From: Chitinivibrionales bacterium
GTDB lineage: Bacteria; Fibrobacterota; Chitinivibrionia; Chitinivibrionales; WJKA01
Direction of reading: 5' to 3'
Length of the DNA stretch: 42,491 bases
Assembly (NCBI GenBank): GCA_014728215.1
Contig: WJLZ01000182.1
Location: 1 to 42,491, forward strand
Shown here piece by piece: positions 1 through 42,491 of the stretch. A program made the position numbers and the translations under genes. Each line of letters starts with the position of its first letter. Position 1 is the first letter of the stretch. A model generated the notes under the pieces. It did no database searches, had not been told where the DNA came from, and worked only from the letters and a program-made list of their open reading frames with translations.

Positions 1-300
1 AGCCAAATTAGCGTCATCGGCGTTCAACAATCAAAATAATTGTATAACGTAAACTTCGATTCAATTACGATAAAAAAATCGGGCTATATTGACTGCAATG
101 TCAGTTATTTTCGATATTTCAATTTATTTTGGACAGTACTGCAATAGATAAAATATTCCAAAAAAAGTGAAATAAGTAAAAATAAAGTAGGTTAATACAC
201 ATTTATACTCACTGTATTATTACAAAGGGCCTATATTATCTGTAATCAGGCACAAAGAGGTTTCAGGATAGGCTCTAAGCACACCGGGGAGGAGTATTAT
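1..300. other. Upstream region of the GH39-like gene: degenerate repeat, AT-rich leader, strong RBS
   Basis: No credible gene lies here. Positions about 9-52 match positions about 3333-3383 imperfectly, sharing CATCGGCGTTC followed by an AT-rich stretch containing AAAATAATT. A weak sigma70-like pair, TTGACT at 89-94 and GATATT at 113-118 (18-nt spacer), is possible but unproven. The octamer ACTGCAAT occurs at 92-99 and 138-145. GGGGAGGAG at 286-294 is a strong Shine-Dalgarno sequence 6 nt before the ATG at 301 and fixes the start of the next gene. Confidence 0.5.
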
Positions 301-2415
301 ATGATTATCAGGTTTCCGAATAAAATGGAATTTTTAAAAGTACATATAATTGTTCTCTTTCTTGCATGCAGTGTCTTTTCCGGTCCTGTGGACATGTCGA
401 TAGATTGTTCACAGCCTGCAGGCCCTTTTGTACGCTTATATCACCAGACCGGCACGCCGAATGCCAATTCTTTTTTCAGTGACAGTCTCGAAACCATCTA
501 CAAGCAGTATGTAGAATATCTGGGAACGGTTCCCCACGATGGAATAAAGTACATGCGGTTCATGTGGCTTCTTGACCTCATTGCCGGAACCGATATTGTC
601 GGCGAGAATGCAGTTTACGACTGGACATTGATCGATTCACTGCTCGATTTGCATGTCGAAAACGGTCTGAAAATAGTAGCGCCCATTATGGGTAATCCCA
701 CCGAAGGCACTATTCATGATATTGGTTTGCAGACCTATTCATCAAACTCGGTGGGGGCTTTTTTCACCTTTATTCAGCCGCAGGAAATACGGGCTTATTA
801 TCTTATGGTAAAGGCTTTCGTGCAGCATTGTGTCGATCGGTATGGTATCGATGAAGTCCGGAGCTGGTATTTTGATTCGTGGAACGAACCAAACACCCCC
901 TTCTGGCGTCTGGTCAGCCGTAATCTGGAGAAGTTGGAATATTTCAGTTACTGGGATGCGGCATCGCAGGGAGTGAAGGATGTCGATTCGACATTTCGAT
1001 TTGGAGGGCCGGGAAATGCAGAGGGTGAATTCCCTCGTGAGCTTTTTCAACATTGTCTGTCGGGGACCAATGCAATCACCGGCGAACAAGGATCGTCAAT
1101 CGATTATTTCGCCGTCCATATCAAGACCGACGCCGATGAAATGGTAGGAGAATCGGTGGCCTTGATCGACAGTTTACGAACGCTTTTTCCTCAGTTGAGT
1201 GATATTCCTTTTATGAATGGAGAAGCAGACCCCCTTCCGGGGTGGACAAAGGATCTAACCTGGCGTGCCGGGCCGAATCACGCGGCTTTTGTCTGCAACT
1301 CTCTTAATCATCATCTGCTCAGAATTGTCGATTCCCTCGACTCTCCAGTACTCTCTGCTGCCTGTGATGACGCCTATGTGGGAGATTGGAAGCAGCGGAC
1401 CCAGTTTACGTTGATCGGCGACAGGGACAATTTTGCCTTGATAAAAAAGCCGGTCCACAATGTGCGGACCATGCTCTCGTTGATGGGTGATACCCGGTGT
1501 GAAGTCGCTGGCGGGCCTGATATATACACTAATGCAGGGGTAATCGCAACCGCCTGTGATTCTCAAATTGCCGTGTTGCTTTTCAATGAGGATCTCAATG
1601 AAAACAAGGCTGTGACACAGGATATCAGCACCCGGATAATGGTTAATGATATTCCTTTTTCTCAAGGGTGTGTTGTTCATTACCGTATCGACAAAAGCCA
1701 CTCGAATCCTTACAGACTTTGGAATAGTGAGCAAACACCCTCCGTTGAGCATATTGAAGAACTCCGTAAAAACCAGGAACTGGAAAGGATCGATATTCCA
1801 AAAGTTATGACCTTTGCCGGGAATTCCTATACCGATACAATCGATCTTCCAAAGAATTCGGTAAGCCTGATGCTCCTCTGCAGGAAGCCGGCCCAGGCTC
1901 CTGCACCAGTGAAAAATGTACGGGTAAAGGAATATAGTGGTATTGATGGCACTCCTGAATACCTGGTGCTCTGGGATGAATCACCCTCAAAGATGATGAA
2001 GACCTACGAAGTCCTCTATGCTGAGAACGCTCAGAGCGATGGTGTGCGGGTCAATGAGCCTGATATAATCTGCAGTGGATTTATGCATCGAGGCCCCTCA
2101 CAAAAGGGATTTTACAGTGTACGGGCAGTCGATTACTGGGGCAGAGGGTCTGATGGCTCCATTCAGGCTGCTAAAAAAGGGTTGTATAAAACCGGCAGGC
2201 ACGGCGCACCTCCAACACGGATCATTTCCACAGGGACTCTTGCAGGGCTCGGTCATGTCATGATGGAAATAGGAGTGTCGGGCTTTTCGATCTATAATTT
2301 ACTGGGAAAATGCATTTTCCGGTATAATCGAAGCAATTGTGAAAACAGCGCGACCGTATCGCTGCCCCAAACCATTAAAAGTGCCTCAACTGTATATGTA
2401 ATCCGGTATAAGTGA
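301..2415 (+). CDS. Secreted GH39-like glycoside hydrolase with C-terminal FN3-like and sorting-like domains
   Basis: Predicted exported glycosidase, most like the GH39 beta-xylosidase / clan GH-A TIM-barrel enzymes. A signal peptide covers roughly residues 1-28. The barrel spans about 40-420. FDSWNEPN (191-198) carries the acid/base pair N195-E196, and MNGEAD near 305-310 offers E308 as nucleophile; both fit the retaining clan-A pattern. An all-beta region follows, then an FN3-like segment (about 545-630). The last ~45 residues (FSIYNLLGK and after) resemble a type IX secretion C-terminal sorting domain, which would place the protein outside the cell. The start is fixed by GGGGAGGAG 6 nt upstream. 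The gene stands alone. The exact substrate (xylan, arabinoside or other) cannot be read from the sequence; the family call is from motifs, not a search. Confidence 0.75.
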   Translation: MIIRFPNKMEFLKVHIIVLFLACSVFSGPVDMSIDCSQPAGPFVRLYHQTGTPNANSFFSDSLETIYKQYVEYLGTVPHDGIKYMRFMWLLDLIAGTDIVGENAVYDWTLIDSLLDLHVENGLKIVAPIMGNPTEGTIHDIGLQTYSSNSVGAFFTFIQPQEIRAYYLMVKAFVQHCVDRYGIDEVRSWYFDSWNEPNTPFWRLVSRNLEKLEYFSYWDAASQGVKDVDSTFRFGGPGNAEGEFPRELFQHCLSGTNAITGEQGSSIDYFAVHIKTDADEMVGESVALIDSLRTLFPQLSDIPFMNGEADPLPGWTKDLTWRAGPNHAAFVCNSLNHHLLRIVDSLDSPVLSAACDDAYVGDWKQRTQFTLIGDRDNFALIKKPVHNVRTMLSLMGDTRCEVAGGPDIYTNAGVIATACDSQIAVLLFNEDLNENKAVTQDISTRIMVNDIPFSQGCVVHYRIDKSHSNPYRLWNSEQTPSVEHIEELRKNQELERIDIPKVMTFAGNSYTDTIDLPKNSVSLMLLCRKPAQAPAPVKNVRVKEYSGIDGTPEYLVLWDESPSKMMKTYEVLYAENAQSDGVRVNEPDIICSGFMHRGPSQKGFYSVRAVDYWGRGSDGSIQAAKKGLYKTGRHGAPPTRIISTGTLAGLGHVMMEIGVSGFSIYNLLGKCIFRYNRSNCENSATVSLPQTIKSASTVYVIRYK

Positions 2416-2696
2416 GGCGATTTTTCCGATTGCAGAATCGAATGAATAGGATCACGCGCTCACCTTGAAAGTTAAATAGAGACGGGTGTAGACGGATTAC
2501 ATTTTCTTCGTCCTCTTCTTTTTGGTCTTCTACCTCATCAGCATTGTCTCTAATGCCCTCCACAGGAGCCGCGATAGATCTTGTATTTAATCGCACAATA
2601 AAGGCATTCCTTTTGCCTTGTTAAGTCGGTAAACATGTGTTTACCTGTAAATATATAACCGAGCTATCTCGTTTTTGCTGTCGGTAAACGTATTTG
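2416..2696. other. Convergent intergenic region, no convincing gene
   Basis: This lies between the 3' ends of the GH39-like gene (+) and the alpha/beta hydrolase gene (-). A 73-codon minus-strand frame (2375-2596) crosses it, but it has no recognisable family and overlaps the GH39 3' end, so it is not called. The notable content is the GGTAAAC inverted/direct repeat group at 2625-2689. No clear stem with a T-run terminator is visible. Confidence 0.5.
2625..2689. repeat. GGTAAAC palindrome plus a direct repeat of its half-site
   Basis: GGTAAAC at 2628-2634 and GTTTACC at 2639-2645 form perfect 7-bp arms around ATGT. The decamer GTCGGTAAAC, which begins just before the left arm (2625-2634), recurs at 2680-2689, 55 bp away. 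It could be an operator-like site or a remnant repeat. It sits behind the stop codons of both flanking genes, which argues against a promoter role for either of them. Confidence 0.5.
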
Positions 2697-3290
2697 TCAA
2701 TTTGAGGGTGGACCGAGAAGCTCAGAACAGGCTGCGGCGACTGTTTCGCCTACTGCAGATACACTGTCGGCTGATGATGCGAGATCATGGTCGGCATTTT
2801 TAATAATGTGCAGGTTATCGATTATCGAATCAGCGTACTCGCTGGAAATTATTTCGTCATGTTCTCCGATAAAAAAATATGCCGGGCAGGGGACTTTCTC
2901 GATCCGTCTCTGTGCCTTGATAACAAACCGCGCCACCGCCGCGCCTTCAGACTGCGACAGGGCTGCATGAGTAGGGGCTGAGGGGATGATGCCGGGGCTA
3001 TATACCGGAAGTGCCAGTAGAAAAATATTCCCGACTTTGCGGGTACAAGCCCCAAGCACGGCAGTCGATGCTCCCAGGGAATGGCCGATAAGAACGGTGG
3101 GACCATCATGAGAGTCAACCGTGTTTTGAACCGCTTTTAACCAGTCATCGGGCAGCGAAGGACCGATTGTGGGGAGGTCGGGAAAGCGGGGCGTAATGCC
3201 CAATTCCTCTATGGATGGAAGAAAGGGGGACCACCAGTCGGAGGTGTTTCCCAGGCCATGGATAAAAATCGCTTGTATTTGCATTGCCAA
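2697..3290 (-). CDS. Small alpha/beta hydrolase (RBBP9/YdeN-like size)
   Basis: A 197-residue single-domain alpha/beta hydrolase without a signal peptide, so probably cytoplasmic. The oxyanion region HGLGNTSDWW lies at 11-20. The nucleophile elbow GHSLGAS at 69-75 puts the serine at 71. D145 in GEHDEI and H168 in ADHDL complete a Ser-Asp-His triad. The length fits the compact RBBP9/YdeN-like serine hydrolases, but esterase, lipase or peptidase activity cannot be told apart. The gene is isolated, convergent with the GH39-like gene, and its upstream region is the repeat-rich 3291-3841 stretch. The start could be Met1 or Met3. Confidence 0.8.
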   Translation of the reverse strand: MAMQIQAIFIHGLGNTSDWWSPFLPSIEELGITPRFPDLPTIGPSLPDDWLKAVQNTVDSHDGPTVLIGHSLGASTAVLGACTRKVGNIFLLALPVYSPGIIPSAPTHAALSQSEGAAVARFVIKAQRRIEKVPCPAYFFIGEHDEIISSEYADSIIDNLHIIKNADHDLASSADSVSAVGETVAAACSELLGPPSN

Positions 3291-3332
3291 ACCGGTTCGG
3301 GCCGGGCCCGGATCTTTCCCACGTGAGTATGA

Positions 3333-3383
3333 AAATCAACATCATCGGCGTTCTATAATAAAAATAATTATCTCTCACAAACT
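3333..3383. repeat. Degenerate copy of the window-start repeat (CATCGGCGTTC ... AAATAATT)
   Basis: Aligning this stretch with positions about 9-52 gives an identical CATCGGCGTTC core, a shared AAAATAATT and a shared AAACTTC, with scattered differences between. Each copy lies upstream of a gene but in the opposite orientation relative to it, so a common regulatory role is not obvious. The conserved word belongs to the same style of degenerate intergenic words as the 3682-3829 element. Confidence 0.45.
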
Positions 3384-3487
3384 TCATAGAGGTTGTTATA
3401 AAACAGTGCCGGCGGTCGGTAAGAAAGGCAAATGCCGGATTTTCAAGCTCGTTAGTGCCGGCATGTCTGTAGAATCTTTGTATGAGG

Positions 3488-3507
3488 AAAGGGACTGCCG
3501 TCCCTTT
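3488..3507. repeat. Perfect 8-bp hairpin AAAGGGAC-TGCC-GTCCCTTT
   Basis: AAAGGGAC at 3488-3495 and GTCCCTTT at 3500-3507 are perfect complements around the loop TGCC. No T-run follows on either strand, so an intrinsic terminator is unlikely. Confidence 0.6.
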
Positions 3508-3537
3508 ACAACCCACGTTGAAAATGCTTATTGGTAG

Positions 3538-3561
3538 CTATGCATCCCGAGGGATGCATAG
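3538..3561. repeat. Perfect 11-bp-arm hairpin around GA
   Basis: CTATGCATCCC (3538-3548) and GGGATGCATAG (3551-3561) are perfect complements separated by GA. It lies 30 bp from the preceding hairpin. The stem is long and self-complementary with no U-tract, more like a REP or extragenic palindrome than a terminator. Confidence 0.6.
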
Positions 3562-3681
3562 AAAGAATGATGTGGCGGGGTTGAGCTATGGGGTAATCCT
3601 CGCAGATCGGACCACGCAAAACCGAAAATAGCCGGAGTTTTTTCGCAACTGAACCGAACTTAACAACATAAGAAAATAGAA

Positions 3682-3829
3682 CGCGGACGCCACGGATGTT
3701 CACGGATTTTGGGTTTGTAGTTAAGAAAGAAAGAAGAAAAACAGGGCATATTTGAGGAAATAGTAGTTTTTCTTTCTTGATTCGGATATTTCCAGACTAT
3801 GTAAATCCGTCGTATCCGTATCATCTGCG
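3682..3829. repeat. 148-bp imperfect inverted-repeat element with ATCCGTG words
   Basis: The left end (3682-3710) contains GCCACGGATG and CACGGATTTT. The right end (3801-3829) contains AAATCCGT and ATCCGTATCATCTGCG. Reverse-complementing the left end aligns about 20 of 28 positions with the right end. Inside, a purine tract (3723-3742) is matched by GTTTTTCTTTCTT at 3766-3778, so the whole unit could fold into a long imperfect hairpin. No coding potential is visible. It sits just beyond the stop codon of the outer-membrane protein gene (3842). Confidence 0.5.
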
Positions 3830-3841
3830 GGCAGCACAGTT

Positions 3842-6100
3842 CTAAAACCGGAACTCATAGGCCAGACTTACTTGATTATCCCACAGGGCTTCACTGATCA
3901 TGGTACTGATTTCTCCCCGGGCAAAGAGCGAGTGATGGGTGGTGATTTCCCAGGCCCAGCTTGACTGGAAGGCGATTTCGTTGACAGGGTCGGCGTTACG
4001 GTCGTTGTAGTGCTCGAATGTGAGGTCGAGATCGGCACGCATTTCATCGGGGATAAAGTGCCGGGTGATACCGGCGGAAGGGGAGACAAGGGTCAGACCG
4101 TAGTCGCCTTTGGAGGTGTTGACCGTTGCGGATAAACGAGTGTCGAAAGGGTAATCATCGTACCGGGTGGTAAGCGCCAGAATGCCGGTGTTGACATCCA
4201 GAGCTATATCGTCGAGCAGCGCCCCGAACTCGAGCCGGGAACGGGAATTATTGACCGAGAACGTGACAGTATTGTCGGTAATACCAAACTTCCGGGAGTA
4301 CTGAATACTCGCGCCGATTATACCGAACCGGTTGTCTCTGCTGTCGGCGGCAACCGATGAATTCACTTCTTCACTGTTGCTCATCAGGGTTATCGTTACG
4401 ATCGGCAGCGAGGGGCTCCAGAAGAGCGTTCCCATGAGGTTGAACCCGAGCATGTGGGCTGGAGCTGATTTGAGCCCGGCAAGATCGTTTCTGTACCATG
4501 AAAGCCCCCCTCGCACATAGACCCGCCGGTCAAAAACACGGACACCATTGGAAATGATGATTCCTGCCTTGTCATTCTGCTGGTTTTCATTACCCAGGGA
4601 GCGATAATTGGTTCCTGCGTAGAGATAGGTAAATTCGAATTCTTCATCGACACTCCCGATCGGCATGTGCAGTTTCAGGCCGGCGTCCCAGATAATTGAA
4701 TTGCCCAGCGCTCCGGCATTGATCGTTTCGGTAGAATCAACCGGGATGGGAAGGGGGGTGCTCGTTTCGTTAATGATAATGACCCCTTTAATGTCATTGG
4801 GCCAGATCGGCAGTGAGGCATCTTCTCCCAGAGCATCGGAGATTTCATCATTGGAACTGGGGCCGTTGGAGATATCATTAGTCAAAAAGCTGAATGCAAA
4901 GTCAGAAAAGAGAGTGATACGTCGTTTCCACAGGGAAAGGCGTGCATCGAGGCCGCCGGCGATGTTATCTTTGGGAGTAACACCTCGTATCTGCTTTTTG
5001 AATACCGTATCGGCAAGTGATGTATCGGCGCCGCTGCTGTCGAGGGAGATGTTGGGCGCCAGAAGTGATATCTGGTCGATTGACTTGGGGTTATCCTTTG
5101 CTTTAAGGATATCAAGGCCTATTCTGAATCGTTTCTCAGTGCCGACTTGAAATCGTGCGGCAAAGAGTGAGCGTTTGAATGTGCCGTCGGCATACCCGCT
5201 TACCTTGCGGTTGAATGCATTGACCGTATCGATAAAATTTTCTGCGGTATCGTACATTATCTCCGCAGTTGCCAACGCTTTATTATCAACCACATAGGGG
5301 GCGATTGCACGCTGTGTATTTCCGAATACGACGTCGATACCAAAGCGGCGATCGGATGATTCCATGTTGACCTCCAGCCCCCTTACCCGCTGATCGCGGA
5401 GTATGAACGTGTTGTAGGCGGGGAAATTGTCCCCAATACTCAAACGGAGCATATGACTGTGGCCGGCGCCGATCCTGAACCGCTGGAGGGTTTGACGGTG
5501 TTTGTCTTCATCGGTGGTAAGTGAGAGATTGTAATTGTAAAACTGTTTACCCCGGTAACCGTTCCCCGAGGCTTCGAGAATAGCCGCGCTGTGGGTGCTG
5601 TCATGGAAATTCCGGTAGCCGAGTTCACTGTTGATCCTTCCGGTATGAACGATCTTTTGGGGGGTCACCGCCTTAAGCTCCCGGCCTTTCTGTTTCATCT
5701 CCTTCCGTTTTTCATCGGAAACGGTTTCCTCTTGTGTCAGATAAAACCGCACCGAAGCATCGGCAAGTTGTTTCCGGTGAGAACCGTAGAGAATAACGGT
5801 TACGATATGAGGGCCGGCCAGGTCCGGGCGATTCATGAAATCTTCGCCGGGAATGAACGTGACCGTCGAACCGGTAATGCGTGCTTTGGAGGAGATATCC
5901 TGCTTGTCGAAAAATAGTTTGACCCGGCTAACCGGTCCACTCAGCCCGCTGTAGGCAAAGGAGACAAAGAAATCTTCGAACAGCACGAATTCATCCGGCT
6001 GCGGAGTGAGTGACACAACCTCGCTTCCCTGGAGGTGTGACGAAATCCCCGTGAGAAAGAGCAATGCAGAAAACCGGAACATAAGGGTTTGGGTGTTCAT
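3842..6100 (-). CDS. Predicted outer-membrane beta-barrel protein, last gene of a three-gene envelope operon
   Basis: A 752-residue exported protein. The signal peptide covers about residues 1-25 and is followed by an Ig-like beta domain (about 28-125). The rest is rich in alternating amphipathic strands with many aromatic and charged positions, and the chain ends in EFRF, a terminal aromatic typical of outer-membrane barrels. No named family is recognisable. The gene starts 8 nt after the stop of the FecR/B-repeat gene, with no strong Shine-Dalgarno sequence, which suggests translational coupling. Inference: the barrel could anchor or export the two upstream products. A substrate-specific porin or surface structural protein are alternatives. 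Confidence 0.7.
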   Translation of the reverse strand: MNTQTLMFRFSALLFLTGISSHLQGSEVVSLTPQPDEFVLFEDFFVSFAYSGLSGPVSRVKLFFDKQDISSKARITGSTVTFIPGEDFMNRPDLAGPHIVTVILYGSHRKQLADASVRFYLTQEETVSDEKRKEMKQKGRELKAVTPQKIVHTGRINSELGYRNFHDSTHSAAILEASGNGYRGKQFYNYNLSLTTDEDKHRQTLQRFRIGAGHSHMLRLSIGDNFPAYNTFILRDQRVRGLEVNMESSDRRFGIDVVFGNTQRAIAPYVVDNKALATAEIMYDTAENFIDTVNAFNRKVSGYADGTFKRSLFAARFQVGTEKRFRIGLDILKAKDNPKSIDQISLLAPNISLDSSGADTSLADTVFKKQIRGVTPKDNIAGGLDARLSLWKRRITLFSDFAFSFLTNDISNGPSSNDEISDALGEDASLPIWPNDIKGVIIINETSTPLPIPVDSTETINAGALGNSIIWDAGLKLHMPIGSVDEEFEFTYLYAGTNYRSLGNENQQNDKAGIIISNGVRVFDRRVYVRGGLSWYRNDLAGLKSAPAHMLGFNLMGTLFWSPSLPIVTITLMSNSEEVNSSVAADSRDNRFGIIGASIQYSRKFGITDNTVTFSVNNSRSRLEFGALLDDIALDVNTGILALTTRYDDYPFDTRLSATVNTSKGDYGLTLVSPSAGITRHFIPDEMRADLDLTFEHYNDRNADPVNEIAFQSSWAWEITTHHSLFARGEISTMISEALWDNQVSLAYEFRF

Positions 6101-6108
6101 AGATTTGA

Positions 6109-8760
6109 CTACCGGAAATCAGCCTCAAGGGTCCTGGTGCGGTTGCTGCTGTTTTCGAAAATTACTTTCAGTGATGTAATCGGCCGTTGTTCGAATTCGG
6201 CTTTTATCAGGGCGTCATCACGGCTCAGGGTTATAATTGTTGTTGCATTCTGCACATTGGAGACAAGGGCGGAGCCCCGGGTAACCCGCCATTGGGTGAA
6301 TGTATATCCATCGGCCGGGGCCGCCGTTACGGTCACCGGAATTCCCGCTTTTACCGCTTGCCGAGCATCGGTATCGATACTGCCCCGGGCGGGATCGAAC
6401 TCGATGGTCAATTGAAAGGAATCGCCGGAGACGCCTCCTGTAATCAGCGAATCGCCGGGAACAAAGAGCGCTTTAATAATGCTTTCGTCGATGCCGGGGT
6501 TGACTTCGGTTTTTGCCGCGTACGGATCTTTGAACTCAACTTCGGTACCGGAGACGGTTATCCATTGCAGAAAGGCATTGCCTTTGGCCGGAGTGGCGTC
6601 AACCGCAGACCACCGGTTGGCAACGAAATACTCCTTGCCGTCGGGCTCGGTGGAGCCAAGCCCATTTGTTAAAACGGTCATTTCGACTGTTTCGGTGGAA
6701 AAAAGTGCCTCGATTTCCATCGATTGCCGGATATTGGAGAGGCTGATCTCCGTTGATGCGATCGTGTCGGAGAGTTCGAGGTCATCGCTGTTTTCGGGAA
6801 GCTTCCATGCAATAAAGGCTGCTTTGGGATTGGGTACTGCCTGGAGGGTCAGTGAGCCGCCTTCGGGTACCTTGATATTTCCCCCGGGTTCGGTATAACC
6901 GCCCTTTGTTGCCCCCACCGTCACCGTGCAGATCCGGGCTGCAAAGATCGCATTAATCATCGCATCGGAAGTGGTAAGGGTAACCGGCGTGGTATCTTGC
7001 TGCGGGTCCTCGATATCGGCCCATCCGCTCTGAATTTGCCAGTTGAGAAATTGTTGACCATTGTCGGGCTGGGCGGTAATAATCGTTGGGGTGCCGTGGA
7101 TAATTCGTATGGGCTCAGAGGGTACCACCGAACCACCCTCTTCTGCAACGAGGGTAAGGGTAAAGGCCTTTTCGGTAATTGATGGCATAATAATGCAATC
7201 GGATTTTGCGTTAATCTCCGCTTGTTCGCTCCCTGTAACAGAAGCTCTCCCCGAGGCGACATTCCACTCCGTTAGCATATACCCATCATGAACCCCGGCA
7301 ACAACAGAGAGATGCTCTCGCCGTTTCACAAAAACCGAATCGACCGGGGTGATTTCCGCCTGGGGGTGGTCGATAATCACTACTGAATAGGGATTGTCGG
7401 AGAAATGCGCTGCAACGGTAGCATCACTGGTGTCGATTACCAGGCGGGTTGCCGCCTTGCGGGGCTTGATGATTTGCGCGGTTCCGCTTTCAATCGACCA
7501 GGAAATAAACTGATACCCATCATCAGCCTGTGCCGAAAGGGGAATGGTATCCAGATAGATCCCGGTACGGGTCTCTTTATTGGAAATACGTCCGCCTTTC
7601 TTGGCACCAGTAACAATAGTATACTGTTTCGGTATAAACCGGGCGGTTACCGAACCTCTGTCGGCCGACAGGGTAACGAGGGCGGTATCCCGGTTTATCT
7701 GTTTAACCCCCACACGCCGTCCTTTTTTCCATCCTGTGCATTCATAGCCCAGTGAAGGGAGAATCGCCAGGGGAAAGGGTGCCCCTTTTTCTATGGTTAT
7801 TGTTCCTGAAGGGGTTACTTTACCTCCATCGGTTGAAAGTACTTCGATTTGAGCAGGGGATTGCGAAAACTGTGGGGCAATGATTGAGTTTGATGAGACG
7901 ATAACCGATGTCGACTCCTGTGAAGCATCCAGAAATGCGGCATTACCGCTGATTAGTTCCCAGTGGGTAAAGCTGATGCCGATTTCCGGCACTGCCTTTA
8001 TTTCGACACCGGCACCATTAAGTGCCGCGGCTTCTCCCCGGGGTTCAGTTGTACCACCGTCGGTTTCCTGAATTGTCAGCCTGCTGGTAACCCGGGCATC
8101 ACCTTTCAGTTTCTGCATCAGCTCGATCATGCCGTACAGCGTTCGGGTCTGTCCCCGGGAGATCGATCCTGTGTAAACCCGATTCCCGGTTCCGGCATAC
8201 CCCACCGATCCGGGACCGAGCGTATGCCAGACGCCGCTTTCATCATCGGCGATTTTGGCGTTGCCGGTTAAAACATAGAATGTCGATTCGCCGCCGGCTC
8301 CGGTAACATCCAAAAAGCCGGCGCCGCGCTCGATCCAGATGAGTGTTGAGGGCGCGGTGGCGTCAAAGGAATAACCGGCGCGCGTGCGGACGTCAAACAT
8401 CACCCGACCGGAATGTACTTTGACAATTTCGCTTGAGCGGTTTCTGTCGCGGGTAAAGTAAAAATCCGCTTCGGTATCGGGGCGGAGAATAACACTGCTT
8501 CTGCTGCCGATACAGACAATTTCTGCAAAACCCCGTTTCCCGGTCTGGAAACGGGCCCCGGATACTGCGGTATACCCTTTGGTTACGATATCGCTGCTTT
8601 TTCGGTCGATATCATAGGATACCGTCACCAGCCCCCGGGTGCGGACCACAAGCGCGATTTCCTGCGGTTCCGCGGCAGAAATATGAATGCCGGCGCCTGT
8701 CAGGCAAACAAGAATCATCCCGGCACGAATTGCACGTTTTTTGTCCCGGCTTTTCATCAT
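6109..8760 (-). CDS. Exported FecR-domain protein with about eight InlB-type B-repeats
   Basis: An 883-residue secreted or periplasmic protein with a signal peptide (about 1-30). A FecR-type domain lies at roughly 35-170 (GARFQTGKRGFAEIV, then RVMFDVRT). From about 225 to the C terminus there are about eight divergent 70-80-residue repeats, each with the pattern GG-x-PSG, a central GY/F-x(2)W motif (for example GYQFISW, QQFLNW, GYTFTQW) and a closing I-x-A-x-F strand, as in the divergent InlB B-repeat family. FecR domains often sense or bind envelope ligands, and B-repeats usually build extended surface stalks. The start overlaps the upstream stop as ATGA, so all three genes are probably one transcript. 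The function of this combination is unknown. Confidence 0.8.
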   Translation of the reverse strand: MMKSRDKKRAIRAGMILVCLTGAGIHISAAEPQEIALVVRTRGLVTVSYDIDRKSSDIVTKGYTAVSGARFQTGKRGFAEIVCIGSRSSVILRPDTEADFYFTRDRNRSSEIVKVHSGRVMFDVRTRAGYSFDATAPSTLIWIERGAGFLDVTGAGGESTFYVLTGNAKIADDESGVWHTLGPGSVGYAGTGNRVYTGSISRGQTRTLYGMIELMQKLKGDARVTSRLTIQETDGGTTEPRGEAAALNGAGVEIKAVPEIGISFTHWELISGNAAFLDASQESTSVIVSSNSIIAPQFSQSPAQIEVLSTDGGKVTPSGTITIEKGAPFPLAILPSLGYECTGWKKGRRVGVKQINRDTALVTLSADRGSVTARFIPKQYTIVTGAKKGGRISNKETRTGIYLDTIPLSAQADDGYQFISWSIESGTAQIIKPRKAATRLVIDTSDATVAAHFSDNPYSVVIIDHPQAEITPVDSVFVKRREHLSVVAGVHDGYMLTEWNVASGRASVTGSEQAEINAKSDCIIMPSITEKAFTLTLVAEEGGSVVPSEPIRIIHGTPTIITAQPDNGQQFLNWQIQSGWADIEDPQQDTTPVTLTTSDAMINAIFAARICTVTVGATKGGYTEPGGNIKVPEGGSLTLQAVPNPKAAFIAWKLPENSDDLELSDTIASTEISLSNIRQSMEIEALFSTETVEMTVLTNGLGSTEPDGKEYFVANRWSAVDATPAKGNAFLQWITVSGTEVEFKDPYAAKTEVNPGIDESIIKALFVPGDSLITGGVSGDSFQLTIEFDPARGSIDTDARQAVKAGIPVTVTAAPADGYTFTQWRVTRGSALVSNVQNATTIITLSRDDALIKAEFEQRPITSLKVIFENSSNRTRTLEADFR

Positions 8761-9854
8761 CGAACATCCACTTTCTCAAGGTCCGTCTCTTCAACTAACA
8801 CTTCGGCAACAAACTGTTTCAGTTCCGCCAGATTTTTCTTCTCGCCGTTGATATAGATCGAGGCGTCGTTATCATAGCCTGCAATTTTTTCGAAAACACT
8901 TTCATCATCGATAATAAGCCGCAGCTGCTGGATTATCTCCCAGACGCGCGGGTTGGCGACTTTATAAATTGTAAAGGCATATACCGGGCTTTTGATCAAG
9001 CTGGAAGTAGCTCCCTTTATTTTTGCGTGTACATTCCAGTAATAGGTTGTACCCGGTTCGAGCTGAGGTGATGACAGTGGAATGACATAGGAAAGTGCAT
9101 TCACCGATGCACTGTGAAAGGGCGGGCGGCTGATTGCATCGGCCATGGAACCGCCGGGGACTTCTTCGTAGATGTAAATGGTAAAGATGTCTTCGGTACC
9201 ATAAACACCCGGTAGAAGATCGGACCGCCACGAAAAGACCGGACGGGGTTCATAAATAGTTTGTGCACCGCCGGATGCCTCCCGACCGGGGTAATCTGGA
9301 ATCACATAGGTTACATTGGTAATCGTGTGTTGAGAGAAATCATTGTCGATAACTATACCCGACACGCTTCTTTCGAGATCGAGCCTGAATTCGATGGCGC
9401 CGTCGGGAATACGCTGGCCGATGGAGATTTTTTCCTTGATCGAGGGATCCTTTAGTTCATACACGGTTGTTTGTATCGATGTCCGCACGGCGAGGTTGTT
9501 CTCGGTGAGAAAATCATTACTCTTGATAAGGATACTCTCGTAAGGCTTGATCGAAAATGTGTTCGACAGGCCTTCATAGATACGCTGATTTCCCTGTGTT
9601 CCCGCAGATTCACTGTCCAGATACACCCGGTAGCGGAGCCGAAGCCCGGTATAGGTCGAATCGTCGGGATTGGTTATCTGGATGACAAACATGAGCGGAC
9701 CCAGACCGGAGGCAAAAATATCGAATTGCGAAATATGGGCATTGGTCATGGTGGAAGGAAGAGAGGGGATAAGATCGACGGTTACTCCAAGTAATGGAAA
9801 CACTACAAAAAAATGGAGGATGAACAGACGGGAAAGATGCTTTTTGAAACTCAT
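8757..9854 (-). CDS. Exported protein with Ig-like strands, first gene of the envelope operon
   Basis: A 365-residue protein of unknown family. I start it at the ATG at 9854 (MSFKKHLSRL), not at the in-frame ATG at 9914: it is preceded by a GGAAAG Shine-Dalgarno-like sequence and is followed directly by a good signal peptide ending near LLGVTV. The body is all-beta with Ig/FN3-like segments, such as YYWNVHAKIKG, the usual last strand of extracellular beta-sandwich repeats. A predicted helical, acidic tail follows (WEIIQQLRLI onward). Its TGA stop overlaps the next ATG by 4 bp. It is divergent from the VIT-domain gene. Role unknown; the context suggests an envelope complex with the two genes downstream. 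Confidence 0.65.
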   Translation of the reverse strand: MSFKKHLSRLFILHFFVVFPLLGVTVDLIPSLPSTMTNAHISQFDIFASGLGPLMFVIQITNPDDSTYTGLRLRYRVYLDSESAGTQGNQRIYEGLSNTFSIKPYESILIKSNDFLTENNLAVRTSIQTTVYELKDPSIKEKISIGQRIPDGAIEFRLDLERSVSGIVIDNDFSQHTITNVTYVIPDYPGREASGGAQTIYEPRPVFSWRSDLLPGVYGTEDIFTIYIYEEVPGGSMADAISRPPFHSASVNALSYVIPLSSPQLEPGTTYYWNVHAKIKGATSSLIKSPVYAFTIYKVANPRVWEIIQQLRLIIDDESVFEKIAGYDNDASIYINGEKKNLAELKQFVAEVLVEETDLEKVDVR

Positions 9855-10105
9855 ATGCTTTCCGTTATTTGACCAAAGACCAGTATGTTGTCTGTAATAT
9901 ATAATGTGATACATATAAGGTGGGTATGATTTTTACTAGAATTCAGTTAAATACAGGTGTTCGCCGTTGCCTTTTCATACATGCTCCTCTTAAATATCAG
10001 TGTTTCCATCCAGAAAACGCTTTTTACTCTCCGAAAGCATTTTCCTGCAAAATATTTTGTATTATTAAAGGTGAAAAAGATTCATAACCTTTTCCCGGAG
10101 GGATC
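9855..10105. other. Divergent promoter region between the envelope operon and the VIT-domain gene
   Basis: This 251-bp region must drive the leftward three-gene operon and the rightward VIT gene. It is AT-rich, but I could not find a convincing -35/-10 pair for either direction. CGGAGGGATC just before the ATG at 10106 is a strong ribosome binding site for the rightward gene. The annotated leftward start at 9854 leaves the longer 9914 start as a leader frame only. Confidence 0.45.
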
Positions 10106-12322
10106 ATGATAAGAAAAATGTTTCTGTCTGCTTTACTGCTTTTTAATGTTGTTTTTGCAATCGGCTATCAGCATGCTACCTTTAGAAGTCAATCAACTCA
10201 GGGGGTACCCTGGAATGGAACATCGAAGATAATCCGGGAATTATTCCGGATAACCGTTTATCCGGATTATCTGGATATTGAACTGGATTGGGAATTTGAT
10301 GTTAATGGGGTGGAACCGGATTCATTTAAAAATGCTCTGGAGATTGTCGGCAATATCAATCTTGAGAGAGGTTCTGTTGTTACAGGAATGCTGCTGTGGA
10401 ATGGTGATGATATCCTGAAAGCAAAACTAAAATCCGTTGAAGAAGCCCGGAAGCAGTACGAAGAAGTCGTCGACCGGGATGCCGATATTCCTCCTCCGCC
10501 ACGAGACCCGGTTATCTTCGAATACGGTTGGGCCCCTGATAATTATTATATGTCAATTTTTCCGGTAAGCTGGGGCGGTACGCGAAAAATGCGAATGCGC
10601 TATCTTATTCCATCACAAGAGTTGAATGGCACAACGAAGATCGGATTTCCGCACGCCTTTTCGGATAATGCTGAATATGTGATTTACAAAGGATCGGAGG
10701 TATCTTCATTCTACCTCGAATCATCTTCGGGAGCCATGCAGGAAATAACTGCGGATTCGATGACCCTTGAGCCCGGTGCAGGAAGGTATTCGTATAACTG
10801 TTTTCGATATATCACACCGCAGTTGTTTACCCAAACAGGTTCACGTTTGTATGTAAGTAATTTTTCCACTGCACGATTGAGCGGCGAAATGGTCCACTTT
10901 ATCGGCATGACTCCTGATAATATCGTTTTTAATTCTGCTTTAAAAGAGGAATTTGTCATTCTCTGGCGATGGAACAATAGTGAAGTACTCAGCAGGTATG
11001 GCAAACAGATCGTGGAACAATCGAATCTTCTGCAGCAATTTCTGATTGCACTTCACGAGAAAAAGAAAAAGGTTGCTTTGATTATCGATAAAGGCGGCAA
11101 TGAACGGATCATTTTCAATCTCGATCGCAAAGGCGGTCCGGAGTATAGCCGGATGATGAGCTTCTTATATGAGATCGGTACACGGCAGTTTGGAAATCCT
11201 CAGTCCGGCAGGGGACCGCAACTCACTCAGGCACAGATCGACAGCATTGTTGCGAAATCATTTTCTGAATTCGAAAATGCGTTGCAGGAGGCACTCTCGC
11301 TTTTTACAAATAACACTGGAGTGCTCAGGCATCTTATTTTGGTGACGGCTGGACCCGAGTGGATTCGGGAAAAGAGAAATGTCGGATCGATAGCCTGGGA
11401 TCCATCCATCGAAGTCTCCGGCCTTATAGAACATTTGCAGAAATACCAGTGGTTTAATGCATCGTTATATCCTCCACAAAAGCTTTTCTGGCCTGGTGTG
11501 GATATTAATGCATTTGCTGCAATGTATAATCATTCGCTGACTGCAACTGCGGTATTATCGAATGGAACAAACTCGTGCAGCACTTATGTACGTTCGGATA
11601 CGCGAAGCTCCTATTTCAATTACCGGCAGAGATACCGGATGCCTTCGTATGAACTGAAGCTCTTTACTGCGGAGCCTCTGGAACGCAGGATACACTGGAA
11701 TATCTATCTTAACGGAACATCCTTTGCTTCCTTTACCGAAAAACCATTGGCAATAGAGAGTGGTGATCCCATGCAATATGCACGGCTGGTGGGGGCAGAT
11801 CGGAATTTATTGTTTCTTGGATCAGAGAAACCGTCATCGATGGCCGCCACGTTGGGTTTTGTTGATGAGGAATATGCGTTGCTTGCGCTTGAAGAAGATG
11901 TGCTTCCGGATTCAGTGGCGGAACATTATGTCACTCGTGGGGTGCCGGACCTTCTGGCTGAAGATATCTTTCCGTCAGCTGATGACACATTAGCTTCGAT
12001 TGAAGCTGAGGGTAATTCGGTTACTGATGTAAAAAATACCAGTCTGAATGGTAAAAAGCTGGTGAATGGAATTCATGCGCAGGTAACCGGACGCAGTCTT
12101 GTGTTGCATTTTGACTGGAGTGTGATCGAAAATCCCGAACAACTATCAATAATGCTTTTCACTGTTACCGGGAAGCTTATTCGGCGATGGAATTACACCG
12201 ATATTGCAGGGATGAACCGGGTTGAATGGACAGCGGTTGATAACGCTGTTTCGCACAGCTCGTATATCCTGAAAATCAGAGCGGACAACGAGATCGCCGG
12301 GAAAGTGATAACGTTGCTGTGA
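10106..12322 (+). CDS. Secreted VIT-domain protein with degenerate vWA-like domain and C-terminal sorting-like module
   Basis: A 738-residue surface protein. The signal peptide spans about 1-19. A VIT (vault/inter-alpha-trypsin) domain covers about 45-172, recognisable from EEARKQYEEVV (112-122), DNYYMSIFPV (145-154) and a basic MRMRYLIPS strand. Residues about 322-450 look like a von Willebrand A fold, but the expected metal-site DxSxS is replaced by DKGGN (328-332), so a functional MIDAS is doubtful. The last ~55 residues (LFTVTGKLIRRW onward) form a FlgD-Ig/T9SS-like sandwich. The strong RBS CGGAGGG supports the start. It is divergent from the envelope operon, and its stop lies 6 bp from the dxs stop. 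VIT-vWA proteins usually act in adhesion or extracellular matrix; a specific ligand cannot be given. Confidence 0.75.
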   Translation: MIRKMFLSALLLFNVVFAIGYQHATFRSQSTQGVPWNGTSKIIRELFRITVYPDYLDIELDWEFDVNGVEPDSFKNALEIVGNINLERGSVVTGMLLWNGDDILKAKLKSVEEARKQYEEVVDRDADIPPPPRDPVIFEYGWAPDNYYMSIFPVSWGGTRKMRMRYLIPSQELNGTTKIGFPHAFSDNAEYVIYKGSEVSSFYLESSSGAMQEITADSMTLEPGAGRYSYNCFRYITPQLFTQTGSRLYVSNFSTARLSGEMVHFIGMTPDNIVFNSALKEEFVILWRWNNSEVLSRYGKQIVEQSNLLQQFLIALHEKKKKVALIIDKGGNERIIFNLDRKGGPEYSRMMSFLYEIGTRQFGNPQSGRGPQLTQAQIDSIVAKSFSEFENALQEALSLFTNNTGVLRHLILVTAGPEWIREKRNVGSIAWDPSIEVSGLIEHLQKYQWFNASLYPPQKLFWPGVDINAFAAMYNHSLTATAVLSNGTNSCSTYVRSDTRSSYFNYRQRYRMPSYELKLFTAEPLERRIHWNIYLNGTSFASFTEKPLAIESGDPMQYARLVGADRNLLFLGSEKPSSMAATLGFVDEEYALLALEEDVLPDSVAEHYVTRGVPDLLAEDIFPSADDTLASIEAEGNSVTDVKNTSLNGKKLVNGIHAQVTGRSLVLHFDWSVIENPEQLSIMLFTVTGKLIRRWNYTDIAGMNRVEWTAVDNAVSHSSYILKIRADNEIAGKVITLL

Positions 12323-12328
12323 GGTGAC

Positions 12329-14305
12329 TCAGCCTTTCACAAAAGCGCGTATCTGCTTTGCAATGCCTTCGGCGTCGAGCTTGAGATTTTTCAGAAGGAT
12401 TTTCAGGTCGCCGTGTTCGACGAATTCATCGGGATAGCCCAGGCAGAGAAATTTCGGAAGCCCCTTTTTCCCGCTTTGAGTGGCAAGTTCGAGGATGCCT
12501 GAGCCGAATCCGCCGGAAAGGATATTGTTTTCAAGGGTGATAATATGAGAATAGGAATCGAAAAGCTTTGTGTAAAATGCTTTATCGAGAGGCTTTACAA
12601 AACGAGCGCTGACAAGTGCCGGGGAGATGCTCTCTTTTTCGAGCAGTGTTATGGCTTCCTGTGCCGCGGCACAGGTGACCCCCGTTGCTATTATCGCGCA
12701 TTTTTTACCCTCCCTTTCGATTTCCGGCCTGCCGATCGGCAGGGGGGCGGGATTTTTATCCAATGGAACACCCAATCCTGAACCACGAGGGTAGCGGAGG
12801 AAGGAGGGCCCATCGTTGTATTCAAGCGCTGTCAACAGCATATTTTTCAGTTCCCGTTCATCCTTGGGTGTCATGATTAACGCCCGGGGAACGGTGCGGA
12901 GAAAGGAGAGATCAAACATGCCATGATGAGTCGGGCCGTCATCACCTACGAGACCCGCCCGGTCGATACAGAACACGATCGGAAGCTTATCCAGAGCAAC
13001 ATCATGCATAATCTGGTCGTAGGCCCGCTGAAGAAAGGTTGAATAGAGGGCGACGACCGGTTTGAGACCGTTCAGGGCCAATCCTGCTGAAAAAGTCACA
13101 GCGTGGGACTCGGCAATACCGACATCAAAAAAGCGATCGGGATAGGTATCTCTGAAAAATTTCAGCCCGGTGCCGTCGGGCATGGCCGCGGTAATGGCGA
13201 CAATATCCTTTCGTTTGGCGCCAAACTCGACAAGGGATTTTCCGAAAACCTGGCTGTAAGTCGGCCCCTTTTTCCCTTTCCCATTGACTGTTCCGGTGGT
13301 TTTCGAAAAGGCCGATATGCCATGATATTTGGTGGCGTCGTCTTCGGCAAAGCGGTAGCCTTTTCCTTTTTTGGTGATCACATGAATAATAGCCGGTTCC
13401 TTGGAGGTGTCGCGGGCAAATTTAAATACCTCGATCATTTCTGCAATATTATGGCCGTCAACAGGACCAAAATACCGGATTCCCATATCCTCAAACAGCT
13501 TGCCCGGAATAACAAAATGCTTCAGAGTATCGTCGATATCGTGCACCAGGTTTCGGATGCTTTTCCCTACATGGGACATATTCCCCAGAAGTTGCCAGAC
13601 CTGTCCTTTGATTTTATGAAACCGCCGGTCGGTAATAACCCGGGTCAGATAGCGTGACAGGGCGCCCACGTTTTTCGAGATAGACATCTTGTTGTCATTA
13701 AGGATGATTGTCATTTTGGTCGAATGGGTCCCCAGGTTATTTAAGCCTTCGAAAGCAAGGCCGCCCGAAAGGGAACCATCCCCGATAACCGCCACTACAT
13801 CAAATTTCTCTTTTTTAATATCCCGTGCCATGGCAATACCCAGGCTGGTGGATATGGATGTCGATGCATGACCGGTAGAGACGGTGTCGTATTCACTTTC
13901 CGAGATTCGGGGGAACCCGCTGATTCCTTTGTATTGACGGAGTGTGTTGAAATTCTCCCGCCGTCCGGTAAGAATTTTATGCGCGTATGCCTGATGTCCC
14001 ACATCCCAGACAAGCTTATCTTTGGGAGTATCGTAAACATAATGGAGAGCAATAGCAAGCTCGACTGCACCCAGACTGGGAGCGAGATGACCGCCGTGTT
14101 GGCTGACATTATCGAGCATAAGCTCGCGGATCTCCCGGGCAACAAGGCGCAGCTTATTTAAAGGTATTTTTCGAAGATCCCGGGGGGAATCTATCGTATC
14201 GATGAGCCGCTTCGGTTGCTCGGGAGACGGTGTCTTACGTTTCTGTTTTGTGGTTTTTCTGGACCGCTGTTGATTTTCTTTCACTGTCGGCACAATCTGT
14301 TCCAT
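12329..14305 (-). CDS. dxs: 1-deoxy-D-xylulose-5-phosphate synthase
   Basis: First enzyme of the MEP isoprenoid pathway: it condenses pyruvate and glyceraldehyde-3-phosphate using thiamine diphosphate. The 658 residues include a Lys/Arg/Gln-rich N-terminal extension of about 33 residues before the usual LIDTIDSPRDL opening. QHGGHLAPSLG (69-79) and GHASTSIS (145-152) are substrate and cofactor histidine motifs. GDGSLSGG (175-182) with LNN (188-190) is the thiamine-binding GDG-N motif. The pyrimidine domain motifs GIAESHAV and VGDDGPTHHG follow, with the transketolase C-terminal domain last. No in-frame ATG lies nearer the canonical start, so the extension is kept although the RBS is weak. It converges with the VIT gene, 6 bp apart, and diverges from tgt. 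Confidence 0.95.
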   Translation of the reverse strand: MEQIVPTVKENQQRSRKTTKQKRKTPSPEQPKRLIDTIDSPRDLRKIPLNKLRLVAREIRELMLDNVSQHGGHLAPSLGAVELAIALHYVYDTPKDKLVWDVGHQAYAHKILTGRRENFNTLRQYKGISGFPRISESEYDTVSTGHASTSISTSLGIAMARDIKKEKFDVVAVIGDGSLSGGLAFEGLNNLGTHSTKMTIILNDNKMSISKNVGALSRYLTRVITDRRFHKIKGQVWQLLGNMSHVGKSIRNLVHDIDDTLKHFVIPGKLFEDMGIRYFGPVDGHNIAEMIEVFKFARDTSKEPAIIHVITKKGKGYRFAEDDATKYHGISAFSKTTGTVNGKGKKGPTYSQVFGKSLVEFGAKRKDIVAITAAMPDGTGLKFFRDTYPDRFFDVGIAESHAVTFSAGLALNGLKPVVALYSTFLQRAYDQIMHDVALDKLPIVFCIDRAGLVGDDGPTHHGMFDLSFLRTVPRALIMTPKDERELKNMLLTALEYNDGPSFLRYPRGSGLGVPLDKNPAPLPIGRPEIEREGKKCAIIATGVTCAAAQEAITLLEKESISPALVSARFVKPLDKAFYTKLFDSYSHIITLENNILSGGFGSGILELATQSGKKGLPKFLCLGYPDEFVEHGDLKILLKNLKLDAEGIAKQIRAFVKG

Positions 14306-14596
14306 TAAAGGTATATAAAAATAATGTTCTGCATCAGCAGGAAGACCTTTTGTATTCCAATCAAATGCGTTTTATACGACCCTGAAGCACTTTTCCGGAA
14401 GTACTCCGCTATCGGGTAGAGTCTATAAATATATATAGCATAACAATATACAATACTGATATATAACCGTGCTGATTCTTTAAAGATACCTCAATCGATG
14501 AATATGATCAAGATATGAAAGATATTTCAAAATTAAAATACGAAAAATGGAGCATTGTATTTTATACATTTAACCTCCAACAGAAAATAGTCGTTG
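14306..14596. other. Divergent dxs/tgt regulatory region
   Basis: A 291-bp, strongly AT-rich stretch, including runs such as TATAAATATATATAG near 14425-14439, carries the promoters of dxs (-) and tgt (+). I could not pick a convincing -35/-10 pair among the many AT-rich hexamers. A 71-codon plus-strand frame (14515-14730) overlaps tgt in another frame and is not credible. Shine-Dalgarno sequences are weak for both genes. Confidence 0.4.
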
Positions 14597-15748
14597 ATGC
14601 TCAAAGAATTTGCCTACTCTCTGGAAGGAAAAGATCCGCATTCCCGGGCCCGGGCCGGGTTGTTTCAGACGGCTCATGGAACAATCGAAACCCCGATATT
14701 CATGCCGGTGGGTACACAAGCCACGGTTAAATCGCTCTCACCCCGGGAACTGCAGGAATGTGGCAGCTCAATTATTCTGGCAAATACCTATCATCTCCAT
14801 CTCCGCCCCGGTGATATGCTTATACGTGATGCCGGCGGACTGCATGCTTTCGAAAACTGGGATCGAGCGATCCTGACCGACAGCGGTGGTTTCCAGGTTT
14901 TCAGCCTGAAAGATATTTCAAAAATTACCGAGGATGGCGTCTGGTTTCAATCTCATCTTGATGGTTCTCGTCACTTTTTCTCTCCCGAGAGTGTAATGGA
15001 GATCGAGCATAATCTGGGCGCGGATATTATCATGGCCTTTGATGAATGTCCATCCGCCGATGCCGATGACAGCGAAAAGGTAAAAGCTGTGGAACGAACA
15101 ATTCGCTGGGCCGCTCGCTGTATCGAGGCCCATGTAAAAACACCCTTCCATTTTGGCTACAACCAGGCGCTGTTCGGGATCACGCAGGGAGGGACCAATA
15201 AAGAACTCCGGAAAAAGTGTACTACCGAGCTGGTTGCCATGGATTTTCCCGGTTATGCTGTCGGGGGACTGGCGGTTGGTGAGAAAATCGAAACCATGTA
15301 TGAGATTGCAGAATATAACGCTTCACTGCTGCCAACGGAAAAACCACGGTATCTCATGGGCGTTGGTATGCCCCGTGATATTCTTGAATGTATCGAGCGG
15401 GGAATCGATATGTTCGACTGTGTTCTTCCCACACGCAATGGAAGAAACGGCTCGGTATTTACCTGGAATGGTAAACTCAACCTTCGGAATGCCGGCCATG
15501 CCCGTGATTTCGATACCCCCATCGATCCTGAATGTTCCTGTTATGCATGTACAAATTTCAGCCGTTCTTATCTTCGTCACTGTATCCTTGCTGGAGAAAT
15601 TTTAGGCATACGTTTGACAACGCTTCATAATATTTATTTCTTTCTATATTTGGTGCGAAAAGCACGAGAACATATTTTAAACGGTACCTTTACGCAATGG
15701 AAGGGTGACGTTTTGCAGAGAATGAATGCCGGAATGAAGAACGCATGA
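14597..15748 (+). CDS. tgt: tRNA-guanine transglycosylase (queuine tRNA-ribosyltransferase)
   Basis: Exchanges guanine 34 of GUN-anticodon tRNAs for the queuosine precursor preQ1. The protein has 383 residues, normal for bacterial Tgt. ILTDSGGFQVFSL holds the substrate-binding aspartate. VGGLAVGE and DCVLPTRNGRNG (with the nucleophilic aspartate) follow. The C-terminal zinc site CSCYAC plus a later cysteine and histidine (LRHC, TTLHNI) is complete. I start at ATG 14597; a TTG one codon upstream is in frame but less likely. No strong RBS is visible. It is followed 21 bp later by the peptidase gene, so the two may be co-transcribed. The rest of the queuosine pathway is not in the window. Confidence 0.95.
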   Translation: MLKEFAYSLEGKDPHSRARAGLFQTAHGTIETPIFMPVGTQATVKSLSPRELQECGSSIILANTYHLHLRPGDMLIRDAGGLHAFENWDRAILTDSGGFQVFSLKDISKITEDGVWFQSHLDGSRHFFSPESVMEIEHNLGADIIMAFDECPSADADDSEKVKAVERTIRWAARCIEAHVKTPFHFGYNQALFGITQGGTNKELRKKCTTELVAMDFPGYAVGGLAVGEKIETMYEIAEYNASLLPTEKPRYLMGVGMPRDILECIERGIDMFDCVLPTRNGRNGSVFTWNGKLNLRNAGHARDFDTPIDPECSCYACTNFSRSYLRHCILAGEILGIRLTTLHNIYFFLYLVRKAREHILNGTFTQWKGDVLQRMNAGMKNA

Positions 15749-15769
15749 AGTTGAGGTGAGAGGAAAAAA

Positions 15770-16723
15770 ATGCACAAAGAATTAAAAAGTGTCGCAAAAA
15801 ATGCGCTCGCTGAATGTCTGAACCTGGGGCGGAAAGAGCAGCTTCTGGTTATATGCGATCCGCCCTGTTTTGGGATCGGTTCGGCTTTCTGGGAGGCCGG
15901 AAGAGAGCGGTGCAGGGAAGCGGTTATGGTGCAGATCAGTCCACGCAAAGAAAGTGGTAATGAGCCGCCCGCAGCAGTCGGGGAACTGTTTTGTCAGTTC
16001 GATGTCGCAGTGATGCCGACGTCCAAATCCCTGTCGCATACCAAAGCCCGTCGAAAAGCTTCTGATCAGGGAGTCCGCATCGCAACGCTTCCCGGAATTA
16101 CCCCCGATATGTTCATACGGACAATGAACACCAACTGGGAAAAACTGGGTGTTCAGACCCGTAAAGTAGCTGCCCAGTTGTCGTCATCCAGAAAAATAAG
16201 GATCCAGAGCGACGCAGGGACCGATTTGACATTTGAAACAGGCGGACGGCATGCCAAAGTTGATGACGGCCGTCTGAATTTCAAAGGAGCCTTCGGAAAC
16301 CTTCCGGCTGGAGAGGCATATATGGCGCCTGCTGAAGGTACTGCTGAAGGGGTGATTGTTTTTGACGGTTCCTTTCCCCTTGTAGGCATTCTGGATACAC
16401 CGCTTATTTTGAAGGTGCGGGAAGGCAAGGTGACTGAAGTCAAAGGACACAGCTGTGCAAAACAGTTGGAAGAACTCTTTCTGAAATACCGGAAAGCATC
16501 GCGAACAATTGCCGAATTCGGCGTCGGAACCCTCGATACTGCCCGGATAAGCGGTAATGTTCTGGAAGATGAAAAGGTCAAGGGAACAGTCCATATCGCT
16601 ATCGGTGATAATGCATCGATGGGCGGGAATGTTTCGGTCCCGATTCACCTCGATGGTATCATAAAGAATCCCTCGGTATGGCTCGATTACGCCCAATGGA
16701 TGGATAAAGGCCAATTGGTGTAA
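15770..16723 (+). CDS. M29-like aminopeptidase (AmpS/PepS-related)
   Basis: A 317-residue protein, shorter than classical ~410-residue M29 aminopeptidases, matching their metal-binding C-terminal half best. Candidate ligands for the two-metal site are all present in order: E182 in AGEAYMAP, E249 in AEFGVG, H275 in VHIAIGDN, H293 and D295 in HLDG. The N-terminal part (about 1-130) is a compact alpha/beta domain with no signal peptide, so a cytoplasmic role in peptide turnover is expected. GAGGTGAGAGGAA precedes the ATG by 8 nt. It follows tgt closely. Substrate range cannot be predicted. Confidence 0.8.
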   Translation: MHKELKSVAKNALAECLNLGRKEQLLVICDPPCFGIGSAFWEAGRERCREAVMVQISPRKESGNEPPAAVGELFCQFDVAVMPTSKSLSHTKARRKASDQGVRIATLPGITPDMFIRTMNTNWEKLGVQTRKVAAQLSSSRKIRIQSDAGTDLTFETGGRHAKVDDGRLNFKGAFGNLPAGEAYMAPAEGTAEGVIVFDGSFPLVGILDTPLILKVREGKVTEVKGHSCAKQLEELFLKYRKASRTIAEFGVGTLDTARISGNVLEDEKVKGTVHIAIGDNASMGGNVSVPIHLDGIIKNPSVWLDYAQWMDKGQLV

Positions 16724-16802
16724 AGAGTTGGAGGGAATGACGGAGATAATTGATAAGAATAATGGATGAAGTTATGGGGGCATTACTCCACTACTTCAGC
16801 AA

Positions 16803-16823
16803 CCAGTGACCAGTGACCAGTGA
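16803..16823. repeat. Three exact tandem copies of CCAGTGA, overlapping the smr start
   Basis: CCAGTGA occurs at 16803-16809, 16810-16816 and 16817-16823. The last copy supplies the GTG start codon at 16820 of the Smr-domain gene; TGA at 16814-16816, from the previous copy, closes the same frame upstream. A change in copy number would move the frame and the start region. Confidence 0.8.
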
Positions 16824-17224
16824 CTGAGAAAAAACGATCAGACAGGGAAGAAATATTACGCCACCTTGACAAGTACGGGGTTGTCGATAAGGATTCGTTG
16901 AGATTTTCACGCAAAAATCGACGGAGGCCTGGACGAACAGGGCGCCGACAGCGGAATCGGGAAATACTGGACCTTCATGGGCTTACCGAAGAACAGGCTG
17001 CCGTGCATGTACGGGCGAGTATCGAGCGGTGCAAAGAAAACGGCATTGCGCAGGTGTTGATTATCCATGGGAAAGGATATCATTCTACACCCGGAGAAGG
17101 GCCGGTACTCAAAAAACTGGTCAGGACCATGCTCGATCATGAGCTGCGGTCGATTATCAGAGACTGGATTCCCGCTCTTCCCAGAGACGGCGGGGAAGGG
17201 GCGACCGTAGTGAGGCTGAGATGA
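16820..17224 (+). CDS. Smr-domain protein (MutS2-type C-terminal nuclease domain)
   Basis: A 134-residue stand-alone Smr protein. A basic, Arg-rich N-terminal tail (about 1-48) precedes the Smr domain. The signature DLHG (51-54) and HGKG (83-86) motifs are intact, and GGEGATVVRL near the end closes the domain. Stand-alone Smr proteins bind branched or structured nucleic acids and some have endonuclease activity; the exact role here is unknown. The start is a GTG inside the CCAGTGA tandem repeat, with no Shine-Dalgarno sequence and a stop two codons upstream. A TTG at residue 27 is the only later alternative before the domain. Confidence 0.85.
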   Translation: MTEKKRSDREEILRHLDKYGVVDKDSLRFSRKNRRRPGRTGRRQRNREILDLHGLTEEQAAVHVRASIERCKENGIAQVLIIHGKGYHSTPGEGPVLKKLVRTMLDHELRSIIRDWIPALPRDGGEGATVVRLR

Positions 17225-17243
17225 AGATGGCATGAGAATAAAA

Positions 17244-17265
17244 GACCCTTCGATAAACTCAGGAC
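17244..17265. repeat. Widespread intergenic repeat word GTCCTGAGTTTATCGAAGGG (minus strand)
   Basis: The minus strand here reads GTCCTGAGTTTATCGAAGGG followed by TC. This matches a short repeat known from intergenic DNA of many unrelated bacteria, whose commoner form is CCTGAGCTTGTCGAAGG. In spurious translations it shows up as PEFIEGS or PELVEGS, and the minus-strand frame here indeed reads PEFIEGSF. It sits between the convergent smr and 981-residue genes. No function is established. Confidence 0.7.
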
Positions 17266-17360
17266 AATACAACGAAAATGATTACGATTATAGAATGGGA
17301 AAGGCAGACTGCTTCCTTATTCATCGATCGTTCTCGTGATCTTTTTTCGCTCTTATAAAT

Positions 17361-20306
17361 TCACTCCAACCAATCATTTCCCGTACTGTTAACAATTCGG
17401 GTGTTATCGCTGCCGTCAAGGTTGACCCGGTAAATCTGCCGTTCTCCGGATTCGTATTCACGGTAATAAATAATTCCCGTTTTCCCTTTGTAACGCATGA
17501 GCTGCGGATGCAGTTCACTGTAATCTTTGATGCCGTGCCCGGTGATCAGTTTCCGGCTCATGCCGGTTTCTGTGTCGATGACGGTCAGGTCGCAGAGGTT
17601 TACTCCCGCCGAGTAGATGATTTGCTTTGAATCTTCGGTCCAGCAGAAATCAGAAACGTTTGCCTGCCGAGTGAGAGGCGAGGTTTTTCCGGAAACGAGA
17701 TCGTGCACAAAAAGGTCCATTCTATTCCGTTTACTCATCCGGTCCGAGAGGAACGCGAAGCTTGTTCCATGGGGACTGAATTTCGGCTTTGCATGGGTGG
17801 CTTTTGCATTGCTGATCCTGAGCGGTTTTTCTCCGGCCGAAGATGCCATATAAACCTGGGGGAGTCTGTCGCGGTCGGAAATGAATACCATCTGTGAACC
17901 ATCCGGAGAAAGATCGATATCGCTTTCCCGGGAATTATCCCAGGTTATCAAAGGATGTTTCACCCCACCACTGGGTTTAACACGATAGAGTGCTGTCGAT
18001 TTACCAGGGCCCTTACCTGCAGCAAAGTATATCCAGTCGCCCTGCGTGCCAAAGCAGATATCTGATACATGGAAATTACTGCAGATTTCGGTTACCTGTG
18101 TACCATTGAAACTCATGGAAATGAGCGAAGTCGCGCCGGTTTTTTCATCATTTTGCAGAAATGCAATTTTGCCGCATTCATAGGAGTAGACAGGGGAGAA
18201 GCAATGTGTAACTCTGGGCGAGAGAGGAAATTCCGCCAGCTTGTCGATTACTTTCAGAAAGATGCCTTTCTTGCCGTGGCGGTTTGAGACAAAAAGAAAT
18301 GTTCCATCAATAGCGCCCTTTGCCAGTTCCTTGAGATCTATTCCCTTTTGCTCGAGTTCTATCGTAATTGCAGTTTTCCGCGCAAGTTCATCCATTACCG
18401 GATCAGGAATCACCCTATTGGTAAGGGGGATAAGTTTGTTATTATAAGACAGCATCTTTCCTTCATCGTCAAACCTGATTGCAAGGGTTCCTACATAGCG
18501 TGAAGAGTCACCGGCCGAAAGGATAAGCGTAGAGCCCGCGGTCATAGGCGTATGAAACTCCCGGTGTAAACCACTGCAAATAATGATATCAATTTCCGGA
18601 AGTGCTTGCGCATATTTCGACATATTCTTGAAATTGTCATCGGCAACAAGCACCCGGAGATTGCATTTTTTTGCCTCAGGATAAAGCAGTTCTCCCTGAA
18701 GTTCTCCAATTACAGGCGTCAATAGAGCTTTATCCTCATTGCGTGAGGGAAGGGAAGGGTTGACGACGCTGAGCACCATAATTTTGTATTTATGGACATC
18801 GATAATATCTTTTTTAATAAGCCCTTTACCGAAAACTTTTTTTGCATTGGTACAGATGAATTTTGTATTGGAAACATTTGCTTCCGAAAGATATCGCTCG
18901 AATCCGAAATCGAGTTCGCCCGCACCCAATGCAACAGCATCCCAGTTGGCGGTTTCGTAGTATTTGTCAAAGAGAGTGCCTTTTAACTTGTGAGAAACCC
19001 TGAGGATGTTATTCCCGGTATTGATTCCGATTGAAGCGGGATATGAATCGCGAAGCTGTCGTATGACCGTTACCCCACGGGCTATACCGCCGATATGTTC
19101 CTTTTCGGAGAGGAATGGAAGTGTCTGACCTTTGGCACCTCCCGCGTAAATGAGGGCGATTTCGCTGCCTTTTTCCTGGCGCAATTCAGCCTGTGCCCGG
19201 GCTATGATCGTATGGGCCTTCCACATATTGGGGTTCAGCCGTAGTGCTTCTTTGGCATACCTGGTGCAAAGGCGGTATCGCTCTTTGGAGAAATGGTTAT
19301 GAGCGACTTCATAAAAATCTTCGGCGGTTTTAGGGACAATCTCTTCCAGTTGCATGGTTGCGGTGATCCCCCATACCCCACCAAGTATCTCGGATTGGTA
19401 TTTCCAGCCAAAATCTGCGCCGAAATTTTTCACGGTAAACCCGGCGCCCAGACTGAGGCCTGCAATGGATTGTTCCTGACCCAGAGGAAATTCATATCCT
19501 CCCCGGATTTTCCCCCAGGTCATGATTCCCATTTCGGTGCTGAATCCGACCAACAGCGGTTCATCAGCATTTTTTTGTACTCCTCCGCCGATTTCGAGGG
19601 CAAACCGGTTTTTGAGTTTGATCCGGTGAGCCAGAGGCATGAAAAAGAGTGACACGCCGGTCTGCAGCGGAAGCGGTTCCGGTGTTGCGATATAGGTGAG
19701 TTCGGGACCGAAATTGCCGCCATAGAGCCGGGCTTTAACAAATGGCAGATCGAGGGCCAGGTCTGCATGTCCCGCAACCGACCGTCCAGCCTCATTATCG
19801 AGTCTGCTCTCGATATAGGAAAAAGTCATTCCCCCTGCAAGGGTCCGGTAGAGAATCTCCCTGGCATAGGATGCACCAAATGCACATTCAAAAAAACGGG
19901 GTGATGAAGGCAGTTCATCGATATCACGTGAATGGGGAAATTCTCCCACAGTAAAAAGCTGTGAAAAAACACCGATCGTGCCGACACCGAAAACAGGAAA
20001 GCAGGCGCCGGTATATTCTTTTCGAAGCCCCTGAAGCCATTCGATATGGGATGCTGCAAATTTGTAGCTGTCAAAATATGCCGAGGTGGCGGTGAAATTC
20101 GGTAAAACCGTGGCATCCATCATACCCGGCGATGCCGAAAGGCCCCGTCCAAGATCGCCCACACTTACCGGAAGGGTCAAAAAATTGCATACCGTATGAC
20201 CGGTGTTTTCACCTTTCATGTCGGTCAGCCACTCGCTCCACTGGGCCATGGAGGGGACGAGTATAAAGAAAAGCAGGAGAATTCCGGTTCGTATCTGTGC
20301 AACCAT
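17361..20306 (-). CDS. Four-module exported protein: PorV-like barrel, TPR, degenerate UshA-like domain, TolB propeller
   Basis: A 981-residue exported protein with signal peptide (1-22). Residues about 35-320 match the PorV/UPF0164 outer-membrane barrel pattern (FLTLPVSVGDLGRG, then alternating strands). About 325-378 is a TPR pair. About 382-645 follows the 5'-nucleotidase (UshA-like) layout, but the catalytic positions are gone: IYAGGAKG (387-393), INTGNN (428-433), LGAGELDFG (460-468) and SGLHREF (578-584) replace the usual D-x-H, GD, GNH(E/D) and GHxH motifs. From about 665 to the end it forms a TolB-like WD40 propeller (for example SPDGSQMVFISD, SPHGTSFAFLSD). Inference: an outer-membrane scaffold, perhaps tied to type IX-like export. 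No good RBS is visible upstream. Fusion order and catalytic loss are directly seen; the role is unknown. Confidence 0.75.
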   Translation of the reverse strand: MVAQIRTGILLLFFILVPSMAQWSEWLTDMKGENTGHTVCNFLTLPVSVGDLGRGLSASPGMMDATVLPNFTATSAYFDSYKFAASHIEWLQGLRKEYTGACFPVFGVGTIGVFSQLFTVGEFPHSRDIDELPSSPRFFECAFGASYAREILYRTLAGGMTFSYIESRLDNEAGRSVAGHADLALDLPFVKARLYGGNFGPELTYIATPEPLPLQTGVSLFFMPLAHRIKLKNRFALEIGGGVQKNADEPLLVGFSTEMGIMTWGKIRGGYEFPLGQEQSIAGLSLGAGFTVKNFGADFGWKYQSEILGGVWGITATMQLEEIVPKTAEDFYEVAHNHFSKERYRLCTRYAKEALRLNPNMWKAHTIIARAQAELRQEKGSEIALIYAGGAKGQTLPFLSEKEHIGGIARGVTVIRQLRDSYPASIGINTGNNILRVSHKLKGTLFDKYYETANWDAVALGAGELDFGFERYLSEANVSNTKFICTNAKKVFGKGLIKKDIIDVHKYKIMVLSVVNPSLPSRNEDKALLTPVIGELQGELLYPEAKKCNLRVLVADDNFKNMSKYAQALPEIDIIICSGLHREFHTPMTAGSTLILSAGDSSRYVGTLAIRFDDEGKMLSYNNKLIPLTNRVIPDPVMDELARKTAITIELEQKGIDLKELAKGAIDGTFLFVSNRHGKKGIFLKVIDKLAEFPLSPRVTHCFSPVYSYECGKIAFLQNDEKTGATSLISMSFNGTQVTEICSNFHVSDICFGTQGDWIYFAAGKGPGKSTALYRVKPSGGVKHPLITWDNSRESDIDLSPDGSQMVFISDRDRLPQVYMASSAGEKPLRISNAKATHAKPKFSPHGTSFAFLSDRMSKRNRMDLFVHDLVSGKTSPLTRQANVSDFCWTEDSKQIIYSAGVNLCDLTVIDTETGMSRKLITGHGIKDYSELHPQLMRYKGKTGIIYYREYESGERQIYRVNLDGSDNTRIVNSTGNDWLE

Positions 20307-20335
20307 AAGCTTAATGGGTAACTATTTCAGACAAG

Positions 20336-20403
20336 TGGTCCCATATTTTCACAACTTCCTGATAGTGAATAGTATATCATTATTATTATCGGTTGTGGGA
20401 CCA
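20336..20403. promoter_or_regulatory. Inverted repeat TGGTCCCA...TGGGACCA upstream of the 981-residue protein gene
   Basis: TGGTCCCA (20336-20343) and TGGGACCA (20396-20403) are perfect 8-bp inverted copies 52 bp apart. The pair lies 30-100 bp upstream of the leftward start at 20306, where a repressor or looping site could sit. TATAAT-like sequences lie around it, but no promoter can be assigned with confidence. Confidence 0.35.
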
Positions 20404-20521
20404 ATATTATAAAGAGGGGAGCGGTAAATACGCTTTTTTTAATGATGTACGGGATGTCAGGAAAGACACGAAAGGTTGGATGTCATAAAAAAATCTTTGT
20501 TCCTGGGGCAGGTTATCATTT

Positions 20522-21247
20522 TTATGGGCTCCAGATCAGGAGCTTCGCTCCCACCAGGGCGAGAAAAATTCCTACAAAAATACGGAAGAATTTCTGAGGC
20601 AGTTTATCCAGCGATTTCTTGGCAAGAAAGGCTCCGGCAAAGGAGACGGGAATGCTGACGATAAGGGCGATGAGGAGATTCTGCTCCAACCGTGTTCCGC
20701 CCATGAAGTACCGCGTAATTCTTGTTACATCGATAAACATGGCGATAAGCCCGGAGGTGAAAATGTACACTTCCTTTTGAAGGTTAAAGGCCATAAGAAA
20801 TGCTCCACGAACTGCGCCGCCCACACCAAAAAATCCGGCAAAGAGACCGGATAGTAAGCCTCCGCTCACTGCAGTCCCGTTTGTTTTGGGCAACGCCCAT
20901 TCCCGTTTGAGGAACAGAAACACTACATACATAATCAGGAAAGCGCCCAGAATATGTTTCAAAGGAAGGTCTTCCGCATGCATGGAAAGGGAAGCCCCGA
21001 TATAGCTCGCAATAATGCCTGATAGACCAAAACCCAGAACAAGTTTCCAGTCGAACCCCCGCTTGAACAGAAGTACTTTCCAGATATCACCGGCAAGATG
21101 GATAATACCCACAAATAAAAGGGCAACCGGCAAAGGTACAAAGAGGACCATCACGGGGATCATTATTGTCGATGTTCCGAATCCGGTAGCTGTTCCAACG
21201 CCCGAAGCCACCAGGGTCAGGAGACCGAGCAATACAATGTTGATCAT
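20522..21247 (-). CDS. TauE/SafE-family (DUF81) membrane permease
   Basis: A 241-residue integral membrane protein of the TauE/SafE (DUF81) family, usually a sulfite, organosulfonate or anion exporter. About seven to eight hydrophobic segments are visible, with the family-typical GVGTATGFGTSTIMIPVM region near the N terminus and the repeat-like LLSGLFAGFFGVGGAVRGAF in the second half. I start at ATG 21247 (MINIVLLGLL), which has AAAGGAAAG upstream; the longer in-frame start at 21448 would add 67 non-membrane residues and has no RBS. Substrate cannot be read from sequence, and no sulfur-metabolism gene is nearby. Confidence 0.85.
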   Translation of the reverse strand: MINIVLLGLLTLVASGVGTATGFGTSTIMIPVMVLFVPLPVALLFVGIIHLAGDIWKVLLFKRGFDWKLVLGFGLSGIIASYIGASLSMHAEDLPLKHILGAFLIMYVVFLFLKREWALPKTNGTAVSGGLLSGLFAGFFGVGGAVRGAFLMAFNLQKEVYIFTSGLIAMFIDVTRITRYFMGGTRLEQNLLIALIVSIPVSFAGAFLAKKSLDKLPQKFFRIFVGIFLALVGAKLLIWSP

Positions 21248-21471
21248 GAGATATTCTTTCCTTTGTGTTTCAGCAGTATAGTCGGAAATATGAGTAAAAC
21301 CAGCATAGCAAAATAATATAAATTTTCTCTGTGCCGGTATTTTGATGTGAGTGTGTATGATATGGATTCCGTATAAAGATCTGCGGCGGTATTTTGATAG
21401 CAATGTGCTATATGTCATAGCCTTCAAGGCCATGTCACCAAAAAACATTCAAAGAAGAAAAAAGAGAACGC

Positions 21472-21852
21472 TCAACCGAGGGCTGTATGAAGCTCAGGTT
21501 CGGCAAAATGGCTCGCATGATTGGCACTCGGGTCGTGCATTCGGCGAAAAGTGCGCATTTTTGCCTTGATTATACTCTTTTGGTGCATTGTCCCTGCATG
21601 TTGATAATGGACCAGCAGGGTGAGATAGTCGCTTTCATGGGGATTCAGGTGAAAGACCCTGGAAAGCGGCTGTATTTTACCCGGCGAAAGATTAATCCGT
21701 CCTTTCGTGATATGCAGAAACCAGGCAGGCGATGAAACACCGACTTTGGCGGATATGTACCGATGAGAAAATATGGATTTTTTTGCCTTGATTTCCCGGT
21801 GAAGATCGGCCAGATAATGGCGATAATCGAGATAATTGTATATTTTCGGCAT
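21472..21852 (-). CDS. Truncated TIGR02147-family protein (N-terminal domain only)
   Basis: A 126-residue protein matching the first third to half of TIGR02147 proteins, which are normally about 270 residues and were first noted as a Fibrobacter paralogue family. The opening YNYLDYRHYLADLHREIKAK, the ISAKVGVSSPAWF segment and a LSRVFHLNPHESDYLTLLV-type helix are the recognisable parts. The first ~90 residues contain a helix-turn-helix-like region, so DNA binding is plausible. After about residue 100 the sequence loses resemblance and stops; the second domain is missing. GAGGGGAG 6-7 nt upstream supports the start. It may be a genuine short regulator or a decaying pseudogene. Confidence 0.7.
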   Translation of the reverse strand: MPKIYNYLDYRHYLADLHREIKAKKSIFSHRYISAKVGVSSPAWFLHITKGRINLSPGKIQPLSRVFHLNPHESDYLTLLVHYQHAGTMHQKSIIKAKMRTFRRMHDPSANHASHFAEPELHTALG

Positions 21853-22117
21853 CGGATACTCCCCTCAATAATGGGTTATTCGATCTCAATGGCTGAATTG
21901 TGCTGTTCAGCCTATAATATACTTACCAAAAACCCGAAAAAGAGTGACATCGATGTCACTTTTTCGATCACAAGATATGCGAGGGTATAAAAAATATGGA
22001 ATAGAATGCAAAAACATGATGACTATTTCCACTTGAGGTCGATTATGGACGGATTTTCCCTGTTCCGGCATCCAATTTCGGTTGACGCCATCATTTTTCC
22101 AGCATAGAACTCATCTC
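21853..22117. other. Intergenic region with no recognised gene
   Basis: This AT-rich stretch holds the presumed leftward promoter of the TIGR02147-like gene near 21853-21950. Several short frames cross it, none with family resemblance or a good RBS. AGTGACATCGATGTCACT at 21943-21960 is a perfect 18-bp palindrome, about 90 bp upstream of the TIGR02147-like start, and could be an operator. Confidence 0.45.
21943..21960. promoter_or_regulatory. Perfect palindrome AGTGACATCGATGTCACT, possible operator
   Basis: The 18-mer equals its own reverse complement. It lies about 90 bp upstream of the leftward TIGR02147-like start (21852). A perfect 9-bp half-site suits binding by a dimeric regulator. It is not followed by a T-run, so it is not a terminator. 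Confidence 0.45.
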
Positions 22118-22208
22118 ATAAAAGGACGTGATGGCCCGAGGCCGAGCGAAAAGCCGAGTGCCGCGAAGCGCGAAGCAGACATATCCTGGAGCGATATGGC
22201 GATGCAGC
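22118..22208 (+). repeat. Dispersed repeat, copy A (homologous to the core of the 42289-42451 element)
   Basis: This 91-bp stretch aligns with the reverse complement of 42351-42433. Shared blocks are GGACGT...GATGGC, GAGCGA(A/G)AAG, CGAAGCAGACATATCC and ATATGGCGATGCAGC. CATATC and GATATG form a conserved 6-bp stem in both copies. Copy A lacks the 19-bp terminal inverted repeats seen at copy B. The frame running through it is part of the repeat, not of a gene. Confidence 0.75.
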
Positions 22209-22227
22209 GCGCCAAAGGACAGTGCGT

Positions 22228-22502
22228 CTTTTGTCAACAACACCATAACCGGAAACGGCGAATATGGGATTACCTTACAAGCACAGAGTCTGGGTAGGCT
22301 TTCGGGTGTCGGTTCGGTAGCCGGTAATACCAAAGGCGGCATTCTGATTGATGGAGGTGAAGTTGACGAAGACGGTGTGTGGAAAAAACATGATGCTCCA
22401 TATATTGTTTCCGGTCGTGTCGATATTCGGTCTGAAACCGGTGTTTCGATGACCATCAGGCCCGGCGAATCTATGAAAAACACAAAATCAGAACTATTGT
22501 AA
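22228..22502 (+). pseudogene. Fragment of a parallel beta-helix (pectate-lyase-like) protein
   Basis: The plus-strand frame encodes about 88 residues with beta-helix rungs: VNNTITGNGEYGITLQ, then SVAGNTKGGILIDGG, and a final strand series PYIVSGRVDIRS ending near TIRPGES. These are the N-x-I-x-x-N and TI-x-PG patterns of right-handed beta-helix surface proteins. There is no signal peptide: the frame enters directly from the dispersed repeat (copy A), and the usual continuation after TIxPG is missing. It reads as a remnant whose 5' part was lost at the repeat. Confidence 0.55.
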
Positions 22503-22525
22503 TTGCGGTTGTTGTGGTTGTGATT

Positions 22526-24127
22526 TCATGGATTGTATTCGGGATTCTGTTGTAAAATGACAATACCTGCCCCGGCGCCGATTGCCGTTCCGCCGGCGCC
22601 CGGGGTGAGAAAAAGGTCCTTTGCCGGGCCTTCGAAAAGCATTCTTCCCCTATAGTCATAGATCCTGATTTCGCCGTGTCGTCCTGCTTTACGCCGTGGT
22701 AGTGATCCTTTGCTGTAGCTGTTTATAAAAATCGGGAAAACGCCGCGATTCCGTCTCCTGTTCTGGTTGTCGGGTCGGAGATGTTTTCTTTCTGCTTTTA
22801 GTGCCGGGTCGAAGGAGTAAGGGTGAGGAACAGTCAAGAGAGTATCGTTGTTCCATCGGATTTGCGCGGGGATTGTTCCGTTTCCCCCGCGATTCGCCTG
22901 AGAGGCGCCGAACGGGGGAAAGAAGTTTATGTTGTCAAGAAAATCCGGCAGGTCATGCGGGTCGAGATAGAGAGAACGGTTTGTGCATATTTCCGAAGGC
23001 TCCGGATAGGACGGGGGATTGGCGTCAAGATTACTATTTCCCAGAATGAAATTTCCGCTGCTTTGGATATCGAATGCTTTCCAGAGCCTGTCCGCCAGGT
23101 CTCCTTCTAAATCGTCAATTTCATTGGCGACAACATTCTGATTCGGGCTGTCGCGGTAGATTTTTATCCCGTAACGGAGGGCCTTGTTTCTGAAATAAGT
23201 GTTACAGGGCCCATTATCATACCAGGCGTCATCGGCATGCATAAAGGCACATCGATTGCCCTCGAAGAGATTGAATGAAGGGCCGGGGATGCTTTGATCG
23301 GGATGGCCGTGCAGGCACATGTCCGAGGGCCAATCAGAAATACCGAAGTAGGTTTCTGTTGTGTAGGGATCGGTGGAATAATTATAGCCGATAACGTTCG
23401 ATACCGGGCCGTTGCTCAATATGACTGAGTGACGAAGATGATTGAAAATGGAGTTTTCTACAAGACAATATGATGAATAGGCGCCGATAAGAACACCATA
23501 TCCATGACCGCCCGTACCGTAGTTCCAGGCATGATGAATATGGCAGCCGGTGATTTCAATATGGCTGCTGTTCAGGATGTGAATATGAATCGACGGCGCC
23601 TTATTGCTTTCAACCCCGCTTACCCAGCAACTGGTGTCGTTGGAAAACCGGATGTTTTCTCCGTAATTCGCAGAATCCTGCCGTTCAATCGAAAGATTAC
23701 TGATTCCGATAAAACGGGACTTTTCTATAAGAAAGCCCGGTCGGTTTTCTTCTCCATTGAAATTAAAATGAAAAAATGTCCTGTTCGCCCCGTCGCCGAT
23801 AACGACCAGCCGGATGTCCCGCTCAATTCGAACAGGTCGCGAAAAAATATACACTCCCTCCGGAAAGTAAATGGCCGTATACCCTGCCGCGGATCGATTT
23901 CCAAGAGAGGCCTGCAGGGCTGTCTGGGTGATTTCAGGATGAGTGCCGTCATTTCTCGCTCCATATTCCAGAATGTTGTTGACCTGTCCGACAACAATAT
24001 CCCGACCTGTAGAGCGAAGAATACCGGCGTTTTCCCAATCGCTTTTCCGTTCGTCGGGGAGGTGATTCTGCGCTGCGGTGATGCACCACAACACAATCAA
24101 AGACAGATAAAAGCGGTAATGCTTCAT
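22526..24127 (-). CDS. Exported parallel beta-helix protein (pectate lyase / GH55-type superfamily)
   Basis: A 533-residue secreted protein. I start at ATG 24127 (MKHYRFYLSL), which opens a signal peptide and has GGCAGG upstream; the longer in-frame start at 24190 adds 21 unlikely residues. An N-terminal motif ILEYGARNDG followed by IYFPEGVYIFSRPV is typical of the Pectate_lyase_3 / GH28-GH55 beta-helix superfamily, and rungs with G-x-x-I and N-x-I patterns continue to about residue 390. The C-terminal ~50 residues (GEIRIYDYRGRMLFEG) resemble a sorting-domain strand pattern, though degenerate. Polysaccharide binding or cleavage at the cell surface is likely; the catalytic class is not determinable. 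Confidence 0.7.
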   Translation of the reverse strand: MKHYRFYLSLIVLWCITAAQNHLPDERKSDWENAGILRSTGRDIVVGQVNNILEYGARNDGTHPEITQTALQASLGNRSAAGYTAIYFPEGVYIFSRPVRIERDIRLVVIGDGANRTFFHFNFNGEENRPGFLIEKSRFIGISNLSIERQDSANYGENIRFSNDTSCWVSGVESNKAPSIHIHILNSSHIEITGCHIHHAWNYGTGGHGYGVLIGAYSSYCLVENSIFNHLRHSVILSNGPVSNVIGYNYSTDPYTTETYFGISDWPSDMCLHGHPDQSIPGPSFNLFEGNRCAFMHADDAWYDNGPCNTYFRNKALRYGIKIYRDSPNQNVVANEIDDLEGDLADRLWKAFDIQSSGNFILGNSNLDANPPSYPEPSEICTNRSLYLDPHDLPDFLDNINFFPPFGASQANRGGNGTIPAQIRWNNDTLLTVPHPYSFDPALKAERKHLRPDNQNRRRNRGVFPIFINSYSKGSLPRRKAGRHGEIRIYDYRGRMLFEGPAKDLFLTPGAGGTAIGAGAGIVILQQNPEYNP

Positions 24128-24306
24128 AAACAACCTGCCTTTCGGAAATAATGTATCGACCAGTGTTTGAATCGAATTATGCGCCGGCATAGTGGGGGCT
24201 TAATGCCGGTAAACCGGAATTGAGTATACTGAGGAAATATAATCGGTGGATGAGAAATTTTCCACTGAGCGCATGGAGTACTTCATGGGGAAATGATCTT
24301 TATCCT

Positions 24307-24480
24307 TCAGGGAAAGAACCGGCTGCTAAGTGATTTGAGAATAGCACCATTGGATTCGGCAGCGCATCCGGTAAAACAGATCTCCTCCGGATCAGCGCCA
24401 ACAGGCCCCCTCACATGGGGCCTGCTCTTCTCGATCATCTCTTTTATGAATGTGAGGGCCTTATCGGCTTTCACTTCCAT
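24307..24480 (-). pseudogene. Remnant of a cysteine desulfurase (NifS/IscS-like)
   Basis: The minus-strand frame contains KADKALTFIKEM and GADPEEICFTGCAAESNGAI, which matches the N-terminal segment around the PLP-aldimine region of NifS/IscS proteins (GADPEEI-x-FT-x-x-x-TESNN). The frame stops soon after KSLSSRFFP, and neither the catalytic lysine nor the cysteine region is present. A GC-rich hairpin, CAGGCCCC/GGGGCCTG around CTCACAT (24402-24424), interrupts the segment. No start or RBS is evident. It is a short decayed piece. Confidence 0.55.
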
Positions 24481-24518
24481 AAGACAGTGCTTTTTATTCC
24501 CGGCCGTTCCCCCGGCGG

Positions 24519-24679
24519 CCAACAAAAGGGTTTACCCTCGATAAAAACCTGGCTGTTGAAATTTACCGATGATGCCTGGGCCGCGACGAGAACTTCGCCG
24601 GCCCAGGCGCAGGTTTCAGGACCTCCTTACGTCTGCAATCACCGATGAAGCCGTATTTTCTCTGAACAATGGCTTTCAT
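24519..24679 (-). pseudogene. Frameshifted N-terminal remnant of a quinone oxidoreductase / MDR alcohol dehydrogenase
   Basis: Starting at ATG 24679 the frame reads MKAIVQRKYG then EVLKPAPG, the standard opening of zinc-independent MDR oxidoreductases. It then loses register. In a shifted frame GEVLVAAQASSVNFNSQVFI and EGKPF continue exactly as the family does. So a single frameshift splits the gene, and nothing of the NADPH-binding domain remains downstream. The ATG overlaps the stop of the bactofilin-like gene (TAATG), so the original gene was the next cistron of that operon. Confidence 0.65.
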
Positions 24680-25863
24680 TATTCTTCTCCCCGTTCATGT
24701 GTTTGTGTCAATTCCTTTTTGCCTTCGTCAATAGCCAGGTCCTTCTTGAAAAGAAAGGAGATAAAAACTCCCCATCCAAGTGAAGAGAGAAAGAGAAAAC
24801 CCAAAAAGTTAACAAATGGTATTAGTATCGTTATGGCACCGGCACAAGCACCGATCAGAAAATGATAGGTCCGCTTTTCGATATTCCATTTAAATTTAAG
24901 TGCAATGTATTTGCCCAGAAGGGTTGTGCCGATAACATTGGCAAAATAGAAAAGGGGCACAAAGGCAAGCATCAGGACAAAGGCAAAGGGTATCGTGACA
25001 ACAAGGGCAAGGCAGAGGACAATAATCGCAGGATACATCAGCACCGGAACGAGTCCCCACAGTGCGGTGTTCCAGAAGGTCCTTTCGGAAAGCTTCTCTT
25101 TCAGTTTTCCAAATACCGGAAGGAGAAGAAGTAGACTTCCCACTATAATAAACGAGATGGTAAAGCCTATCAAAATGAAAAACTGAATGGATTTCATTCT
25201 TTTGGCAGGAAATTTCCATTCCTTATCCAGTGCATGCTTCTCGTCGATGGTGATCGTTCCGGTGACTCGGGCCCGTTCTTCATCACTCAACTTTTCTTTG
25301 GCGCCATAGGTGAAATTACCGTTGATTCTTCCGTTTTCTTCGATGATAATCCTGCCGCCATAGGCAACGACATCCCCATTTATCTCATCATTAATAATTA
25401 TTTCACCCGCAGCGGCATAGAGATTGCCGTTAAGGGGGCCATCGATTGCAAGTTTAGCGCATCCGACAAAAAGATTCCCGTCAACCACGGCGGAATCACT
25501 CAGATGCAGCGACTTACATCCTATAAAACTGTTGTCCATGACCGTACCGTCTATGAGTATATTCATTCCTCCGGTAAAAATGCCATTACCCGTTTCACCC
25601 GAGAATATTAATTTTTCGCATAAAGCAAAGAGTGTGAGGTCTGTTCTGCCGCGGAATGTGAGTGCTTTGCCGAGAAAGATAAGGTCTTCAGCCGCACCGG
25701 TAAAATTCAGTTCATGACCCAAAAAGAGATAATCCTCTTCGTAAATTCCCGATTCAGTCCTGATACCATCCTCTTCTTCGCAATGCATATGAATTTCTAT
25801 TGCAAAGGTTGCCAGGCTTATGCAAAGCGCCATCCCGATGCCGGTAATCAATTTAGTTTTCAA
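24679..25863 (-). CDS. Bactofilin-like (polymer-forming) protein with a C-terminal membrane domain
   Basis: A 394-residue envelope protein. A signal peptide or N-terminal membrane anchor covers about 1-22. Residues about 40-190 form short beta-helix turns (VVDGNLFVGCAKLAIDGPLN, GNLYAAAGEIIINDEINGD) like bactofilin/polymer-forming cytoskeletal modules. From about 225 there are four to five membrane helices with a KRM-SIQFFILIGF entry and a glycine-rich final pair. The start is TTG at 25863: AAAGGAGG (25869-25876) lies 5 nt upstream, an ideal RBS. It was probably co-transcribed with the frameshifted oxidoreductase. Bactofilins shape cells or place complexes; a membrane-fused form with a signal peptide would act on the outer face instead. 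Confidence 0.7.
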   Translation of the reverse strand: MKTKLITGIGMALCISLATFAIEIHMHCEEEDGIRTESGIYEEDYLFLGHELNFTGAAEDLIFLGKALTFRGRTDLTLFALCEKLIFSGETGNGIFTGGMNILIDGTVMDNSFIGCKSLHLSDSAVVDGNLFVGCAKLAIDGPLNGNLYAAAGEIIINDEINGDVVAYGGRIIIEENGRINGNFTYGAKEKLSDEERARVTGTITIDEKHALDKEWKFPAKRMKSIQFFILIGFTISFIIVGSLLLLLPVFGKLKEKLSERTFWNTALWGLVPVLMYPAIIVLCLALVVTIPFAFVLMLAFVPLFYFANVIGTTLLGKYIALKFKWNIEKRTYHFLIGACAGAITILIPFVNFLGFLFLSSLGWGVFISFLFKKDLAIDEGKKELTQTHERGEE

Positions 25864-25868
25864 ATGAT

Positions 25869-25876
25869 CCTCCTTT
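25869..25876 (-). promoter_or_regulatory. Perfect Shine-Dalgarno AAAGGAGG that fixes a TTG start
   Basis: Read on the minus strand, AAAGGAGG is followed after ATCAT by TTG (25863-25861). No ATG or GTG lies at a comparable distance, so the bactofilin-like protein most likely starts with TTG. Confidence 0.75.
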
Positions 25877-26043
25877 AATAATCTGGGTGACGTCGACCAC
25901 TATGGTGTTTTCCATTTATCCGCTGCTTATAAGATAATCCATTTTTTCGTTTTTGATAGATAAAGGTCCATGAGCGGTTTGTTATACAAGATGAATGGTT
26001 CGTTCCGGAGAATGAAGGGCGATGAACGTGAGGCTGGTTGGGT

Positions 26044-26784
26044 TCAGAAATCGATAATCTTTTTTAATAGCTGTGCTTTTCGGCGGGATAAATCGATCTG
26101 CATGCCGTTTTTTAATTCAATTGTATACATACCCTGAAACAACCGGTGAATCACGGTGATATGATCAAGGTTAATGATATCGGTTCTGCTTGTCCTGTAA
26201 AAACGGCCGCCTCGAAGTTTTTCTTCGTAATAATTCAAATATTTATCGGAGATCAGTTTTTCACTATTGGTATAGAGATAACAGAACCCGTCTTCAAAGG
26301 AAATTCTGACAATGTCGTGTGTTGGAATAACTTTTGTTTTCCCGCCGATTTTAATGGTCACCTGTTCCACCGGTTTTACCAAAGAGTCTGAGGGATCGGA
26401 TTCATCGGTGGCATCTGATGTCAGTTTTGCCTGAATTTTTGCTACTGTTTTTTCCAGCCGTTCATATCGGACCGGTTTCAGTAGATAATCCAGTGCATCG
26501 ATTTCAAATGCCCTGGCCGCATGTTCTGAATAGGCTGTCTGAAAGACGATCAGTGGCGGTTTCTGAAGGGATTGGAGGGAATTAAAAACCGATATCCCCG
26601 GCATAGTGATATCAAGAAAAGCCACTTGTGGCTTGTGGGCAATAATACAATTCAAAGCCTCATTTCCATCTGTCGCTTCGGCGGTAATATCAAATATACC
26701 AAATCTACAAAGAAGCTCCCGTAATCGTTCCCGGGCATGACTTTCATCATCTGCAATAAGTGCTGTAATTATTGGCCGAATGAT
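26044..26784 (-). CDS. LytTR-family response regulator without a canonical start codon
   Basis: Output half of a LytS/LytR-type two-component pair. Read back past the first ordinary start codon of its frame (TTG at 26655), the receiver is complete: ALIADDESHARERL with acidic pair D12-D13, then VAFLDITMPG with phospho-acceptor D58, the K-containing LLKPVRYERL, and a LytTR DNA-binding domain from about 140 (VTIKIGGKT, FYRTSRTDIINLDHI). In this frame the only initiators that include the receiver are ATC at 26784 or ATT at 26781. GGAGGG (26793-26798) lies 8 nt before ATC, an ideal spacing, so I use ATC. The gene overlaps the kinase 3' end by 16 bp, as is usual for such pairs. A sequencing error or use of upstream CTG are alternatives. 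Confidence 0.8.
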   Translation of the reverse strand: MIRPIITALIADDESHARERLRELLCRFGIFDITAEATDGNEALNCIIAHKPQVAFLDITMPGISVFNSLQSLQKPPLIVFQTAYSEHAARAFEIDALDYLLKPVRYERLEKTVAKIQAKLTSDATDESDPSDSLVKPVEQVTIKIGGKTKVIPTHDIVRISFEDGFCYLYTNSEKLISDKYLNYYEEKLRGGRFYRTSRTDIINLDHITVIHRLFQGMYTIELKNGMQIDLSRRKAQLLKKIIDF

Positions 26785-27761
26785 ATCTCTATCCCTCCGT
26801 CTTTTATTGAAAATGTACCATTGCAGTTTTCAACACGCTTTCTGGTTATGGCTAACCCTCGTCCTTTATCGATCATTGATGGTGTAAGTTTCTTCTCCGA
26901 ATCGGTGATAACTATTCTGTTGCCGGAATCATCACCGGTAACCGCTATCTCGATAGTCAAAGAGCGAGTATCTGCGATATTATGCTTTATGCTGTTCTCG
27001 ACCAGTGGCTGGATGATCAAAGGCGGGATAGGAAAGTCGGCTTCTCCTGTAATAGAGTAACGGAGCTTTTCACCAAATCGCAGGGATTGTATTTCCAGAT
27101 ACTTTCTTACATTATCAATTTCCTCTTTAAAGAAGATGCTCATTTTCTCCGACTGATCGAGGTTCTGCCGGAGAAGGTCTGAAAGATTCAGGATAGCCTG
27201 TTCTGCCTTTGCAGGCTGTTTTAGAAGATTGAGAATCATATTGAGCGTATTGAAGAGGAAATGGGGGTTTACCTTTGATGAAAGCAATTGCAGCTCCATC
27301 TGGTTTTTAAGCGCACGCTCATCACCGATAGCTTTTTCTTTCCGGACCATTACTTCCCGATAGAATATCAGCCCGGAACTGATCACATGAAGGGCGACGA
27401 TAAAAAGAAAGTTTATGAAGAGAAATGAAAAGGCACCCCGGTCATAATAAATAAACAGGGCCGCTTCAGAATAGAGAATGATTAAAAAACTGATGATACT
27501 TACTCCAAGTATAAGTGAGAACGAGATGGCGACGATATAAATGGTTTTCACCCTGAACATGAGTTTCTGAGAAAGGTAACAGGTTCCGATCAAAGAAAGA
27601 CCCAGAATAAAAGAATTTATCAACGCCATCCGCACAAAGCCCCATATGAAATCCTGGAGTATGAAACATATCATCAGACTGAGAAAAAGACCGGTAACCT
27701 GGGTTACCAGAAAGATGGTGGAATAAATGAGGAGGGGGAGTGGATTAGCTGGTTTTTTCAT
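26769..27761 (-). CDS. LytS-like sensor histidine kinase (His_kinase PF06580 type)
   Basis: A 330-residue membrane sensor kinase. About five to six membrane helices fill residues 10-135, with short loops and no large sensor domain, as in LytS/YehU-type kinases. The phospho-acceptor H167 lies in KVNPHFLFNTLN (164-174), and HATPase motifs follow: QPLVENSIKHNI near 243-254 (N box) and DKGRGLAITRKRV near 295-308 (G box). The stop codon overlaps the regulator gene downstream, so the two are translated together. The signal is unknown. Neighbouring targets could be the bactofilin-like gene just downstream, but no LytTR binding site was verified. Confidence 0.88.
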   Translation of the reverse strand: MKKPANPLPLLIYSTIFLVTQVTGLFLSLMICFILQDFIWGFVRMALINSFILGLSLIGTCYLSQKLMFRVKTIYIVAISFSLILGVSIISFLIILYSEAALFIYYDRGAFSFLFINFLFIVALHVISSGLIFYREVMVRKEKAIGDERALKNQMELQLLSSKVNPHFLFNTLNMILNLLKQPAKAEQAILNLSDLLRQNLDQSEKMSIFFKEEIDNVRKYLEIQSLRFGEKLRYSITGEADFPIPPLIIQPLVENSIKHNIADTRSLTIEIAVTGDDSGNRIVITDSEKKLTPSMIDKGRGLAITRKRVENCNGTFSIKDGGIEISFGQ

Positions 27762-28047
27762 TTTTGTGGGATATTACAAACGTTTTGAATAATACTATCA
27801 TGATTTTCAGCTTTGGTCATGGTTGTAATATAAATCTGCTATAAATATTTTGGAATCTTTTTTATTGCTGTAATTGGGGTGTCATGCAAAAAGGCTTGCC
27901 GAAAGCAAGAACGCAGTGACGATACCTTTACTAAAGACAGTATCAATTTCCGGAATTTCCCGATCAATGACCAGGAATGAATAAGTGTTTACCGGCCTTC
28001 GCCGGACAGGGGTTAAGGGCGATACAGGCTTTCCTGAGCGGTATGGG
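27762..28047. other. 286-bp intergenic region, no convincing gene
   Basis: It lies downstream of the DUF2007-like gene and upstream of the sensor kinase. The only frame of note is a 63-codon minus-strand ORF (27882-28073) with no family resemblance. A weak terminator-like stem is at 27886-27909. The kinase promoter must be in the left part, but no clear pair is visible. Confidence 0.45.
27886..27909 (-). terminator. Weak intrinsic-terminator-like hairpin
   Basis: On the minus strand CTTGC-TTTCG-GCAAG is followed by CC and then TTTTT. The stem is only 5 bp, and it lies about 140 bp beyond the stop of the DUF2007-like gene, so this is a weak candidate. Confidence 0.3.
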
Positions 28048-28428
28048 TCATCGCCAGGTATGGCCGCACTCATTGCACCGGTAGGATCGTGCGATAGCCA
28101 GGGTGAGGATGCCGATTGTGAGTATGGATAGGATTTTTAGCAGGCTGCTCAGTTCCGTTTCGGAAATATTCTCCGATTCGCAATGGGGGCACGAGGGCTT
28201 GTGATTCTCATAGATCCTTTTATCGTATTCTTTTAATAGATCAGCAGCCTCCTGCGCCTGTGACTGCTCGACCCGTATTTTTACTCCCCCTACGGCGCTC
28301 CCCAGAAGGGGATTGGCCGCGGTAATACCGCTTTCAACTACTTCAGCCTCGATACCATGAATCTGCAGTTCAAGGCGAGCCATCTCGGCTTCATTCAGCC
28401 AATTGTATGATGCTATTTCTTTTTTCAT
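28048..28428 (-). CDS. DUF2007-like protein with a membrane segment inside its C-terminal zinc ribbon
   Basis: A 126-residue protein. Residues about 5-75 fit the DUF2007 'putative signal transducing protein' pattern: a ferredoxin-like domain with ASYNWLNEAEMARLELQIHG and AANPLLGSAVGG. Two zinc knuckles follow, CPHC (94-97) and CNEC (119-122), but a hydrophobic stretch LLKILSILTIGILTLAIA lies between them, long enough for one membrane helix. It probably tethers the domain to the inner membrane. The function of the family is not established. A short-spaced AAGGATA precedes the start. Single gene, not clearly in an operon. Confidence 0.7.
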   Translation of the reverse strand: MKKEIASYNWLNEAEMARLELQIHGIEAEVVESGITAANPLLGSAVGGVKIRVEQSQAQEAADLLKEYDKRIYENHKPSCPHCESENISETELSSLLKILSILTIGILTLAIARSYRCNECGHTWR

Positions 28429-28876
28429 TATCCTTATGCCTTCATTCTGCTGTCCCTTGTATGATTCGATTAAAGGAAGTGCATATTTTCTCGGGAGAGC
28501 GATTTTCCTATGAATATAAATAGCGCCCTGTGCTTATGCCGGAATGGGTCTTTGTCTCTTCCAGGACCGGATACGCGTAGTATCAGCTATCCTCTTCTGA
28601 AAAAACATTTTTGTCTCATCGCCCCTGAAAAATAAATCTTCTGATAATTTTATGTGTTTTAGGCAAATAAAAATGCTTGAAAAAATCAAAATTATGTGAT
28701 ATCCTTTAAATTCTTTTGTTTTTATGTGGAGCATTGGAAGGCGGATACGAGGGAAGGACTAGCGCGCTTTACATGGAATTTAAACGATTAATAAAGCCGG
28801 CGACATATCTGCATCACAAATATTTTTCCCAAGAACAACATTTCGGTATAATTCTCAGCTCGAAAAGGAATGCACT
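28429..28876. other. 448-bp region upstream of the chemosensory operon
   Basis: No credible gene is present; a 66-codon minus-strand frame (28534-28734) has no family resemblance. TATAAT at 28847-28852 is a perfect -10 hexamer 24 nt before the cheA ATG, but its -35 is weak. GCCGGCGA at 28796-28803 looks partly like a sigma28 -10, but the matching TAAA -35 spacing is wrong. AAGGA 7 nt before the cheA start is the RBS. The divergent DUF2007 promoter lies on the left. Confidence 0.45.
28847..28852 (+). promoter_or_regulatory. Candidate -10 box (TATAAT) for the chemosensory operon
   Basis: TATAAT is a perfect sigma70 -10 located 24 nt before the cheA ATG. The 17-bp-upstream hexamer is TTTTCC, a poor -35, so the promoter would be weak or activator-dependent. 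Confidence 0.3.
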
Positions 28877-31795
28877 ATGAATGATGATGAGATGATTCTG
28901 GAACTTGTAGCGGAATCCCGGGAGCATCTGTCGGAGATCGAGCCCGATTTGCTTGAGTTGGAACAAAAGGGGAGTAATGTATCCGATGAGCTGCTCAATC
29001 GGATTTTCAGGGCTGTGCACAGCATCAAGGGCGGGTTCGGCTTTTACGGCAAAAAAACCATTGTCGAGTTGTCACATTCCATGGAGAATGTTCTCTCACG
29101 GCTCCGGGATCGGGAACTGACTATTGATGCTGAAATAACCGATGCGTTGCTTGAGGGTATCGATAAACTTCGGGTGCTTCTGGATGATATCGATGTTTCG
29201 GATGAGGCGTCGATTGAAAAAGAAGTTGCTGCCCTTGCGCCCTATTTAAAGGAAAATGTGAAGGGAAAAACGAGTACGGCCAAGGAGAGCAAACCCAAAG
29301 CACAAAGGAAAACGACTGGAAAAAAAGGAAGAAGCGCTTCCGGAAAAAAGACGGAGTCCAAAGCTGAAGAATCCGAAGACCCTCTTGCCGGTGTACGGAA
29401 ACTGCATTCCGATATAACTGAAGAGTGTATTCAGGAAGCGGTACGTAACGGACAAATGCTGTATCAGGTAACCGTTACGCCTTCCGACAATATTATCAAC
29501 AGTGATAAGAGCTTCAAGGAGGTTGTCGCTACCTGGGAAAATTTCGGGCCAGTGATCAGCACGACTCCTCCGCGGGAAGTTCTCGAAAAATCATCGCCCT
29601 CAGACGATATACTGCAAAAAGATATTTCGGTCATAATTGCAACGGTTCTCGAGCCCGACTTGATTGCCGAAGCACTTGGTATAGGTGAAGAGCAGATTCT
29701 GACGCTGGATCTGGCCGATTATAAAAAGAAATATCAGGAGCAGCGACAACAGGAGCGAGAAAAGGGTGGGACCGCTCAGAAGGATTCATCGCAGAAAACT
29801 GAAAAAGCGGAGAACGGTCGGAAAAAAGAGAGGGTCACCATTGAAGAAGCTATCCGGGTCAAAACCGGCTTGCTCAATAATCTCATGAACTACGCCGGAG
29901 AGCTGGTCCTCGCCCGCAACCAGTTGCTTCAGGCAACCCAGCAAAACCTGGCAAAAAGCGAGAAGGCCGAAGGGATTATTCGCGCCGCGGTTGAAGCTGT
30001 CAAGCAGGTCTATGAGGGCCATTGCAAAGAAATAAACAGTGAATTGGGACCGATTCCCCAGGGGTATCTGGATACTGTCGCTAATTCGGTGGCCGGCGCG
30101 CTCAATTTCGCGGTCAACGATGTATCCGGGATCAACGGTATTACTCAGAATATCAATATGGTAACGTCGGTGCTCCAGGAAAACATAATGCAGACCAGGA
30201 TGCAGCCGGTTTCGGTAGTATTCAGCAAGTTCCCCCGGGTTATCCGGGACCTTGCCCGCAAGCTCGGCAAAAACATTGTTCTTCAGCAATTCGGTCAGGA
30301 CGTTGAGCTTGACAAGTCGATTATCGAGCTGTTGTCGGACCCCTTGACACACCTGGTGCGAAACAGCGCCGATCACGGAATCGAGGCGCCTGAAGAACGG
30401 GAGCGTAACGGTAAACCTGAACAGGGGACGATAACGTTGAAGGCATATCAGGAAGGGGGGAAGGTATTTATCGAGATTGTCGACGACGGAGGCGGTATCG
30501 ATGTTATTCGGGTAAAGCAATCGGCGATTGAAAAGGGGCTTGTGGATGAAGAAAAGGTTTCGGAGCTTACCGACAAAGAGATACAGTCTTTTATCTTTGC
30601 CCCGGGTTTTTCATCCGCTAAGGCCGTCAGCGAGGTTTCGGGCCGGGGCGTGGGTATGGATGTTGTCAAATCCAATATCGAAAAACTCGGTGGGACTATC
30701 GAACTCAATTCCGAATATGGACGGGGAACGACCGTGACCCTTGCCATGCCCTTGACACTGGCAATTATTCCATCGTTGATAGTTTCTTCCGGCGGGCGAC
30801 GTTTTGCCATACCGCAGGTAGCTCTTGATGAAGTAGTCAGGCTTCGCGCGGGTGATGTTACCCGGCAAATCGAACGGGTACACAATGCCGAAGTGTTGCG
30901 TTTACGAGGAATGCTGCTTCCTCTGGTTCGTCTTTCCGATGTTTTGGGGTTTGAGCCAACATATGTCGACCCGCAAACAGGGGAGCGCCGGGCCGACAGC
31001 CGCAAGCGATGGTCCGACCGGAGAGGGCTTCCTCAGGAACAGAATGGTTCTGAGACGCCCGATGAGCGCCGGAAAGGAGCCATCGACCGTCGAAACCGCC
31101 TTGCCAACGCGGTGAAAATTGCGGTGCTGCGCGTGGAGGATAATGAGTTCGGACTCGTGGTCGATAATGTACAGGACAGCGAAGAGATCGTGGTCAAGCC
31201 GCTTCCGGGATATCTGAAAAAGAGCGCTTGCTTTGCCGGCGCCACTATAATGGGGGACGGCAAGGTGGCGATGATCCTCGATCCGGGCGGTATAGCAGCT
31301 ATGGCAAATCTTCAATTTCACGAAATTGCCGAAGAAGCAGCGCAGCGGAAGCAGCGGGAAAAGAAAATCCGGCAGGAGAGAGGCGATGAAGCCACGATGC
31401 TTCTCTTCTCCCTGGGAGGAGACGAACATTTTGCGGTGGACCTTTCCCATATCGCCCGGATCGAAAAACGGACAGGAAAGGAAATCGAAAGTGTTGGAGC
31501 CAGAAAATTTCTCAAGTATGACGACAGTACCCTGGAATTGTTCTGGTTGGAAAATATTATGCCGGTGCAATCCTCTTTGGAGATTGGTGATGAGTTTTTT
31601 GTGCTGGTACCGAAAAACACTCAGCGGCGTATCGGTTTTGTTGCCGCCCGGGTTGAAGATACCATGCAGACCCGGTTGGCGCTCGATAAAGAATCGGTGA
31701 GCGGTCCGGGTATCAAAGGATCATCGCTGGTAAATGATACAATGACCATTGTCGTGGATATGCCCGGGGTGCTTGACGCAATTGAGCAGCGCTGA
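28877..31795 (+). CDS. cheA: Chemotaxis histidine kinase CheA with two CheW-like domains
   Basis: A 972-residue CheA, longer than the usual ~650-700. An HPt domain opens it: AVHSIKGGFGF with phospho-acceptor H48. A Lys/Ser-rich linker (about 125-165) and a P2-like domain (170-280) follow. Dimerisation (VKTGLLNNLMNYAGELVLA) and HATPase (LVRNSADHGIE, VDDGGGID, GRGVGMDVV) come next, then a CheW domain interrupted by an Arg-rich insert of about 45 residues (RRADSRKRWSDRRG). A second CheW-like domain (about 838-972, ATMLLFSLGGDEHFAVDL to the end) is added at the C terminus. It phosphorylates CheY and CheB in the receptor array. First gene of the operon; cheW starts 40 nt later. Confidence 0.93.
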   Translation: MNDDEMILELVAESREHLSEIEPDLLELEQKGSNVSDELLNRIFRAVHSIKGGFGFYGKKTIVELSHSMENVLSRLRDRELTIDAEITDALLEGIDKLRVLLDDIDVSDEASIEKEVAALAPYLKENVKGKTSTAKESKPKAQRKTTGKKGRSASGKKTESKAEESEDPLAGVRKLHSDITEECIQEAVRNGQMLYQVTVTPSDNIINSDKSFKEVVATWENFGPVISTTPPREVLEKSSPSDDILQKDISVIIATVLEPDLIAEALGIGEEQILTLDLADYKKKYQEQRQQEREKGGTAQKDSSQKTEKAENGRKKERVTIEEAIRVKTGLLNNLMNYAGELVLARNQLLQATQQNLAKSEKAEGIIRAAVEAVKQVYEGHCKEINSELGPIPQGYLDTVANSVAGALNFAVNDVSGINGITQNINMVTSVLQENIMQTRMQPVSVVFSKFPRVIRDLARKLGKNIVLQQFGQDVELDKSIIELLSDPLTHLVRNSADHGIEAPEERERNGKPEQGTITLKAYQEGGKVFIEIVDDGGGIDVIRVKQSAIEKGLVDEEKVSELTDKEIQSFIFAPGFSSAKAVSEVSGRGVGMDVVKSNIEKLGGTIELNSEYGRGTTVTLAMPLTLAIIPSLIVSSGGRRFAIPQVALDEVVRLRAGDVTRQIERVHNAEVLRLRGMLLPLVRLSDVLGFEPTYVDPQTGERRADSRKRWSDRRGLPQEQNGSETPDERRKGAIDRRNRLANAVKIAVLRVEDNEFGLVVDNVQDSEEIVVKPLPGYLKKSACFAGATIMGDGKVAMILDPGGIAAMANLQFHEIAEEAAQRKQREKKIRQERGDEATMLLFSLGGDEHFAVDLSHIARIEKRTGKEIESVGARKFLKYDDSTLELFWLENIMPVQSSLEIGDEFFVLVPKNTQRRIGFVAARVEDTMQTRLALDKESVSGPGIKGSSLVNDTMTIVVDMPGVLDAIEQR

Positions 31796-31835
31796 CGGCG
31801 CCGGCAGATCGTATAAGAGAGGGAAGGAACGCTTT

Positions 31836-32309
31836 ATGCAGCATCAATATGCCACATTTTACCTTGGTGACGGAATGTTTGCAGTTAATGTACTTCTGGT
31901 GCAGGAAATCAACAGGAATCTTGAGATAACCAACGTTGATCCCTCACCCGACTTTGTGATCGGCCTGATGAATCTCCGTGGACAAATCGTAACAATCCTC
32001 GATCTGGGGGTGCGCCTGGGTCTTGAAAAACAGCAAAGGGGTTATGGCTCATGCTGCGTGATCCTCAAGACAAATGCCGATATCAAACTGCTTGACGCTA
32101 TTAATGACGTCAACGGGCAGACATCTGAAGATATTGTCGGTCTTCTCGTAGACAATGTCGGTGATATGATTGAAGTTGAAGATTCTGAAATTGAAAAACC
32201 GCCTGCAAATGTCAATGGTGTTGAAAGTGTATATCTCCGCGGGGTAATTAAGCGTGATGAACAACTTGTGGCCCTCATGGATATGCGCCGGATCCTGGAA
32301 ATAAGTTGA
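31836..32309 (+). CDS. cheW: Chemotaxis coupling protein CheW
   Basis: A 157-residue CheW that joins receptors to CheA. I start at ATG 31836 ([13 protein letters not shown]), preceded by GGAAGGA; the longer in-frame start at 31749 lies inside cheA and has no [18 protein letters not shown] opens subdomain 1, [17 protein letters not shown] is the conserved core around the receptor-binding arginine, and [13 protein letters not shown] and [17 protein letters not shown] complete the fold. It is followed 46 nt later by the first chemoreceptor gene. Confidence 0.93.
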
Positions 32310-32355
32310 ATTTATTACTGATGTCATTATACAACATGAGAAAGGAATGCCTGGT

Positions 32356-34191
32356 ATGACACTCACGATTAAAATGAAACTGCTGGTGTGGGCATTATTC
32401 GGTGTTATAGTTGTCTTTTTAACAGGGTTTATCGGTCTCAACGGTATGAGTTCGATGACCAGAATGCGCAATGAAGTAGAAAAAAAAGAAGATCTTCACA
32501 ATCAGCTTGTCGAACGGGAAATCGACCACCTTCAGTGGGCACAGAAAGCGGGCAGTTTTCTCCATAAAGGGCATATCAAAACGCTTGATGTGGAAAAAGA
32601 TTTTCATCAATGCGCCCTCGGCAAATGGTATTACGGTAAAAACAAAGAGACGGTTCTTGAAGAACATCCGGAATTAGAACACGCGCTGGAGCGACTTGAA
32701 GAACCCCATAAAGAGCTTCACTCCTCAGTCGTGACAATAGAAGATTACCTTCAAAAGGGGGAGCGAGACAGCGCCGAGCAGGTGTATGCGCAAACAACAA
32801 TCGATAATTTGAAGGCTGTACAAACCATATTGCATTCCATACAATCATCGCTTGAAGAAGAGATCGGGGTAATTGAAGAAAAGACCGAACGAAGCATACG
32901 GCGTACCAGGACCGTTGCCGGAGTGAGTATGGTGCTTTTTGTTTTCATTATTATTGTAGTAGGCTATTTTATCTGGCGGTCGATCAATACCCCGCTCATG
33001 CGGACGATCGAGCGGTTGAAAGATATTGCTCAGGGCGACGGTGATTTAACGAAGCGTATGCCGATGAACAAAGTTAACTGTTCTTCGCAGAAGCAGTGCA
33101 ACAAAACCGATTGTCCCGAATACGGCCGGGAAGCACAATGCTGGGATACGGTCGGTTCCAATGCCCCGGGAGAAATAACCTGTCCGTCAATTTTAACCGG
33201 AAAGCTGAAAAGCTGTAATGAGTGTTCGGTCATGCAGGGGGCTATTCGAACAGAAATGGATGAGCTTTCGGCGTGGTTCAATACCTTTATCGGCAGGGTA
33301 TCGCAAATCATAAAAAAGATCGCCGGAAACGCTGCGACCCTTTCCGGTTCTTCGGAAGAGCTATCCGCGACGTCGAACCAACTTGCCGCAAGCGCCGAAG
33401 AAGTGAGCAATCAATCCAACACGGTGGCGTCGGCAAGCGAACAGGCGACCACTAATGTCAATGGTATCGCTTCGGCGGCGGAAGAGATGTCGTCATCGGT
33501 CAATGCGGTGGCGTCATCCATTGAAGAAATGAATGCCTCGCTCAATGAAGTGGCGAAAAGTTGTCAGAAAGAATTGGATGTTGCAAAGGACGCCAATACA
33601 AAGGCGTCGTCAACAAAACTTCAGATGGAAAAACTGGGGACATCTTCAAGAGAAATCGGTAAAGTGGTCGATACAATCAAGGATATTGCCGACCAGACCA
33701 ACCTTTTGGCGCTCAATGCCACGATCGAAGCCGCCTCCGCGGGCGAGGCGGGCAAGGGATTTGCCGTTGTTGCCAATGAAGTCAAAGAACTTGCCAAGCA
33801 AACCGCCGAGGCTACCGATCAGATCGGCAGGCAGATCGAACAGATACAAAACGATACCGGAGAATCGGTAAGCGCAATCGATGAAATTGCCGGTGTGATA
33901 GAGCAGGTTACCGAGATATCCCAAACCATTGTCAGTGCAGTCGAAGAGCAGTCGTCGACGGTGAGTGAGATATCGGGCAATGTCGGCGGCGCAGGCAATG
34001 CGTCATCGGAAATAGCCCGGAATGTACAGGAGTCGGCAAGCGGTTTGACCGAAATCTCATCGAATATTCAGGGGATCAATGCTGCCGCGGGTGATACGGC
34101 CAAGGGAGTCGGCCATATAAGCGACAGCGCCCGGGAGCTTGCAAAACTTTCGGCCCAGCTAAAAGATATTGTAAAGCAATTTAAAATATAG
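32356..34191 (+). CDS. Chemoreceptor (MCP) with periplasmic CZB zinc domain and Cys-rich HAMP insert
   Basis: A 611-residue receptor. I start at 32356 ([10 protein letters not shown]) because AAAGGA lies 9 nt before it; the ATG at 32347 has no spacing. TM1 is about 9-29 and TM2 about 188-207. Between them sits a chemoreceptor zinc-binding (CZB) domain with H58 in DHLQW, C86 in CALGKWYYG, and H118/H122 in EPHKELH. After TM2, the HAMP helix is split by a Cys-rich stretch with C242, C248, C253, C262 (followed by W), C276, C287 and C290, resembling 'two-CW' modules. A standard signalling domain follows, with [20 protein letters not shown] and [14 protein letters not shown]. It likely senses zinc, redox or chlorine-type signals, an inference from CZB family work. 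The sister gene follows. Confidence 0.9.
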
Positions 34192-34279
34192 GTATAATGG
34201 GTGAGATACAATGAATCGATCGACTTGCGTTTTAAAGAATAGAAAATGTACCTGATAAATTTTTCCGAGGAGATGAGAT

Positions 34280-36271
34280 ATGGCACGTCATGCTAGTCCC
34301 GGGCCGGCATTGTTCGGGAACATTGTGAATCGTTTCACCGGCAGCGGAAAAACCGTTCGCGGAAAGCTTTTTCTCCCTGTCTATGTGCAGATTGCGGGCC
34401 TGATTGTGGTCGCCGCCGTTATAGTGTTCTCCCTTCGTTCGGCAAAGAAAAACCTTCATCGGACAAATACTATTACGACACTGTCGACGGAGGTCAAATC
34501 ACTGATTGAGCTTTCGGTTGAACAGTATTTTAATGCGGTTCCCTCGTCGGAGCGGGAAGAAGCGTTTCTCAGGAGTCTCAGTCAATCGGCACAGCATTTC
34601 GATGAAGCCCATATCAAAGTGGACCCGGATGAAATACGGCAATTATTCGTGGAAATCGGCGAGAAAAAGAGACAAAATCAAAATATCGAAAAAAAGGTCA
34701 TGAAACTGTCGAACGCATCGATAGAGCAATCTGACGGCTATATCCGTCAGGTGGTCGAAAAAATGATAAAACAATCGCAGTATGTCAGTCCTCTTGAGAA
34801 GCAGGTGATTGTCGGCGCCAATATTAATACCAGCTCGAATTTGAAAATCCAGAACCTCTTTTCCCGCATCGTTTATGACCCGTCGGCAAAACAGGAACTC
34901 CAAGCATTCCTCGAACAAGCTATGGAAAACGTTGAAGTTGACAAGAAGAGGTTGGCCGGCACGCCTTTTCAGCACATGGCTGAAGCCGCCGGTGAATCGA
35001 ACAGGCAGATGCAGGCCCTGGCGGGAGAGTATACGACCAATATCGAACATATAAATTCCGCATATAATAAACTGTTTTCCAGGCTTTCATCGGTAGACAA
35101 GGCATTGATGAATACAAAGACCGAATTGCAAAAGAGCACTGTCTCGGTAATCAGTACGTCATTTCTGCTCATCGGGATAACGGTAATTGCGGCAATCGTC
35201 GTTGTGGTTCTCCTCAACAGCGTTCTGGGAGTGCAGATTTCAAATTCGCTCGGGAGAATGTCGGGAATGTTGCGTGACATTTCGGAGGGAGAAGGCGATT
35301 TGACAAAGCGCCTGGAATCGGACTCCGGGGATGAGATCGGTGACATGGCCCGCTATTTTAATAATTTTGTAAACAAATTACAGGGCATAATCACAAAAAT
35401 TGCCGGTGATGCCGAAAGTGTTGCTTCATCTTCCAGTGAATTGTCGACAACATCGGTTCAGATTGCATCCCATGCCGATGAGATGAATTCTCAGTCAACT
35501 ACTGTTGCCTCGGCGGCAGAACAAGCGACCGCCAATGTGAATGGTATAGCTTCTGCGGCCGAAGAAATGTCGACATCCATGAGCACCGTCGCATCATCGA
35601 TTGAAGAAATGAGTGCTTCTCTCAATGAGGTAGCGAAAAACTGCCAAAAAGAACTCGCTGTTGCCCGGGACGCCAACAGCAGGGCTTCGGCAACAAGGCA
35701 ACAGATGGAAAAAATGGATGCATCTTCCCGGGAAATCGGCAAAGTGGTCGATACGATTAAAGACATTGCCGATCAGACTAATCTTTTAGCGCTCAATGCC
35801 ACGATCGAAGCGGCTTCAGCCGGCGATGCCGGTAAAGGGTTTGCCGTTGTTGCCAATGAAGTCAAGGAGCTTGCAAAGCAGACCGCGCAGGCAACCGATG
35901 AAATCAGCAGGCAGATCGAACAGATGCAGAGCGATACTGAAGAATCGGTGAATGCGATCGAGAAAATCGCCGAAGTTATCGAACAGGTTACCGAGATTTC
36001 GCAGACCATAGTGAGCGCTGTTGAAGAACAATCGGCTACAATCAATGAAATATCCGGCAATGTGGGCGGCGCGAGTAATGCATCGTCGGAGATCGCGCGC
36101 AATGTGCAGGAATCGGCCAGTGGGCTATCCGAAGTCTCTTCGAATATACAGAGTATCAACACCGCTTCGGGCGAAACCGCACAGGGGATGGAATTGATAA
36201 AGGAGAGTGCTCAGGGGCTCTCGCAACTTGCCGAACAACTGAACCAGGTGGTGAACCAGTTTAAAGTGTAA
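34280..36271 (+). CDS. Chemoreceptor (MCP) with a helical periplasmic sensor domain
   Basis: A 663-residue receptor. After a basic N-terminal tail, TM1 is about 35-52, a long all-helical periplasmic domain (about 55-290) is rich in Gln/Lys/Glu, and TM2 lies near 292-318. HAMP (about 320-370, [21 protein letters not shown]) and a standard signalling domain follow, whose tip ([20 protein letters not shown]) differs only slightly from that of the preceding receptor. GGAG lies 7 nt upstream. The ligand is unknown. Conserved nucleotide blocks in the signalling half indicate a tandem duplication with a replaced sensor half. Confidence 0.9.
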
Positions 36272-36297
36272 AGGAAAAAACCGGAAGAAATAGATTC

Positions 36298-37371
36298 ATG
36301 GCCCTACGCACACTTATAATCGACGATACCATTATCTGGCGCAAACTCGTGTCGGATATCGCTGGAGAGTTCGCGGATCTTGAAATTGCGGGCACAGCGC
36401 CCAACGGTGAGATTGCCCTGAAAAAGATGGAGCAAAATCCGGTTGATCTGGTGTTTTGCGACGTTCACATGCCGGGTCTTGACGGGGTGGAGACCCTCAA
36501 GCGCATCCGGGACGAGTGTCCGCAAACGCTCGTGGTCATGATGAGCGGGATCAGTACCCGGAATGCGGATGTAACGATCAGGGCCCTTCAGATGGGAGCG
36601 ATCGATTTTATTCGCAAGCCGGACGGCAGAGCGCCAGAAGAAAACAGGGAACGGCTCCGCAAGGATATCGCATCGGTCCTTCGTCTGGCGCGGATCAAAA
36701 TAAACACCATGGGAATTGACAAGAGGGTTTCAGGTAAGGTTCAAAAATCCGCTGCACTCGCCGGGGCGGTAACAAAAGCTCCGGTTCCCCGTTCCTTCGC
36801 TATTGTCGCTGTCGGCGTCTCGACCGGCGGACCGGAAGCGCTCAGTAAGCTTATCCCCACGTTGCCCGCCTCGTTGCCTGTCCCGGTTTTACTGGTCCAG
36901 CATATGCCGCCGTCATTCACTCGGTCCCTGTCCGAAAGTCTCGACCGGAAATCGGCGCTTACCGTGGTGGAGGCTGAAGAACATATGGAGGTGAAAAAAG
37001 GAACAGTTTATATCGCACCGGGTGGAAGGCATATGACTGTTCGGGAGAAGGACAAGAAAGTGGTAATAGGGCTCAATGACAGTCCGCCGGAAAATTCCTG
37101 CAGACCGTCGGTGGATGTTCTGTTCCGATCGGTGGCAAATCTTTACGGCAACAGAGGTGTTCTTGCTGCTGTCCTGACCGGAATGGGAAGTGATGGCGCG
37201 GCAGGGGTTCGGGCACTGAAGCGAAAAGGGTGTTTCTGTATTACCCAAGAAGAAAAATCCTGTGTGGTGTACGGCATGCCCCGGGCGGTCGATGAAGCAG
37301 GGATGTCGGATCTTTCGATCCCCATTGAGAGCATTGCCGAAATAATGGCGCGAAAGACCGGTAGCAGATGA
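36298..37371 (+). CDS. cheB: Chemotaxis protein-glutamate methylesterase CheB
   Basis: A 357-residue methylesterase/glutamine deamidase that reverses CheR methylation of the receptors. The receiver domain has DD (9-10), phospho-acceptor D55 in FCDVHMPG and K107 in RKPDG. The catalytic domain shows S175 in VGVSTGGPE, H202 in VQHMPPSFT and D299 in GMGSDGAAG, the complete triad. It starts at ATG 36298, 26 nt after the second receptor. cheR follows after 84 nt. The regulated domain is complete, so classical adaptation is expected. Confidence 0.95.
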   Translation: MALRTLIIDDTIIWRKLVSDIAGEFADLEIAGTAPNGEIALKKMEQNPVDLVFCDVHMPGLDGVETLKRIRDECPQTLVVMMSGISTRNADVTIRALQMGAIDFIRKPDGRAPEENRERLRKDIASVLRLARIKINTMGIDKRVSGKVQKSAALAGAVTKAPVPRSFAIVAVGVSTGGPEALSKLIPTLPASLPVPVLLVQHMPPSFTRSLSESLDRKSALTVVEAEEHMEVKKGTVYIAPGGRHMTVREKDKKVVIGLNDSPPENSCRPSVDVLFRSVANLYGNRGVLAAVLTGMGSDGAAGVRALKRKGCFCITQEEKSCVVYGMPRAVDEAGMSDLSIPIESIAEIMARKTGSR

Positions 37372-37455
37372 ATGAATGTCGAAACTTTTCGAGCTGCTTT
37401 GCAAAGCGGAGCGTCAGAGAATGACCATAAGCCATAGCAAACGTGAGAAACTATC

Positions 37456-38292
37456 ATGAGCGTCAAAATTGATCCTACCGAATTCCGATTGATGCGTGAT
37501 TATATCGAGCAGCAGTGCGGTATTCATGTGGGTGATGAAAAGATGTACCTGGTTGAAACGCGGCTGACAACCCTTATGGCGGAACAGGGGTGCAGCGATT
37601 TCAGAGAGCTGCATCGCAAAGCCCTGAGCGATTCGAGCAACAAGCTCCGGGACAAAATTGTCGATGCCATGACTACCAATGAAACACTCTGGTTCAGAGA
37701 TAGCGCGCCTTTTACTATCCTGCGTTCGGTGCTCAAAGAAATGGCTGAAGACCTGAATGCGGGGAAACGCAGAGAAATACGCATCTGGTGTGCAGCATGC
37801 TCAACCGGACAGGAACCATACTCTATTGCAATGCTTGCTAAAGAATTGGAGCGGCAAAATTCAAAATTTCCTCCGGCTACAGTAAAGATACTTGCCACCG
37901 ATATCTCGCCGACCGCGCTTTTTCTTGCCATGAGCGGAAGGTACGATTCGTTTGCAATTTCACGGGGACTTTCGGAAGAATACAAGTCGAGATATTTTTC
38001 ATTTGACGGCAAGGTGTGGACAATAGATAATAAGATAAAGTCGATGGTCACGTTCAAAAAACTCAATCTTCAGGACCGCTTTGATAATCTTGGCAAACAG
38101 GATATTGTATTTTGCCGTAACGTGCTCATATATTTCAGTGATGACTTTAAGCGCGATATACTGCAAAAGATTCATGATATGCTTTCCCCCGGCGGCCTTC
38201 TTTTTGTCGGCGCCTCGGAATCCTTGATGAATTACAGTAAAGGGTATCGCATGATCAGGGAGGGACGGGGTATTTACTACCGGAAAGAATAG
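37456..38292 (+). CDS. cheR: Chemotaxis protein-glutamate methyltransferase CheR
   Basis: A 278-residue SAM-dependent methyltransferase that methylates receptor glutamates. An N-terminal helical domain (about 1-75) leads into NETLWFR (75-81), the usual NETxFFR motif with L-W at the variable positions. The SAM-binding IWCAACSTGQEPYS (110-123), ILATDIS and FCRNVLIYF motifs follow. It pairs with CheB upstream for adaptation of the two receptors. No pentapeptide-binding tether or TPR extension is present. Confidence 0.95.
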   Translation: MSVKIDPTEFRLMRDYIEQQCGIHVGDEKMYLVETRLTTLMAEQGCSDFRELHRKALSDSSNKLRDKIVDAMTTNETLWFRDSAPFTILRSVLKEMAEDLNAGKRREIRIWCAACSTGQEPYSIAMLAKELERQNSKFPPATVKILATDISPTALFLAMSGRYDSFAISRGLSEEYKSRYFSFDGKVWTIDNKIKSMVTFKKLNLQDRFDNLGKQDIVFCRNVLIYFSDDFKRDILQKIHDMLSPGGLLFVGASESLMNYSKGYRMIREGRGIYYRKE

Positions 38293-38339
38293 AAAAATGG
38301 ATCGAATGCTGAAGACAACAATCAAGAAAGGACTGCCTG

Positions 38340-38714
38340 ATGCGTGTGCTTTCTGTTGATGACGCGAAATCGACCAGGGAATTCATACGAAATGCCGTTG
38401 ATGTTCTGGGGTTCGAATTTCTTGAGGCCGGTAACGGCCGCGAAGGGCTGGAGGTGCTCGAACGGGAAGAAAGCCGGGTCGATCTGGTATTACTCGACTG
38501 GAATATGCCGGTTATGAACGGCATGGAGATGCTGAAAAAAATGAAAGAAGATAAACGGTTCCGTACCATTCCGGTTACCATGGTAACCACCGAGATAGAG
38601 CGCCCTAAAGTTATTCAGGCTATCAGTTCGGGCGCAAAAAATTATGTCATGAAACCTTTCACGCAGGAAGAGCTTGCCACCAAAATTATGGAAGCGCTTG
38701 GGATGGGGCTCTAA
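38340..38714 (+). CDS. cheY: CheY-type single-domain response regulator (first of two)
   Basis: A 124-residue stand-alone receiver. D7-D8, the phospho-acceptor D53 in LLDWNMPVMNG, the switch threonine in TTEIERP and the lysine in VMKPFT are all present. It takes phosphoryl groups from CheA. It follows cheR by 47 nt and precedes cheX by 31 nt. The sequence is closest in style to the DWNMPVM(N/D)G CheY subgroup; the flagellar or alternative output cannot be told. Confidence 0.9.
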   Translation: MRVLSVDDAKSTREFIRNAVDVLGFEFLEAGNGREGLEVLEREESRVDLVLLDWNMPVMNGMEMLKKMKEDKRFRTIPVTMVTTEIERPKVIQAISSGAKNYVMKPFTQEELATKIMEALGMGL

Positions 38715-38745
38715 CCGGCAATACAGCATTTGAGCGAGGTAGTCA

Positions 38746-39207
38746 ATGGATGTAAAGTACATCAATCCCTTTATTCAGTCGACGATGGAGACCTTTCAGA
38801 AAATGATGAATACCGAGGTCAGCCCGGGAAAACCGATACTCAAGAGCGCGTCAACCATGAAGTTCGATGTCTCCGGGATTATCGGTCTTTCAGGCGAGGC
38901 GCAGGGGTCGATAGCGATTTGTTTCCCCAAGGTCGTGGCCCTGAAAACGGTTTCCGCCATGCTGGGAATGAGTGTCAAGGTTGTGGGTGAAGAAGTCAGG
39001 GACGGCGTGGGGGAAATCGCCAACATCATCGCGGGATATGCCAAGCAATATCTTCATGAATACAGCGTAACTATTTCTCTGCCGAAGATTATTATGGGTA
39101 ACGGCCATGTCGTGACTAACATAAAAGGGGTGCCGGCATTTATCGTGCCCTTTGAAAGCGCTCTCGGCGTCTTTGCCATGGAGGTTGCCCTGGTACCGGG
39201 AAAATAG
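38746..39207 (+). CDS. cheX: CheX-like CheY-P phosphatase
   Basis: A 153-residue protein of the CheC/CheX/FliY family that dephosphorylates CheY-P. A single phosphatase motif is seen: EVRDGVGEIANIIAG, with E90 and N93 in the E-x-x-N arrangement. There is no second E-x-x-N copy, which fits CheX rather than CheC. GAGGT 6 nt upstream supports the start. Since no CheZ or CheC is present, it is the likely signal-termination step for both CheY proteins. Confidence 0.88.
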   Translation: MDVKYINPFIQSTMETFQKMMNTEVSPGKPILKSASTMKFDVSGIIGLSGEAQGSIAICFPKVVALKTVSAMLGMSVKVVGEEVRDGVGEIANIIAGYAKQYLHEYSVTISLPKIIMGNGHVVTNIKGVPAFIVPFESALGVFAMEVALVPGK

Positions 39208-39240
39208 AGATTTATACTTACTCTTCAGGAGAGCCCTATT

Positions 39241-39597
39241 ATGAAATTACTACTTGTTGATGATTCCACGGTTATGCGCAGGATGATGAAAAACCAGCTT
39301 GGTCAGTTGGGCGTTACCGATACCGTTGAGGCTTCAAACGGGCAGGAAGCGCTCGAGGTGCTCGCAAGCAATATGCCGGTTGACATTATTCTGCTCGATT
39401 GGAATATGCCGGTTATGGACGGCATGACATTTTTAAAAACAGTGCGTGCCGACAATACATATAAAGATGTAAAAATTGTCATGTGTACATCGGAGTCGGA
39501 AAAGAGCAAAGTTATTGTAGCAATGAAAGAGGGGGTCAATAATTATATTGTTAAGCCCTTTACCCCTGAAGCTTTGCAGGAGAAGCTTGGCCTGTAA
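39241..39597 (+). CDS. cheY: CheY-type single-domain response regulator (second of two)
   Basis: A 118-residue receiver with D7-D8, phospho-acceptor D53 in LLDWNMPVMDG, a CTSE switch region and lysine in IVKPFT. It is similar to, but clearly different from, the cheY two genes upstream, so the pair may serve separate outputs or one may act as a phosphate sink. AGGAGAG lies 6-7 nt upstream of the ATG. Confidence 0.9.
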   Translation: MKLLLVDDSTVMRRMMKNQLGQLGVTDTVEASNGQEALEVLASNMPVDIILLDWNMPVMDGMTFLKTVRADNTYKDVKIVMCTSESEKSKVIVAMKEGVNNYIVKPFTPEALQEKLGL

Positions 39598-39614
39598 CAG
39601 TCCCGAAAAGCGAC

Positions 39615-40514
39615 ATGAACATGGAAAAACAACGCAGCGAAATTATCGCACGCCTCTCGTCGATAGAGGGGCTTCCCAGCCTGAGTAGTACTATGGTGAA
39701 GCTCAAGGAGCGGGTGTGTAACACCGATACTTCGCTGGCGGGATTCGGCGAAATCGCCGCCATAATTGAGCAGGATGTCGGATTGGCGATGAAAATCATG
39801 CGAATGGCTAATTCGGTGCATTATACCGGAAAATATGGAGATATCAGCAGTATCGATCAGGCAATCAGCCGTCTCGGGATAGACATGGTTTGCAGGTTAT
39901 GTCTTGCTGCCGCGGCCATGGAGCTTTTTCCGGTTTCATCCAATCTGATATCACTCTCCGATTTCTGGCGCCATTCCATCGGTGTTGCTCTGACGGTGAG
40001 GCAGGTAGGGGAACGTCGTCGATTAGTTGACAGTGACGGATATATTGCCGGATTGTTTCACGATATCGGGATACTGGTGTTAGACCGTCATTTCTATGAG
40101 GGGTACGCCGAGGCCCGGAATGTTGCGAAAAAGGAAAACATACCAGTTTACGAAGCAGAAAGACGGTCCCTCGGGATCGACCATGGTGAAATCGGGGGGC
40201 TCCTCTGCCGACTGTGGCGCCTTCCCGAAGACGTTGCTACCGCGGTTTCTTTTCACCATTTTCCCGAAAAGGCCCCGGAACCATTTGTCGACTTGACCCA
40301 GGTTGTTCATCTCAGTGATTTTGCCTGTTCGGCCCTTGGTGTTTTCGAGCCGGGTGACCTCCAACTGCAGGAGTGCAGTTTTTCAGCATGGGACAACCTC
40401 GGTATCGGTATGGAAGAAATGCGGAAAATCATCGAATACACCGAGTCCCGTATTGCCGAAACCGATACCTTTGTTGCATTGTCGCAGAAACTGGGGAGTT
40501 CCCCGCGGCGTTAA
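39615..40514 (+). CDS. HDOD-domain signal output protein
   Basis: A 299-residue HDOD protein, a metal-poor relative of HD phosphohydrolases. The HDOD fold runs from about residue 15 to 225 with LPSLSSTMVKLKE at the start, IIEQDVGLAMKIMRMANS, and the FHDIG / IDHGEIG motifs around the pseudo-active site. HDOD proteins often accompany chemosensory or two-component systems as outputs of unknown biochemistry. It is the last gene of the operon, 17 nt after the second cheY, and ends 55 bp from the araB stop (convergent). Confidence 0.88.
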   Translation: MNMEKQRSEIIARLSSIEGLPSLSSTMVKLKERVCNTDTSLAGFGEIAAIIEQDVGLAMKIMRMANSVHYTGKYGDISSIDQAISRLGIDMVCRLCLAAAAMELFPVSSNLISLSDFWRHSIGVALTVRQVGERRRLVDSDGYIAGLFHDIGILVLDRHFYEGYAEARNVAKKENIPVYEAERRSLGIDHGEIGGLLCRLWRLPEDVATAVSFHHFPEKAPEPFVDLTQVVHLSDFACSALGVFEPGDLQLQECSFSAWDNLGIGMEEMRKIIEYTESRIAETDTFVALSQKLGSSPRR

Positions 40515-40569
40515 CGATCTGCGGAGTTCTCCTGTTGCAACGGTCTTCTGTCGAGCAAAAAGCAATCGA

Positions 40570-42243
40570 TTATATATTTTTCTTCTCAACAATCTCACCC
40601 AGCGTACAATATTTCCGATAGAGGTCCTGGTATATTTTTGCCTTGTCGGGACGGGGGTGATAGGTTGTTTCGAAGCCGTTGCCCATTGCTTTCTGGGCCT
40701 GCTGTATGGTGGGATAGAGGCCTGCCGCGGTTGCCGCGCACATTGCCGAGCCGAGTGCGCATGCCTGGTCCGATTGTGCCACTTTGATACTCATATTGAT
40801 AACATCCGCGACCGTTTGCATGACAAAGGGTGATTTTTTCGCCACGCCGCCCAGAGCAATGACTTCCTTGATTGTCACGCCTTCGTCAACAAACCGTTCT
40901 ATAATCTTTTTAGCGCCAAAGGCGGTGGCTTCAACCAGTGCCCGGAAAATGGCCGGCGCGGTGCTTCCGAGATTGAGGCCGGCAACCGCGCCTTTCAGCA
41001 TCTGATTGGCGTCGGGAGTACGGCGGCCGTTCATCCAGTCGAGCGCGATAATCGAAGATTCCTCAACCGAAATTTTTTCGGCGGCTTCGGTGATCAACGG
41101 AATAAGCGCATCCGTTGTTTCCGCAACCAGCTTTTCGCCGGCGCCATTGTCAAGGGAGGAGCTTCGGGCAACAACATTCAGCACCGGCCACATGAGGACC
41201 TCCCTGAACCAGGCATAAATGTCGCCGAACGCCGACTGTCCGGCTTCCATGCCCAGCATGCCCGGGATTATGGAGCCGTCAACCTGACCACAAATCCCTT
41301 TAATGAGCTTATCACCCGTTTCTTCCATGGGAGCAATGAGCATATCACAGGTTGAAGTTCCCATTACTTTGAGCAGCACATGGGGCGCGATTTCTCCACC
41401 CACCGCGCCAAGATGAGCATCGAATGCGCCCACACCCACGGCAATACCGGGTTGCAGGCCAAGTTTTTGTGCCCATTCATCGCAAAGTGCGCCGGCCTTT
41501 TGATCACAGGTAAAAGTTTCGGTATAGAGTCGGTCCCGCACGCCTTGAAGTAAGGGGTCGAGTTGTGTCAGAAAATCTTCGGAGGGAAGCCCGTTCCAGG
41601 ACCGATGCCACATGGCCTTGTGACCGGCTGCGCAACGGCTCCGCCTGAGCGAGAGTGGATCGGTGTTGCCGGACAACAGTGCCGGAAGCCAGTCACAGTG
41701 TTCGACCCATGAATAGGCGGCGTCACGTACCTTATCATTAATCCGGAGGACATGGAGCATTTTTGCAAAGAACCATTCCGATGAATAAACGCCGCCTTCA
41801 TACATGGTATAATCCACCCCGCCCCATGATTTTGCACAGGCATTGATTTCATCGGCTTCTTTCACCGCGGTGTGGTCTTTCCAGAGAATAAACATGGCGT
41901 CGGGATCATCCTTAAATTCCGGGGTGAGGGAGAGGGGAGTACCCTCCTTATTGACCGCGACCGGCGTACTGCCGGTCGTGTCGATTGTCAGGCCGCGAAC
42001 ATTGCCCGCGGCGTCGGCGGGCGCATTCCCGAGCGTCTCCTTTACCGTCTTTTCGAGGCCTTCCAGATAGTCGAGAGGGTGCTGACGAAACTGGTTTTGT
42101 GATGGGGTACAGTACCGTCCTTCAGACCATCGCGAATAAGGACAAACCGACGACGCCGCTTCGCTGCCGTCGGACGCATTTATCAGAACAGTCCGGACCG
42201 AGTCGGTGCCATAATCGATACCTAAAACGTAATTTTTACTCAT
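40570..42243 (-). CDS. araB: L-ribulokinase (FGGY family)
   Basis: A 557-residue sugar kinase that phosphorylates L-ribulose in arabinose catabolism; the length matches AraB (about 550-570). GIDYGTDSVRTVLI (phosphate 1), the AraB-type FILWKDHTAVKEADEI, GTSTCDMLIAPM and the FGGY-type ALGGVAKKSPFVMQTVADV are visible. AAGAGGG 7-8 nt upstream supports the ATG at 42243. The usual partners araA/araD are not in the window, but upstream DNA continues beyond it. A MITE-like element lies about 45 bp upstream, between the gene and its promoter or next neighbour. Other FGGY kinases are possible but the AraB motifs favour this call. Confidence 0.9.
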   Translation of the reverse strand: MSKNYVLGIDYGTDSVRTVLINASDGSEAASSVCPYSRWSEGRYCTPSQNQFRQHPLDYLEGLEKTVKETLGNAPADAAGNVRGLTIDTTGSTPVAVNKEGTPLSLTPEFKDDPDAMFILWKDHTAVKEADEINACAKSWGGVDYTMYEGGVYSSEWFFAKMLHVLRINDKVRDAAYSWVEHCDWLPALLSGNTDPLSLRRSRCAAGHKAMWHRSWNGLPSEDFLTQLDPLLQGVRDRLYTETFTCDQKAGALCDEWAQKLGLQPGIAVGVGAFDAHLGAVGGEIAPHVLLKVMGTSTCDMLIAPMEETGDKLIKGICGQVDGSIIPGMLGMEAGQSAFGDIYAWFREVLMWPVLNVVARSSSLDNGAGEKLVAETTDALIPLITEAAEKISVEESSIIALDWMNGRRTPDANQMLKGAVAGLNLGSTAPAIFRALVEATAFGAKKIIERFVDEGVTIKEVIALGGVAKKSPFVMQTVADVINMSIKVAQSDQACALGSAMCAATAAGLYPTIQQAQKAMGNGFETTYHPRPDKAKIYQDLYRKYCTLGEIVEKKNI

Positions 42244-42288
42244 AGCTTACCCTCTTGGATATACCCGTTATGGTACAAAAAATGCTTA

Positions 42289-42451
42289 AGAGTCCCTAAC
42301 AAAATGAAATCCTACTCCGGCCGGCTGCTAAAACCCATTGGCTTCGTTGGGCTGCATCGCCATATCTCAGCGGATATGTCTGCTTCGCCTGCCTCGCCAC
42401 TGGGTCTTCTCGCTCAGCCATCGTTACGTACCTCATTTTGTTAGGGACTCT
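42289..42451. mobile_element. MITE-like element with perfect 19-bp terminal inverted repeats (copy B of the dispersed repeat)
   Basis: AGAGTCCCTAACAAAATGA (42289-42307) and its exact reverse complement (42433-42451) bound a 163-bp non-coding unit. ATGCTT occurs on both outer sides (42282-42287 and 42455-42460), a possible target-site duplication. The interior (42351-42433) aligns on the opposite strand with copy A at 22118-22208. No transposase is present, so it could move only in trans. It lies upstream of araB. A large regulatory hairpin is the alternative. Confidence 0.7.
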
Positions 42452-42491
42452 AAGATGCTTATAATATACAAATTGTCGAGGGTATGGGCAG

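Follow-up and report, generated by a model that had tools for sequence, protein, structure and literature searches.

A conserved Ig-FecR-barrel gene trio in Fibrobacterota as a possible outer-membrane sensor or relay module

Do an Ig-like protein, a FecR protein with B-repeats and a putative outer-membrane barrel, encoded back to back in a Chitinivibrionales genome, belong together, and what might such a combination do in the cell envelope? The window that raises this question (the whole stretch of DNA analysed, 42,491 nucleotides of contig WJLZ01000182.1) carries these genes on its minus strand as an operon-like trio, g1-g2-g3 (Table 1). An earlier note on this DNA had described three tightly coupled genes for exported proteins, and the three open reading frames were confirmed where it had placed them, with an ATGA overlap joining g1 to g2 (8757-8760) and a spacing of 8 nt between g2 and g3. 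The start of g1 is the ATG at 9854, which opens a clean signal peptide; an in-frame start further upstream, at 9914, is also available. As judged by eye, all three proteins begin with a Sec-type signal peptide and lack a lipobox. The neighbours of the trio in the window encode a GH39 protein, an alpha/beta hydrolase, a VIT protein and a DXP synthase. The divergent neighbour (10106-12322) is a weak VIT-domain protein whose C-terminus resembles a secretion-sorting tail. Elsewhere, the window holds a bactofilin-domain protein (24679-25863; marginally over the Pfam cut-off) and a chemotaxis-type cluster (28877-37371) comprising a CheA-like kinase with CheW and Hpt domains, two chemoreceptors, one of which has a zinc-binding CZB domain, and CheB.

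Table 1. Features of the g1-g2-g3 locus (positions in the window; residues are those of the encoded protein).
Feature	Position	Strand	Description
g1	9854-8757	-	exported, 365 aa; two Ig/FN3-like domains, then a small alpha/beta domain at the C-terminus
g1 second Ig/FN3-like domain	8964..9257	-	residues 200-297; best-conserved part of g1
g1 C-terminal domain	8760..8957	-	residues 300-365; NGxxxSxxEL motif
g2	8760-6109	-	exported, 883 aa; FecR and B-repeats
g2 FecR domain	8257..8550	-	residues 71-168; PF04773, E=2.6e-6
g2 eight-B-repeat array	6190..8079	-	residues 228-857; missing in short homologues
g2 C-terminal strand-turn-strand tail	6112..6183	-	residues 860-883; conserved with or without B-repeats
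g3	6100-3842	-	752 aa; predicted outer-membrane beta-barrel, family without Pfam model
g3 N-terminal Ig-like domain	5735..6019	-	residues 28-122, ahead of barrel; structure model, medium confidence
g3 barrel region	3845..5644	-	residues 153-752; final beta-signal YEFRF

The distribution of the trio among related genomes speaks to whether the three genes form a unit. In single-sequence searches covering 61 relatives, g1 and g3 turn up in almost identical sets of genomes, and a profile search of 168 Fibrobacterota genomes found the g3 barrel in 21 genomes from 8 families, a count that leaves out two marginal matches (G014 and G026). The order g1-g2-g3 is kept at every locus whose contig spans the trio, with intergenic gaps or overlaps mostly of -4 to +8 nt; in four further genomes (G001, G002, G009 and G039) the trio genes lie at contig ends in an arrangement that fits this order. 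The same main groups appear in the g1 and g3 trees, and the named records with the trio are Fibrobacterota MAGs, mostly Chitinivibrionales. Since the trio is conserved across the phylum, a chance arrangement is excluded, and separation of the three genes in related genomes, which the earlier note had named as a finding that would speak against its proposal, did not materialise. By sequence comparison, the trio is a real, conserved, co-inherited unit.

Several trio loci have additional features. The f11 genome G053 contains two tandem copies of the trio (L038:7846-16189), and downstream of the operon in both G053 and G055 (f11) lie genes for small, low-complexity exported proteins that contain a KSNVSNN motif (L038:7846-16189, L039:11628-13968). 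Immediately before g1, f11 genomes carry a gene for a TPR protein (L038:16220-17578, L039:6092-7345, L100:5251-6534). In G020 the barrel gene is split into two overlapping ORFs (L034:4083-6229), which reflects either an assembly frameshift or a broken gene.

The two outer members of the trio are exported protein families that are widespread and have no Pfam model. Pfam gives g1 nothing beyond a weak Ig hit (E=0.005) and g3 no family at all, and no homologue of either protein passes the Pfam cut-off. The structure model of g1 (mean pLDDT 65) shows two Ig/FN3-like domains followed by the small C-terminal domain, while the AF2 model of g3 (mean pLDDT 57) has an Ig-like N-terminus (28-122), a helix, and then many long alternating strands. 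The C-terminus of g3 (...VSLAYEFRF) reads as a beta-signal, with aromatic or hydrophobic residues at -1/-3/-5/-7/-9, and a YEFRF/Y or YE(L/M/R)FF ending is kept in nearly all complete homologues; g3 thus has the C-terminal beta-signal and amphipathic strands that are general criteria for outer-membrane beta-barrels. Foldseek returned outer-membrane barrels (ushers, TonB-type transporters, porins) in all 50 rows listed for g3, with E down to 1e-7, TM below 0.4 and ushers ranking first among those rows. Because the beta-signal, the long alternating model strands and the all-barrel Foldseek rows coincide, the predicted barrel class of g3 (not the subtype) is well supported, with closure of the barrel only modestly modelled. 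Foldseek matches to ushers (g3) and to animal FN3 proteins (g1) were taken as indicating fold class only, because the models are weak. Plug, STN, receptor, usher and autotransporter models had no Pfam match to g3 (11 homologues scanned), usher and pilus chaperone Pfam families matched none of the g1 or g3 homologues, and PDB sequence searches with the g1 profile, the g3 profile and g2 gave no convincing match. The barrel announced in the earlier note is thus upheld by the beta-signal, AF2 and Foldseek, and the prospect it raised of a known porin family finds no counterpart in Pfam.

The central protein, g2, is more variable. Pfam recognises both domains that had been read from its sequence: FecR (Table 1) and divergent InlB B-repeats (PF18998, E=1.4e-52), of which a purpose-built repeat profile, used for all repeat counts, finds eight in the window's protein. 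Eight B-repeats are likewise found in g2 of f1, f2, f4 and f6 (with one profile count of nine), and f7 has 2 and 5 in two species of a single genus. In f10, f11 and f14, g2 is short (223-243 aa), with FecR only and zero B-repeats, the trio being otherwise kept. Long and short forms have a C-terminal tail in common (e.g., LEVDFxNxxxExxTLEVEYExxF), which indicates that the B-repeats (2, 5 or mostly 8 in the window's order) are an insert between the FecR head and this conserved tail. For most B-repeats, cross-family identity is highest on the diagonal (e.g., 59% between R6 of the window and R6 of G002; 50% between R7 and R7 of G039), compared with mostly 15-36% (one pair 50%) between repeats within a protein. 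The eight-repeat array is therefore orthologous position by position, and is thus old and fixed in length. Between G000 and G001 identity is about 56% in the FecR part of g2 and 73-74% in g1 and g3; by this comparison, g2 evolves faster than its neighbours. No leucine-rich repeats and no wall or GW anchor were found in g2 with Pfam, and among the papers searched none combines the terms B-repeat and FecR.

A possible link to signalling comes from adenylate cyclase genes beside some trio loci. In G020 a gene for a CHASE2 plus class III cyclase protein lies on the same strand 68 nt upstream of g1, whereas in G043 such a gene, also on the same strand, overlaps the end of g3 with its start, so that the cyclase is found at opposite ends of the trio; in G016 a CHASE2 cyclase gene at a contig edge is consistent with trio linkage. 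The three cyclases form one clade (91/82), split (100/99) from the cyclases linked to a LysM-FecR protein. Two independent joinings of trio and cyclase were considered and dropped, since with a single clade one old linkage followed by rearranged gene order is simpler. The LysM-FecR/CHASE2 cyclase/FHA locus (G000:C163:2495-7503; L059) is separate from the trio and conserved through the order. Cyclases of the trio-linked clade are absent from the window genome, where the CHASE2 cyclase belongs to the LysM-FecR locus, and CHASE2 is missing altogether from most trio-bearing f11 genomes, so CHASE2 signalling is not obligatory. Gene neighbourhoods thus indicate that the CHASE2 linkage is real in two families (f7, f10) and optional overall.

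A related FecR-barrel pair was found outside the Fibrobacterota. In a genome-contig match from a second phylum (L119, 439-3641), a FecR gene with glucodextranase-B-type Ig domains overlaps a barrel gene; about 22 of the 40 genomes of the group have a strong match to the barrel, essentially in single copy, and the FecR gene is upstream of it in the loci read (L119, L144-L152; genomes G168-G191). Comparison with hhalign shows this barrel to be a homologue of g3 (probability 99.3%, E=3.4e-20). The pair is like the trio in its homologous single-copy barrel with a FecR gene immediately upstream, and differs in having the Ig-like domains fused behind FecR, no g1 gene and no B-repeats. No cyclase adjoins it. 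The FecR-barrel core is accordingly old. One other candidate, a barrel encoded after a FecR plus glucodextranase-B protein in G026 (L111:6983-12021), was set aside as a trio relative because its barrel belongs to another widespread family with matches in 139 of the 168 genomes.

The interpretation favoured here, tentatively and at somewhat less than an even chance, is that the trio is an outer-membrane sensor or relay module that has no dedicated cyclase in the window's genome. The g3 barrel would be an outer-membrane protein whose Ig-like N-terminus faces the periplasm, and g1 and g2 would be its periplasmic partners, a placement suggested by signal peptides judged by eye and the lack of lipobox or anchor. 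The conserved g2 tail may dock on g1 or g3, and the module may sense a surface state or ligand and pass the signal inward by way of the FecR protein. For f7 and f10, the CHASE2 adenylate cyclase of the operon would be the inner partner, and in the window lineage the eight-repeat array could act as a rigid spacer across the periplasm toward peptidoglycan or an inner-membrane partner. Complex formation, tail docking and the direction of signalling are inferred steps, and confidence in the structure models is low to medium. Counted in favour are the conserved order in 8 families, the agreeing g1 and g3 trees, the adjacency of CHASE2 in G020 and G043, and the separate locus in genomes of the same order that pairs a LysM-FecR protein with a CHASE2 cyclase plus FHA gene. 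Counted against are the absence of a trio-clade cyclase from the window genome, the CHASE2-free f11, the cyclase-free pair of the second phylum, and the finding in Sinorhizobium meliloti that the FecR gene smc02177, a target of Clr, is not needed for signal perception (PMC5498481). It is also possible, if doubtful, that the trio represents an undescribed trans-envelope receptor class spanning at least two phyla, in which a barrel and a FecR protein are combined with an interchangeable inner partner (a CHASE2 cyclase or none) and an interchangeable FecR spacer, which may be missing, built of Ig domains, or a B-repeat ruler of fixed length across the periplasm.

The cyclase-free loci would fit with a purely structural role, in which the trio links the outer membrane to peptidoglycan or the inner membrane, FecR binding the wall or a protein and the B-repeats serving as spacer, with no signalling. 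The fixed spacer length and the LysM carried by a related FecR protein from another locus of the genome agree with such a tether, but a patchy presence in 21 of 168 genomes is odd for an essential one and the operonic cyclase of f7 and f10 would need a separate explanation; this reading is rather unlikely. The earlier note had pictured a surface stalk of B-repeats monitored or anchored by FecR and held by the barrel. Stated more fully, FecR would be an N-terminal retention plug and the B-repeats would pass through the g3 barrel and extend outward, as in a LapA-type adhesin or an intimin-like protein split over two genes. A FecR head and tandem Ig- or B-type repeats beside a large barrel, the ushers among the top Foldseek matches of g3, and a weak match of the second-phylum FecR protein to the LapA retention module and Ca-stabilised adhesin repeats lend it some plausibility. 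Its premise of a conserved unit stands, but the B-repeats are not the core of that unit, being absent from three families (f10, f11, f14), and the "stalk" looks like a late addition; four families keep a fixed number of about eight repeats, each conserved individually, whereas surface arrays vary; usher TM-scores are low, no Pfam usher or autotransporter model matches g3, and g2 has no lipobox or anchor. An outward stalk is therefore quite unlikely. Transport, with g3 as a substrate-specific porin or exporter and g1 and g2 as accessory or substrate proteins, is very unlikely: the large barrel has ushers, TonB-type transporters and porins as its best structural neighbours, and the small exported proteins after the operon in two f11 genomes could be cargo, but plug and usher models match none of the 11 g3 homologues and no common transport or catabolic genes lie beside the trio. 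Classical FecI-FecR-FecA cell-surface signalling through an ECF sigma factor, a link that the earlier note had suggested looking for, has a FecR domain and a barrel to recommend it but is excluded as scarcely credible because the gene anatomy contradicts it: the N-terminus of g2 is a signal peptide and not a cytoplasmic anti-sigma region (only FecR 71-168 and the B-repeats match), g3 lacks plug and STN domains, and among the trio's immediate neighbours in the window there is no ECF sigma gene, the extra signalling gene, where present, being a CHASE2 adenylate cyclase.

Comparison with described systems places the sensor or relay interpretation in context. InlB and other internalin adhesins share only the B-repeat type with g2, which is missing their leucine-rich repeats and anchor. 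The LysM-FecR/CHASE2/FHA locus resembles the f7 and f10 trio loci in encoding a FecR protein with a CHASE2 cyclase, but has no barrel, and its cyclases belong to another clade. Clusters in Campylobacterota comprise a CHASE2 adenylate cyclase, a FecR outer-membrane protein, a TPR protein and a phosphodiesterase (PMC9239204), which recalls the exported FecR protein beside the CHASE2 cyclase in f7 and f10 and the TPR gene beside the f11 trio; here, however, the invariant components are a barrel and an Ig-like protein, neither with a Pfam model, whereas the cyclase may be missing, as it is beside the window's trio. In S. meliloti, the outer-membrane barrel NsrA is a sensor upstream of the CHASE2 cyclases CyaK and CyaD (PMC13001267, PMC7529298), an arrangement like that proposed here, although the NsrA barrel occupies residues 600-1200 of a larger protein and its likeness to g3 is drawn from published description. 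Relay from an outer-membrane event to an inner-membrane cyclase is largely unknown outside S. meliloti NsrA, and the conserved barrel-FecR-Ig unit, sometimes with its own CHASE2 cyclase, offers a defined set of proteins with which such a relay could be tested.
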